Assembly: GCA_025454925.1 (NCBI GenBank) | Contig: JALONM010000024.1 | Location: 1-48,680 of the forward strand | Length of the DNA: 48,680 nucleotides | Direction of reading: 5' to 3' | DNA from: Cytophagaceae bacterium | Lineage (GTDB): Bacteria > Bacteroidota > Bacteroidia > Cytophagales > Cytophagaceae | Part shown: piece after piece, positions 1-48,680 of the stretch | How the letters are laid out: every line of letters begins with the position of its first letter | Position numbering within the stretch: the stretch's first letter is position 1 | Made by a program: the position numbers and the translations under genes | Notes under the pieces: generated by a model | Databases searched by the model: none | What the model was told of the DNA's origin: nothing | What the model saw: the letters and a program-made list of their open reading frames with translations, nothing else

Positions 1-117
1 GAGCTCACAATGCAAAATATTCATTCGTAAGAGTTCTCCCAAAAATGTCCTGGCGCATTCTGGATCCTCTACCAAATATTTGAAAGAGGCATCGTACATA
101 GGATTTACAATTTCCAT
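1..117 (-). CDS. PD-(D/E)XK nuclease-family transposase-like protein, N-terminal fragment
   Basis: Only the first 39 codons are in the window; the gene runs off position 1. The start is the ATG at 117-115 and the frame is open to the edge. The visible N-terminus (MEIVNPMYDASFKYLVED, followed by ARTFLGELL) resembles the opening of the PD-(D/E)XK nuclease-family transposases (Rpn/PDDEXK_2 type) that are common in Bacteroidota. In that family the conserved start reads roughly NPxxDxxFKxLxED and precedes the nuclease fold. The catalytic residues would lie outside the window and cannot be checked. The frame is too short to tell an intact gene from a remnant. Family call from similarity remembered for this N-terminus only. 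Confidence 0.55.
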   Translation of the reverse strand, partial: MEIVNPMYDASFKYLVEDPECARTFLGELLRMNILHCEL

Positions 118-580
118 AAAAGATGATTATAGCTTCTAAAGGAAGACTCCATAAATGAGAATAGTTTCAACCGGGAATCTTATAAAGTGGCTGACATTGA
201 GATTTCAAGGCTAATTTCCTTCGAGGGCCTCGACGGAAATCGGAATATAAAGCTACTTATTTCCTGCGAACGACCACTCGTTTGCCAAGGTGTAAGCGCG
301 TGAGGGATAGGAGCGGTACCCCACAGTGGTGGCGTGGCGCCACCACGAGGAGTACAAGCGGATAGCCCGGCCCTTTATTGTTGTGGCATGACGCCACAGG
401 CGCCATGCCACAACAATAAAGGGACACGCCCCTATTATCATATTCAACACAATTTAAAGGAATATTGATGCTGCAAGATGCGGCAGTAGGAACCAATCGA
501 ACCTTCAACTTGGATGATAGCAAAACACAAACGATAAGTTTTTCAAAGAGCGAAAACATATCGTTTGATTTATGCAGGGT
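118..580. other. Gene-free stretch with a hairpin and a dispersed repeat
   Basis: No convincing gene is seen. Positions 214-240 form a near-perfect hairpin (12-base arms with one mismatch, 3-base loop). Positions 298-432 hold a minus-strand copy of the GGGCGTG...CACGC structured repeat described separately. The short open frames here run across these inverted repeats and show no protein-like composition. Confidence 0.6.
298..432 (-). repeat. GGGCGTG-type structured dispersed repeat, copy 1
   Basis: Read on the minus strand it begins GGGGCGTGTCCC and ends CTATCCCTCACGC, with GCGTG (429-425) complementary to CACGC (302-298). Inside are two hairpins. The first has perfect 20-base arms at 371-390 and 404-423. 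The second is built from GTGGTGGCG and CGCCACCAC around a 3-base loop. Between them lies the conserved block CCGGGCTATC. The same framework with different hairpin sequences recurs at 1514, 14607 and 21876. Confidence 0.8.
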
Positions 581-1290
581 TTAATTTCCTGTCAATGCAA
601 TTTTTAGATTGCCTGCTGCGCTGCTTATCCAATACAATCCAGCGGGCAGTGGCGGCAAGGCGAGTTCAATTTCGTTGGCATACACTTCTTTTCGTAACAA
701 AATTTTTCCATCTGTATTTCTTATTTCTACCCATTCCAGCGGCATGGCAGAAACGACGGAAAATTTGTTTTGCGCAGGATTGGGGAAGGCACGAAGAAGT
801 TGATTATTCGTTTCTATACTTTTTTCCAAATCGGTCAGTGAGCAGGAGATGGCCACGGAGTCGCGGGCAAAACAACCATTGCCATTTGAAATGCGAACAG
901 CATACGTTCCGGCATTTACTACTTTTACATAGGGTTGTGTGGATCCAGTATGCCAAAGGTAATCGCCGTGAGGGTCAAATTCAAAAAATGCACTATCGTA
1001 CCGATTGCCGTTATAGCCGAAGCCAAAATATCCAACCTTGTTTATGGCAAAAGCAATGGTGCCACTCCTTTTTGTAGATGGAAGGTAGGCCATCATTCTC
1101 CAGGAATTTGTAGCCGGATTAAACTCCAATAAATCGTTAAGCCTTTTGCATAGCCAAATGTCTTGTCGCTGTTGGTACGTATCTGGTACGTATACACGGG
1201 CGCTTGAGTGATGGCGCTGTTTTCGGCCGAAAGACTTTCGAAGACCAATGCGAGCGTACACAAAAGCCATAGTTTTACGAAAGTATTCAT
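581..1290 (-). pseudogene. Kelch-type secreted T9SS protein, frameshifted and shortened remnant
   Basis: The start at 1290 gives a good signal peptide (MNTFVKLWLLCTLALVFESLSA) but that frame stops near 1093. The other frame, open from 1270 to 581, carries the meaningful downstream protein. It contains a kelch-like motif (DLLEFNPATNSW, then STKRSGTIAFAINKVGYFGFG) and a glycine/asparagine linker. It ends in a T9SS-type C-terminal sorting domain (FPNPAQNKFSV ... LPAGLYWI) of about 75 residues. One frameshift between about 1140 and 1200 is needed to join them. Kelch proteins of this kind usually have several blades, and only one is recognisable, so an internal deletion is likely too. The product would have been exported and anchored by T9SS. 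A sequencing error could mimic the frameshift but not the missing blades. Confidence 0.65.
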
Positions 1291-1909
1291 AGGAGTATTC
1301 TTATAAAGTGTCTAGTTCGGTTCGATTTTTTATACGTAGAGGCATACTTTCTTGTTTTTATTCGGTTTTTCATTTCTAATAATATTATCAAACGGATAGT
1401 GGGGGCGCTTTTTCAGGATATAATTTCTGATGAAAATTCATGTACAAGCCTGATTTCACCATGGAAGCGAAATAGAGGTTCAGGCTCTAATTCCTAACTC
1501 AAGACTTCCATTTGGGCGTGCCCCGTCGTGGCGTGGTGGCGCTACAGGCGCCACCCACCACTGTGGGTCGGGCTATCGCTTCAAGGCCATATGGCCTTTC
1601 CACTCTATCCCTCACGCGGGAGGGCGTTCCCAATCAAACCCTCTAACAGCAATTTCGGGTGGATTACATGGACTGAGGGCCCAATGGCTATTTTCTTGAT
1701 GAAAAACTTGTTGATATATGTAAGATGTTATAAACCAGTTTTTTATATGATTTAAATTTAACATAAACATAACTGTATTTGTCTAACGTATTGATTTTCA
1801 AAAACGTTAAATACATTTAATAAATAGAAGGGCATCTCAATATTAAATAATTGTTAAGAATGTCGGACGTGTGTTAATTTTAAGTAAATTGATTAAAACC
1901 GAAGAAAAT
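1291..1909. other. Gene-free stretch with dispersed repeat copy 2
   Basis: Apart from the structured repeat at 1514-1617 the DNA is AT-rich and holds no credible gene. It separates the divergent pseudogene (start 1290) from the small secreted protein (start 1910) and must contain the promoter of the latter. I see no clean TAnnTTTG box. Confidence 0.55.
1514..1617 (+). repeat. GGGCGTG-type structured dispersed repeat, copy 2
   Basis: Starts GGGCGTGCCCC and ends CTATCCCTCACGC; GCGTG (1516-1520) pairs with CACGC (1613-1617). Hairpin A has perfect 8-base arms at 1535-1542 and 1548-1555. Hairpin B is a perfect 16-base palindrome at 1583-1598. The conserved block GGGCTATCGCTTCAAG lies between them at 1570-1585. 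Confidence 0.85.
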
Positions 1910-2287
1910 ATGAAAAAGTCTGCTTTTGTTATCTTGTTGATTGGTAGCCTTTTAACAGGAAGTATAAGTGTTTACGCCCATGCCGGAAAGGCCAAAAAAG
2001 CCAAAACCAGACATGTTTCCATGGCTGAACAGCAGTATGCTATAGGTTCTATTATATCGGTGGCAGCCTCAGAGTACGATGCGGAGAAAATGGTCTCCAT
2101 TAATATAAAACTTACCGATCAAAATCGTATTCAAGTATTAGAAATCAATACCGAAGACCAGGAATTGGAGAAATTATTAATTAAAGCCCTTCAAGGGAGA
2201 AAGATTAATGGCAATAATGAAACGGTAAGCCTGGTAATGACGCTTAAAATTGTACCCGAAAAGGAAAACCACTTCGTTTTATATTAA
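1910..2287 (+). CDS. Small secreted protein of unknown function
   Basis: A 125-residue protein beginning MKKSAFVILLIGSLLTG, a clear Sec signal peptide with likely cleavage after YAHA. An in-frame GTG at 1871 would add a charged leader and spoil the signal peptide, so the ATG at 1910 is preferred. The mature part starts with a lysine-rich stretch (GKAKKAKTR) and then forms an alternating beta/alpha pattern. The C-terminal half (ALQGRKINGNNETVSLVMTLKIV) is loosely like the end of TonB C-terminal-like domains, but I cannot assign a family. It is transcribed alone: a strong terminator follows at 2349 and a repeat-rich region precedes it. Probably periplasmic. Confidence 0.65.
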   Translation: MKKSAFVILLIGSLLTGSISVYAHAGKAKKAKTRHVSMAEQQYAIGSIISVAASEYDAEKMVSINIKLTDQNRIQVLEINTEDQELEKLLIKALQGRKINGNNETVSLVMTLKIVPEKENHFVLY

Positions 2288-2348
2288 TCCAAACGAATGG
2301 CAGATGGATTTTTCGTGATCAAGCATAGTTTTTAGTAAAATGCATAGT

Positions 2349-2380
2349 AAAGGGAGTGATTTTTAATCACTCCCTTTTTA
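2349..2380 (+). terminator. Rho-independent terminator of the small secreted protein gene
   Basis: Perfect 12-base stem (2349-2360 with 2366-2377), 5-base loop and a T-run running from the 3' arm. It lies 61 bases after the stop at 2287. Confidence 0.85.
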
Positions 2381-2669
2381 ATTTTCATAATTTTTAACCC
2401 TTCTAAGCTCATTTTAATTCATTTTTTGTCATAATAGGTTTGTTTTTTAACCTCATTTTTAATTTTTATAAATCTTAAAGCTGTTTTATGTTAAAAATGA
2501 ATGGTGTTTAGAAGAAAATGAGTGATTTTTGTAAAAGTAGCCTGAAAATTTACCCTCTTTTTCTCAGGTAGTAGTAATATTTAAATATTTACCTTTAATT
2601 TTTAAGGTAATTTACTCAAAAGTTGCGATTTCGTTTTGAGTATTTATACCTAATTTGTAAGTTAGTGTC
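2381..2669. other. AT-rich gene-free stretch upstream of the membrane protein
   Basis: About 290 very AT-rich bases with no gene. A small hairpin (TTACCTT/AAGGTAA, 2589-2610) and the palindrome ATATTTAAATAT next to it lie 60-90 bases before the start at 2670. They could belong to a promoter or operator, but no matching protein or consensus is recognised. Confidence 0.4.
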
Positions 2670-3239
2670 ATGAAATTGATTCATGATATGGAGAAATTAG
2701 GTGAAAGAGTTGGTTTAGGTGTAGAAAATATCCATTTAAAGGTTATAATATATAATTGTGGTGCCTTTTGTGTTTGTTTTTTGATGTTAATGGTGCTTAG
2801 CGCTTTTTTATCCATCCATCAGGAGTACTTTTTCGCAAACCAATCCTCTACAGCAAGCATCTTAATCGCAGTATCCAGTATCTTATTAGTGACTCTCTTA
2901 TTGGGTGGTTTAAACCATAACATTTCTTCTGCAAAAAATCAGACAGGTATTGTGGCATTGGGAGTTTTGATGGTGATAATCATCGGGCTTTTCAAGAACT
3001 ATGAATTCTTTGTGAATGGAATCTCTTTCCGCATTGCATGTATGGATAATCTGACAACTGGTTTTGTAAAGGATATAACATTTACGGATATAAAAGCGGC
3101 ATTCTTCCTGATTGGGGTGGTAACAGGCTCCATCACACTATTAGATATTCTTTTGAATACGGGTAACTGGACAAACAAGGAGGTAAAAGTGAAAGAAGAA
3201 ACAGAAGAAATAGTAGACGAACACGCTGTATTGGCATAA
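2670..3239 (+). CDS. Integral membrane protein of unknown function at the head of the nitrate island
   Basis: A 189-residue protein with about four hydrophobic segments, at roughly residues 25-48, 62-80, 90-108 and 145-162. An acidic cytoplasmic tail (KVKEETEEIVDEHAVLA) follows. There is no signal peptide and no motif that I recognise. The start ATG at 2670 is the first in frame after a stop. It lies 84 bases upstream of the porin gene with only a hairpin (3246-3274) between, so it may be the first gene of the nitrate operon or a separate unit whose transcript is processed there. A role in nitrate uptake or sensing is inferred from position only. Confidence 0.6.
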   Translation: MKLIHDMEKLGERVGLGVENIHLKVIIYNCGAFCVCFLMLMVLSAFLSIHQEYFFANQSSTASILIAVSSILLVTLLLGGLNHNISSAKNQTGIVALGVLMVIIIGLFKNYEFFVNGISFRIACMDNLTTGFVKDITFTDIKAAFFLIGVVTGSITLLDILLNTGNWTNKEVKVKEETEEIVDEHAVLA

Positions 3240-3245
3240 AAAAAT

Positions 3246-3274
3246 CCCGGGGAGGTCTGACCACCGCACCCGGG
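3246..3274 (+). other. Nested GC-rich hairpin between membrane protein and porin genes
   Basis: Outer stem CCCGGG (3246-3251 with 3269-3274) encloses a second stem GGTC/GACC (3254-3262). On the plus strand no T-run follows, so it is not a normal plus-strand terminator. An A-run precedes it, which gives minus-strand terminator geometry although no minus-strand gene is present. It is more likely an RNA processing or stability element in the leader of the porin gene. Confidence 0.6.
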
Positions 3275-3322
3275 CTTACACAATTGAATCATGGTTTAAC
3301 CCAAAATCCAAACTTAAAGAAA

Positions 3323-4846
3323 ATGAGAAAGCAGCTCTTTTCCAAGTTAATTCCTGCACTTTTTTTTGCAGTAATTACTCAATCTTACGGACAGTTCTCC
3401 TTAATCGGTACTGTCAGAACTCGAACAGAAATGCGTGAAGGCGTTGGAAATTTACCCTTAAAAGGCACCGGACAAGCGGGTTTTACCAGTCAGCGTACCA
3501 ACTTATTGCTTGGTTACAAATGGGATAAACTCAACTTCGTGACTCAATTGCGCGACGTGCGCGTATGGGGCCAGGATGCTTCCACTATTTCCAATAACGA
3601 TGGAAGTAAACTTTTCTTGCATGAAGCCTGGGGAGAAATTACTCTGGCCACTACCTCCGATACCACCTGTAAATTGAAAATAGATAACCTTTCAATTAAG
3701 GTAGGTCGCCAGGAATTGGTGTACGACGACGTACGTTTGCTCGGAAACCTCGACTGGTTGCAACAAGGTAGAAGGCATGATGCCGCCTTGCTCAAGTTCC
3801 TGCATCGCGGGTACCAGGCCGATCTAGGTTTTGCTTACAACCAAAACTCCGACGCATTCGGACGTGGCAACATTACCTACACGCCTGTGAATACCAACGG
3901 ATACACAGCTTCCAACGGGGTAGTCGTTACCCTTCCAGGAAACTTTGTTCCAAATGGATATGTGCCAACTTCGCCTCCAGGTACCAATGCCATCGGCGTC
4001 ATGTACAAAGGCATGCAGTTTCTGTACCTGAGCAAAAAATTCAAACAAACTAAAATTTCAGTATTGCTCTTTAAAGACGACTTCGCTCGTTCCAGACCTG
4101 ATACGATGACGGTAACCATTGGTACGAACACCTCCAAAATTGCCGGTAAGCGTTACGACAAACATGCTACATACAACCGTTACACCGTAGGTTCCAATTT
4201 CTCCACTACCATTGGAAATGCCTCCTCCGGTGTGAAAGTAGCATTGAGTGGTGGTTTCTTCTACCAGGGAAGCCAAGATAAAGACGGTAATACGCTCGAC
4301 GCATATCATTTCAATGCCTTAGCTCAAGTGCAAAAAGGGAAATTCATCGCTGGTCCTGGAATTGATTATTTATCCGGTAACGACGGAAATTCTACTTCTA
4401 AAGTAAACAACAGATTTGACCCGTTGTATGGTACTCCGCACCGCTACTGGGGTTTGATGGACTACTTCTACGTAGGAACAGGTGCTCCTTCTACCGGTTT
4501 GATGAATCCACACTTCAAATCGAAGTTTACGGCTAATAAATATTCCATCTCTGCTGACTATCATTACTTCAGCGCAGCGAACGATATCAAAAAGCCAACA
4601 GTAGCTACCGATGCAAATGTAGAAGACAGATACTTCGGAAGTGAAGTTGATATTCTTCTCAACTTCAACATCAACCGCTTCTGTGCGGTAGAGTCAGGGT
4701 ACTGTATGTTCTTCGGAACTCCTTCTCTAGAATATGTAAAACAAGGTTCAATTGATAAAACAAGAAAGAATGCTCAGTTCGCTTATGTGATGCTGACCAT
4801 TCGTCCAGATTTCTTCTTTACCAAACCTACTCCAATTAAAAATTAA
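3323..4846 (+). CDS. Alginate-export-family outer-membrane porin of the nitrate island
   Basis: A 507-residue protein. The ATG at 3323 gives a clean signal peptide (MRKQLFSKLIPALFFAVITQ, cleavage near SYGQ); an upstream in-frame TTG at 3284 would not. The mature protein is rich in alternating aromatic and polar residues, as in beta-barrels. Its features match the alginate_exp porin family: an early arginine/threonine-rich strand, a VGRQELVYDDVRLLGNLDW block at about residue 130, then a GRRHDAALLKF block. Known members export or import anionic sugars or other small solutes. Here it sits 42 bases before nrtA and most likely lets nitrate or nitrite cross the outer membrane. Substrate is inferred from context; the family call is solid. 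Confidence 0.8.
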   Translation: MRKQLFSKLIPALFFAVITQSYGQFSLIGTVRTRTEMREGVGNLPLKGTGQAGFTSQRTNLLLGYKWDKLNFVTQLRDVRVWGQDASTISNNDGSKLFLHEAWGEITLATTSDTTCKLKIDNLSIKVGRQELVYDDVRLLGNLDWLQQGRRHDAALLKFLHRGYQADLGFAYNQNSDAFGRGNITYTPVNTNGYTASNGVVVTLPGNFVPNGYVPTSPPGTNAIGVMYKGMQFLYLSKKFKQTKISVLLFKDDFARSRPDTMTVTIGTNTSKIAGKRYDKHATYNRYTVGSNFSTTIGNASSGVKVALSGGFFYQGSQDKDGNTLDAYHFNALAQVQKGKFIAGPGIDYLSGNDGNSTSKVNNRFDPLYGTPHRYWGLMDYFYVGTGAPSTGLMNPHFKSKFTANKYSISADYHYFSAANDIKKPTVATDANVEDRYFGSEVDILLNFNINRFCAVESGYCMFFGTPSLEYVKQGSIDKTRKNAQFAYVMLTIRPDFFFTKPTPIKN

Positions 4847-4888
4847 TCAAACGAAAATTAATCATTGTTGAACTCAAAGATTGGAACT

Positions 4889-6136
4889 ATGAAAAAGCTA
4901 TTCAATAATATCCAAACCCTCCGTTCCTGGAGATACAGTGTAGTAATCTTGTGTTGCCTATCACTTTTTTTTACCGCTGCCACCTTAGCGCCCAAGGGCG
5001 AAAAAATTCGGATCGGTTTCATTCCGCTTACCGACTGCGCGCCTATCGTCATGGCGAAAGAGCTTGGCTTGTTCGCCAAATATGGAGTAGACGTGGAAGT
5101 GACTAAAGAAGCTTCCTGGGCTTCGGTTCGCGATAAAATCCTGACCGGTGAATTGCAAGGCGCTCATTGCCTGTATACCATGCCACTTTCGGTATACACC
5201 GGAGTAGGAGGGAAAGCCGGTTCGGAAATGTACGTTGCTATGATGTTAAGTAACAACGGACAAGCGATTACACTTTCAAAAGATTTTTGTGGCCTGGTTG
5301 GATACAAACAATTTGCTAAGGTAAACGCATCGGTAAATACCGTTAAGCAAAAGAAAGAAGTAACCTTCGCCATGACCTTCCCGGGTGGTACTCACGACTT
5401 ATGGTTGCGCTATTGGATGGGAGCTACTGGTATCGACCAGAAAAAGGTGGGAATTATCACTATTCCTCCTCCACAAATGGTAGCCAACATGAAAGTTGAT
5501 AACATGGAAGGATATTGCGTTGGAGAACCTTGGGGCGGTGTAGCCGCTGCACAAAACATTGGATTTACGCACGTGGCCACTCAAGACATCTGGCAACATC
5601 ACCCAGAAAAAGCATTCGTGGTTAACAAAGAATTTGCAACAGGCCGCAAAGAAGACATGAAGAAAGTAATGAAAGCTATCCTGGAAGCATGTCAGTGGTT
5701 AGATGTACCTGCCAATCGTAAAAAAGCAGCGGCAATATTGGCAAAACCCTACTATGTAAATGCTCCCTTGGCCGTTATCGAAGCCCGCTTATTAGGTTCT
5801 AGTGATTTAGGTTGCGAATTGGGTGTGCAGAAATACAAAGACGACTACATGATGTTCTACCGTGGTGGTAATACCAACCTGCCTCGTAAATCGCATGCTA
5901 TATGGGCCATGGCACAGTATGTACGTTTCGGTTACCTGACTACTCCTCCCGATTATGCTGGCATCGCCGATAAATTGATATTGGATGACGTTTACCGCGA
6001 AGTGGCTAAGAGCATGAACGTGCCAATTCCGGATGATGATATGAAACCATTCACCATCAAATTGGATAACGTAACCTTTGATCCTAATAAACCTGCCGAA
6101 TCACTTAAACTTTACAAACCAGTTGCATTTAAATAA
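4889..6136 (+). CDS. nrtA: Nitrate/nitrite ABC transporter substrate-binding protein (NrtA-like)
   Basis: A 415-residue protein. The ATG at 4889 precedes a twin-basic, hydrophobic signal segment (residues about 17-38); a TTG at 4865 is a weaker alternative. The mature protein begins with the NrtA-type core IRIGFIPLTDCAPIVMAKELG, followed by VEVTKEASWASVRDKI and the nitrate-pocket region FPGGTHDLWLRYWM. EGYCVGEPWGG, typical of the NrtA/CmpA family, comes next. The family binds nitrate, nitrite or bicarbonate in the periplasm and delivers it to NrtB. I see no lipobox cysteine, so the protein may be soluble or tethered by an uncleaved signal. Permease and ATPase follow directly, separated only by an RNA hairpin. 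Confidence 0.9.
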   Translation: MKKLFNNIQTLRSWRYSVVILCCLSLFFTAATLAPKGEKIRIGFIPLTDCAPIVMAKELGLFAKYGVDVEVTKEASWASVRDKILTGELQGAHCLYTMPLSVYTGVGGKAGSEMYVAMMLSNNGQAITLSKDFCGLVGYKQFAKVNASVNTVKQKKEVTFAMTFPGGTHDLWLRYWMGATGIDQKKVGIITIPPPQMVANMKVDNMEGYCVGEPWGGVAAAQNIGFTHVATQDIWQHHPEKAFVVNKEFATGRKEDMKKVMKAILEACQWLDVPANRKKAAAILAKPYYVNAPLAVIEARLLGSSDLGCELGVQKYKDDYMMFYRGGNTNLPRKSHAIWAMAQYVRFGYLTTPPDYAGIADKLILDDVYREVAKSMNVPIPDDDMKPFTIKLDNVTFDPNKPAESLKLYKPVAFK

Positions 6137-6147
6137 TCTATGAATAT

Positions 6148-6188
6148 GGAGTAGCAGCAGGAATGAAAATTCCTGCTGCCAATACTCC
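6148..6188 (+). other. Intercistronic hairpin between nrtA and nrtB
   Basis: An 11-base perfect stem (6154-6164 with 6169-6179) is extended by six more pairs (6148-6153 with 6183-6188) across a three-base bulge. No T-run follows, so transcription should continue. Such hairpins after binding-protein genes commonly stabilise the upstream mRNA and raise binding protein over permease. Confidence 0.75.
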
Positions 6189-6224
6189 GGGATTCTTGAA
6201 TGATTCACCTAAACAAAAAGCATT

Positions 6225-7037
6225 ATGTCTACGTCGGAAATGAAAGCAGTATTGCAGTATAAGACAATTGAACTCATTAAAAACATCGGCTACTTCGTAG
6301 CCGGCTTAGTTGTCCTCGGATTGGTTTGGGAGTTCGTTAGCAGAAGGTTGGCTGGCGAATTACCCGGACCTTTAGCGACCTGGGAAGTTTTTAAAGGATT
6401 AATCGAAGAACCGTTTTACGATTACGGTCCAAACGATAAAGGTATCGGCTTGCAATTGTTAAGCTCATTGTCACGCGTAGGTATGGGGTTTCTGCTGGGT
6501 AGCCTTGTGGCTATCCCAGCGGGGATTCTCATGGGCGCCAGCAAAGTAGGCATGAAGTTGCTCAATCCTATTGTTCAAATTCTTCGTCCCGTTTCTCCTT
6601 TAGCTTGGTTTCCTATAGGGTTGGTTGCTTTTCAAAGTGCATCAAGTTCTACTGTATTCGTGATCTTTATCACCTCACTCTGGCCAACACTTATTAATAC
6701 GGCTTTCGGGGTTTCTTCAATTCCCGACGACCACAAAAACGTAGCTAAGGCCTTTGGCTTCTCCAAAATCAAATACATTTTTAAAGTAATTCTTCCATAC
6801 AGCCTTCCACACATCATCACCGGATTAAAACTTTCCGTTGGGGTGGCCTGGTTGGTAATCGTAGCTGCGGAAATGCTTTCCGGTGGCATCGGAATCGGAT
6901 TCTTTGTATGGGATAGTTGGAATGCGCTTAGCCTTGAGCGTGTATTGGCAGCCATACTTATCATTGGTACTGTTGGTTTATTGTTAGATAAATTCTTCTC
7001 GTTGCTACAAACTAAATTTTCGTATGACAAAAAGTAA
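6225..7037 (+). CDS. nrtB: Nitrate ABC transporter permease (NrtB-like)
   Basis: A 270-residue BPD_transp_1 permease with about six membrane segments. The EAA loop that contacts the ATPase is visible as KNVAKAFGFSKIKYIFKVILPYSLPHIITG at roughly residues 165-195. The segment PVSPLAWFPIGLVAF just before it is typical of the NrtB/SsuC/TauC subfamily. It forms the inner-membrane channel for nitrate delivered by the upstream binding protein. Its end overlaps the ATPase start by 14 bases, consistent with translational coupling. Specificity for nitrate is taken from the binding protein and the reductase downstream. Confidence 0.9.
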   Translation: MSTSEMKAVLQYKTIELIKNIGYFVAGLVVLGLVWEFVSRRLAGELPGPLATWEVFKGLIEEPFYDYGPNDKGIGLQLLSSLSRVGMGFLLGSLVAIPAGILMGASKVGMKLLNPIVQILRPVSPLAWFPIGLVAFQSASSSTVFVIFITSLWPTLINTAFGVSSIPDDHKNVAKAFGFSKIKYIFKVILPYSLPHIITGLKLSVGVAWLVIVAAEMLSGGIGIGFFVWDSWNALSLERVLAAILIIGTVGLLLDKFFSLLQTKFSYDKK

Positions 7038-7905
7038 TTATGACTATATGGAAACACTCACTAAAACTAAGACGGAACTTTGTATTGATGTGAAAGGTGT
7101 GAGTGTGCGGTTTAAAACTCCCAAAGGAGTATACACTGCCATTCAGAATATCGATCTGCAAATTTTCAAAGGAGAAATCATCTCCATCATTGGTCACTCA
7201 GGTTGCGGTAAATCCACACTTATGAGTACGATCAGCGGAATGGTGAAACCTACCGAAGGTGAAGTCATTGTAAATAATAAAAAGGTAACCGCACCTGGCC
7301 CCGACAGAGGCATTGTATTTCAGAATTATTCCTTGCTTCCCTGGATGACAGTGTATCAGAATATATACGAGGCCGTAGATTCTGTGCTAAGTTCTCTTTC
7401 TCGCGAAGAAAAAAGAGCCGTTGTAGACAAAGCCATTCAAATGGTAAACCTGACAACACACAAAGACAAACATCCACAGCAACTTTCCGGTGGTATGAAA
7501 CAGCGCGTAGCCATTGCCCGTGCTTTTGCCATCAATCCGAGCGTATTGTTGCTCGATGAGCCATTCGGAGCCTTGGATGCCTTAACCAAAGGATCCATGC
7601 ACGTGGAATTGTTGAAATTGTGGAATCTTGATAATCGTAACAAAACGATCATTATGGTGACCCACGATATTGAAGAAGCGATTTTCCTTTCCGATCGTAT
7701 TGTGGTAATGAACGATGGACCTGCTGCTACCATTCGCGAAATAGTAGATGTGCCGCTTCCTCGTCCGCGCGACAAACGTGAAATCGTAAATCTTCCGGAA
7801 TACCGCATCACCCGCGATCACCTGATCAGCTTGCTGATGGATAAATTCAGCATCATGGACCATGGTGTAGAGTATGTGGAAAAGCAGGAAGCAGAAGAAA
7901 TGTAG
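7024..7905 (+). CDS. nrtD: Nitrate ABC transporter ATP-binding protein (NrtD-like)
   Basis: A 293-residue ABC ATPase. Walker A GHSGCGKST is at residues 57-65, the Q-loop is VFQNYSLLPWMTV, the signature is LSGGMKQR at about 155, and Walker B/D-loop is LLLDEPFGALD at about 178. The H-loop is VTHD. This is the NrtD/SsuB/TauB class, without the extra substrate-binding domain of NrtC. The start at 7024 overlaps nrtB by 14 bases. The next ATG at 7048 is also possible, since neither has a Shine-Dalgarno. A hairpin and short T-rich run follow the stop. Confidence 0.9.
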   Translation: MTKSNYDYMETLTKTKTELCIDVKGVSVRFKTPKGVYTAIQNIDLQIFKGEIISIIGHSGCGKSTLMSTISGMVKPTEGEVIVNNKKVTAPGPDRGIVFQNYSLLPWMTVYQNIYEAVDSVLSSLSREEKRAVVDKAIQMVNLTTHKDKHPQQLSGGMKQRVAIARAFAINPSVLLLDEPFGALDALTKGSMHVELLKLWNLDNRNKTIIMVTHDIEEAIFLSDRIVVMNDGPAATIREIVDVPLPRPRDKREIVNLPEYRITRDHLISLLMDKFSIMDHGVEYVEKQEAEEM

Positions 7906-7912
7906 AAATGTT

Positions 7913-7936
7913 GGGGCTGTTATCAGCCCCTTAATT
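7913..7936 (+). terminator. Weak terminator or attenuator after nrtD
   Basis: Seven-base perfect GC-rich stem GGGGCTG/CAGCCCC (7913-7919 with 7924-7930) with a 4-base loop, followed by TTAATT. The short T-run suggests partial termination, which would lower reductase expression relative to the transporter. Confidence 0.55.
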
Positions 7937-7970
7937 CGTTAAGGAGCAAAGCAATTGTCAACGCAATACT

Positions 7971-10900
7971 ATGAATCGGTTTAAAACTACTTGTTGTTAT
8001 TGTGGCGTAGGCTGCGGAATCGAGGTCATTCAAGATCGTCAGGGACGCATCCATGTAGAGGGCGACAAAGACCATCCGGTAAATCGCGGCATGCTCTGCT
8101 CCAAAGGAATGAATCTGCATTACACGGCGCAGGAAAAAGGCGATCGCCTGTTGTATCCTGAAATGCGTTGGAATAGAAATAGCCCTTTGCAACGTGTTTC
8201 CTGGGATCAGGCACTCGATCGCAGTGCAGCTGTGTTTAAAAGTTTAATTCAACGTTTTGGCCCCGACTCTGTGGGCTTCTACGTTTCCGGACAATGCCTT
8301 ACCGAAGAATATTATGTAGTCAATAAACTGATCAAAGGTTTTATTGGCTCCAACAACATCGATACCAACAGCCGGCTCTGCATGAGTTCCGCCGTGGTAG
8401 GTTACAAGCTTACCCTTGGCGAAGACTCGGTGCCGGCAAGTTACGAAGATATTGAACTGGCCGATTGTTTTTTAGTCACTGGAGCCAACCCAGCCTGGTG
8501 CCATCCAATTCTTTGGCGCCGCGTGGAGCAGGCAAAAGCAAACAATCCCGATATTAAAATCATCGTGGTGGATCCACGCAAAACACAATCGTGTTCCATC
8601 GCCGATTTGCATTTGCAAATCAATCCGGGTACCGACATCGTGCTCTACAACGCCATCGGACGCTTGCTTATTGAAATGGAAAAGGTAGACTATGAGTTTA
8701 TCGCACACCATTGCAATGGCTTCGAACAATACCGCGAACACGTGATGAAGCGCAGCCTGAAAGAAGCGGCCTCCATCTGCGGCGTAAAAGCCGAAGACAT
8801 TCGCTGGGCCGCCGAGTACATCGGGCGTTCCAACGGATTCATCAGCATGTGGGCTATGGGGCTCAATCAGTCGGTTATTGGAGTTAATAAAAATGTATCG
8901 CTCATAAGCCTCAGTTTGATAACAGGGAAAATTGGTAAACCCGGATCCGGACCTTTCTCATTAACCGGGCAACCCAATGCCATGGGAGGAAGAGAAGTAG
9001 GGGGATTGGCCAATTTGTTACCAGCGCACCGCGATCTGTTGAATCCCGCACACCGCGAGGAAGTAGAGAAATTCTGGGGCGGTACTAAAATTAAAGACAA
9101 GCCTGGCTTTACGGCCACCGAAATGTTCGACGCACTCGCAGACGGTCGCATGAAAGCCATCTGGATTATTTGCACTAATCCCTTGGTGAGTTTGCCCGAT
9201 GCACGTAAAATGGAGGCAGCACTCAAGAATGCCAAATTTGTGGTCGTTCAGGATATGTCGGACAAGCACGAATGTATTCCGTATGCCGATGTAGTGCTAC
9301 CCGCCGCTACCTGGGCTGAAAAGGAAGGCACCATGACCAATTCCGAACGCCGTATTTCCTATTTGCATAAAATTACGGAAGCTCCAGGCGAAGCGCTGCC
9401 CGATACAGACATACTGCTTCGCTTTGCCCGTAAAATGGGCTTTCATGGATTCGATTTTTCAAATTGCGAAGAAGTATTCAACGAACATGCGGCCCTTACC
9501 AAAGGCACCAATATCGACATCAGCGCACTTACCTATGATCATCTCAAACAGCATGGTACCGCCCAATGGCCATTCACGGCGGCACAGCCTGGTACCAAGC
9601 GTTTGTTTACCGATGGTAAATTTTATACGCCTACCGGCAAAGCCAACATCCACTCCGTTCCCGATCATAACGAATCGGAGCCTACCAGCCTGGAATTTCC
9701 CTTGGTCCTAACCACCGGTCGTATTCGCGATCAGTGGCATACCATGACCCGCACCGGAAAAGTCAACAAACTCAACCAGCATATACCGCAGCCCTTTCTC
9801 GAGATACATCCCAAAGATGCCGAAGAAAGAGGCATTGCCGATAACGATATTGTAGTCATCCAAGGCCATAGGGGCGAAACCCAGGTGAAAGCCAAAGTGA
9901 CCAAAGACATTAAAAGGGGCGTGGTGTTTCTGCCCATGCACTGGGGCAAAACAAAAGGCAAAGACTTCAGTAGGGCCAATAATCTTACCAGTCCCTTGCT
10001 CGATCCTAAATCCAAAGAACCGGATTTTAAATTTGCTGCCGTCCAGGTAACCAAATATCAAAAACCCAAACAGCGTATACTCGTGATTGGAGCTGGTGCC
10101 GCGGCCTATGGATTCGTGAAAAGTTTCAGGGAACGAAACAAAGAAGATGAAATTCTTGTCTTCAGCAAAGAATCCCAATCCTTTTACAACCGTGTCATGC
10201 TTCCCGATTATATCGCCGGAACGCAGTCCTGGCCGCAATTGCTGAAACTTACCGAAGATGAAGAAGCAGCTTTGGGAGTGCGGGTGCTGAAGGGGATATC
10301 CATTACACAAATAGACCGCGAGCGCAAATTACTCATGGACAGCGAAGGTCGCGAGCACCGCTACGATTTGCTGGTGTTGGCTACAGGAAGCCGCTCAGCA
10401 GTACCTAAAGATATTCCCAGTCAGCTCGAAGGTTTTTTCACCTTACGTACCAAGCTGGATGCCGACCGTCTCATGCAACACTTGCAACCACAAGACCACG
10501 TGGTAATAGTGGGTGGTGGATTGCTGGGATTAGAATTATCTTCTTCCTTGCGGGAACTAAATTTCAGAGCCTCCATCATTCAGCGAACCTCCAGGCTAAT
10601 GAGTCGCCAACTCGATGCCGTTGGGGCTTCTCTATTGAAAGAAGAATTAATTGATCGAGGAATTGAGATTTATTACAACGACGAAATCCAAACATTCATT
10701 GGCAGAGAAAAAATTACCGCAGTAAAATTAAAGAGTGGTCATACCCTGCCTTGCACCGCGGTGGTGTACGCTACAGGTACTACGCCCAACATTGAACTCG
10801 CCAAAGCCTGCGGCTTAAAAGTGCAGCGGGGGGTGGAAGTCAACGATTATTTACAAACCAACGATCCCGATATTTTTGCCATCGGAGAAATTGCCGAACA

Positions 10901-11456
10901 TCAGCAGAATTTATACGGAATCACCGCTGCTGCCGAAGAACAAGCCGAAACCCTAGCGGCATTTCTGAATGGAGACCTTTTCAGTTTTTATCAAGGGTCA
11001 CTTTCCATGAACATTCTCAAAATACCAGGATTGGATCTTTGTTCATTAGGCGTTACTGAATTACCCGACGACAGCGGCGAATATGAAGAAGTAGTATTCA
11101 TTGATAAAGCTACACGCTATTATAAAAAATGCATCATCCACCGCGATAAGCTCATAGGAGCCATTCTTATTGGAGATAAAACCGAGTTCAATGAATTTCG
11201 AGAGTTGATTAAAAATAAAATCGAATTGTCTGAAAAGCGGCTTTCCTTGCTTCGCTCAGGCAAAAAGGCAGAAGAAGTAATAGGGAAATTAGTGTGTTCC
11301 TGCAACAACGTGGGCGAAGGAAACATCGTGAAGAAGATTGAAGAAGGAGTGGATGATCTCAAAGAACTTTGCTTGTGCACAGGAGCTGGAACAGGCTGTG
11401 GAAGCTGTAAATCCGAAGTGAAGAACATTCTGGAACGTAGTTTAAAATTGGCCTGA
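7971..11456 (+). CDS. nasA: Assimilatory nitrate reductase fused to FAD/NAD(P)H oxidoreductase and BFD-like [2Fe-2S] domains
   Basis: An 1161-residue, three-part enzyme. Residues 1-690 are a bis-MGD molybdenum reductase. A [4Fe-4S] motif lies at C8-x2-C11-x3-C15 with a fourth cysteine near 43. The probable Mo-ligand Cys137 is in SRLCMSSAVVGY, and a C-terminal molydop-binding domain follows (TTGRIRDQWHTMTRTGK). Residues about 700-1080 are a pyridine-nucleotide-disulfide-type flavoprotein: FAD motif GAGAAAYG at about 707 and NAD motif IVGGGLLGLELS at about 847. Residues about 1105-1161 form a BFD-like [2Fe-2S] domain (CSC ... GAGTGCGSC). The layout suggests electrons pass from NAD(P)H through FAD and [2Fe-2S] to Mo within one chain, reducing nitrate to nitrite in the cytoplasm. 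The flavoprotein/BFD half resembles the N-terminal part of NirB. The AAGGAG at 7941 is too far from the ATG to act as a Shine-Dalgarno. Confidence 0.88.
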   Translation: MNRFKTTCCYCGVGCGIEVIQDRQGRIHVEGDKDHPVNRGMLCSKGMNLHYTAQEKGDRLLYPEMRWNRNSPLQRVSWDQALDRSAAVFKSLIQRFGPDSVGFYVSGQCLTEEYYVVNKLIKGFIGSNNIDTNSRLCMSSAVVGYKLTLGEDSVPASYEDIELADCFLVTGANPAWCHPILWRRVEQAKANNPDIKIIVVDPRKTQSCSIADLHLQINPGTDIVLYNAIGRLLIEMEKVDYEFIAHHCNGFEQYREHVMKRSLKEAASICGVKAEDIRWAAEYIGRSNGFISMWAMGLNQSVIGVNKNVSLISLSLITGKIGKPGSGPFSLTGQPNAMGGREVGGLANLLPAHRDLLNPAHREEVEKFWGGTKIKDKPGFTATEMFDALADGRMKAIWIICTNPLVSLPDARKMEAALKNAKFVVVQDMSDKHECIPYADVVLPAATWAEKEGTMTNSERRISYLHKITEAPGEALPDTDILLRFARKMGFHGFDFSNCEEVFNEHAALTKGTNIDISALTYDHLKQHGTAQWPFTAAQPGTKRLFTDGKFYTPTGKANIHSVPDHNESEPTSLEFPLVLTTGRIRDQWHTMTRTGKVNKLNQHIPQPFLEIHPKDAEERGIADNDIVVIQGHRGETQVKAKVTKDIKRGVVFLPMHWGKTKGKDFSRANNLTSPLLDPKSKEPDFKFAAVQVTKYQKPKQRILVIGAGAAAYGFVKSFRERNKEDEILVFSKESQSFYNRVMLPDYIAGTQSWPQLLKLTEDEEAALGVRVLKGISITQIDRERKLLMDSEGREHRYDLLVLATGSRSAVPKDIPSQLEGFFTLRTKLDADRLMQHLQPQDHVVIVGGGLLGLELSSSLRELNFRASIIQRTSRLMSRQLDAVGASLLKEELIDRGIEIYYNDEIQTFIGREKITAVKLKSGHTLPCTAVVYATGTTPNIELAKACGLKVQRGVEVNDYLQTNDPDIFAIGEIAEHQQNLYGITAAAEEQAETLAAFLNGDLFSFYQGSLSMNILKIPGLDLCSLGVTELPDDSGEYEEVVFIDKATRYYKKCIIHRDKLIGAILIGDKTEFNEFRELIKNKIELSEKRLSLLRSGKKAEEVIGKLVCSCNNVGEGNIVKKIEEGVDDLKELCLCTGAGTGCGSCKSEVKNILERSLKLA

Positions 11457-11474
11457 TAACTAATTCTGAAATCT

Positions 11475-12923
11475 ATGGGAACCATTGAAGAAAAAGATTC
11501 TTACATCAAGGCAAACTTTAAAGGAGGAATTGTTTCTATTCCCGATTTGCAGGAGTTTTTAAAACTTACCAAATCACTTGGAGAACAGCACATCTCTCCA
11601 GGCTTGCGTCAGGAAATGTATGTTTTTTCCAACGAAGCTACCTCTCACGAAAATTTGTCACAGGAATATCCAACCCTACAACTCGAGCAAGGAGAAGATG
11701 ATTTCCCAAACATTGTTAGTTCCTACGCAGCAGAAGATATTTTTACTTCACATGCCAATTGGCTCACCGAAGGCATTTACAGGGATATTCTCGATAGTTT
11801 CGATTACACACCTTCGCTTAAAATAAATATTTGCGATAATACGCAACCGCTGGTACCGCTCTTCACCGGGCACCTCAGCTTTGTGTGTTCATCGTATCCC
11901 AATTTTTGGTACCTCTATGTGCGCCATCCACGCTTAGGAACTTCAGAATGCTGGCCCGATCTCATTTACAGCACCGAAATCAGTTTCATTTCCAAATGGT
12001 TGGAAGTGCAATTGCAGGAAGTAGAAGAAGTAGAAATCCCTATTCTGCATCAAGCGCTTCAAGCCGAACATAAACTCATCACACGCAAAAAAGACCAGGA
12101 CCTGGTGCTGCCTCGCTTGCGTTTTCCCTATTACGAAGGAATGAATTCCTATCAGGATGGCTACTGGTTGGGAATCTTTCGTCGCAATTTCGATTATCCG
12201 GTAGCATTCATGGAAGACCTGGCATTGCTCTGCGACCAAACTCGGATTTCCCACGTCTACATTAGTTCCTGGCGTTCCTTCATCATCAAAGGCATTAAAG
12301 AGCAAGACCGCATCCGCTGGGAAAAACTATTGGGGAAGCATGGTATTAACATACGCCATTCAGGAATCGAACTGAACTGGCAAATTGAACCCAATGATAT
12401 CCCTTCCTTAGAATTAAAAAATTATCTCGTTGAGCAATTCAATAAACGAGATATCCGCACTTTTGGATTAAGTTTCTATATCGGTAAACTGGAAGAGCAT
12501 CGCTATTCCAACGTAGTGATTACCGAAGGCTCTAAAAAGAATACCTATCATTTATATTACCTCGAAAATTTCAATTCCAACGGGAAGCATAAAAAACTAT
12601 ATGCTTCTGATATCAAAATGGAAGCCCTGGCCGACAGCCTCGAAAAATTAAGTAAACTCTACTTTCGTGTCCTCAATGCCGACGCTGAATTGGTGCGCAC
12701 CGAAAAGAGAGAAAAGGTGGATCAGGTCAAACATCGCACGGTTTACCAATGCCAGGAATGCTGGACGGTATACGATGAAATTGAAGGGGAACCCGCTCGT
12801 GGAATCGCGAGGGGAACCTTGTTTACACTGTTGCCAACCGATTGGTGCTGCTCCCTTTGCGAAGCCCCTCGGAATTCGTATCTTCCGGTTTCGACAGAAA
12901 TACTGGTACACAGTAAAAAGTAA
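11475..12923 (+). CDS. Rubredoxin-tailed protein with degenerate nitrite/sulfite reductase ferredoxin-like repeats
   Basis: A 482-residue protein starting 18 bases after the reductase. The C-terminus (about residues 425-475) is a rubredoxin: YQCQECWTVYD followed by WCCSLCEA, i.e. two CxxC iron knuckles. The N-terminal part (GGIVSIPDLQEFLKLTKSLGE ... LRQEMYVF) and the centre (DLALLCDQTRISHVYISSW ... WEKLLGKHGIN) look like the two NIR/SIR ferredoxin-like half-domains of siroheme reductases. The siroheme/4Fe-4S cysteine motifs (C-x5-C, C-x3-C) are absent; the few other cysteines are isolated. I therefore read it as an electron carrier or scaffold for the nitrate reductase rather than an active nitrite reductase. 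This is an inference; partner and direction of electron flow are unknown. Confidence 0.75.
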   Translation: MGTIEEKDSYIKANFKGGIVSIPDLQEFLKLTKSLGEQHISPGLRQEMYVFSNEATSHENLSQEYPTLQLEQGEDDFPNIVSSYAAEDIFTSHANWLTEGIYRDILDSFDYTPSLKINICDNTQPLVPLFTGHLSFVCSSYPNFWYLYVRHPRLGTSECWPDLIYSTEISFISKWLEVQLQEVEEVEIPILHQALQAEHKLITRKKDQDLVLPRLRFPYYEGMNSYQDGYWLGIFRRNFDYPVAFMEDLALLCDQTRISHVYISSWRSFIIKGIKEQDRIRWEKLLGKHGINIRHSGIELNWQIEPNDIPSLELKNYLVEQFNKRDIRTFGLSFYIGKLEEHRYSNVVITEGSKKNTYHLYYLENFNSNGKHKKLYASDIKMEALADSLEKLSKLYFRVLNADAELVRTEKREKVDQVKHRTVYQCQECWTVYDEIEGEPARGIARGTLFTLLPTDWCCSLCEAPRNSYLPVSTEILVHSKK

Positions 12924-12945
12924 ACGACTAAGGGCAACACCCAAC

Positions 12946-13911
12946 ATGAATGCCGGATTACAAGTACAGGATGCCATGGGCAGAACGTTTCGTTCACTGC
13001 GTTTGAGTCTATTGTCCTATTGCAATCTGGGTTGTGTGTACTGCGTCAGCGGCAAATCACAAGACATACCCGCTTCCAATCATGCTACATTACCCTACTA
13101 TCGTTTGGTGGATTTGATTGAGTCCATGCAACAAGTGTTGCCCCTGCACAAAATTCGACTCACCGGCGGAGAACCTACCTTGTACAAAGAGTTGATCCCA
13201 TTAGTTAGCTTGCTTCAGGAACGAATAGGGTTGCCAATCAGCATGACTACCAATGGAACGCAGCTCAAATCCTTACTCCCCGATTTAAAAGCCGCAGGTT
13301 TACATTCCATCAATATTTCGCTCGATGCCATGTCGGAGCAAGTGTATCAAAAAATTTCCCGGCGTAAAGGCCTCGCTGAAATTCTGACGGCCATTGAAAT
13401 GGCGGGTTCTTTGGGGATGGAAGTAAAACTCAATACTGTGGTGCTTAAAGGATACAACGATGCGGAGTTGATAGCACTGGTGGAGTTCGCACGCAGCAAT
13501 AACATGGCCATTCGATTTCTTGAATTGATGCGCATGGGCCATTTATACAGTCGCGATTTTGAAACCTATTTCGTTTCACAACACGAAATACTCAGCATGC
13601 TTTCTAGTCGATATAGCCTGGTTCCAGCCTTGCGCAAGCCCTCTGCTACCGCCTCGTATTGGAATCTGGAAGAAGGAGGACAAATAGGAATTATTGCAAA
13701 CGAATCCGAACCATTTTGTTCCGATTGCGATCGATTGCGCCTTGATTCCTACGGAAATATTTACGGGTGCCTTAGCAGCGATGAAGCCATCGCCGTGCAT
13801 GATTTCATTACCCCTGCAGCCCTGGCTGAGCGCCTGCAGCAAGCCTTGCAGCAAAAACAATCCTACGGATTTGTAGGCAGTACCCTGAGTATGTTAAAAA
13901 TTGGAGGATAA
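12946..13911 (+). CDS. moaA: GTP 3',8-cyclase MoaA (molybdenum cofactor synthesis)
   Basis: A 321-residue radical SAM enzyme. The SAM [4Fe-4S] motif CNLGCVYC gives Cys26, Cys30 and Cys33; TGGEPTLY and SLDAMSEQVYQKI follow. The second cluster is bound by Cys258, Cys261 and Cys275 (CSDCDRLRLDSYG). The protein ends in GG, which MoaA needs for catalysis. It makes 3',8-cyclo-GTP, the first step to molybdopterin. The open frame extends further upstream into the rubredoxin gene, but the ATG at 12946, 22 bases after that stop, fits the family N-terminus. MoaC, its usual partner, is not in the window. Its place in the operon links cofactor supply to the nitrate reductase. Confidence 0.95.
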   Translation: MNAGLQVQDAMGRTFRSLRLSLLSYCNLGCVYCVSGKSQDIPASNHATLPYYRLVDLIESMQQVLPLHKIRLTGGEPTLYKELIPLVSLLQERIGLPISMTTNGTQLKSLLPDLKAAGLHSINISLDAMSEQVYQKISRRKGLAEILTAIEMAGSLGMEVKLNTVVLKGYNDAELIALVEFARSNNMAIRFLELMRMGHLYSRDFETYFVSQHEILSMLSSRYSLVPALRKPSATASYWNLEEGGQIGIIANESEPFCSDCDRLRLDSYGNIYGCLSSDEAIAVHDFITPAALAERLQQALQQKQSYGFVGSTLSMLKIGG

Positions 13912-13914
13912 GCC

Positions 13915-14145
13915 ATGCAAGTACTTTTTTTTGCTGGATTAAAAAAATATTTCCAGCCGGCCATCGAAATGCCAGCGCACGATACGGTAGCTTCTTTGTT
14001 GGCCGCGCTTAAAGCCCAACAACACGAAGCTTCCGAACTGCTCGATCAATCGAGGTTTGCGCAAGGCGACCAGATTTTAATGTTAGATTCTCCCATTCAA
14101 GCACATGAACCCATCGTCGTTCTTCCACCCAGCAGCGGAGGATAG
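13915..14145 (+). CDS. moaD: Molybdopterin synthase small subunit MoaD
   Basis: A 76-residue ubiquitin-fold sulfur carrier. It starts 3 bases after the moaA stop (ATG 13915), has the MoaD pattern QVLFFAGLKKYF and IVVLPPSSGG, and ends in the obligatory GG that is thiocarboxylated. With MoaE it inserts the dithiolene sulfurs into cyclic pyranopterin monophosphate. Its 3' end overlaps moaE by 41 bases. Confidence 0.92.
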   Translation: MQVLFFAGLKKYFQPAIEMPAHDTVASLLAALKAQQHEASELLDQSRFAQGDQILMLDSPIQAHEPIVVLPPSSGG

Positions 14146-14578
14146 TGTATTCCTGTCTTCAGAGCCCTTGCATCCCGCTTCCCTGCTGCAACAATGCCAG
14201 CATCCCGAATGTGGTGGACTGGTTATGTTTTGCGGCGATGTGCGCCTGCGCAACATGGGCCGCCAGGTGTCTGCCATCGAGTACGAGGTGTATGTTCCTC
14301 TGGCACAAAAAACAATCCGGCAGATTTTATTGGACGCCATACAAACGTATCAACTCGGCACAGCCCATGCCGTGCACCGCATAGGACTGGTTCCTGTGGG
14401 ACAAACAGCGGTAGTCGTAGTTACTGCACACCGTCATCGCATGGAGGCGTATAAAGCCAACGAAGAAATTATTTATCGAATCAAACACGAAGTTCCCATT
14501 TGGAAGAAAGAAATATTCACAGAAGGCGATTTTCATTGGGCTTCCAACGATACCCCCCGGGAGCTTAATGCACCCTAG
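14105..14578 (+). CDS. moaE: Molybdopterin synthase catalytic subunit MoaE
   Basis: A 157-residue MoaE. Diagnostic segments are CGDVRLRNMGRQVSAIEYEVY at about residues 42-62, then AVHRIGLVPVGQTAVVVVTAHRHR, and the catalytic lysine region IKHEVPIWKKEIF at about 128. It forms the heterotetramer with MoaD. The ATG at 14105 lies 41 bases inside moaD in another frame. That overlap is long, but the N-terminus upstream of the conserved core is variable in the family, so the exact start is less sure than the identity. It is the last gene of the nitrate/Moco run; a structured repeat follows. Confidence 0.92.
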   Translation: MNPSSFFHPAAEDSVFLSSEPLHPASLLQQCQHPECGGLVMFCGDVRLRNMGRQVSAIEYEVYVPLAQKTIRQILLDAIQTYQLGTAHAVHRIGLVPVGQTAVVVVTAHRHRMEAYKANEEIIYRIKHEVPIWKKEIFTEGDFHWASNDTPRELNAP

Positions 14579-14606
14579 GTCCCTCATCGCGCGCAGGAGT
14601 TTGATT

Positions 14607-14687
14607 GGGGCGGCTGGTCCGGCTATCGCTGCAAGTCCTCGTGGCGCCATAGGCGCCACTGCGGGCTTTCCGCTCTATCCGGGCCGC
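14607..14687 (+). repeat. GGGCGTG-type structured dispersed repeat, copy 3 (variant closing stem)
   Basis: Same framework as copies 1, 2 and 4 (GGCTATCGCTGCAAG, then TCCTCGTGG, then ACTGCGGGCTTTCCGCTCTATCC). The closing stem is GCGGC (14610-14614) with GCCGC (14683-14687) instead of GCGTG with CACGC. Hairpin B is GTGGCGCC/GGCGCCAC around ATA. Hairpin A is missing. It sits between the convergent moaE and histidine kinase genes. Confidence 0.8.
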
Positions 14688-14726
14688 AGAAAACGCTTCC
14701 GTATTCTGGAATTCCTTGATAAAAAA

Positions 14727-15902
14727 TTATAAGGACTCGTACATCGGTAAACTAATCCGGAAGGTTGTACCCTTGCCTTGCTCCGAATTCAAAACAACTA
14801 TCTGTCCCCGGTGATACTGTTCTATAATACGCTTCGCCAGCGTCAATCCAAGGCCCCAGCCGTGCTTTTTAGTCGTATAACCCGGTTTAAATACATCGTT
14901 AAATTTCCTGCGCGGTATTCCTTTTCCTTCATCGCTTACATCAATGCACACCAGCTTATTTATCAATACAATGCGTATTGAAATATTTCCGTTGCCTTCC
15001 ATGGCATCAATGCCGTTTTTACAAAGATTTTCAATCACCCAATCAAAAAGCGGTTTGTTAATTTCTGACAACAAAATGTGTGTTGGTTTTTCTATCAGTA
15101 GTTTTACCTTATTGGAAGTCCTCGATTGCAAATACTGAATGGAGGCATACACCACCTCGTATACATCCATGGGCATCAGGGTCGGAGCAAAACCGATATT
15201 CGAAAAACGAGAAGTAATGGTTTCTAACCTCTTTACATCTTTTTCCAATTCGCTTACAATTTCTTCGCAATCCGGTTTCATGCGAAGCAGCTCTACCCAT
15301 GCCGTCAACGAAGATAAAGGCGTACCTAACTGATGGGCTGTTTCTTTGGCCAGGCCTACCCATACGCGGTTCTGCTCAGCGCTGCGGGAATAACTAAAGG
15401 CCAGGTAGGCAATCAAAGCCAGCGCCCCTATAACACCTAATTGTATGTACGGATATAATTTTAATTGATGCAAAAAATATGAATTCTGGTAATAGATGTA
15501 ATTCTTAATGCCCAAATCCTTATAGTCTATTACGATGGGGTCGTACATACTTTTCATTTCTACAATTTCTTGTTTCAGAAAAGCAGTTTTTTCTTCTTCC
15601 GAAAATCCTCTCGGAATTTCTACATTCACAGAGTTGAGCGGCAAGCCATCACTATCAGCGAGTATTACCGGTATCGTTGAGTTGGAGTCCAGGATCTCTT
15701 TGAAAATAAACGTTAACCCCGCGCTTGATTCAGAATTGACGGCGTACTCCAGCCCTTTGGCATATAAGTCAATCAATTTTTTCTCCCGCTGAGCCAACTT
15801 GCTTACCAAGTGCTGGGAATAATAAATGGAAATAAAGCCTACAAGCAGCGCAACACCTACAATGAGAAATTTAAAAGTGGCCTTATTTTCATAGATGTTC
15901 AT
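14727..15902 (-). CDS. Membrane sensor histidine kinase
   Basis: A 391-residue kinase. TM1 is at about residues 11-29 and TM2 at about 153-171, bracketing a periplasmic sensor of about 120 residues with no recognised fold. The cytoplasmic part starts straight after TM2 without a HAMP domain. The H-box AKETAHQLGTPLSSL carries His190 and is followed by the N-box ENLCKNGIDAM, G1 DEGKGIP and G2 WGLGLTLAKR of a HATPase_c domain. No response regulator is adjacent. The gene is divergent from hemA and convergent with moaE. A link to nitrate or haem control is possible by position but not shown. Confidence 0.88.
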   Translation of the reverse strand: MNIYENKATFKFLIVGVALLVGFISIYYSQHLVSKLAQREKKLIDLYAKGLEYAVNSESSAGLTFIFKEILDSNSTIPVILADSDGLPLNSVNVEIPRGFSEEEKTAFLKQEIVEMKSMYDPIVIDYKDLGIKNYIYYQNSYFLHQLKLYPYIQLGVIGALALIAYLAFSYSRSAEQNRVWVGLAKETAHQLGTPLSSLTAWVELLRMKPDCEEIVSELEKDVKRLETITSRFSNIGFAPTLMPMDVYEVVYASIQYLQSRTSNKVKLLIEKPTHILLSEINKPLFDWVIENLCKNGIDAMEGNGNISIRIVLINKLVCIDVSDEGKGIPRRKFNDVFKPGYTTKKHGWGLGLTLAKRIIEQYHRGQIVVLNSEQGKGTTFRISLPMYESL

Positions 15903-16238
15903 CGTTGAAAGATATTATAATTGCCCTGCTAATTCAATCCTTTTTTTCATGTGTGCCGAATAAATCATGTGGCTGCATTCCAATGGGAACCTTAACTAAG
16001 GAAAGCTGGATACAGGCTCCCAATAATTCATCTCCACCTCATTCCTTTTCCCAATACTTTTCCTCGGAAGGAACTTCAACATTCAATTAACTGTTATCCT
16101 ACTATGGATTATACCGTCTAAGGTATTTATCCTTAGTTTATTATATTGTTATTTATAATCATTCTAAATTTCAATTGTTGATTTTCCTCATGTCTAAGAA
16201 ATATGAATAACCATTAATTTTGCAAGGATAAAGAAGCG
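15903..16238. other. Divergent intergenic region between the histidine kinase and hemA
   Basis: About 336 bases, AT-rich towards hemA, with no credible gene. A 61-codon frame starting at a TTG at 15905 has no family features and no start signal. The hemA promoter box is at 16215. The kinase promoter must also lie here but is not recognised. Confidence 0.5.
16215..16222 (+). promoter_or_regulatory. Bacteroidota -7 box (TAATTTTG) upstream of hemA
   Basis: Perfect match to TAnnTTTG, 16 bases before the hemA ATG. No good TTTG lies at the expected -33 distance. Confidence 0.45.
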
Positions 16239-17513
16239 ATGATAGAGAATTTTAAAGTTGTATCGGTAAGTTTCAAAACAGCCTCCATCCGGCAGCGCGA
16301 AATGCTGTCCTTGCAAGAGGCAGGAGCCAAGCAGTTATTGCATACCTTAAAGGAAACCTTTGATTTGAGCGAACTCCTGGTGGTTTCTACCTGCAACCGT
16401 ACCGAAATCTATTATTCATCCGACAGCGATTTAAGTCGATCCATCCTTCAGCTCTTATGCCTGCAAAAAGGTGTTGCAGAGTTCGAGCCCTTCGTATCAC
16501 TGGCGCTTGTCATCAACGATCATCACCAAGCAGTGGAGCATTTGTTCCGCGTGTCCATTGGTTTAGAGTCTCAAGTAGTAGGCGATATTCAGATAATCAA
16601 TCAGGTAAAACATGCCTATCAATGGTCCGCAGATTTAAACATGGCAGGACCATTTTTACATCGTTTGCTCCATACCATTTTCTTTACCAATAAAAAAGTA
16701 GTTCAGGAAACCTCGTTTCGAGATGGAGCCGCTTCCGTTTCTTACGCTACCGTAGAGCTGGCAGAACAGCTCACAGCGGATCTGGCAGAACCCAAAGCCT
16801 TGGTTATCGGGCTTGGCGAAATGGGTGCCGATGTGTGCAGAAACCTGGTGGATTCGCACATCAAGAACGTTACCCTCACCAACCGCACTCCCCAACGCGC
16901 CAACGACCTGGCTCAGGAATGTGGCTACAAAACCATTCCATTTGAAGAAGCCTTCGCAGCCATTGCAGACGCTAACCTGGTGATTGTTTCAATTTCCAGA
17001 GAAGAACCTCTGATCACAAAAAACTTTGTTGAATCCCTGGGAAGCTTGAGCTACAAATTTTTTATTGACCTTTCCGTGCCCCGCAGCGTAGATCCTTCCG
17101 TTGAAGAGGTACCGGGTGCCTTGGTATATCATATTGATTCCATACAAAACAAAGCCTCTGAGGCACTGGAAGCGCGTATGGCCTGCATTCCTCAAGTAGA
17201 GCGCATCATAGTGCAGTCGATGGAGGAATTCCATCAGTGGAATAAAGAAATGATGGTTTCTCCTATCATCAACAAACTCAAGAATGCTTTAGAACAAATT
17301 CGCCAGGAAGAACTCAACCGTTATTGCAAGCAACTTTCTTCCGAAGAAGTAAAAAAGGTTGACGTGATCACTCGGAACATGATGCAAAAAATCATCAAGC
17401 TTCCGGTACTTCAGCTAAAGGCAGCTTGTAAACGAGGAGAAGCCGACACCCTGATCGACGTACTCAACGATCTCTTTGATCTGGAAAAACAATCCGCTGA
17501 GATAAAAGAATAA
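16239..17513 (+). CDS. hemA: Glutamyl-tRNA reductase HemA
   Basis: A 424-residue enzyme that reduces glutamyl-tRNA to glutamate-1-semialdehyde, the first committed step of haem and siroheme synthesis. The catalytic cysteine is Cys52 in VSTCNRTEIYY. The NADPH-binding domain carries VIGLGEMGADV at about residue 188, and the C-terminal helical dimerisation domain is complete. VFRVSIGLESQVVGDIQI-like substrate-domain sequence is present at about residues 103-121. Length is normal for the family. It stands alone, without hemC, hemD or hemE downstream. Being next to the nitrate island fits a need for siroheme, though the nitrite reductase is not here. Confidence 0.95.
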   Translation: MIENFKVVSVSFKTASIRQREMLSLQEAGAKQLLHTLKETFDLSELLVVSTCNRTEIYYSSDSDLSRSILQLLCLQKGVAEFEPFVSLALVINDHHQAVEHLFRVSIGLESQVVGDIQIINQVKHAYQWSADLNMAGPFLHRLLHTIFFTNKKVVQETSFRDGAASVSYATVELAEQLTADLAEPKALVIGLGEMGADVCRNLVDSHIKNVTLTNRTPQRANDLAQECGYKTIPFEEAFAAIADANLVIVSISREEPLITKNFVESLGSLSYKFFIDLSVPRSVDPSVEEVPGALVYHIDSIQNKASEALEARMACIPQVERIIVQSMEEFHQWNKEMMVSPIINKLKNALEQIRQEELNRYCKQLSSEEVKKVDVITRNMMQKIIKLPVLQLKAACKRGEADTLIDVLNDLFDLEKQSAEIKE

Positions 17514-17814
17514 TCTCAATTCCTGTACTTGTATTATATTTTGTCCATTCGATTGCTGTTTTACAGGAATTACTTTCGAGTCATTTTCTGTTTTCTGAAA
17601 GTTTATAAAACGTTAAAATTTTTTCTTCGTATAAGAAGTATAAATTTCTATTAATCTAATATGTCTTTTTGAAGAACATAATGATTTGGAGTAGTAATAG
17701 TTTAATTTTTAATTAGTAAAGTTAAATAAATACACTTCATTTATTAGATTAGTGATATTTAGAATTAATAAAATAATATTTTACTTTTGATTTAGAATTC
17801 TAAAACCAAAACCC
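17514..17814. other. AT-rich intergenic region
   Basis: About 300 very AT-rich bases with no gene. The only recognisable signal is the -7 box at 17782. No obvious terminator for hemA was found. Confidence 0.5.
17782..17789 (+). promoter_or_regulatory. Bacteroidota -7 box (TACTTTTG) of the small T9SS protein gene
   Basis: Perfect TAnnTTTG match, 25 bases before the ATG at 17815, in very AT-rich DNA. Confidence 0.5.
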
Positions 17815-18663
17815 ATGAAAAAAATTTTACTCGCACTTTCTTTGTTTGTTGCCCAATTTGCTTGGTCTCAAACTGTAACGACTTATTGTCCTGATTTTAC
17901 TTCTACCATCAGTAAATATCAGCCTACTGCTACCGATTTGAATTACTCTGTCAATAACGGGGAATTAACATTAACGTTTACCAATTACGCTTTCTGGGGA
18001 ACAGAAGTAAAAGTTGATTTCCCATCAGTGGTAGACTTGTCTGGTCAAACAACAACAGGAATCATTTCTTATACTGTTGATGCCAGCAATATAGTGGTTA
18101 ATGGAACCGGTGATTGTTCTGCTGCAAATTATATCTCGTTAGGTGTTAGTTTGTATGACGATCAAACCCGCTATTCTGGTGGTACTGCTTCAGAGGGGTA
18201 TTATACTACCGATCAGAGTGGTGCCAACAACTTGGTAACCGGTGGCAATGGATTTACAGCTGTTACTACCAAAGGGATTTCATTCAAGGCCGCTTCCGCA
18301 GGCTATGCTAATTGTACTGCTTCCAATATTTCAGGAACAGTAGTTATTAGAAATCTTAAAATCGGTACAGGAAACTGCGTGGCAAACATCTTTGGTGCTC
18401 AGAAATCTTCTACTTCTACCATTACACTTGCTCCGAACCCTGCTTCCGATGAGGTTGCAGTAAGTTTGTCTTTGGACACTCCATCCGATGTTAAAATCGT
18501 TGTTTCCGACCTTATGGGTAAAGAGATGACTTCCGTTGAATATGCTTCCGTATCGGAACTTTCTAAATCCATCAACGTAAGCAACCTATCAGAGGGTGTA
18601 TACCAAGTTAGTCATTTTGTAAACGGTGTAGTAGCCGGAACCAAAATGTTGGTAGTGAAATAA
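17815..18663 (+). CDS. Secreted T9SS-sorted protein of unknown function
   Basis: A 282-residue protein with a textbook signal peptide (MKKILLALSLFVAQFAWSQ) and a T9SS type A sorting domain over the last ~75 residues (LAPNPASDEVAVSL ... LSEGVYQVSHFVNG ... TKMLVVK). The middle (about residues 20-195) is a beta-rich module with four cysteines that could form two disulfides. It has a pattern of strands like a carbohydrate-binding jelly roll, but I cannot name the family. It should be exported across the outer membrane and either released or attached to the surface. It has its own -7 box and terminator. Confidence 0.8.
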   Translation: MKKILLALSLFVAQFAWSQTVTTYCPDFTSTISKYQPTATDLNYSVNNGELTLTFTNYAFWGTEVKVDFPSVVDLSGQTTTGIISYTVDASNIVVNGTGDCSAANYISLGVSLYDDQTRYSGGTASEGYYTTDQSGANNLVTGGNGFTAVTTKGISFKAASAGYANCTASNISGTVVIRNLKIGTGNCVANIFGAQKSSTSTITLAPNPASDEVAVSLSLDTPSDVKIVVSDLMGKEMTSVEYASVSELSKSINVSNLSEGVYQVSHFVNGVVAGTKMLVVK

Positions 18664-18692
18664 AAACGGGAAAATTTTATTCCGCATTCTAG

Positions 18693-18723
18693 AGCCGCCA
18701 TGCCCAGCATGGTGGCTTTTTTT
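18693..18723 (+). terminator. Rho-independent terminator
   Basis: Eleven-pair stem with one G-U (18693-18703 with 18707-18717), tight 3-base loop, then a seven-T run. It lies 30 bases after the T9SS gene stop. Confidence 0.88.
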
Positions 18724-18745
18724 ATGGTATCCCTCCATTCCTGGT

Positions 18746-18776
18746 TTTGGCCTTCAGGTCAATTCTTTTACCTTTG
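18746..18776 (+). promoter_or_regulatory. Promoter of def (TTTG, 19 bases, TACCTTTG)
   Basis: TTTG at 18746-18749 and TACCTTTG at 18769-18776 match both Bacteroidota sigma boxes at the expected distance. The ATG at 18796 is 19 bases on, giving a very short leader. The promoter starts right after the preceding terminator. Confidence 0.75.
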
Positions 18777-18795
18777 TGGTCCAAGTTAGTATTGT

Positions 18796-19344
18796 ATGAT
18801 ATACCCAATTGTAGCCTACGGAGATCCGGTATTAAAAAAGGCTGCCCAGGAAATTAAAAAAGAGGAGTTCGATCCCAAATTGATCGATGATATGTTTGAG
18901 ACCATGTACAACGCAGGGGGCATTGGTCTGGCGGCGCCTCAAATTGGCAAAAGCATTCGTTTGTTTATTGCAGACGCCTCTCCTCTGGAGGATGAGACGA
19001 TCGCCGATTTTAAAAAGGTATTTATCAATCCAACCATTATTGAAGAGTTTGGTGAAGATTGGGGCTACGAAGAAGGATGCCTCTCCATTCCAGGTATTCG
19101 AGGCGAGGTAATTCGACCCTCTAAATTAAAAATCCATTACTTCGACGAACAATGGAATGAGCATACCCACGAATTTGATGGTATGCCGGCACGCATCATC
19201 CAGCATGAATACGATCATATTGAAGGCGTTTTATTTATTGAATATTTGTCTTCACTTCGGAAGCAACTGCTGAAAACGAAATTACTGAATATCTCCAAAG
19301 GCGATGTGGATACGCGTTATCGCATGAAATTTTCAAAAAAATAG
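18796..19344 (+). CDS. def: Peptide deformylase
   Basis: A 182-residue metalloenzyme that removes the formyl group from nascent proteins. All three motifs are present: GGIGLAAPQIG at about residues 42-52, EEGCLSIP at about 96 with the metal-binding cysteine, and QHEYDH at about 136 with the two metal histidines and the catalytic glutamate. Length is normal. Start and short leader are set by the promoter at 18746. The next gene begins 12 bases after the stop and is probably cotranscribed. Confidence 0.96.
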   Translation: MIYPIVAYGDPVLKKAAQEIKKEEFDPKLIDDMFETMYNAGGIGLAAPQIGKSIRLFIADASPLEDETIADFKKVFINPTIIEEFGEDWGYEEGCLSIPGIRGEVIRPSKLKIHYFDEQWNEHTHEFDGMPARIIQHEYDHIEGVLFIEYLSSLRKQLLKTKLLNISKGDVDTRYRMKFSKK

Positions 19345-19356
19345 ATTTTCCTGTCT

Positions 19357-20208
19357 ATGAAAATCCGAGTAGGTGGAGTTCCCGAGCATTTCAACTATCC
19401 ATGGCAATTGGCCATCGAAACGGGCGTTTTTGGAACCTTGGGGATAGAGGTCCAATGGATCGATTTCCCAGGTGGAACCGGTGCCATGGCAGAGGCTTTA
19501 AAAGCCCAGGAAATTGATATGGCCCTGGCACTTACAGAAGGAATAACTGCGCACATTCTAAACGGAAATCCACTGGTGCTTTGTGGGTTTTATGTTGCTT
19601 CCCCCTTGCAATGGGGAATTCATGTGGCAGCCAACGCAGCCATCAAAGAGTGGTCGGAGACGGAAGGCAAAAGGTTTGCCATTTCCCGAAAATTTAGCGG
19701 TTCTCATCTAATGCCCTATGTGCAGGCATCAAGCACGCAGCATAGTATAAAAGAGGAGCAGTTTGTAGAAGTTGGCAATTTGGCCGGGGCTGAAAAAGCC
19801 TTAACAGAGGGCACCGCCGATGTTTTCTTCTGGGAAAAGTTTACCACGCAGCCCTTCGTAGACAAAGGCGCATTCCGTCGCATAGGCATTTGCCCTACTC
19901 CATGGCCATGCTTTGCCATTGCAGTGCGATCGGATTTTTATCATGCCAACAACCTGCAAGTTCAAACCCTCATTCATACTATTCGGGCTTTTTCTTCTCA
20001 GGAGAAAAGCAAACATGACTATGCCGAGCGCGTAGCCCAATATTATCATCTTCGATTAGATCAAGTGCAGGAATGGCTGCATTCGCTGCACTATGCCAAT
20101 GGTCATGAATCAATGGAAGATGCATTGGAGCTTGTTATTGAAGAATTGAAAAAAACTGGTGTATTGCAACTGCATGCTTCGAGAAAAAATGTAGTCATAA
20201 GAAGCTAA
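19357..20208 (+). CDS. Cytosolic periplasmic-binding-protein-fold protein (NMT1/CA3427-like)
   Basis: A 283-residue protein starting directly with the binding-protein fold (MKIRVGGVPEHFNYPWQLAI ... GIEVQWIDFPGGTGAMAEALKAQEIDMALALTEG) and lacking any signal peptide or lipobox. The pattern matches the NMT1/THI5-like, SsuA-like group. The WEKFTTQPFVDKGAFRRIG and PTPWPCFAIAV segments fit the small family of stand-alone PBP-fold proteins exemplified by Candida albicans CA3427. No permease or ATPase is nearby. It is probably cotranscribed with def. Its ligand is unknown. It could bind or make a thiamine-like or other small molecule in the cytosol, but that is speculation. Confidence 0.7.
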   Translation: MKIRVGGVPEHFNYPWQLAIETGVFGTLGIEVQWIDFPGGTGAMAEALKAQEIDMALALTEGITAHILNGNPLVLCGFYVASPLQWGIHVAANAAIKEWSETEGKRFAISRKFSGSHLMPYVQASSTQHSIKEEQFVEVGNLAGAEKALTEGTADVFFWEKFTTQPFVDKGAFRRIGICPTPWPCFAIAVRSDFYHANNLQVQTLIHTIRAFSSQEKSKHDYAERVAQYYHLRLDQVQEWLHSLHYANGHESMEDALELVIEELKKTGVLQLHASRKNVVIRS

Positions 20209-20332
20209 TTGCTTTTGTTCATCCTAAAATATCGTAACCTAATCTGTGTTGGTTTAAGATTCGTGTTTCTAATCATGTTCTAATCTTTGGCAAATAAGTT
20301 GGAATCCAATTGAACCCCCATCCAATTTGTGT

Positions 20333-21601
20333 ATGAAAAAGATTCATGAATTAGTACTCTTGGTCTGGTGTATTTATTCGACCGCGTACGCTCAACAGTT
20401 TGTAAACCTTTCCTTGCAGTCACGCATTACGCAGGTACAACCCTATTGTGGCATGGTATTCTGGACGGATAATGGAACGGCACTACAAGCACTTGCTAAT
20501 AACGTTCAACTGGAGTTTTCATATTTAATACCTTCCGATATAGTTTCCGATAGTGGTATATACAATTGGTCTGTTGTGGAATCTGTATTAACCCGAGCAG
20601 AAAATAGAGGGCATCAGTGCATACTTCGATTCCGCGACACATATCCAGGTGTCACAAGTCCTTCGGTACCTTTGTATATTCGCTCCCAATCGGGGTATCG
20701 GACACAATTGATGCCAGTAGAAAATAAGCGCACGTATATTCCCGATTGGTCAAGTGTTTCGTATCAGAATTTTCTTTTGGAGTTTTTTGAAAAATTCGCA
20801 CAAAAGTATGACCAGGATCCAAGACTAGCCTATCTGCAAGTAGGTTTTGGTTCCTATGCCGAGTACCATTTGTACAAAGGTCCGTTTGCTGCTGGAAGAA
20901 CATTTCCAACCAAATCCTATCAGGAAACTTTTTTGTCGCACATTCATGCCAAATTTATCAAGACACCTTGGAGTATTTCCATTGATGCTGCCGATAAAAC
21001 TACTACACCGTTTGTTTCAAACCCTTCGCTCAAAAAATTATCCTTTGGTTTGTTTGATGATTCTTTTATGCATCAACAACATTCTTCTACAGATGCCGAA
21101 TACAATCGTGCCTCCTGGTTATTTTTCGGCAAGGATAGATTTTTAAAAAGCCCTTCGGGAGGAGAGTTTAGTTATTATACCAAATACGATCAACAGCATG
21201 CATTGGATCTTCCGGATGGACCGCATGGGCGAAGCTTTGAAAGCTTTGCCGCGCAGTACCACATCACTTATATGATTGGAAACGATCAGTATGAATTTCA
21301 ATCTGCCAATCGCATTACGCAAGCGTCTATGGCCACCGGATACAAATTGAAAGTGACTTCCTATAAAACGAATGGCTTGGTTACAGAAGTGAAAATAAAA
21401 AATACAGGCATTGCTCCCTTGTATCACGATGTGTATCCATGTCTGGGGAACGTCTCTTCTTCCACAAGTCTTAAAGGCTTGTATGGAAACGAAGAGCGTA
21501 CTTGTATCATTCCGTTAGTAGCCAGCGATTCGTTGAAGTTGCAAATGTGTGCTCCCAAATTATTGCCATCTCAACAAATTCAATTCGAAGCCGACTTATA
21601 G
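20333..21601 (+). CDS. Secreted glycoside-hydrolase-like protein (probable DUF4832 type)
   Basis: A 422-residue protein. The ATG at 20333 (not the TTG two codons before) starts a signal peptide MKKIHELVLLVWCIYSTAYAQ. The mature part looks like a TIM-barrel glycosidase: GMVFW, LEFSYLIPSDIV with YNWSVVESVLTRAENRGHQCILRFRDTYPG, a YLQVGFGSYAEYHL strand with the possible acid residue, and W/D-rich loops. A C-terminal beta-sandwich (LKVTSYKTNGLVTEVKIKNTGIAPLYHDVYP) follows. This order resembles DUF4832 proteins. No T9SS domain is present, so it is likely periplasmic. Substrate unknown; no polysaccharide-use locus surrounds it. Confidence 0.6.
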   Translation: MKKIHELVLLVWCIYSTAYAQQFVNLSLQSRITQVQPYCGMVFWTDNGTALQALANNVQLEFSYLIPSDIVSDSGIYNWSVVESVLTRAENRGHQCILRFRDTYPGVTSPSVPLYIRSQSGYRTQLMPVENKRTYIPDWSSVSYQNFLLEFFEKFAQKYDQDPRLAYLQVGFGSYAEYHLYKGPFAAGRTFPTKSYQETFLSHIHAKFIKTPWSISIDAADKTTTPFVSNPSLKKLSFGLFDDSFMHQQHSSTDAEYNRASWLFFGKDRFLKSPSGGEFSYYTKYDQQHALDLPDGPHGRSFESFAAQYHITYMIGNDQYEFQSANRITQASMATGYKLKVTSYKTNGLVTEVKIKNTGIAPLYHDVYPCLGNVSSSTSLKGLYGNEERTCIIPLVASDSLKLQMCAPKLLPSQQIQFEADL

Positions 21602-21689
21602 ATTTTTCTAAACCAATATCCGAGATGTTGATAATAGTAGGGTATGCAGCTACAACTACTTTCTAGCTTTTATTAAGTGTTTCAACCGG

Positions 21690-21854
21690 CTTTTCTCAAT
21701 AGAAGCGAAGCGCATTATTGAGAAAGCTCATGGATCGTAGATCCATGGCCGGTAATCCCGACTAAGAAAATAATTTCTTTTATTCGATTTCTTCTGAAGC
21801 CCTTGATTTTATTAGTCGTTTTTTAATAGAAGAATTTTTATTGAAAAATTAGGG
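21690..21854 (+). repeat. Long dispersed repeat, copy A (second copy inverted at 48440)
   Basis: About 165 bases match 48440-48620 in inverted orientation at roughly 85-90% by eye, with a gap of about 16 bases. Shared blocks include AGAAGCGAAGCGCA, GAGAAAGCTCATGGATC, ATCCATGGCCGGTAATCC and TTCTGAAGCCCTTGATTTTA. The left end folds on itself (CTTTTCTCAAT with ATTGAGAAAG). The centre is the palindrome CATGGATC/GATCCATG. No open frame; a MITE-like non-coding element is the simplest reading. Confidence 0.75.
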
Positions 21855-21875
21855 ATAAACAATAGATTTTATGTT

Positions 21876-22001
21876 GGGCGTGTCCCGTCGTGGCGCCAAA
21901 GGCGCCACTGTGGCCGGGCCTTCGCTTCAAGTCCTCGTGGTGGCGCTTTCAGCGCCATCGCCACTGCGGGCTTTACGCTCTGTCCCTCACGCAAGCGCCC
22001 A
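21876..22001 (+). repeat. GGGCGTG-type structured dispersed repeat, copy 4
   Basis: Starts GGGCGTGTCCC and ends TGTCCCTCACGC plus AAGCGCCCA. GCGTG (21878-21882) pairs with CACGC (21988-21992). TGGGCG (21875-21880) can alternatively pair with CGCCCA (21996-22001). Hairpin A is GTGGCGCC/GGCGCCAC around AAA. Hairpin B is TGGCGCT/AGCGCCA around TTC. Confidence 0.85.
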
Positions 22002-22049
22002 GTTTTTAAATTAAGCCACTGGCCTTTAGCCATAAATGGCTTGCGGTTC

Positions 22050-22087
22050 TAAATAAAAAAATAGCGCCCTCAACAGAAAGGGCGCTA
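22050..22087 (-). terminator. Rho-independent terminator of the Ig-repeat T9SS gene
   Basis: Perfect 9-base stem TAGCGCCCT/AGGGCGCTA (22062-22070 with 22079-22087), 8-base loop. On the minus strand it is followed by a T-rich run (complement of AAATAAAAAAA). It lies 28 bases after the stop at 22115. Confidence 0.88.
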
Positions 22088-22114
22088 CGGGTCTAATTCA
22101 CCTGATTGGTCCTG

Positions 22115-24919
22115 TTAGTCTTTCAGTAATTTTGAAATGTATAATTTACTTTCGCTTCGTATTTCTAAATAATAAACACTTTTTGGCAGATGATGAATGT
22201 CGATACTGGAATAGTGTTGTGCATTTCCTTGTAATACAGTGCTGCCATTTACATTCATAATTTTAAAATGAGCTTCTGAAACTCCTTGTTCCAGCTGAAG
22301 TTGAAACGAATGGTGTACAGGATTTGGGTAAATAGAGGCTTCCATTTCCTCCAGTTCTTCTCCATACCCTCCTTCTTTTATTTCTTCCTGGTCAACAGGC
22401 AGAGTACAACTGCCGGTGCTCAATGCGGTGACGGGAATGCGAAGACATGGATTATTGGGATACGTGAACGAAAGATTTCTGAAATAATTTCTAGGCTCGT
22501 CGGCACTGCCGGTAATTTGGATGGTATTGGTGGCATCAGTACCTGTGAATCCTGAAGATTCGAATCGTAATGGACCCGACACACTGAATCCCATGCGGAA
22601 AACCAGCTTATAATCCCCCATAGCTGGAATGGTCACATTTATTGGAATGGTTACGGTATGCGGAGAAGCAGTGCTTGTGGCAGGTATAGGTCCGGCTATA
22701 AGACTGGACGATCCGACTACTGCATTCGTATTTGTATTGATTACATCCAGTTGGAGGTTAGTAGCGGAAGCCCATTCCTGAACATAAACATTCACAGAGT
22801 TCAATACGACATTGGGTCGTAAGGTTGTAAAGGTTATTCCTTCGGCGTTCGCATCATCGTCAGAAGCGTATGTCGGATAGTTATCAGGGACACCAAACGC
22901 ACTTCCCGGTAGCATGCTCGCATTAGAGGTAGCGGTAGCTTGCACAAAGTACGAAGTGGTGGCGCTGATGGCAGGTGTGGTATAGGTGCTTGAATTGGTA
23001 GCCACTTGTGTGCCTCCGGTAGCAGCTGTAAACCAATTGAAAGGGCCGGTGCCGCTTACGCTAAGGTTTACGGGTATGGCGGGAGGGGCGCAAAAATTGG
23101 CATTATTTGCCGTTACTGCATTGCTGTTGCTTATAATCGCTTCATCAAAAAAGCTACACCCCGCGGTGGCTTGAGTGATATTCAACCGATAAGTACCCGC
23201 AATTCTAGGTGCGTATGAACTGGTAGTAGCTCCGGCTATGGCTACACCGTTCAACAGCCATTGGTATTGAAAGCTTGGGTGGGTTAAGCTAGATGTAAAA
23301 CTAGGAGTATTATTAGTGCAAAGGTTTACGTCCGCACCGATATTGGTAGTCATAATGGTGGTGTTGCTTACTACTACTTCATCAAAAATGGAGCAGCCTG
23401 CTATGGGATGTGTTAAATTGATTCGGTATGTGCCTGGCTCGATAGCAGTATAGGCGGAATTAGTGGCGCCGCTGATATTGGTGCCATCCTTTTGCCATTG
23501 ATAGCTGTAAGCGCTTCCTGTAACACTACTGGTAAAGGCATGTTGGAAATTGCTGGACGTATTAGCACAGATATTTACATCCGATCCGATGGAGGTAGTA
23601 GCTGGGTTAACAAGTACCAAGGCATTATCGCTTGCATTGCAGGAAGCCCTGTTGGGGTGGGTGGCCGTAATGGTGTAGGTGCCGGCTTGTGTAATGGTTC
23701 TGGAACTTCCGGTTCCTGCAATCGGACTTCCGTTGCGTTGCCAGGAATATGAATAACTGGCGCCAGGACTAGCCAGAGTGCTGGACATTGTAAATGAACT
23801 AGCATTCGGATCGCATAGGTTTTGGTTATCGGGACTTAGCACTATGTTGTTGGTAGCAAACACCGTGATGTAATCAGATTTAGCACATCCGGTAGGCTCA
23901 TATACGCACACCCGGTATACACCAGGCGCGGATATGGTGCGTGTATTGGCAGATACAGAATTTAAAATGATAGGAGTTTCTACTCCGCCTGAAACCGAAA
24001 ACCAACTAAATTCGCGGGTAGGAGGGTTGGTGGATACACCGGAATGGAGGGTGAGGTTGGTGTTAACAGTGCAAATACTTACATCAGGACCAAGGTTTGG
24101 AGTAGGTGGATTGGTGGCTCCAGCCACAGCCTGGCATCCATTGGAAAATGAAATATCATCAATCCCGACATCATTACCATTGATGACATTGGCTGTTTGA
24201 TTATAGATACCAATTTTGGCAGAAGCAGCGCCGGCTGGAGATACAGTAGTCACATAGGCCTGCTCCCAGTTGTTTCCTCTACTCGCATCGTTCGGACTAA
24301 ATTGAGAACCTAATTGGAAAACTCCCAGACTAACATTGGAGGAATTGAAATATTCTACCACGAAACGCAATTGCACCCGTTGGGAACCATTACTTACCGG
24401 AGATAAATTAATAAACCATCCTGAAAAATAGTATTGTGAATTAGGCACCACTGCAATGTCTTGTTCCCATAGTATAATTCCTAGACCAGTAGCCGGTCCG
24501 TTTTTAGAATCTATCATCAAGTATTTACCTGTTCCTCCAATTCCTTGAGTATGATCGTATCTTCCGTCCATTTCTGTTAAGAAAGGATGTCCATCATACG
24601 TGAAACCAGTATTACTGCAACGAAATTGACCGAAATAGGAAGCTATATGGTAATAACCATCCGAGGCCCAGGCACAGGTATGATTGCCCCAGGGATCAGC
24701 CAGCACAGCATCCATAAGTGCGGAAGTGGCCGAATTGGTAGCATCGTAAACATAAATCTGGTCAGACGAAAAACTACCAGGACCACTCGGTATAAAGCCT
24801 GATTCGAAATCTCCATTGATTACTGAGTTAACCTGAGGAGTGGTAGTGCATTGTCCCATCATGAGCTTGGAGCTCATCGTTATGCATGGAAGCACAAATA
24901 CGTAGAAAGACCATCTCAT
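22115..24919 (-). CDS. Large T9SS-secreted surface protein with Ig-like repeats
   Basis: A 934-residue protein. A signal peptide (cleavage near MMGQ/C) leads into a beta-sandwich of about 240 residues resembling a carbohydrate-binding or discoidin-like module (VINGDFESG ... GNDVGIDDISFSNGCQ). Four to five Ig-like repeats of about 80 residues follow, each with a line such as SYSYSWQRNGSPIAGTGSS or YSYQWQKDGTNISGATNS and GTYRINLTHP. A further Ig-like repeat with FNWFTAATGGTQV, a second beta module (about residues 680-830) and a T9SS type A sorting domain (IYPNPVHHSFQLQLEQG ... KSVYYLEI) complete it. It is likely an adhesin or matrix protein on the cell surface. The repeats share sequence, so assembly and recombination errors are possible here. 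Confidence 0.85.
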   Translation of the reverse strand: MRWSFYVFVLPCITMSSKLMMGQCTTTPQVNSVINGDFESGFIPSGPGSFSSDQIYVYDATNSATSALMDAVLADPWGNHTCAWASDGYYHIASYFGQFRCSNTGFTYDGHPFLTEMDGRYDHTQGIGGTGKYLMIDSKNGPATGLGIILWEQDIAVVPNSQYYFSGWFINLSPVSNGSQRVQLRFVVEYFNSSNVSLGVFQLGSQFSPNDASRGNNWEQAYVTTVSPAGAASAKIGIYNQTANVINGNDVGIDDISFSNGCQAVAGATNPPTPNLGPDVSICTVNTNLTLHSGVSTNPPTREFSWFSVSGGVETPIILNSVSANTRTISAPGVYRVCVYEPTGCAKSDYITVFATNNIVLSPDNQNLCDPNASSFTMSSTLASPGASYSYSWQRNGSPIAGTGSSRTITQAGTYTITATHPNRASCNASDNALVLVNPATTSIGSDVNICANTSSNFQHAFTSSVTGSAYSYQWQKDGTNISGATNSAYTAIEPGTYRINLTHPIAGCSIFDEVVVSNTTIMTTNIGADVNLCTNNTPSFTSSLTHPSFQYQWLLNGVAIAGATTSSYAPRIAGTYRLNITQATAGCSFFDEAIISNSNAVTANNANFCAPPAIPVNLSVSGTGPFNWFTAATGGTQVATNSSTYTTPAISATTSYFVQATATSNASMLPGSAFGVPDNYPTYASDDDANAEGITFTTLRPNVVLNSVNVYVQEWASATNLQLDVINTNTNAVVGSSSLIAGPIPATSTASPHTVTIPINVTIPAMGDYKLVFRMGFSVSGPLRFESSGFTGTDATNTIQITGSADEPRNYFRNLSFTYPNNPCLRIPVTALSTGSCTLPVDQEEIKEGGYGEELEEMEASIYPNPVHHSFQLQLEQGVSEAHFKIMNVNGSTVLQGNAQHYSSIDIHHLPKSVYYLEIRSESKLYISKLLKD

Positions 24920-24962
24920 AATCAGAATAATTAGACCTAGTCTTAAATACGTATTTTAACTT

Positions 24963-24970
24963 CAAATGTA
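24963..24970 (-). promoter_or_regulatory. Bacteroidota -7 box (TACATTTG) of the Ig-repeat gene
   Basis: Minus-strand TACATTTG, 43 bases before the ATG at 24919. No good -33 TTTG; support is modest. Confidence 0.4.
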
Positions 24971-25077
24971 AGTTTATGTTATATATATTATTTGTTTTGT
25001 TATATTTTAAAGGTTTCTTTTTTGAAACTAGCAATTCGATTTATTACTTTTCAACTGAAGAATTGCTAAATAGACCC

Positions 25078-28000
25078 TTATTTTATCACTAGTTTTTCAA
25101 TTTTTTCTTCAGAACCATTTTGTATTGACAAAAAGTAAATGCCATTAGAAATGGGAACTTCAATCTCTATACTTTCTGAAAATTCTTTCTTTAGTAATAT
25201 CTGTCCTTGAAGACTCCAAAGCGATAAGTAAGATTTTCCTTCCGATTCCACCAGAATTGAACCTCCTGGTTGAACAAGCGTAGGGAAGACCGAAATGGAG
25301 CTTGAAGATTCAATAGATCGTATTCCTACCATATGAGCAGTCCCATCTAAATCATATTGCATAAGCATAAAATAAGTAATACCTGAGGTAATTTCATTTT
25401 CGTATTGATACAGGGAGATGGATTGAGAATTTCCTTTGCCTTTTATTTTGTAAATGGATTCAAACGAAAATCCATCTATACTGCGCAATACCTCAAAATA
25501 GTCATTGTCTTTTTCGCTAATAGTACTCCAAAGTAACACAGCCTTGGAGCCTGATTTTTGAATTTCGAATTGAACCATTTCCACAGGTAAGGCCACCGGA
25601 TCGCAATCCATGAATTCAGAAGTATTACCAGTATTATCGGTGCGTGTAGCTGAAATGTTTTTTACACCGGATAAACATCCAGGAGCTCCCTTCGGAGTAC
25701 AGTTGGCGGCAGCAGGCAGTGGGCCAAAGGACCACTGTGTTCCGGAGATGGTAGCATTCCCCAAAAAGGTTCTACCTTGACAGGTTCCACAGGCGTCATC
25801 ATAAAACACTTCTACAACATCGGAACTAGCCACATCATTCACAGGAGTATTGGCTGTTTGAATTCCTGGATTGGGTGCAGTAATATATGTGGGAACTACA
25901 AGAGGTCCCGGATTACTAAGGTTATTGTTGCCCAATCCATTCAAATTAATTCCATTTACTCGTGAGCTGCCATTGCAATAAATACTGTTGCGTCGTATTT
26001 GGTTTCGGTTAGAACTGGCATCGGCTATGCTAATACCATTAGAAACATTGTAGGCAATAACATTACCCAGGGATGTATTGCTTGGATGGCCGATCAGGTT
26101 CCCTGTGCTACCACCCGCTCCATCTTGACGAATGGTAATTCCATTCGTGCCATTAGGCAAGGGCGAAAGACTGTTGGTGAGTCCTATCAAATTTTGTTGA
26201 ACAGTATTGTTGTCGCCATTTTCGAAAAGAATTCCAGAAAAAGTATTTCCAGAAATGATATTGCGATCGCCGGCATTGGGTCCTCCTACAAAATTTCCTG
26301 TGGCACCATTTCCAATATGTACTCCAATGTAATTAGGCTTCGCAATGGTTCCGGTAATGTCAGTGCCAATAAAGTTTCCAATAATGCGGCAATTAGTAGC
26401 CGAGGCGGGTTGTAAAAATACCCCTTTGTTGTTCCCTGCAATGTAATTGCGGTGTGCTGCGGTGGTACCACCGATAATTAGGTTGGGCGTTTGCCAGCTG
26501 GATACGCCTTCTTCCGCATTACCCATCAGAGTAGTACCATCAATGCCCAATCCAATATAGTTTCCTTGAACTTGCATATTGGTAGCAGCATTGTTACTAA
26601 CGAATTGAACACCGTGACGAACGTTGGCAGGAATACCCGAACAATTGCGGCCATTGTCGCAAACGATATTTCCTTCACCAGGGTTAATGCCTCCTACAAT
26701 CACATTGTTGCTCCCCCCATTAATCATAATTCCAGATCCACCATTTCCTGCAGGAGCTAGTCCAGTTGCATCAACACCAATGTAATTTCCTCTGATCGTG
26801 GCACCGTTAACGTATTCTAAAATAATTCCGTAACCTTTCGTGTCGTTGCAGGGATGCAGCACATTAATGCCGTTTTTGGAAACAATATTCCGATCGGCAG
26901 CCGTGCTTCCCCCAATAGTAATGTTTTGTTTGTTGGTACCTCCAGAAAAATAAATTCCAGTTCCATCGTTACCAAAGGTGGTGCCGAGTCCGTCTTTGTT
27001 CATCCCAACAATATTGCCTCGGATAATGTAATTGCTGCAGGTTCCCGCGGCGCGTATCCCATCTCCTTTGGAGCCAGCAATAACATTTCCGGTAATTTCT
27101 ATGTTGGAAACATCATTTTGGATGGCAATGCCATGGGTATTAGCATCGCTTCCGATTCCAACCAATACCAATCCAGAAGTAGTTAAACCAAAATAATTAT
27201 AGGCGATAGTGTCATAGCTTCCATAGTCTAGTTTTAGTCCCGAACCTCTGCCAGGCGTTACTACTGTGTTGTTTTTAAAACTGTTTCGTTCACTTCCATT
27301 GGAAGCTACATAAATGCCATGGTGATTGTTGGTGGTTCCGTTTACCAAAACAGTAGTGCCATTGGCTCCCAAACCAATTCTGTTTTCGCGAACCAGATTG
27401 CTATCGCAGGCCTCATCAAAATAAATTCCATTCTCCTGATTTCCGGCAATAACATTTGTGAGAATTCTTGCCTGATTGATGCGCTTAAGCCGTATTCCGG
27501 AGTTCTGATTTCCTGCCGCAATATTTCCTGTGGATTTAACACCAATCCAGTTGTTCTGGATTCTGGTATTTCTACAAGGATTAGTGCCTGTTCCATTTTC
27601 TACAAACACTCCGAAAAGACCAGCATTGCAAATAATATTGTTATCGATATTGTTGTTAATTCCATTCAATATATGAATTCCGTTATCACCTACAAGCATG
27701 TTGGTGGTCCCGTTCGAACCAAGTCCGATGGTGTTTCTTCTTATAGTGTTGCCGTTTGACTGAATATAAATGGCAGTACCACTGCTTATGCCGCCAAGGA
27801 AATTTGCCTCACCTGCGGCAGCTCCACCTACGTTAGCATTGTGACAACCCGTGCCAATTTCTACATGATAAAAATTTACGTTGCTGATCATCGCATTTCC
27901 GGCAACGTTCATGCCGCTGAATAAACCGCGAATAGTAGCATTAAGCGAATTGGTGTTTAGTTGAATGCCTCCGCCAATACTGGCAATAACCAATTTGTAG

Positions 28001-28560
28001 GAAGGGTTAGTTGTTAAATTTCCACCAAAATTGCAGTTGGAAGAATTAATCACTTTAATGCCCCAGGCATAGTCTACGCCAAACCCCGTATTTCCTGTTT
28101 GGTCCACACCTAGCCAGCATCCTCTTACACTGCTGCCCGCGCATGTGTTGAATTGTATATAGGGATCGCCGAACCCGCCACGCAGAATAATGCCTTGCAC
28201 CAGGCTGTTGGGAGAATTAAAAAGATTAAATCCTATTCCATACCCTGGGCCTATAATTTGTATGATCGGATTAAGAGTCCAGCCAGGCTGCGTAAATCCA
28301 TTGATGGTAACTCCACCAACAATGTTGTTGATGTCGGGTAAAGAATTTTCCAGTGTAATTGTTTGCAAACCAGTTCCGATGCTGAAGTTAATAACATGGG
28401 GGCCTGCTGCAGAAGTGGCATTTGCCTGTTCAATACAATAGCGTAGCGTACCGGTGGTTCCAGTTCCAATGGAAAGAGACGCTGCTGAATTTACTGTGTA
28501 AGTAGTGGCGTAAGTTAGGCAAGTACTTAGTAAGGCAATCAACCAAAATAGAGCTTTCAT
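25078..28560 (-). CDS. Large T9SS-secreted right-handed beta-helix protein
   Basis: An 1160-residue protein with signal peptide MKALFWLIALLSTCLTYA. It then has a start typical of CSLREA-like helix proteins (YTVNSAASL ... GTLRYCIEQAN). Some 800 residues of parallel beta-helix coils follow, with recurring patterns such as GNYIGVDATG, IRGNIVGMNKDG, NNVIVGG and GIYF/GIMI. Near residue 1000 a fibronectin-like segment (VEMVQFEIQKSGSKAVLLWSTISEKDNDYFEVLRS) leads to a T9SS sorting domain (SVFPTLVQPGG ... SNGIYFLSI ... IEKLVIK). Helix proteins of this kind bind or cleave polysaccharides, but no catalytic residues can be picked out. It lies upstream of, and on the same strand as, the Ig-repeat gene, which begins 158 bases beyond its stop. 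Confidence 0.87.
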   Translation of the reverse strand: MKALFWLIALLSTCLTYATTYTVNSAASLSIGTGTTGTLRYCIEQANATSAAGPHVINFSIGTGLQTITLENSLPDINNIVGGVTINGFTQPGWTLNPIIQIIGPGYGIGFNLFNSPNSLVQGIILRGGFGDPYIQFNTCAGSSVRGCWLGVDQTGNTGFGVDYAWGIKVINSSNCNFGGNLTTNPSYKLVIASIGGGIQLNTNSLNATIRGLFSGMNVAGNAMISNVNFYHVEIGTGCHNANVGGAAAGEANFLGGISSGTAIYIQSNGNTIRRNTIGLGSNGTTNMLVGDNGIHILNGINNNIDNNIICNAGLFGVFVENGTGTNPCRNTRIQNNWIGVKSTGNIAAGNQNSGIRLKRINQARILTNVIAGNQENGIYFDEACDSNLVRENRIGLGANGTTVLVNGTTNNHHGIYVASNGSERNSFKNNTVVTPGRGSGLKLDYGSYDTIAYNYFGLTTSGLVLVGIGSDANTHGIAIQNDVSNIEITGNVIAGSKGDGIRAAGTCSNYIIRGNIVGMNKDGLGTTFGNDGTGIYFSGGTNKQNITIGGSTAADRNIVSKNGINVLHPCNDTKGYGIILEYVNGATIRGNYIGVDATGLAPAGNGGSGIMINGGSNNVIVGGINPGEGNIVCDNGRNCSGIPANVRHGVQFVSNNAATNMQVQGNYIGLGIDGTTLMGNAEEGVSSWQTPNLIIGGTTAAHRNYIAGNNKGVFLQPASATNCRIIGNFIGTDITGTIAKPNYIGVHIGNGATGNFVGGPNAGDRNIISGNTFSGILFENGDNNTVQQNLIGLTNSLSPLPNGTNGITIRQDGAGGSTGNLIGHPSNTSLGNVIAYNVSNGISIADASSNRNQIRRNSIYCNGSSRVNGINLNGLGNNNLSNPGPLVVPTYITAPNPGIQTANTPVNDVASSDVVEVFYDDACGTCQGRTFLGNATISGTQWSFGPLPAAANCTPKGAPGCLSGVKNISATRTDNTGNTSEFMDCDPVALPVEMVQFEIQKSGSKAVLLWSTISEKDNDYFEVLRSIDGFSFESIYKIKGKGNSQSISLYQYENEITSGITYFMLMQYDLDGTAHMVGIRSIESSSSISVFPTLVQPGGSILVESEGKSYLSLWSLQGQILLKKEFSESIEIEVPISNGIYFLSIQNGSEEKIEKLVIK

Positions 28561-29033
28561 AGGGACGGTACATAGTTCTACTACAAAAATATATATTCAT
28601 AAAAACTGCTATTTTTGCTAAATTTATTATTAATCAATTAATAAATATAAATTAATCAATTTTTTGGGTTGTTAAAGTTAAACTTTTGTTTTTGTTGGAT
28701 TAGAAAAGTTAAATGTATACTTCGTTAAAAAAATAACATTTTTTTTCATTCTTCCGTAAAAGGCTTGATTAACAGCAAGGATTTACCTCTGGCATGGACG
28801 CGATAAAGTGGCTAATTTCAAATAAAAAGCCAATTTAACAAAAGAATCGCCCCTTCGAGGGGGTGAATCTTTCCTACCTGTTTTTCGTACATCCGATTAT
28901 TATTCAAAGCTGTTTTTTGGCGTTTTAAATCCTTTTAGGGTGATAATTTTACTTCCTTTAAAAGAAAGAACAAGGTTGAAAACGGCCAATGTTGGGTCTT
29001 AATTTTTTCATTCGTTTCAAAATCCTACATTAA
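28561..29033. other. Divergent gene-free stretch with a UUCG hairpin
   Basis: About 470 AT-rich bases between divergent genes. A hairpin at about 28844-28867 (GAATCGCCCC, TTCG loop, GGGGGTGAATC) has no T-run after it. The rest shows no gene and no clear promoter for the radical SAM gene at 29034. Confidence 0.5.
28584..28591 (-). promoter_or_regulatory. Bacteroidota -7 box (TATTTTTG) of the beta-helix gene
   Basis: Minus-strand TAnnTTTG match, 23 bases before the ATG at 28560. Confidence 0.45.
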
Positions 29034-30242
29034 ATGATTCCCGTTCATTCGCCAAACAAAGACCATCCAAGAGATCAACGATTTCTAAATGTTTCTACCC
29101 TGGTTGTAAAAGTGACCAATCGATGTAATCTCGATTGTTCCTATTGCTACGAGCACATCATTCCGAAAGGAAGTGATATGTCGGTGGAGGTTTTTAAAGA
29201 ATTAGCCAGCCGTGTAATCCGATCTACATCTGCTCCTGAAATAACTTTTTTGTTCCATGGAGGAGAGCCAACGTTGTTGGATAACAGTTGGTATCAGCAC
29301 TGCTTGGAGTATGCGCTGGAACTAGGACGTATTTTTCAAAAGACCATTCATTTTTCTATTCAGACGAATTTACTTGCGCTTTCTGAATCCAAAATAGACT
29401 TGTTTAAGCGCTTCGGCATTAAACCAGGTGTGAGTTTGGATAATTCCGAATCCACAATACATAGCGAGCGGGGAAAAGAATCAAAAGTATTTCGAAATTT
29501 TCTTCGACTGCGGGAAGAAGGGATTTCTTGCGGAATTCTAAGTACCATCAACGAATCGAACTACGATCAATTTTATGACATTTGTACTTTTCTGCATAAA
29601 GAAGCCGGTGTGAAAAGTTTCAAGGCCAATGTGGCGCTTCCGGTAGGAAGAGGGTATGGAAAAAATGCGTTACAGGCAGATCAAATCATTCAAGCCCAAA
29701 CAGATATTTTGCGTTACATGTTGGATCATTATGCTCAAATTATAGAACAAAATACCTGGCTGGAGTTAAGACGTTTTTTTGCCGAAGATACTCAGCTCAA
29801 ATCCACTTTGTGCCACGATAAGGTCTGCGGAGCCGGTACCCGCGTTTTAGGCGTTACCACCGACGGCGCTCTGTTGCCTTGCGGTCGATTTGCCTGGAGC
29901 GATCGCTCTTTTTACCTGGGTACCATTCAGGAAGAAAATGAAATGTCCGGATCCGTTGAAAAATTTATGAACCTTGCCCCTGAAAATTGGCAGCATTGTA
30001 CTTCGTGTCAGGCTCGAAGTATTTGCAGGTTTGGATGTCAGGCCTTTATTGTGCGGTCCCAGCAGAAATTAAATCTTGAATGCATCCCAACTCAAAAACG
30101 ATATCAATTCTTTCTTGAACATCAGAAAGCGTTAAAAAATATGATGGATGCTCATGCTCGCAACGCTCGAAGTTCATGGGAGCAATACGGACATTTATAC
30201 ACCTTTTCTACCACTGGAACACTCAAAGGAATCGCTTCATGA
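29034..30242 (+). CDS. Radical SAM/SPASM peptide maturase-like enzyme
   Basis: A 402-residue protein. The SAM cluster motif CNLDCSYC gives Cys31, Cys35 and Cys38, followed by FHGGEPTLL and a SIQTN strand. The C-terminal SPASM region has the full auxiliary set: Cys260 and Cys265 (CHDKVCGAGTR), Cys283 (LLPCGRF), Cys322-x2-Cys325-x5-Cys331-x3-Cys335, and Cys350. The ALPVGRGYG segment before it is also typical. Enzymes of this architecture modify ribosomal peptides (cross-links, epimers, thioethers) or activate sulfatases. No sulfatase is nearby. Its stop codon overlaps the start of the TPM protein by four bases (ATGA at 30239-30242), so that protein with its Y-S-D repeats is the likely substrate. 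The reaction itself is inferred, not shown. Confidence 0.85.
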   Translation: MIPVHSPNKDHPRDQRFLNVSTLVVKVTNRCNLDCSYCYEHIIPKGSDMSVEVFKELASRVIRSTSAPEITFLFHGGEPTLLDNSWYQHCLEYALELGRIFQKTIHFSIQTNLLALSESKIDLFKRFGIKPGVSLDNSESTIHSERGKESKVFRNFLRLREEGISCGILSTINESNYDQFYDICTFLHKEAGVKSFKANVALPVGRGYGKNALQADQIIQAQTDILRYMLDHYAQIIEQNTWLELRRFFAEDTQLKSTLCHDKVCGAGTRVLGVTTDGALLPCGRFAWSDRSFYLGTIQEENEMSGSVEKFMNLAPENWQHCTSCQARSICRFGCQAFIVRSQQKLNLECIPTQKRYQFFLEHQKALKNMMDAHARNARSSWEQYGHLYTFSTTGTLKGIAS

Positions 30243-31285
30243 AAAATTTCAAACATTTTATTCTAGCCATCCATCTGGTATGGATTTTTTTCCTCCAGGC
30301 ACAACAAATTCCCAAACAAGGGAAAGATACTTTTGCATATGATTATGCAGGAGTTTTAAGCGCCAGTGAAGTCATAACACTGGATAATACATTGCGAAAA
30401 TTCAGGGATTCTACCCAGCATAAATTGGTACTTGTAATTGTTGAAAATCTTCAAGGATATGAAATAGAGGAATTCACCAACGCTTGGTTTAATGATTGGA
30501 AAATTGGAAAGGAAGGATATAATAATGGTGTTCTTTTGATGGTTTCGCAGCAGGATCGAAAGGTGCGCATTGAGGTGGGCTACGGTTTGGAAGCTGCGCT
30601 TACCGATGTGCAAAGCGATCGCATAATCGAAGAAATTATTGTTCCTGCTTTTAAGTCCAATAATCCATACGATGGGTTAAGCAGAGCAGTCTATGCCATT
30701 ATTAATCAAATCCAGTCGAGTGGAAACGCGCCAACGATTGATGGGGAAAAGCATACAAGCTTTTCGTATACCAGAACCTGGCTGGGAGGGGATACCTTTA
30801 CCTATGTTTTTCCCGCTATTTTTTTCGCCTTGGCCTACATCGTAGCCGGAGTACTATTATTTAGAAAAGGAAAGACTACCTTTAAAAACGTTGCATTGTA
30901 TTTTCTGATGATTATCGGGGCTTATTTTTTTCTTATGCTCTTAATCGATTTTATAGCTCTTCAATACTACGATACGCAGGTGGTTATGGATTTTACTGAA
31001 ATCTTCGGCGAGTACGTATTTGTCCGGTTATTTGTAGCCGTGTTATACGGCTTATTTATGGCCATTCCCGGAGGAGTCGTATTGATTTTCATTAAAGGAA
31101 TATTTTTTAGTTCATCCGATTCCTCCAATTCGTATTCCTCCTCCTCTTCATCAAGTTCGTATTCAGATTATAGTGATTCTTCTTCGTCCTATTCCGATTA
31201 CAGCGATTCATCCTATTCTGATTATTCCGACTATAGCGATTCTGGTGGCTCTTCCGGAGGAGGAGGGGCAAGTGGAAGTTGGTAA
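30239..31285 (+). CDS. TPM-domain (YgcG-like) membrane protein with Tyr-Ser-Asp repeat tail
   Basis: A 348-residue protein. The signal peptide MKNFKHFILAIHLVWIFFLQA starts at the ATG overlapping the maturase stop. Residues about 33-160 are a TPM domain (DYAGVLSASEVITLDNTL ... VLMVSQQDRKVRIEVGYGLE ... DRIIEEIIVPAFK). Three hydrophobic segments follow at about 183-203, 215-235 and 255-285. The last 58 residues are low-complexity: serine-rich, then seven YSD tripeptides (residues 308-334), then the GGSSGGGGASGSW end common in YgcG-like proteins. The Tyr/Asp repeat is not part of the usual glycine/serine tail. Translational coupling to a radical SAM/SPASM enzyme suggests that the tail is modified. 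The normal role of TPM proteins in bacteria is poorly known. Confidence 0.85.
   Translation: MKNFKHFILAIHLVWIFFLQAQQIPKQGKDTFAYDYAGVLSASEVITLDNTLRKFRDSTQHKLVLVIVENLQGYEIEEFTNAWFNDWKIGKEGYNNGVLLMVSQQDRKVRIEVGYGLEAALTDVQSDRIIEEIIVPAFKSNNPYDGLSRAVYAIINQIQSSGNAPTIDGEKHTSFSYTRTWLGGDTFTYVFPAIFFALAYIVAGVLLFRKGKTTFKNVALYFLMIIGAYFFLMLLIDFIALQYYDTQVVMDFTEIFGEYVFVRLFVAVLYGLFMAIPGGVVLIFIKGIFFSSSDSSNSYSSSSSSSSYSDYSDSSSSYSDYSDSSYSDYSDYSDSGGSSGGGGASGSW
31160..31240 (+). repeat. Seven Y-S-D tripeptide units in the TPM protein tail
   Basis: In frame, the units read TATTCAGAT, TATAGTGAT, TATTCCGAT, TACAGCGAT, TATTCTGAT, TATTCCGAC and TATAGCGAT. They come as two, two and three consecutive units, separated by serines. 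All seven codon triples differ, so the repeat is conserved as protein but not as DNA. Confidence 0.95.
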
Positions 31286-31324
31286 GAAGCTTGGCCTCAG
31301 AAGGGAACATTTGTATCTTTAATC

Positions 31325-31867
31325 ATGATACGAAAACGATTGTTAGGTTCGCATAGCAAAGCTAACACAGAATGGATAATTCGATATATAGGAAATCGCC
31401 CGGATCGATTTAACGAATTGCTTTTACTGTTTTTGGGGCAGGATCCTGTGCTGGCGCAGCGTGCCGCCTGGTCCTTGGGTTATGTGGCCGAGCAGCAACC
31501 CCAACTAGTGCAGCCATATCTGCTGGAAATTGTATCGTATTTAAAAAAGGATGACTTGCACGATGCTTTGTATAGAAATGTCTTCCGTTTTTTACAATTT
31601 ATTACTTGGGACCCAGAGCTAGATGGACAAATATTCGACCTGGCCATAAATTGCATGCACCCTAGTTATGCAGTCGCTATCAGAGTTTTTGCTATGAGTA
31701 CCGCCTGGAAAGTGGTACAGCGTCATCCCGGCCTGGCCTCGGAATTAAAATTAAAAATAGAAGAACAGTGGCCATATGCCAGTCCAGCATTTAAAAGCCG
31801 GGCAAAAAAAATCATGTCCGGAATCTCCTCACTCACACATACTCCTCCCTCTTTTCCTGTCCATTGA
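31325..31867 (+). CDS. HEAT-repeat-like protein of unknown function
   Basis: A 180-residue, all-helical protein with no signal peptide or membrane segment. Repeating helix pairs such as NELLLLFLGQDPVLAQRAAWSLGYVAEQQP and CMHPSYAVAIRVFAMSTAWKVVQRHP look like HEAT/ARM units, with the AAWSLGYVA line most typical. It begins 39 bases after the TPM gene and could be the third gene of the radical SAM unit. It could equally be an unrelated housekeeping-type protein, as such small HEAT-like proteins are common in Bacteroidota. No enzymatic motif is seen; a protein-binding role is likely. Confidence 0.65.
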   Translation: MIRKRLLGSHSKANTEWIIRYIGNRPDRFNELLLLFLGQDPVLAQRAAWSLGYVAEQQPQLVQPYLLEIVSYLKKDDLHDALYRNVFRFLQFITWDPELDGQIFDLAINCMHPSYAVAIRVFAMSTAWKVVQRHPGLASELKLKIEEQWPYASPAFKSRAKKIMSGISSLTHTPPSFPVH

Positions 31868-31895
31868 TTTTAAAATGGTATTCCATAGAAAACTG

Positions 31896-31903
31896 TATAT
31901 TTG
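31896..31903 (+). promoter_or_regulatory. Bacteroidota -7 box (TATATTTG) of gcvT
   Basis: Perfect TAnnTTTG match, 18 bases before the ATG at 31922. Its last bases contain an in-frame TTG that could be mistaken for the start codon; the position of this box argues against that start. Confidence 0.5.
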
Positions 31904-31921
31904 GCCCAGAAATTAAATCGT

Positions 31922-33019
31922 ATGGAAGTCACCTCCTTAAAATCGGTTCCTCTGGAATCCAAACATATTTCCTTAGGTGCCAAGTTGGTGCCTTTTGCTG
32001 GTTATTCAATGCCAGTTCGCTATTCTTCCGATATTGACGAACACCATGCTGTGCGCAATGCAGTAGGAATTTTCGATGTATCGCACATGGGCGAATTCCG
32101 AATTACTGGGCCCGCCGCATTGGAGTTAATCCAACAAGTAAGTTCTAATGATGCTTCCGTTTTATCAGACGGAAAAGCACAATATGCATGCATGCCAAAT
32201 CTGCAAGGTGGAATTGTAGATGATATTATCATTTATCGTATGCATCAGGAAGAATATTGGATCATTGTTAATGCATCCAATATTGAAAAAGATTTTCAAT
32301 GGATTCAATCCTTCAATAAAGCTGGAGCAAAGCTTGAAAACCTTTCGGAGCAATATTGCTTATTTGCTGTGCAGGGACCATTGGCAAAAAGTACGTTACA
32401 AAAAATTACACCTGTTTCTCTGGATGAAATTCCTTATTATGAATTTCGGATGGGTGAAATGGCTGGTATTCCTTCTGTATTTATTTCTAATACAGGATAC
32501 ACGGGGGCCGGAGGTTTTGAATTGATGGTGAAAAATGAACATGCCACTCAATTATTCGACGCTGTCATGGAAGCCGGTGCAGAATTCGGAATTAAACCAA
32601 TTGGCCTGGGAGCCCGCGATACCTTGCGACTAGAAATGGGGTTCAGCTTATATGGTAACGACATCGATGATACTACTTCTCCGTTGGAAGCTGGCTTAGG
32701 GTGGATTACCAAATTTTCTAAAACATTTAACGCCTCCGATATATTGCTTGAACAAAAAAGCAAAGGACTCGCTCGCAAACTGGTGGCCTTTGAATTGTTG
32801 GAGCGTGGTATCCCACGCAGCCATTACGACCTGTGTAATGCCCAAGGTGAAAAAATAGGAATGGTGACCTCCGGTACACAATCACCGACTTTATGGAAGG
32901 GGATAGGAATGGGGTATGTGGCCGCTGCTTACTCAGCATTGGGTACGGAGATCTATGTAAACATCAGAGGAAAACTCCATAAATCTTTGGTTTGCGCTAG
33001 ACCATTCTTGAAAAAGTAA
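31922..33019 (+). CDS. gcvT: Glycine cleavage system aminomethyltransferase (T protein)
   Basis: A 365-residue enzyme that transfers the methylene group of aminomethylated H protein to tetrahydrofolate and releases ammonia. Family blocks are clear: LGAKLVPFAGYSMPVRYSSDIDEHHAVRNAVGIFDVSHMGEF at the N-terminus, TGYTGAGGFELM in the centre, LGARDTLRLEMG with the catalytic aspartate, and TSGTQSPTLWKGIGMGYV near the end. The ATG at 31922 matches the family start. The other glycine cleavage genes are not adjacent, as is usual in this phylum. Confidence 0.95.
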   Translation: MEVTSLKSVPLESKHISLGAKLVPFAGYSMPVRYSSDIDEHHAVRNAVGIFDVSHMGEFRITGPAALELIQQVSSNDASVLSDGKAQYACMPNLQGGIVDDIIIYRMHQEEYWIIVNASNIEKDFQWIQSFNKAGAKLENLSEQYCLFAVQGPLAKSTLQKITPVSLDEIPYYEFRMGEMAGIPSVFISNTGYTGAGGFELMVKNEHATQLFDAVMEAGAEFGIKPIGLGARDTLRLEMGFSLYGNDIDDTTSPLEAGLGWITKFSKTFNASDILLEQKSKGLARKLVAFELLERGIPRSHYDLCNAQGEKIGMVTSGTQSPTLWKGIGMGYVAAAYSALGTEIYVNIRGKLHKSLVCARPFLKK

Positions 33020-33147
33020 TAAAACCTCTGCTTTAAGAGAAGATTTTTCAAGGATTTTTGCAATTTGTACTTTTTTGTTCTAATTTCGGTTAAACCAAAA
33101 TATAACCCACCTGTTAAGGGGGCTTTTTTAGGATTAAACAGTCCACT

Positions 33148-33888
33148 ATGAAAAACGTAGAAGTTTGTGTAACTCCAGAACTAGTTCATTTATACGGAGT
33201 TGAAAATAAAATCGTAGTAGTAGTAGATATTTTGAGGGCCACCTCCTGCATGACTACGGCACTTGCCCATGGTGTTATCAGTGTTACTCCGGTAGCTACT
33301 TTGGAGGAATGCAAAGCCTTAAAGGACCGTGGTTATTTGGCCGCTGCCGAACGCGATGGAAAAACGGCCGAAGGCTTCGACTTGGGTAACTCTCCATTTA
33401 CTTACATGGATCGTGATTTACTTAAAGGAAAGAAACTAGCTACCACCACCACCAATGGTACGCTTGCCATTACGAAATCCGTGAAAGCAGACGAAGTGGT
33501 GATTGGTTCATTCTTAAATATCTCTTCCGTAGCCTCGTATTTAATACAGCAAGAAAAGGATGTGCTTATTCACTGTGCCGGTTGGAAAGGTAAATTGAAT
33601 TTGGAAGACACACTCTTTGCAGGGGCTTTAATCGATTTATTGAAGGATCATTTTGATTTTGAAAACGATTCAGCCATGGCGGCACATTGTTTATATCAGT
33701 GTGGACGTCACGACATGTTCGATTTCCTTAAAAATTCATCCCATGCAAAGCGTCTCAATCGCTTGAATATTTACAAAGACATTCAGTTTTGCCTGAGCCG
33801 CGATGTGTACCAGGTAGTGCCTGTGCTCAGAAACGGAGAACTCGTTGATCTGGAGCCCGCAGCGCTTGAGGCTTCCGCCGGAGCGTAA
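33148..33888 (+). CDS. comB: Probable 2-phosphosulfolactate phosphatase (ComB family)
   Basis: A 246-residue protein of the ComB family. Diagnostic stretches are VVVVDILRATSCMTTALAHG, AAERDGKTAEGFDLGNSPF, ATTTTNGTLAI and HCAGWKGKLNLEDTLFAGALI, and all are intact. In methanogens ComB makes sulfolactate for coenzyme M. In bacteria the family is widespread and the true substrate is often uncertain; sulfolactate formation in sulfonate or capnoid metabolism is one option. It stands alone with a strong bidirectional terminator after it. Confidence 0.9.
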   Translation: MKNVEVCVTPELVHLYGVENKIVVVVDILRATSCMTTALAHGVISVTPVATLEECKALKDRGYLAAAERDGKTAEGFDLGNSPFTYMDRDLLKGKKLATTTTNGTLAITKSVKADEVVIGSFLNISSVASYLIQQEKDVLIHCAGWKGKLNLEDTLFAGALIDLLKDHFDFENDSAMAAHCLYQCGRHDMFDFLKNSSHAKRLNRLNIYKDIQFCLSRDVYQVVPVLRNGELVDLEPAALEASAGA

Positions 33889-33906
33889 CGCAATTCTGTA
33901 AAATGC

Positions 33907-33947
33907 CAATAAAAAAATCCTGTGAACAATACAGGATTTTTTTATTG
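33907..33947. terminator. Bidirectional terminator between comB and the 7TMR gene
   Basis: Perfect 17-base stem (33907-33923 with 33931-33947) with a 7-base loop and A/T runs inside both arms, so it has T-runs in both directions. It serves two convergent genes. Confidence 0.9.
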
Positions 33948-34023
33948 GTGGACCCATGCATTCATAGTGGAACAAATTCGTCGCAGAATCCATACACTGG
34001 GATTTTATTGAAACGATCGAACA

Positions 34024-35874
34024 TTAGTTTTCATCTTCTTCCTCTGGATCCATGATCAGATAAGACCAACCATGTCCGTCTGTACTTATGGTTTTCTTCC
34101 GTTCTTTCATGGCTTTGGTTACTTTTTTGCTAAACGTCCAACAAGTACTTTGACGAAGTTTTAGCATTTGCGAAAGTTCCAGCGAAGTAATTTTTCCTTT
34201 GTTCGCATATACCAGGAATACCATGTAAAAGGCTTTCAATACATCAAATTTCAATCGGTGAAAAATGGTGTAAGCCGTTGGCGATTCGTCGTAACGGCAA
34301 CGGGTGCAACGCTTGGAATATTTTTCTTTACCATCGCAGAAGCGCAAGTGCCCGCATTTTCTGCAAGTATAGCCCTTTTCCCATTTGAGTTCTGCCAGGT
34401 ATCGGTAACAAGAGTCTTCCGTTGGGAAAATTTTTCGGAATTCTTCAAAATCAACTTCCTCCTGCATCACCCGCGCCTTTACCAGGTCTTTTACATTGTT
34501 TTGGAGTTTCCGGTTATCCGCATCCAGCAATAAGTTCATCCGCTGAATTTCTTCCGCCTGATCTTTTAATTTTTCATTCGCATTTTCTAAAAGAGAATTC
34601 TTTTCAGCAATTTCTTTGGTGCGTTCTTTTACTTTTTCTTCCAGTTCACGGTTTACTTTGTCTTTCAACCGCTCATTCTCCTGCAACTGTTGGATGATTT
34701 TCTCTTTGGCTTGTTCTCGCTCTGCACGTATGATGCGCAGTCGATCACTGAGTGCAAAGGATAGCATCACCACTTCGAATACCATTCCAATGTTAAAAGA
34801 ATACACCGACAAGATTGTGTTCAAGTGATACAAGCCGGTCATGCGAAGCAATAACAAAATGATGCTGATGAACATGAAGGAGTAGCCCAACAGAAAATAA
34901 CGGGCCTGGCGGAAACCACTTTTCCAACATAAGATTGCGGCAATATATAAAATGGAAAATGGAATAATATAAATTGGAAAGTCTTTGGATATTTTGAATA
35001 CCGTAAGATCTAAAAAGAAAAACGGAACATATACAATCATCATCCAGGTTAGTAACTGGTCGAGTTTGGGTAGATTGGTTTTAAGCTCCAGGAAGACTTT
35101 AGAATAAAAGGTGAAACTCAGTACCAGCAATAGCGGTGCAATTCCGGCCAACACGCTGTTAAGGCCCGGAGAGTCTGGCCATAAATATTGAAAGCCTAAT
35201 CCATCCTCAGAGAGCGTAAGCAGTGCACAACAAGCCACGTATACTACATAGAACAGGTAAAGATTTTCTTTAAGAGAAAAATATATTATTAAGTTGTAAA
35301 TGGCCATGATAATGAGGATGCCATAAAAAATCCCCAACAAGTAATATTCATTAAGGGCATACCAGATCAGGTAATTGTTGCTGGTAAGCTTAAAGATAAA
35401 TGGATTATGATGGCTGGATTTGATTTTCGCGTAAAACCATTGAGGCGTGGGGCCTACATGCAAATCGAAAACAAAATTTTTATGTTGGTAGGCCCTGATC
35501 CCAAACGGCCTTGAATAACCGGCTTGTATGAGCTTAATGCCGGCTGGTGTAGTCTGGTACAAATCAAATTCATCAATATGAGGATCCGCATTTTCAAGCA
35601 TCCATCGGATCGAACTGCTGGCATTTGATTGAAGGCAGAAGCGAACCCAATACGTATTGTCAACGTCCTTAACAAAGGGAAATCCGTTACCACTATGAGG
35701 AACAAATGTCTGTTTATCGATTTGAGCTATGTCTACCTTATTGCTTATATCCTCAAAAACCTCCAGGTATTTGGTCAATTCAATAAACTCAGAGGAATCA
35801 GATAGTTTAATACAATCCGGGAAACAAGGGAGTGTGGTTAAACACAAGAATAATAGAAATGTTCTTTTGATCAT
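34024..35874 (-). CDS. 7TMR-DISM membrane receptor fused to an IS1595-type transposase zinc ribbon/HTH
   Basis: A 616-residue protein. The ATG at 35874 gives the signal peptide MIKRTFLLFLCLTTLPCFPDC; the upstream ATG at 35982 would bury it. Residues about 25-160 are a 7TMR-DISMED2-like periplasmic domain (YWVRFCLQSNASSSIRWMLENADPHIDEFDLYQ). About seven membrane helices follow to residue ~380, then a coiled coil of about 80 residues (REQAKEKIIQQLQENERLKDK onward). The last ~140 residues match the N-terminal part of IS1595-family transposases: YRYLAELKWEKGYTCRKCGH, a second CTRC knuckle, SPTAYTIFHRLKFDVLKAFY and a helix-turn-helix-like TSLELSQMLKLRQSTCWTF. The DDE nuclease domain is absent. A membrane-tethered DNA-binding sensor is inferred. 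Confidence 0.85.
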   Translation of the reverse strand: MIKRTFLLFLCLTTLPCFPDCIKLSDSSEFIELTKYLEVFEDISNKVDIAQIDKQTFVPHSGNGFPFVKDVDNTYWVRFCLQSNASSSIRWMLENADPHIDEFDLYQTTPAGIKLIQAGYSRPFGIRAYQHKNFVFDLHVGPTPQWFYAKIKSSHHNPFIFKLTSNNYLIWYALNEYYLLGIFYGILIIMAIYNLIIYFSLKENLYLFYVVYVACCALLTLSEDGLGFQYLWPDSPGLNSVLAGIAPLLLVLSFTFYSKVFLELKTNLPKLDQLLTWMMIVYVPFFFLDLTVFKISKDFPIYIIPFSILYIAAILCWKSGFRQARYFLLGYSFMFISIILLLLRMTGLYHLNTILSVYSFNIGMVFEVVMLSFALSDRLRIIRAEREQAKEKIIQQLQENERLKDKVNRELEEKVKERTKEIAEKNSLLENANEKLKDQAEEIQRMNLLLDADNRKLQNNVKDLVKARVMQEEVDFEEFRKIFPTEDSCYRYLAELKWEKGYTCRKCGHLRFCDGKEKYSKRCTRCRYDESPTAYTIFHRLKFDVLKAFYMVFLVYANKGKITSLELSQMLKLRQSTCWTFSKKVTKAMKERKKTISTDGHGWSYLIMDPEEEDEN

Positions 35875-36255
35875 GAAAACCCGAAAATGAATCCTCAATT
35901 TAAATGAAATTTTATATCCGTCATAATCGCAATTTTTTTGCGCAATAGGAAAAGCATTTACCGCAAAGCACATTTTATGCATTAGGCAAGGCTATAGGCT
36001 TGTATACTATATATTGGAATCTTTGGTTTTCAATACGTTGAATTATTTTCTTCGATTTTGAATCAAATCAGTACGTGAGATCAAAGTGAAAAATTATACC
36101 ACGACTTCTTGATCGATTCCAACCTCCCACGTTTTATTTTTTTTTCATCATACATTTAATTTTCTGCAAGGCTAAGGCCTTATAAAACCTTATACAAAAG
36201 TATTCATGAGAAAATAGGTAGAAATATATACTTTTGGGACTTAGTTTTTTAAAGT
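35875..36255. other. Divergent gene-free stretch
   Basis: About 380 AT-rich bases between the divergent receptor and GH3 genes. An imperfect direct repeat (GCAAGGCTATAGGCTTGTAT at 35986; GCAAGGCTAAGGCCTTATAA at 36166) is the only structure besides the GH3 -7 box. Confidence 0.5.
36229..36236 (+). promoter_or_regulatory. Bacteroidota -7 box (TACTTTTG) of the GH3 gene
   Basis: Perfect TAnnTTTG match, 19 bases before the ATG at 36256. No clear -33 TTTG. Confidence 0.5.
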
Positions 36256-37752
36256 ATGGGATTTCGATCTGTCCTTAGTAAACCCCTTGCCTCGCTGGTG
36301 GTAGGGAAACAAAAAAAATGGGCATTAGAGCCGGGCAACGCTCAAAAGCAGATTTTTGATCGTTTGTTGGCTAGCGCCAGGAATACAGCTTTTGGCCAGG
36401 ATCATGGTTTTAAAGAGATTTCTACGTTCCAGGAATTCGCAACTCAAGTGCCAATAAAGGATTACGAAGGTCTAAAACCTTATATAGACAGAGTTGTGAA
36501 AGGCGAAAAAGATATCCTTTGGCCGGGGCAGCCTTTATATTTTGCCAAAACATCTGGCACTACCTCCGGTGTTAAATACATCCCAATCAGCAAAGATTCT
36601 ATAGGTTTTCACATTAATGGCGCTCGCGATGCCTTGCTCAACTATGTCTACCATACAGGGAAGTCTGCTTTCCTCGATGGAAACCTGATGTTTTTATCAG
36701 GCAGTCCGGAAATGGAGAAAAAAAATGGGGTATATGTTGGCAGATTGAGTGGTATTGTAAATCATCACGTACCATCGTATTTGAGAAGCAACCAGAAGCC
36801 TTCTTTTGCTACCAATTGCATGGAGGATTGGGAGCAAAAACTAGATGCCATCATCGAAGAAACCCTGCATGCCCGAATGACACTCATTTCCGGAATTCCA
36901 CCTTGGGTGCAGATGTATTTTGATCGCATCGTAGCGCGCACTGGAAAAAAAATCAATCAGGTATTTCCCGATTTTTCATTGATGGTGTACGGGGGAGTAA
37001 ATTTTCAACCCTACAAAGCCAAATTGATGGATACCATTGATAAGAAGATCGATACCATTGAAACATATCCGGCCTCGGAAGGGTTTATTGCATTTCAGGA
37101 TTTGCCCGAATCAGAAGGTTTGCTGATGTTGTTGAACAGCGGAATATTTTATGAATTTGTAAAGACAGAAGATTACTTCAAAGAAAATCCCAGACGCTAT
37201 ACCATTGATGAGGTGGAAACAGGAGTGAACTACGCCGTGATTATGAATACTAATGCCGGTTTGTGGGGCTATTCAATTGGTGATACGGTAAAATTTGTTT
37301 CTACATATCCTCATCGGGTAATTGTAAGTGGAAGGATTAAACACTTTATTTCTGCCTTTGGCGAGCATGTGATTGGAGAAGAAGTAGAAAAGGCCATGAA
37401 GCGTGCCATGGAAAAACATCCGGAAACAGAATTAATTGAATTTACGGTGGCCCCTCAGGTTACACCTTCCGAAGGCTTACCATACCATGAATGGTTGGTG
37501 GAATTTGGAAGAGAGCCCTACAATACCGAAGCGTTTGTACGCGACCTAAATCAGGCATTGGTAGAGTTAAACGTGTATTACGATGACTTAATAACTGGCA
37601 ATATTCTTCGCCCATTGGTTCTTAGCTCCCTGCGCAGAGATGCGTTCCGTGAGTATATGAAATCACTTGGGAAATTAGGTGGTCAAAATAAAGTCCCAAG
37701 GCTTTCGAACGATAGAAAAATTGCCGATCAATTGTTGCATTATAAAAAATAA
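36256..37752 (+). CDS. GH3-family acyl-acid amido synthetase-like protein
   Basis: A 498-residue protein of the GH3 family, the bacterial relatives of plant auxin/jasmonate-conjugating enzymes. The ATP motif FAKTSGTTSGVKYIPIS is at about residue 96. PSEGFIAFQD-like (YPASEGFIAFQD) and YSIGDTVKFVSTYPHRVIVSGRIKHFISAFGEHV are the later adenylate-forming motifs. GH3 enzymes adenylate a carboxylate and join it to an amino acid. The bacterial substrate is unknown, and in Bacteroidota the gene is common and stand-alone. The next gene starts 2 bases after the stop, so the two are cotranscribed. Confidence 0.92.
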   Translation: MGFRSVLSKPLASLVVGKQKKWALEPGNAQKQIFDRLLASARNTAFGQDHGFKEISTFQEFATQVPIKDYEGLKPYIDRVVKGEKDILWPGQPLYFAKTSGTTSGVKYIPISKDSIGFHINGARDALLNYVYHTGKSAFLDGNLMFLSGSPEMEKKNGVYVGRLSGIVNHHVPSYLRSNQKPSFATNCMEDWEQKLDAIIEETLHARMTLISGIPPWVQMYFDRIVARTGKKINQVFPDFSLMVYGGVNFQPYKAKLMDTIDKKIDTIETYPASEGFIAFQDLPESEGLLMLLNSGIFYEFVKTEDYFKENPRRYTIDEVETGVNYAVIMNTNAGLWGYSIGDTVKFVSTYPHRVIVSGRIKHFISAFGEHVIGEEVEKAMKRAMEKHPETELIEFTVAPQVTPSEGLPYHEWLVEFGREPYNTEAFVRDLNQALVELNVYYDDLITGNILRPLVLSSLRRDAFREYMKSLGKLGGQNKVPRLSNDRKIADQLLHYKK

Positions 37753-37754
37753 GT

Positions 37755-38453
37755 ATGACGGAAAAGAAGCCATTCACGGTTTTGTTTGAAGACAATCATT
37801 TGTTGATTGTCAATAAAGCCAGCGGAATTCCGTCCCAACCGGATCAATCAGGCGATGTTTCGCTTATTGATTATGTAGCGATTTACCTCAAAGAAAAGTA
37901 TCAGAAGCCAGGAAATGTTTTTGTTGGACTAGTGCACCGGCTCGATAGGCCTGTTTCTGGTGTAATTATGATAGCTCGAACCAGTAAAGCGCTGGAACGC
38001 ATGAATAAAGCGTTTAGCACACGGTCTATTTCCAAGCATTACTTTGCTGTGGTGAAAAATTCACCTCCTCAAACTCAGGCAACCATTCAGCATTGGTTGA
38101 TCCGGAATACTCAAAAAAACATTACCAGGGCTTATTCACAGGCCAGACCCGATGCCCAGCAAGCCTCTCTGGAATACCAAAGCCTGCATCAAAGCCAACA
38201 TTATCATTTATTGAAAATAAACCTGCACACAGGCAGGCACCATCAGATCAGGGCGCAACTGTCTGCTATAGGTTGTCCCATCAAAGGCGATTTGAAGTAC
38301 GGTGCCGATCGCAGCAATCCCGATGGCAGTATTTCCCTGCATGCCCGGGAGCTTATATTTGAGCATCCCGTATCCAAAGAATCCATTAAAGTGGTAGCAC
38401 CGCTTCCGGATTCGGATGTTTGGAAGTACTTCAAAACACTCCTTGATCAGTAA
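37755..38453 (+). CDS. RluA/RluD-family pseudouridine synthase
   Basis: A 232-residue RNA pseudouridine synthase. The catalytic Asp64 sits in GLVHRLDRPVSGV. VLFEDNHLLIVNKASGIPSQP is the family start, and TGRHHQIRAQLSAIGCPIKGDLKYG is the later conserved block. There is no S4 RNA-binding domain, which places it with RluA/RluC-like short forms. The exact uridine in rRNA or tRNA cannot be told from sequence. It is cotranscribed with the GH3 gene. Confidence 0.92.
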   Translation: MTEKKPFTVLFEDNHLLIVNKASGIPSQPDQSGDVSLIDYVAIYLKEKYQKPGNVFVGLVHRLDRPVSGVIMIARTSKALERMNKAFSTRSISKHYFAVVKNSPPQTQATIQHWLIRNTQKNITRAYSQARPDAQQASLEYQSLHQSQHYHLLKINLHTGRHHQIRAQLSAIGCPIKGDLKYGADRSNPDGSISLHARELIFEHPVSKESIKVVAPLPDSDVWKYFKTLLDQ

Positions 38454-38573
38454 AAAAATAGTTAGAATAATCCATTTTTTTATTCTCAGGGACATCGCTG
38501 TGACAATGTGAAACTCCATGTGTGTATTAGAAACATAATACCTTCTTAGACAGCCGTGATTCTCGCTTAAAGC

Positions 38574-38605
38574 TTTGGCTAACTGGTGTCCTTTTCGTAT
38601 ATTTG
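38574..38605 (+). promoter_or_regulatory. Promoter of the five-gene STAND operon (TTTG, 20 bases, TATATTTG)
   Basis: TTTG at 38574-38577 and TATATTTG at 38598-38605 match both Bacteroidota boxes with 20 bases between. The ATG is 30 bases downstream. It is one of the two best promoters in the window. Confidence 0.75.
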
Positions 38606-38635
38606 AAACAGGCCATTTTTTTATTAATCAACCAA

Positions 38636-41600
38636 ATGACCCGAATATTCAAACAATTATTCAACTTCGAACACGGTGAGAGCAAACCCTTCTGGATTTT
38701 GCTTGTGGGAGGTTTAATGATGATGATGGGCGCCATCTGTATGGATGCCGCAGCTCTTTCCATTTATTACGAAATCCGCGAAGAGTCCAATACCATTCAC
38801 CTGCTCATAGGTTCAGCGGCCGCATCCTTTCTCGTTATTCAGGTTTTCCTTTCCATTCAAAACCGATTACCCTACTACCAATCCCTTTTGTTGGTTTTAT
38901 CGGGTATCTCCGGATATCTTTTCTGGGCGAAACTTCAAACAGAAAACGTCTACTGGAACCGCCTGCTTTTCGTGATGGCTTTGCCTGTAACGGTGCTCTC
39001 TGTGCAACTTTTCTGGAATCTGGCTGCACGGCTTTTCGACCCAATCCAACTTCGCAAGTATTCCCTGCGACTTGAGATCAGTGCCTTGTTGGGAGCCTTG
39101 GTTCTCTACGTATTGCAATGGCAGTTTAAAATGAAAGGCGATGGTCTTTTATTGCTTTCGTTCTACAGTTTTCTGGCCACCCTGGTTTTCTGGGCTTACA
39201 TGACCATCGATTTCGATAACATTACCGAATATACCACGGATCTTCTCAATATTCGTTTTTACAATAATTTTGTAAGTCTTATAAAAGATGAATACAAACG
39301 CTGGTTGCTTGTATATTCGCTGGTTAGCGGCGCCATGCTTGGGGCTATTGAACTATTTTTCCTACTCATCGTAAGCCGCCAGTCAGAAACAGTAGAAGAA
39401 TATTTAAGTTTCTTTATTGGATTCAGTTGCATCACCAGCCTGCTTGGGACCGTTGTTGGAATGGTCATGCATCGTTTCATCAACGATCGGTATGGATATC
39501 GCATAACATTATGGATTTTTCCCGTTATCGGGATCATTGTAGGGGCCATTTTTACTGGATTTAGTTTTGCAAAAGGCTTTGATTCTGCTTCTAACTCGTA
39601 TTACCTTTTATTCATGCTCATGGTTATTGTTTACGGGGGGTACCAAATAGTGAGCAAAGCTTTTGAGTTACCGACTTTTCGGTATTATACTTTACCGTTG
39701 GAACAGTCGCTTCGCAGCGACATTCAAACCAAGCTGGAAGCATTGTATCGCCCCTTGGGTAAATTGGGCTTTTACACCTTAGTGCTAATCGTTTCCTGGA
39801 ATTTTTATCAAGGCTTTTCAGCCTGGACGATTGCCATTCCGATTTTCAGCCTTTGTCTGGGATTGGTGGTTTATTTCCTGCATGCGGCATACCGCGTGCG
39901 TTTAAAAAAGAATTTGGGGGACGAAACTAAAGGAAGCAGTGGTGGCAATCAGCGCTATTACAGCGATGAATTGAGAGAGTTGATCCCTCACTTGAAAGCA
40001 GAAAAACTAAAGCGTCATTTGTATTTATTGCAGACCCTTGATATGTTAAAATTTCAATCATGCGTCCGCGACCTGGCGACACATGAAGATAACAGCATAC
40101 AGCGCACAGCCATCAGGGAAATTTCTTCCTCGTACCTTACCGACGCCATTCCTACATTAGAGAAAATACAGCTATCAAAATATTATGCCATTTCTCCCAA
40201 CAAGGAATTAATCCAGCGCACGTTAAATAAACTCAAGGGGGCTGAGTTGAGAAAGAAAAAAGTGAAATACCTCGAGCAGCTCACCATTTCTAAAATTCCA
40301 TCGGAACGCTCACTTGGAGCACTTTTATGCACTCAGTCAGCGGAAGATACCAAAGGAAGATTACTCGGTAAATTATTCCTCGACATGGAAGCTCAAGTTC
40401 GGAAAGATGCAGTGGTGGCTGCTTCCGGAACGAATCATTCCGAATTAATTCAGTTACTAATCGATAAATTGGCGGATCCACGCTTTTCCAACGACGCGGT
40501 GGCGGCTTTGGCTAAAAGTGGTGAGAAAATTTTGCCGGTGCTCGAAAGTGCATTCCATCTGACAGGACAGGAAGAAAAGGTACAGTTAAAAATTGTTCAG
40601 ATTTACGGACGTATCGGCACCGAATCGGCTTCTACGCTTCTGCTAAAAAAATTAAATCATAATAATAAAAATATTGGGGCTGCCGCACTGGAAGCCTTAG
40701 GACATTGCAAACTTCAGCTCACCAAAGAACATGAACTACGGTTCCGCGAAGAGTTGGAACAAGTATGTGAGGTAATTGTATGGAACATGTCAGCTTCGCT
40801 TGATCTAAAACATCAGAAAGCAAGCGATTTGGTTCTTAATGCCATGGAGGCCGAAATTAAAGAAAATTACGATTACCTCTTTAAGCTTCTTTCTTTGATT
40901 AGCGATGCAACGTCCATGTATCTCGTTAAGAAAAATATTTTCTCTGGAGATTCAGAAAAAGCAGACTTTGCAGCGGAGTTACTGGACGTACTGGTGGCAG
41001 AGGAGTTAAAGCCAATGCTAATTCCGATCATTACGGTTGGAAGTTACGAAGAGAAAATCGCATCGATGCGCGATTATTTCCCAGCTCAGGAGATGTCTAA
41101 GAAAGAAGTGTTATTTAACCTTGTGCAGAGGGATTATAAATGGGTAAACCGCTGGACGAAAGCTTGCGCCATGATTGAGCTTGCTTCGCTTAAAGATGAT
41201 AAGTATGAAGAGTTGTTTGCGGCCAACCTGGTAAACCCCGATATGTTGCTGCGTGAAACGGCAGCTTTGTCTATGATACAGTTGGAGCCCGCCTTGTTGG
41301 ATACGTATCTGGAACGTTTTCGACCTGAATACAACGCCAATCACGGCAATGAAATCGTTTCAAAAGTATTGCTCAGAGAACTGAAAGAAAAGGGGACCTC
41401 TCCGGCTCTTAAGTTTGAAATTATTAGAATGCTTAGAACCATTCCAGAATTTGAGTCTATTCCAGGAATTATTTTGCTGGAAATAAGCCGAATCATGGAG
41501 TTGGAACGTTATCGCAGCAAGGACGTAATTGATGCTTTCACCAAAGGAAGCGATATAAATTTCTACCTGGTACTAAGTGGATCCGTGCAATTGCAGTCGC

Positions 41601-41851
41601 CAGGGATGCAACCCCTTACTTATACAGAGGGAATGTTAATTCACCCTATGGATCTTTTCCAATACAATCATCCGGTAACTCTGATTGCCAGCGATGAAAC
41701 AATGATTTATAAAATCAAAAAGGAAAAGTTTTTCGAGCTTATTTCAGAGCACGAAGAAATTCCACAATCGCTTCTGGATGCCAAAGCCATGCATCGCAAG
41801 CTGGAGTTTGTGGAAGAAATTCATACACTTGAAACAGCGGCATTGAATTGA
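38636..41851 (+). CDS. ATP/ADP-translocase-like membrane protein with HEAT repeats and a degenerate cyclic-nucleotide-binding domain
   Basis: A 1071-residue protein. The ATG at 38636 is preferred over an in-frame TTG at 38603 that overlaps the promoter box. Residues about 15-425 hold 10-12 membrane helices and resemble the Npt-type nucleotide transporter/MFS-like module found in multidomain bacterial proteins. Residues about 430-900 are helical HEAT-like repeats (DKLADPRFSNDAVAALAKSG, LRETAALSMIQLEPALLDTYL). Residues about 945-1060 are a cNMP-binding-type beta barrel (INFYLVLSGSVQLQSPG ... ASDETMIYKIKKEKFFELIS). The phosphate-binding cassette with its arginine is not visible, so ligand binding may be lost. 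The stop overlaps the next gene by four bases. Transport function is uncertain. Confidence 0.7.
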   Translation: MTRIFKQLFNFEHGESKPFWILLVGGLMMMMGAICMDAAALSIYYEIREESNTIHLLIGSAAASFLVIQVFLSIQNRLPYYQSLLLVLSGISGYLFWAKLQTENVYWNRLLFVMALPVTVLSVQLFWNLAARLFDPIQLRKYSLRLEISALLGALVLYVLQWQFKMKGDGLLLLSFYSFLATLVFWAYMTIDFDNITEYTTDLLNIRFYNNFVSLIKDEYKRWLLVYSLVSGAMLGAIELFFLLIVSRQSETVEEYLSFFIGFSCITSLLGTVVGMVMHRFINDRYGYRITLWIFPVIGIIVGAIFTGFSFAKGFDSASNSYYLLFMLMVIVYGGYQIVSKAFELPTFRYYTLPLEQSLRSDIQTKLEALYRPLGKLGFYTLVLIVSWNFYQGFSAWTIAIPIFSLCLGLVVYFLHAAYRVRLKKNLGDETKGSSGGNQRYYSDELRELIPHLKAEKLKRHLYLLQTLDMLKFQSCVRDLATHEDNSIQRTAIREISSSYLTDAIPTLEKIQLSKYYAISPNKELIQRTLNKLKGAELRKKKVKYLEQLTISKIPSERSLGALLCTQSAEDTKGRLLGKLFLDMEAQVRKDAVVAASGTNHSELIQLLIDKLADPRFSNDAVAALAKSGEKILPVLESAFHLTGQEEKVQLKIVQIYGRIGTESASTLLLKKLNHNNKNIGAAALEALGHCKLQLTKEHELRFREELEQVCEVIVWNMSASLDLKHQKASDLVLNAMEAEIKENYDYLFKLLSLISDATSMYLVKKNIFSGDSEKADFAAELLDVLVAEELKPMLIPIITVGSYEEKIASMRDYFPAQEMSKKEVLFNLVQRDYKWVNRWTKACAMIELASLKDDKYEELFAANLVNPDMLLRETAALSMIQLEPALLDTYLERFRPEYNANHGNEIVSKVLLRELKEKGTSPALKFEIIRMLRTIPEFESIPGIILLEISRIMELERYRSKDVIDAFTKGSDINFYLVLSGSVQLQSPGMQPLTYTEGMLIHPMDLFQYNHPVTLIASDETMIYKIKKEKFFELISEHEEIPQSLLDAKAMHRKLEFVEEIHTLETAALN

Positions 41852-43389
41852 AAAAACTGGTTTACATAAGAGAAGAGCAAATTAAACTGTTCATGTCTGA
41901 ACAGGATGATTTGTCATTAAAAAACCGGAAATGGAGTTATTATTTTTTGTTGTATTTCCGCGAACAGCTTAAACGGACATTTCAGGAAGATGAAGGATTG
42001 GCCAGTGAAATTTCCTTTGCGTTAATTATCACCAGCCCAAGGCTACTAGCTCATCCGGAAGAATTTGAGCAACTCAAGGAGCAGTATAGAGCTTGGAACA
42101 GCGAGGCAGTTCCTGTGTACTTGTTTACTGAGCCATGCACGCCTGCCCTGGAAAATGTGTACGTTGTACCCATCTATTCCATCGATCCGGAAAGCAACCT
42201 CTTGCTTACAAACGAAGAAATCTTCAATCAAGGTAAGATGCATTATTTCCTATCCAGGATTTCCGACGTATTATACTCTCTTTCGGGCATTGTATTTGAA
42301 AAAATGGGCTATACATCGGAAGCGGTTTATCTGGCTGCCTGCGATGATTCTCTGAATCCTCTTAAACAATTAATCCGCAAAGATTTGTTGCAAAACGGAT
42401 ATTTTGTGTTCCCCGATCTCTTAGCACCACTTGACTTGGAAACGCGCATGCAGCAGGCGGTACTGAGTGTGCATCTTTTTGCAAAACATCTCGAACCCGT
42501 TGACGCTTCACTGGGAGAATCCAGATCAAAATATGAAAATGCCCTCGCTGTTAAAGTTCTTCGCGAAAAGGAAGAAAAGAGTAAAAAGTTATTGGGCATA
42601 AAACCCTTGAGGCGTATCGTATGGATTCCGGAAGAAGGCTCTGTGCGCAATGAAAAGCAAGAAGCCTTCATTTCTGAATTAAGAAAAAATAAAGACCTGA
42701 ACGAGGGTGCGGATTTTTACTGGGGCTCTACTGAATTGCTCAAAGAAGCTATCGCAGAGATGCTTCGCAGGCAAACGACTACCAGAGCCACCGGACAACA
42801 AACTGTGGTGCAGCAAATCGTAGTGGCAAGATCTGAAAAAGCCATCTTTAAATACGCAGACCTCCAATCAGGTACAGAAACCAGGTATCAGGAAAATCCG
42901 GGAGATCCTGAATCGAATGCAGAGTCTCACGCCCAATTGCAGGCTAGACATCATGATATGATGCATTGGCTGCGTCCTGCCGATGAATTTAGGCATACAC
43001 CTGTTTCTGAAAATGGTATTACCAGCAAAGAAGAGCAAAAGGAAGAAATTCAGGAGAATCAGGAAATTCCTCTAGAGGAAAAAAATAAATCACCGGAGGC
43101 TTCCTTGAATGAAGTTCCGGTGCAGGAAGAACTTCCGTCGGAATCTATTTCTCCGGCATACACAGATGCGAATGATAAGTTGGAAGTGCAAACTGAACGT
43201 ACTCACCACAAGGAAGAAAATTTTATCAATAATCAACCAACAGAGTCGATTGAAAAAACGGCACTGCCTAAATTAGAGGACGAACTTTCGGTTAATACCA
43301 GTCAGCATCCGGTTCTCAAACAAGAGGAAGAAGAAGAGGACGAAGATTCGACCTTTGAAATAAACATTGAATCCAACACCGACGAATAA
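41848..43389 (+). CDS. TIR-like/STAND-associated protein with acidic disordered tail
   Basis: A 513-residue protein. The likely start is the TTG at 41848, which shares TTGA with the previous stop; the first ATG (41893) would cut the beta-strand KKLVYIREE. Residues about 150-310 follow the TIR-like pattern often found next to nSTAND1 NTPases. This comprises VYLAACDDSLNPLKQLIRKDLLQNGYFVFPDL, then SLGESRSKYENALA, then RRIVWIPEEGSVRNEKQEAFISELRKN with GADFYWGSTELLKEAI. Residues about 355-513 are glutamate-rich and disordered. In conflict systems such domains relay signals or degrade NAD. The catalytic glutamate cannot be placed with certainty. The STAND gene follows after 24 bases. Confidence 0.7.
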   Translation: MKKLVYIREEQIKLFMSEQDDLSLKNRKWSYYFLLYFREQLKRTFQEDEGLASEISFALIITSPRLLAHPEEFEQLKEQYRAWNSEAVPVYLFTEPCTPALENVYVVPIYSIDPESNLLLTNEEIFNQGKMHYFLSRISDVLYSLSGIVFEKMGYTSEAVYLAACDDSLNPLKQLIRKDLLQNGYFVFPDLLAPLDLETRMQQAVLSVHLFAKHLEPVDASLGESRSKYENALAVKVLREKEEKSKKLLGIKPLRRIVWIPEEGSVRNEKQEAFISELRKNKDLNEGADFYWGSTELLKEAIAEMLRRQTTTRATGQQTVVQQIVVARSEKAIFKYADLQSGTETRYQENPGDPESNAESHAQLQARHHDMMHWLRPADEFRHTPVSENGITSKEEQKEEIQENQEIPLEEKNKSPEASLNEVPVQEELPSESISPAYTDANDKLEVQTERTHHKEENFINNQPTESIEKTALPKLEDELSVNTSQHPVLKQEEEEEDEDSTFEINIESNTDE

Positions 43390-43413
43390 CCAGACTTAGA
43401 AAGCGAAATCATT

Positions 43414-46400
43414 ATGGAGCAAGTAGAGTTAAGTAAGGTAATATCCAAAGAAGTAGTGAACACCAATCCCTATCCTGGATTGAGACCTTTCCGTTTTGAG
43501 GAAAGCCACTTATACTTTGGCCGTAAAGGCCAAATCAACGAAGTGGTGGATAAACTACTGATGCATCATTTCAACGCCGTGGTAGGAACTTCAGGAATTG
43601 GAAAATCATCGTTTATGTACTGTGGCTTGTTGCCAAGTCTTTACAATGGACTGGAAACTCCATATTCAGATAAGTGGCAACCAGTGATATTCCGTCCAGG
43701 TCTTTCGCCTATTAAAAATTTGTCTCGAGCGCTATCCGAGTTGGAGCCATCTACGGAAGAGGAAATTAATGAAATGAATATCAACTCGTATCATCTCGAG
43801 TTAAATGAAAATCCTCAGGCACTTAAAAATATTTTACTTCGTAAATTTAAAAAGGACAAAAAGAATTATTTGATTTTTGTCGATCAGTTTGAGGAGTTAT
43901 TTCGCTTTCGTCAGCAAGATGCTGAAAGTGCTGACGAGGCCAGTGCCTTTGTGAAATTAATTTCACTTTGTGTTAATCCAGAGTATCCGATTTACGTGGT
44001 ATTGACCATGCGTTCTGATTTTGTAGGCGATTGTTCTCAGTATCCAATACTGACCTCAATGCTTAATCAAAGTCAGTTCCTTATTCCTCAGATGACGCGC
44101 GATGAAAAACGTGAGGCCATTTTAGGCCCAGCAGGAATCATGGGAGCTCGCATTGACGATGCCCTGGTGCAGCAGATTTTGAACGACGTAGGCGACAGTG
44201 CAGACGCTCTTCCCGTAATGCAACACGCGCTGATGCGTTCCTGGGATTTCTGGGAGAAAAATAGCAGTGGGCGCGAATCCATTTCTCAGAATCACTACGA
44301 AGCTGTAGGAGGAATGAAGAAGGCCTTGTCTAAACATGCCAATGAAGCTTTTAAAGAACTCAACGAGGCCCAGGCAACGATCTGTAAAAAATTATTCAAA
44401 ACAATAACTGAAAAAGGAGAGGACGGTCGCGCTGTTCGTCGCCCAACCAAATTGGGTGAAATAGCGCTGATATGTGCGGCACCGGTAAGTCAAGTGATCG
44501 AAGTGATCGATTTCTTCCGCAGCCCAGGACGTACTTTGCTGATGCCTCCTTACAACGTGGCACTCAACGAAGATAGTATGATTGATATTTCTCACGAAAG
44601 CTTAATGCGTAACTGGGAAATGTTGAGCAAATGGGTAGACCAGGAAGCTGAATCGGTGAAACTATATCAACGCCTGGCAGAAGCTGCGGAGATGCACCAA
44701 TTAGGAAAAGCTGGGTATTGGAGACCACCTGATTTACAAATCGCCTTAAACTGGTTAGAGGAGGAACAACCTTCTCGTACATGGGGTTTACGTCATGATT
44801 CCGCCTATGAGCGAACCATGTTATTCCTCGATTACAGTAAGAAGGAATACGAACGCGAGCAACTGAATAAAGAAAAGGTTCAGCGACGCCGTTTGATACT
44901 CGCTCGTATTGTGGCTGGTATTTTAGGGTTTAGTGCGTTGATTGCATTCCTTGTATTCTTATATGGTGAACAACAGCGTGTAGAAGCCTTAAAGCAAACG
45001 AAGAAAGCGGAAGAGCAAAAGTTGCTGGCAGACCAGGCAAAAGAAAAAGCAGAGATCGCTAAGGAGAATGCAGAGAAGAGTGCTATTGAAGCACAACGTC
45101 AAAAAGAAAATGCAATAGAAAAAGAACGCCTCGCTCAATTAGAGAAAGAAAAGGCGGAAGCTGAAAAAGCACGTGCCGAGGCCGCTACCATCAAAGCCTT
45201 GGCAGCGACTCGTGAAGCCAACATCCAGAAGTCTCGTGCCGAATTGGAAAGCGAACGAGCGAAGAAATTGAGGATGCTTTCTATTGCCCGTTCCATGGCC
45301 ATCAAATCCAATAGTATTGCCAATAAAACATTGAAAGGTTTAGTGGCGCAACAAGCATATACCTTCAATACGCAATACGAAGGAAATAAATACGATCCGG
45401 ATGTTTACGATGCCATGTATAACTATGCTAAAGCTTCTGAAGATCCTCGTTTTATTCCTCTTACGGGAGCACATGGAAATCATAACGTACGTGCACTGGT
45501 AACATGTAAAGATTGTAAGAATGTGTTCTCGGCGGGTAGCGATGGCAAAATTGTGAAATGGGATATTACCAAATTGGGAAGTAACTTTTCTAAAATTGAT
45601 TCCATGGGGATTATCCATAAAGCATTAGCCTTGAGTCCTGATGGTAAAAGTTTGGCCGTAGGAGGAGACTACTCCCGCTTGTATTTGTACGATGCCAAAA
45701 CTGGTGCACGTAAAACACCTCTTAATGGTAAAATTACCGAAACATGGTTCCTGGCTTATACCTTTGATGGAAAAGGATTAATCTCGGGAGGTACTGAACG
45801 GAAAGTTTACTACTGGGATCAGAATGGCGGCGGTGCCAAAGAAATTCATAACAGCGATAGTAAAATTAATGCCATTGCTACAAGTCCCATCGAAAATCTG
45901 GTGGTATTAGGTAAGAGCAATGGTAAAATTGAAATCCTGGATCTGAACACCAATTTGAATGTTGTGCTGCACAACGAAGATGATAACATAGCCATCGTTT
46001 CACTGGCTTTTAGTCGTGATGGCCGTTACCTGGCTGCTGGCACTGAAAAGGGCTTGGTGAAACGTTGGGATATGAAAAACAAAACGGCTGCCCCGCAGGT
46101 TTTTCGTGGTCACAAAGCTCGTGTAAACTACATTCGCTTCAATCATGATAATACACGTCTGGCAACAGGTAGTTTCGACCACACGGTGAGTATTTGGAAT
46201 ATGGAAGATCCTACCGATCCTCCTATCATTCTCAAAGATCATCAAGACTGGGTTTGGTCTATTGAATTTACACCGGACGGAAATAAATTGCTGGCAGGAT
46301 GTAAGGATGGAAAAATTCGTGTATGGCCTACAACAATCGATCAAATGTCTGGTATCATTTGCGATAAAACGGATCGTAATTTAACAACCAAAGAGTGGGA

Positions 46401-46467
46401 ACAATTTGTAGGCAAAGATGTGATTTACGAATCTACTTGTCTTAAAGTAGCTCCGTCAAAGAAGTAA
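43414..46467 (+). CDS. nSTAND1 NTPase with transmembrane helix, coiled coil and WD40 repeats
   Basis: A 1017-residue protein. It begins with the nSTAND1 hallmark NPYPGLRPFRFEESHLYFGR. Walker A is GTSGIGKSS at residues 58-66 and Walker B-like LIFVDQFEELFR at about 150. The winged-helix part follows (DISHESLMRNWEMLSKWVDQE). A basic RRRLILAR and one membrane helix lie at about residues 495-516. A lysine/glutamate/alanine coiled coil extends to about 620. From about 683 on there are six to seven WD40-type blades (NAKTG, VKRWDMKNK, RVNYIRFNHDNTRLATGSFDHTVSIWNMEDP). By the positive-inside rule the NTPase is cytoplasmic and the WD40 propeller periplasmic. STAND proteins oligomerise after ligand sensing; the ligand here is unknown. 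Confidence 0.88.
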   Translation: MEQVELSKVISKEVVNTNPYPGLRPFRFEESHLYFGRKGQINEVVDKLLMHHFNAVVGTSGIGKSSFMYCGLLPSLYNGLETPYSDKWQPVIFRPGLSPIKNLSRALSELEPSTEEEINEMNINSYHLELNENPQALKNILLRKFKKDKKNYLIFVDQFEELFRFRQQDAESADEASAFVKLISLCVNPEYPIYVVLTMRSDFVGDCSQYPILTSMLNQSQFLIPQMTRDEKREAILGPAGIMGARIDDALVQQILNDVGDSADALPVMQHALMRSWDFWEKNSSGRESISQNHYEAVGGMKKALSKHANEAFKELNEAQATICKKLFKTITEKGEDGRAVRRPTKLGEIALICAAPVSQVIEVIDFFRSPGRTLLMPPYNVALNEDSMIDISHESLMRNWEMLSKWVDQEAESVKLYQRLAEAAEMHQLGKAGYWRPPDLQIALNWLEEEQPSRTWGLRHDSAYERTMLFLDYSKKEYEREQLNKEKVQRRRLILARIVAGILGFSALIAFLVFLYGEQQRVEALKQTKKAEEQKLLADQAKEKAEIAKENAEKSAIEAQRQKENAIEKERLAQLEKEKAEAEKARAEAATIKALAATREANIQKSRAELESERAKKLRMLSIARSMAIKSNSIANKTLKGLVAQQAYTFNTQYEGNKYDPDVYDAMYNYAKASEDPRFIPLTGAHGNHNVRALVTCKDCKNVFSAGSDGKIVKWDITKLGSNFSKIDSMGIIHKALALSPDGKSLAVGGDYSRLYLYDAKTGARKTPLNGKITETWFLAYTFDGKGLISGGTERKVYYWDQNGGGAKEIHNSDSKINAIATSPIENLVVLGKSNGKIEILDLNTNLNVVLHNEDDNIAIVSLAFSRDGRYLAAGTEKGLVKRWDMKNKTAAPQVFRGHKARVNYIRFNHDNTRLATGSFDHTVSIWNMEDPTDPPIILKDHQDWVWSIEFTPDGNKLLAGCKDGKIRVWPTTIDQMSGIICDKTDRNLTTKEWEQFVGKDVIYESTCLKVAPSKK

Positions 46468-46506
46468 TGTGATTTTAAGATTTTTATAACAGAAGTACCA
46501 AACGCT

Positions 46507-47682
46507 ATGAATTCCCTGTTGAAAGGAACCTTGCGGTTCTTAATTATCCTCGTCTGTTTGACAGGAGCCTGGGCTCAGAAAAAGGACAAATCGTCCTCTT
46601 CCGTCAAGGCTGCTGTTCCCAATACCTGTTCTCAGTCGCTTGATTCTGCAAAGAAGGCATTCGAGGATGGAAGGATTGATGAAGTGTATGATTTACTTAA
46701 ATCCTGTCTGGAATTAGGATTCAGTAAAGATGAAAGGATAGAAGCATACAAGATTCTAACCAAGACTTATCTTTTCTACAATGAACGTACTAAAGCGGAA
46801 GAATCCATGCTGATGTTTCTAAAGCTAAATCCAGAGTACGAACTCAAGCCTGATGATCCAATTGAGTTTGTTACATTATACAATAGTTTTAGGACCAGGG
46901 CGATCTATAATTTGGGATTGATGGTGGGGCTTAATGTGCACGATGTGGATGTTGTGAACAATTACAGTGTAGAAAATAGCGGCCAGGAGATTGGTAGTTA
47001 TCAAAGCAAGTTAGGATTTAAAATGGCCCTGGCTCTTGAAATTACCCGTTGGAAAAAAACGTCAATATACACGGAACTGGTATTTAATCAGAGACGCTAT
47101 CTATACACTCAGGAATACCTGGATTTTGCTACGTTGAATTTCACCGAGACCCAACGCATGTTGGAACTTCCTCTTTTGTTCAAACAGAATTTTGGGAAAA
47201 AGAAATCCTTTATGCCTTATATTCAATTGGGGCCCACCTTCCACTATTTACTTAGTGCAGAAGGAGACTTTCTTCGAAAAGACAAGATCAACAGTATTTC
47301 TAGAGAGCTAAAAACAGATGGCGCTAGCTTGATGGATCAACGAAGACGATTGAATTATAGTTTTTCTATTGGCGGAGGAATTAAATTAAAAAATGTAATT
47401 TCCAACGGTTACATCGTATTGGATTTTCGTTACAATCATGCGCTACGCAATATGGTCGACAAACAGCAACGTTACGATGGAGATCCTACACAAGCCGAAA
47501 GCGGGAATGTGCCAGTATTCGATTATTTATTTGTAGATCCGGATTATCGAATGAACACGTTTCAATTTAGCATTGGCTACATTATGCCAAAGTATAAACC
47601 AAAATTGAAAAAAGTGAAAGCCGATGATGCCCCTGTTTTTGCTCCACAATCGGCACCGACTCCAGCACCAGATAAACAATAA
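46507..47682 (+). CDS. Outer-membrane beta-barrel protein with helical N-terminal domain (PorT-like)
   Basis: A 391-residue protein. The signal peptide (cleavage after GAWA) is followed by a helical, TPR-like segment at about residues 40-120 (SLDSAKKAFEDGRIDEVYDLLKSCLELGFSKDERIEAYKILTKTYL). An 8-10 strand barrel of the PorT/OMP_b-brl_2 type covers about 135-365 (NLGLMVGLNVHDVDV ... SFMPYIQLGPTFHYLL ... FQFSIGYIMPKYKP). A short alanine/proline tail ends the protein. It is 40 bases after the STAND gene in the same operon, so it may connect the periplasmic WD40 propeller to the outer membrane. That link is an inference from order and predicted location. Confidence 0.8.
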   Translation: MNSLLKGTLRFLIILVCLTGAWAQKKDKSSSSVKAAVPNTCSQSLDSAKKAFEDGRIDEVYDLLKSCLELGFSKDERIEAYKILTKTYLFYNERTKAEESMLMFLKLNPEYELKPDDPIEFVTLYNSFRTRAIYNLGLMVGLNVHDVDVVNNYSVENSGQEIGSYQSKLGFKMALALEITRWKKTSIYTELVFNQRRYLYTQEYLDFATLNFTETQRMLELPLLFKQNFGKKKSFMPYIQLGPTFHYLLSAEGDFLRKDKINSISRELKTDGASLMDQRRRLNYSFSIGGGIKLKNVISNGYIVLDFRYNHALRNMVDKQQRYDGDPTQAESGNVPVFDYLFVDPDYRMNTFQFSIGYIMPKYKPKLKKVKADDAPVFAPQSAPTPAPDKQ

Positions 47683-47697
47683 AAATTCTAATGTAGC

Positions 47698-47727
47698 CCA
47701 GCCATGGAGGTTAACCTCCATGGCTGG
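47698..47727 (+). repeat. Perfect 30-base palindrome before the lipoprotein gene
   Basis: Self-complementary over its whole length, centred between 47712 and 47713. It lies 14 bases before the ATG at 47741, so it could form a hairpin in the leader. The core CCATGGA...TCCATGG recurs in the centre of the long dispersed repeat at 21728 and 48563. Confidence 0.85.
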
Positions 47728-47740
47728 TACTCTTCTTGCT

Positions 47741-48355
47741 ATGAAAAAAATATTCTTTTCGGGTATTCTAATTTTGCTGTCTGTATTTCTGGTAAGCTGC
47801 GCAGAATCGTATACCTCTATCAGCCCTTCTAAAGTTCGTTATGCGGCCTTGCCCGTAAAAGATACCTCGGTTGTTCTGCAATATTGTTATGAAGTACTGC
47901 ATGACGCCAATAATAAAAAACATGCGAGGAAGGAGCAGAAATTCAACGTGAATATGGTGGCTATTAAAATCACCAATAATACGGACGCAGTCGTTAAAGT
48001 AAGCGATCTTGATTTTTTCTGCGGGGATAATAAAGTAAATCCACTTAGTCCCGAAATGACCAAGAAAGTGTTACGTCAAAAAGGGGAGTTCCATTTGTTT
48101 TATTTGGGACTTACTCCCATGACTTTATATAATGGAGCAACAAACACAGCTACACCGATTGGTTTCGTTATTGGTCCTGGTTTAGCCTTGCTCAATATGG
48201 GAATGGCTCATGCTGCCAACATGAATATGTTGCGTAACCTTAAAAAGTATTCTATCGAAAATAAAGAGATTGGACCTGGAACATCGTTGTATGGTCTGAT
48301 CGGCATTCCCGGTAGGAGAGGGGATCCCTTGCACATCCGGCTCAATCGTTACTAA
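47741..48355 (+). CDS. Lipoprotein of unknown function
   Basis: A 204-residue protein starting MKKIFFSGILILLSVF with lipobox LVSC and lipidated Cys20. The ATG at 47741 is chosen over upstream in-frame codons inside the palindrome. The mature part has a beta-rich stretch (KFNVNMVAIKITNNTDAVVKVSDLDFF) and a central hydrophobic glycine/alanine run (IGFVIGPGLALLNMGMAHAANM) that may insert in a membrane. It ends in a LYGLIGIPG segment. No family recognised. It is the last gene of the STAND operon, before a very strong terminator. Confidence 0.75.
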   Translation: MKKIFFSGILILLSVFLVSCAESYTSISPSKVRYAALPVKDTSVVLQYCYEVLHDANNKKHARKEQKFNVNMVAIKITNNTDAVVKVSDLDFFCGDNKVNPLSPEMTKKVLRQKGEFHLFYLGLTPMTLYNGATNTATPIGFVIGPGLALLNMGMAHAANMNMLRNLKKYSIENKEIGPGTSLYGLIGIPGRRGDPLHIRLNRY

Positions 48356-48375
48356 GCTGTTAAATCAGAAATCAC

Positions 48376-48422
48376 TTTCACAAAAAAACTCCAACTGCAA
48401 CAGTTGGAGTTTTTTTGTGAAA
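48376..48422 (+). terminator. Strong terminator of the STAND operon
   Basis: Perfect 22-base stem (48376-48397 with 48401-48422), 3-base loop and a seven-T run inside the 3' arm. The A-run in the 5' arm makes it potentially bidirectional. Confidence 0.92.
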
Positions 48423-48439
48423 AAGAAAAATCCCTTTAC

Positions 48440-48620
48440 CCCTAATTTCTCCATAGAAATTCTTCTATTGAAAAACGACTACTAAAATCAAGGGCTTCAG
48501 AAGGAATCGACTAAAAGAAATTCTTTTCTAAGCCCATGATTTTCTAAGTCGGGATTACCGGCCATGGATCGTAGATCCATGAGCTTTCTCAATATTGCGC
48601 TTCGCTTCTATGGAGAAAAG
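48440..48620 (-). repeat. Long dispersed repeat, copy B (inverted relative to 21690)
   Basis: Minus-strand partner of 21690-21854, with an extra ~16 bases in the middle (TCATGGGCTTAGAAAAG region). It follows directly after the operon terminator. Central palindrome CATGGATC/GATCCATG and terminal self-complementary arms are preserved. The remaining 60 bases to the window end show nothing recognisable. Confidence 0.75.
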
Positions 48621-48680
48621 ATGGTTTAAGAAGATCTGACAATGGTTTATAAAATTAGATTTTTTCAAATGCAACATTGT

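Follow-up and report, generated by a model that had tools for sequence, protein, structure and literature searches.

Several described systems come close to the locus considered here. The HxsABCD type has a protein bearing His-Xaa-Ser repeats beside its SPASM maturases, of which there are two, while PapB also takes Asp as a cross-link partner. Triceptide-type cross-linking is known from small peptide natural products. According to a review (PMC11002830), OscB, a radical SAM/SPASM enzyme of the GrrM/OscB type (TIGR04261), forms three-residue cyclophanes, and the radical SAM enzyme YxdB, placed there among the triceptide enzymes that act on precursor peptides, forms a C3(Tyr)-Cbeta(Asp) bond between residues i and i+2. 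The present system has one maturase and a motif other than that of HxsABCD, its YSD tail, unlike the substrate of PapB, is without cysteine, and its putative substrate, in contrast to that of YxdB, would be either a membrane protein's tail or the C-terminal end of the maturase. The likeness to YxdB (WP_226048651.1) is one of the Y-x-D motif and the proposed bond.

The features given in this paragraph all lie on the forward strand of the window, that is, the whole stretch of 48,680 nucleotides that was analysed. The proposed Y-x-D modifying maturase, a radical SAM/SPASM enzyme of 402 aa recognized from its ORF, its profile matches and its anSME-like fold, occupies positions 29034..30242, with the CxxxCxxC motif (C31, C35, C38) for the SAM-binding 4Fe-4S cluster at 29124..29147 and eight SPASM-type auxiliary cysteines (C260, C265, C283, C322, C325, C331, C335, C350) at 29811..30083. 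Its stop overlaps the start of the next gene in an ATGA (30239..30242, from the ORF coordinates), and this second gene (30239..31285) encodes a TPM membrane protein of 348 aa, the proposed substrate, whose family membership is clear (PF04536, 131.7 bits, cut-off 22.1). The start at 30239 was picked by eye, ORF calling permitting also the upstream ATG at 30176, and was preferred because it yields a signal-peptide-like N-terminus. The TPM domain (Pfam match, 30338..30706) is followed by three hydrophobic, presumably membrane, segments (Kyte-Doolittle scan, residues 185-293, 30791..31117), by seven Tyr-Ser-Asp units, the proposed modification sites (31160..31240), and by a Gly/Ser-rich end finishing in SW (31241..31282), which is also found in ordinary TPM tails. 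Both ORFs, the three plus eight cysteines, the ATGA overlap and the count of exactly seven units had been reported in the original prediction, and all of them stand. The protein thus resembles those of the TPM/YgcG type in its signal-like start, TPM domain, membrane segments and Gly-rich end, but differs from them in that the YSD array replaces the usual GGFGG or Ser-rich stretch.

As regards the enzyme, membership of the radical SAM superfamily is seen in the PF04055 match (60 bits, cut-off 29.5), and in an alignment of 16 relatives, one row of which is incomplete, C31, C35 and C38 are invariant and the 11 cysteines as a whole are invariant or nearly so. The SPASM auxiliary clusters are defined by C-x(9-15)-G-x4-C, followed by CxxCx5Cx3C and a further C, and the window enzyme presents them as C265-x12-G278-x4-C283, C322-x2-C325-x5-C331-x3-C335 and C350; the Pfam SPASM model makes no call for it, and of two relatives one (L109) lies above the cut-off of that model (26.8 vs 21.5) and another (L108) below (19.7). 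No NCBIfam cut-off is reached by the window enzyme among the best 25 of 69 matched models: the top match is PapB (NF047865, 118.5 bits, cut-off 340), and lower values were obtained for the anaerobic sulfatase maturase (TIGR03942, 109.4 vs 349.45), GrrM/OscB (70.3 vs 310), YhhB (NF041707, 64.6 vs 445), FxsB (TIGR04269, 63.3 vs 370) and HxsB (TIGR03978, 60.1 vs 370). Family membership therefore gives no guide to its chemistry. The AlphaFold model (pLDDT 78.8) has as its closest fold that of anSME (4k38; Z 31.1, rmsd 2.9 over 340 residues, 20% identity), also a sequence relative, and then those of thioether and other peptide maturases. The N-terminus starts only some 20 residues ahead of the radical SAM core, a stretch too short to hold a leader-binding domain at that end.

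The array itself bears the marks of a sequence maintained at the protein level. Its seven units are written in seven different 9-mers, with four TCN and three AGY serine codons, so that it does not derive from recent DNA slippage, and this diversity of codon triplets indicates that the motif has been kept by selection. Seven YSD were reached in 0/20,000 shuffles of the 70-residue window tail, the maximum being 4, and the four genome-wide matches to YSDYSD in the source genome all fall within this same array. Nine arrays were tested in this way, the Fluviicola repeat protein and eight TPM tails; for eight of them no shuffle contains as many YSD as the real sequence, and the weakest, a Saprospira tail with three units, is equalled by 21/20,000. 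Codon diversity is lower in the array of one relative (G079), with five units, three different 9-mers and all serines AGY.

The repeat is associated with the enzyme. In an order-wide sample of 213 genomes, taking E 1e-50 as the threshold for an enzyme-positive call, the enzyme occurs in 9, while tandem runs of three YSD units or more occur in 5, all of them inside those 9; in other words, in 5/9 enzyme-positive vs 0/204 enzyme-negative genomes (Fisher p = 3.6e-8). As for the four enzyme-positive genomes with no such tandem triple, in G094 the repeat sits on the enzyme itself, in G541 and G552 (taken as the genomes of loci L106 and L100) the TPM tails carry YSD at other spacing, and in G559 (taken as that of L098) YSD was not found. 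Among 98 relatives, some enzyme match is present in 26 genomes at E 0.001, clear orthologs (E < 1e-110) are limited to the own genome, G079, G056, G041 and G094, and runs of at least three YSD units, counted by overlapping pattern matches, are present in 4/5 ortholog-bearing vs 0/93 other genomes (p = 1.4e-6). Where TPM tails could be read, YSD occurs in those of 8/9 enzyme-positive Bacteroidota genomes vs 0/33 enzyme-negative genomes (p = 7.6e-8). This count omits G485, which is truncated, G487, which is of the cis type, and G489, in which the enzyme is cut off; it becomes 8/11 when the last two, which have ordinary TPM ends, are included.

As controls, 27 TPM tails were read in as many relatives that lack the enzyme, chosen by best score from a longer list, and 0/27 have at least three YxD in the last 90 residues (one of them runs off its contig); no YSD array was seen in the TPM tails read from enzyme-negative G005, G007, G022, G037, G066 and G082. 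The other TPM tails read, whether from enzyme-negative genomes or from same-genome paralogs, are GGFGG-like or Ser-rich. YxD-dense frames, defined as at least 4 YxD per 45 residues, number seven in the 231 kb of 14 family loci, each of them belonging to a TPM tail, to the enzyme or to a substrate-like neighbour, and none was found in 42 TPM-gene control loci (140 kb) or in 25 loci around other radical SAM matches (81 kb). Several family members are metagenome-assembled genomes (MAGs). The two Saprospira are nearly identical, as are two members of genus g32, so that fewer of the cases are independent. On this comparative evidence, the pairing of the enzyme with its putative substrate is well supported, and the original prediction's concern that tandem YSD might regularly occur in the absence of the enzyme is answered by the 204 enzyme-negative genomes and by the TPM tails read from 33 of that kind, with neither a tandem triple in the former nor an array in the latter.

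The position of the repeat is not the same throughout the family. A scan of the genome contigs gave 16 loci, 14 of them at E < 1e-75, which with the window and G056 make 16 enzymes; L110 and L111, weak matches (E 3e-6 and 4e-5), were dropped. What would be expected of a YxdB-type system, a Y-x-D substrate candidate adjacent to the enzyme or in the same genome, is found for 14/16, the repeats being located in separate TPM tails in 8 cases, in a truncated protein in 1, on the enzyme's own C-terminus in 3, and in an adjacent protein or peptide in 2, with none seen for the other 2. The TPM genes with YSD tails can lie directly upstream of the enzyme (L100), 3.3 kb upstream (G041, Xanthocytophaga flavus), 4.5 kb upstream (G056), or unlinked, as in G079, with the enzyme on contig 25 and the TPM gene on contig 5; the genomes of Saprospira grandis Lewin and DSM 2844 hold three such genes each, away from the enzyme, and that of L106 holds two. 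At L102, a YSD-rich C-terminal piece of a protein lies at the contig end; one TAA falls inside the profile match of this locus, and no YxD is found in the possible read-through beyond that stop.

In three enzymes the repeat is in cis, with 10 YxD on the C-terminus of L104, in two near-identical blocks, 7 on that of L105, and, a weak case, three in the tail of L103 plus one in the preceding helix. The two arrangements are complementary, there being 0 YxD downstream of the final SPASM cysteine in the other 12 enzymes whose C-terminus could be read. The hosts of the cis tails are a cyanobacterial MAG, a Cytophagales MAG and one unclassified bacterium. In the cofactor-free AlphaFold model of L105 the tail is disordered (pLDDT < 50), with no docking visible, and the enzyme tree, whose deep nodes are without resolution, is compatible with one or several origins of the cis tails. 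The remaining repeats are in neighbours: in L109, an adjacent precursor-like peptide of 77 aa with four YxD and, read by eye, a leader-like element of the GG type (VTGG); in L108 (Fluviicola), an adjacent protein of 212 aa with 20 YxD and, also by eye, an RR-type N-terminus. This last protein also adjoins a genuine GrrM/OscB enzyme, which scores 368.2 bits against the cut-off of 310, and its units are therefore not creditable to the present family alone. As for the two enzymes with no partner, L098 belongs to a fragmented MAG (G481) with no YSD on its seven TPM domains, five of them read to the stop and two running off contigs, while a YSDYSD match in that genome, considered as a partner, was rejected as it falls outside any repeat protein; in L107 (G489) no YxD partner was seen, and the enzyme itself is cut at the contig end.

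In a sample of the phylum, 5/395 genomes have a match at E 1e-20, namely the own genome and four weak ones (1e-21 to 2e-29), with no YxD-rich neighbour seen within the 3-4 kb read around each of the four, but with a 74-aa peptide holding a single YSD beside one of them, L113. Tandem YSD in the 395 phylum genomes gave three matches, the window, one YTDYWDYTD and one outside the listed ORFs. In a cyanobacterial sample, 1/222 genomes matches at E 1e-40, the Okeania MAG itself, and since it is alone the enzyme is not common there; its contig may be misbinned. No enzyme match was found in plasmids at 1e-20, and no close relatives in viral contigs.

On which side of the membrane the tail would lie was estimated with a simple Kyte-Doolittle hydropathy scan, without a trained predictor, of ten YSD-tail TPM proteins. 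After the TPM domain there is one membrane segment in seven of them, three in two (the window and L118) and none in L127 (G488); an N-terminal hydrophobic segment is flagged in 7/10, that of the window being unflagged and its signal peptide read by eye. If the TPM domain is outside, the tail would lie inside whenever the segments are odd in number. By this rule 9/10 of the YSD tails come out as cytoplasmic, where an iron-sulfur enzyme of that compartment could reach them. The original prediction, that the enzyme acts on the Y-S-D units of a surface or periplasmic protein, is sustained in the pairing, but the scan gives no support to that location. In a tree of 58 TPM rows the YSD label needs 5 changes, a number that pools gains and losses, with 5-6 in the bootstraps, and the starred branches alone force 2, which fits a repeated capture of the substrate by the enzyme.

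The kind of reaction is suggested by the motif. In the cis tails and small substrates the Tyr and Asp positions are constant, while the residue between them can be S, P, Q, R, K, T, F, H, Y, N, E or W, which speaks for a link joining Tyr to Asp and against a chemistry of the serine. A Tyr-to-Asp cyclophane on the YxD units is thus plausible, given the fixed ends, the free middle and the precedent of YxdB described in PMC11002830. In the mechanism that could be proposed, the maturase would recognize and oxidise every Tyr-x-Asp unit; the likeliest product is a three-residue cyclophane, with a loss of 2 Da per unit, in which the Tyr ring is bonded to the beta-carbon of the Asp two residues on. 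At the window locus the substrate would be the C-terminal tail of the TPM protein of the overlapping gene, projecting into the cytoplasm and accessible to an oxygen-sensitive iron-sulfur enzyme; in the relatives it would be an unlinked TPM tail, the enzyme's own C-terminus, a neighbouring repeat protein or a short precursor-like peptide. That the SPASM maturase oxidises the Y-x-D units of the TPM tail, or their equivalents in relatives, most likely to a Tyr-Asp cyclophane, is what we consider probable from the comparative sequence data.

Alternative explanations are that the YxD units are modified in some other way, by an ether from the Tyr oxygen to Asp, another i/i+2 bond, or the oxidation, epimerisation or decarboxylation of a single residue. 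SPASM enzymes catalyse many reactions, and the position of the window enzyme below the NCBIfam cut-offs, with PapB at the top, leaves space for such products; however, Tyr and Asp always stand at the same distance while the residue between them is free, which favours a bond linking the two, and YxdB, the one YxD enzyme found in the literature consulted, makes a C3(Tyr)-Cbeta(Asp) bond (PMC11002830), so that these alternatives seem unlikely. A separate alternative, an anSME-like enzyme oxidising the serine of YSD to formylglycine, would take advantage of the anSME fold and sequence relationship, but we consider it very improbable, as the serine is unconserved among the middle residues listed above, the score stays below the TIGR03942 cut-off, and no sulfatase signature was found in the 15 sources scanned (the 14 family loci and the window), which also answers, for these sources, the refuting case named in the original prediction, an enzyme found mainly beside sulfatases.

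The remaining alternatives deny the modification of the repeats. They could be a docking tag, themselves unmodified, that tethers the enzyme to the membrane or to whatever it really acts on, an idea with some appeal in view of the missing room for a leader-binding domain and because a membrane-protein repeat could recruit the enzyme. Nevertheless, recruitment would be needless where L103-L105 bear the repeat on the enzyme itself, and the precursor-like peptide of L109 and the neighbouring repeat protein of L108 are in the usual positions of a substrate, which makes docking a rather remote prospect. Finally, the array could be a neutral, low-complexity drift of a Ser/Gly-rich TPM tail, linked to the enzyme by chance; such tails are indeed low in complexity and variable (GGFGG, SSYSS), but the shuffles, the codon diversity and the co-occurrence tests contradict this, and hardly any credence can be given to it.

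If the oxidation of the YxD units to Tyr-Asp cyclophanes is accepted, the novelty would be in the substrate and not in the bond, as the cyclophane of YxdB is already known. The distribution of the repeats suggests that a triceptide-like chemistry modifies a resident membrane protein or else the maturase that carries it out. It is conceivable, at somewhat less than an even chance, that the Tyr-Asp i/i+2 cross-links made by this family are lasting structural features of resident proteins and do not serve to produce a secreted peptide, being placed both on the cytoplasmic tails of inner-membrane TPM proteins and on its own C-terminus, as a self-modifying maturase. As to the cellular role, a TPM tail made stiffer or resistant to proteases would be our guess. 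The clear motif and the existence of named strains (Saprospira grandis Lewin and DSM 2844, Xanthocytophaga flavus YF14B1) offer material for this question, and if the modification does take place on the tails of the TPM proteins, a widespread family, and on the enzyme itself, it would be a protein-level modification with a cellular role, through which the function of the TPM tail would become testable.

Among the relatives of the 402-aa radical SAM/SPASM enzyme of the window (29034-30242), the proposed maturase of Y-x-D (Tyr-x-Asp) units, one locus has the appearance of a classical peptide cluster for this family: at L109 (606-836 and 2534-3751), a 77-aa peptide with four YxD units and, as read by eye, a leader-like VTGG element adjoins a family enzyme whose N-terminus is about 95 residues longer, and a second radical SAM protein also lies beside the peptide. 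At L113, where the enzyme has only a distant relative (E 2.4e-29), the adjoining 74-aa peptide (2613-2837) ends in NEYSDYGNIYKYAFF and has one YSD (Tyr-Ser-Asp). This peptide may be a precursor with just that one unit, belonging to a related family.

The repeat can also be carried on the C-terminus of the enzyme itself, as at L104 (9947-11413), where the YxD units of this cis tail stand in two near-identical blocks, SYTDTTYFDRSYSDYRD, a duplication inside the tail. Near the Okeania enzyme (L105), a long ORF at 6130-8331 is built from a short repeated RYFPFQIF-like unit, and is probably a DNA repeat array and not a gene. A short segment resembling QFRIKDKNGQWKSYKL recurs at the C-terminus of several enzymes (among L096-L101 and L106) and is a candidate for binding the substrate; these enzymes are mostly those with a separate TPM (PF04536) substrate, and the L098 enzyme, for which no substrate was found, also has it.

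Elsewhere in the window, the ORF at 34024-35982 reads like a membrane sensor with a coiled coil, in an unusual fusion to a C-terminus that, by eye, we take to resemble a transposase-type zinc ribbon; and the genes at 4865-12923, read by eye only, seem to form a cluster for taking up and assimilating nitrate, with an ABC transporter, a molybdopterin reductase with an NAD(P)H-type domain fused on, and a reductase with a rubredoxin-like end.

In the Fluviicola MAG (L108), a true GrrM/OscB cyclophane synthase (8848-9999; 368.2 bits, cut-off 310) lies between a YSD-repeat protein and the family enzyme, and since the repeat, SNYSDF, combines a Y-S-D motif with an F-S-N-like one, the two maturases may have this one substrate in common.
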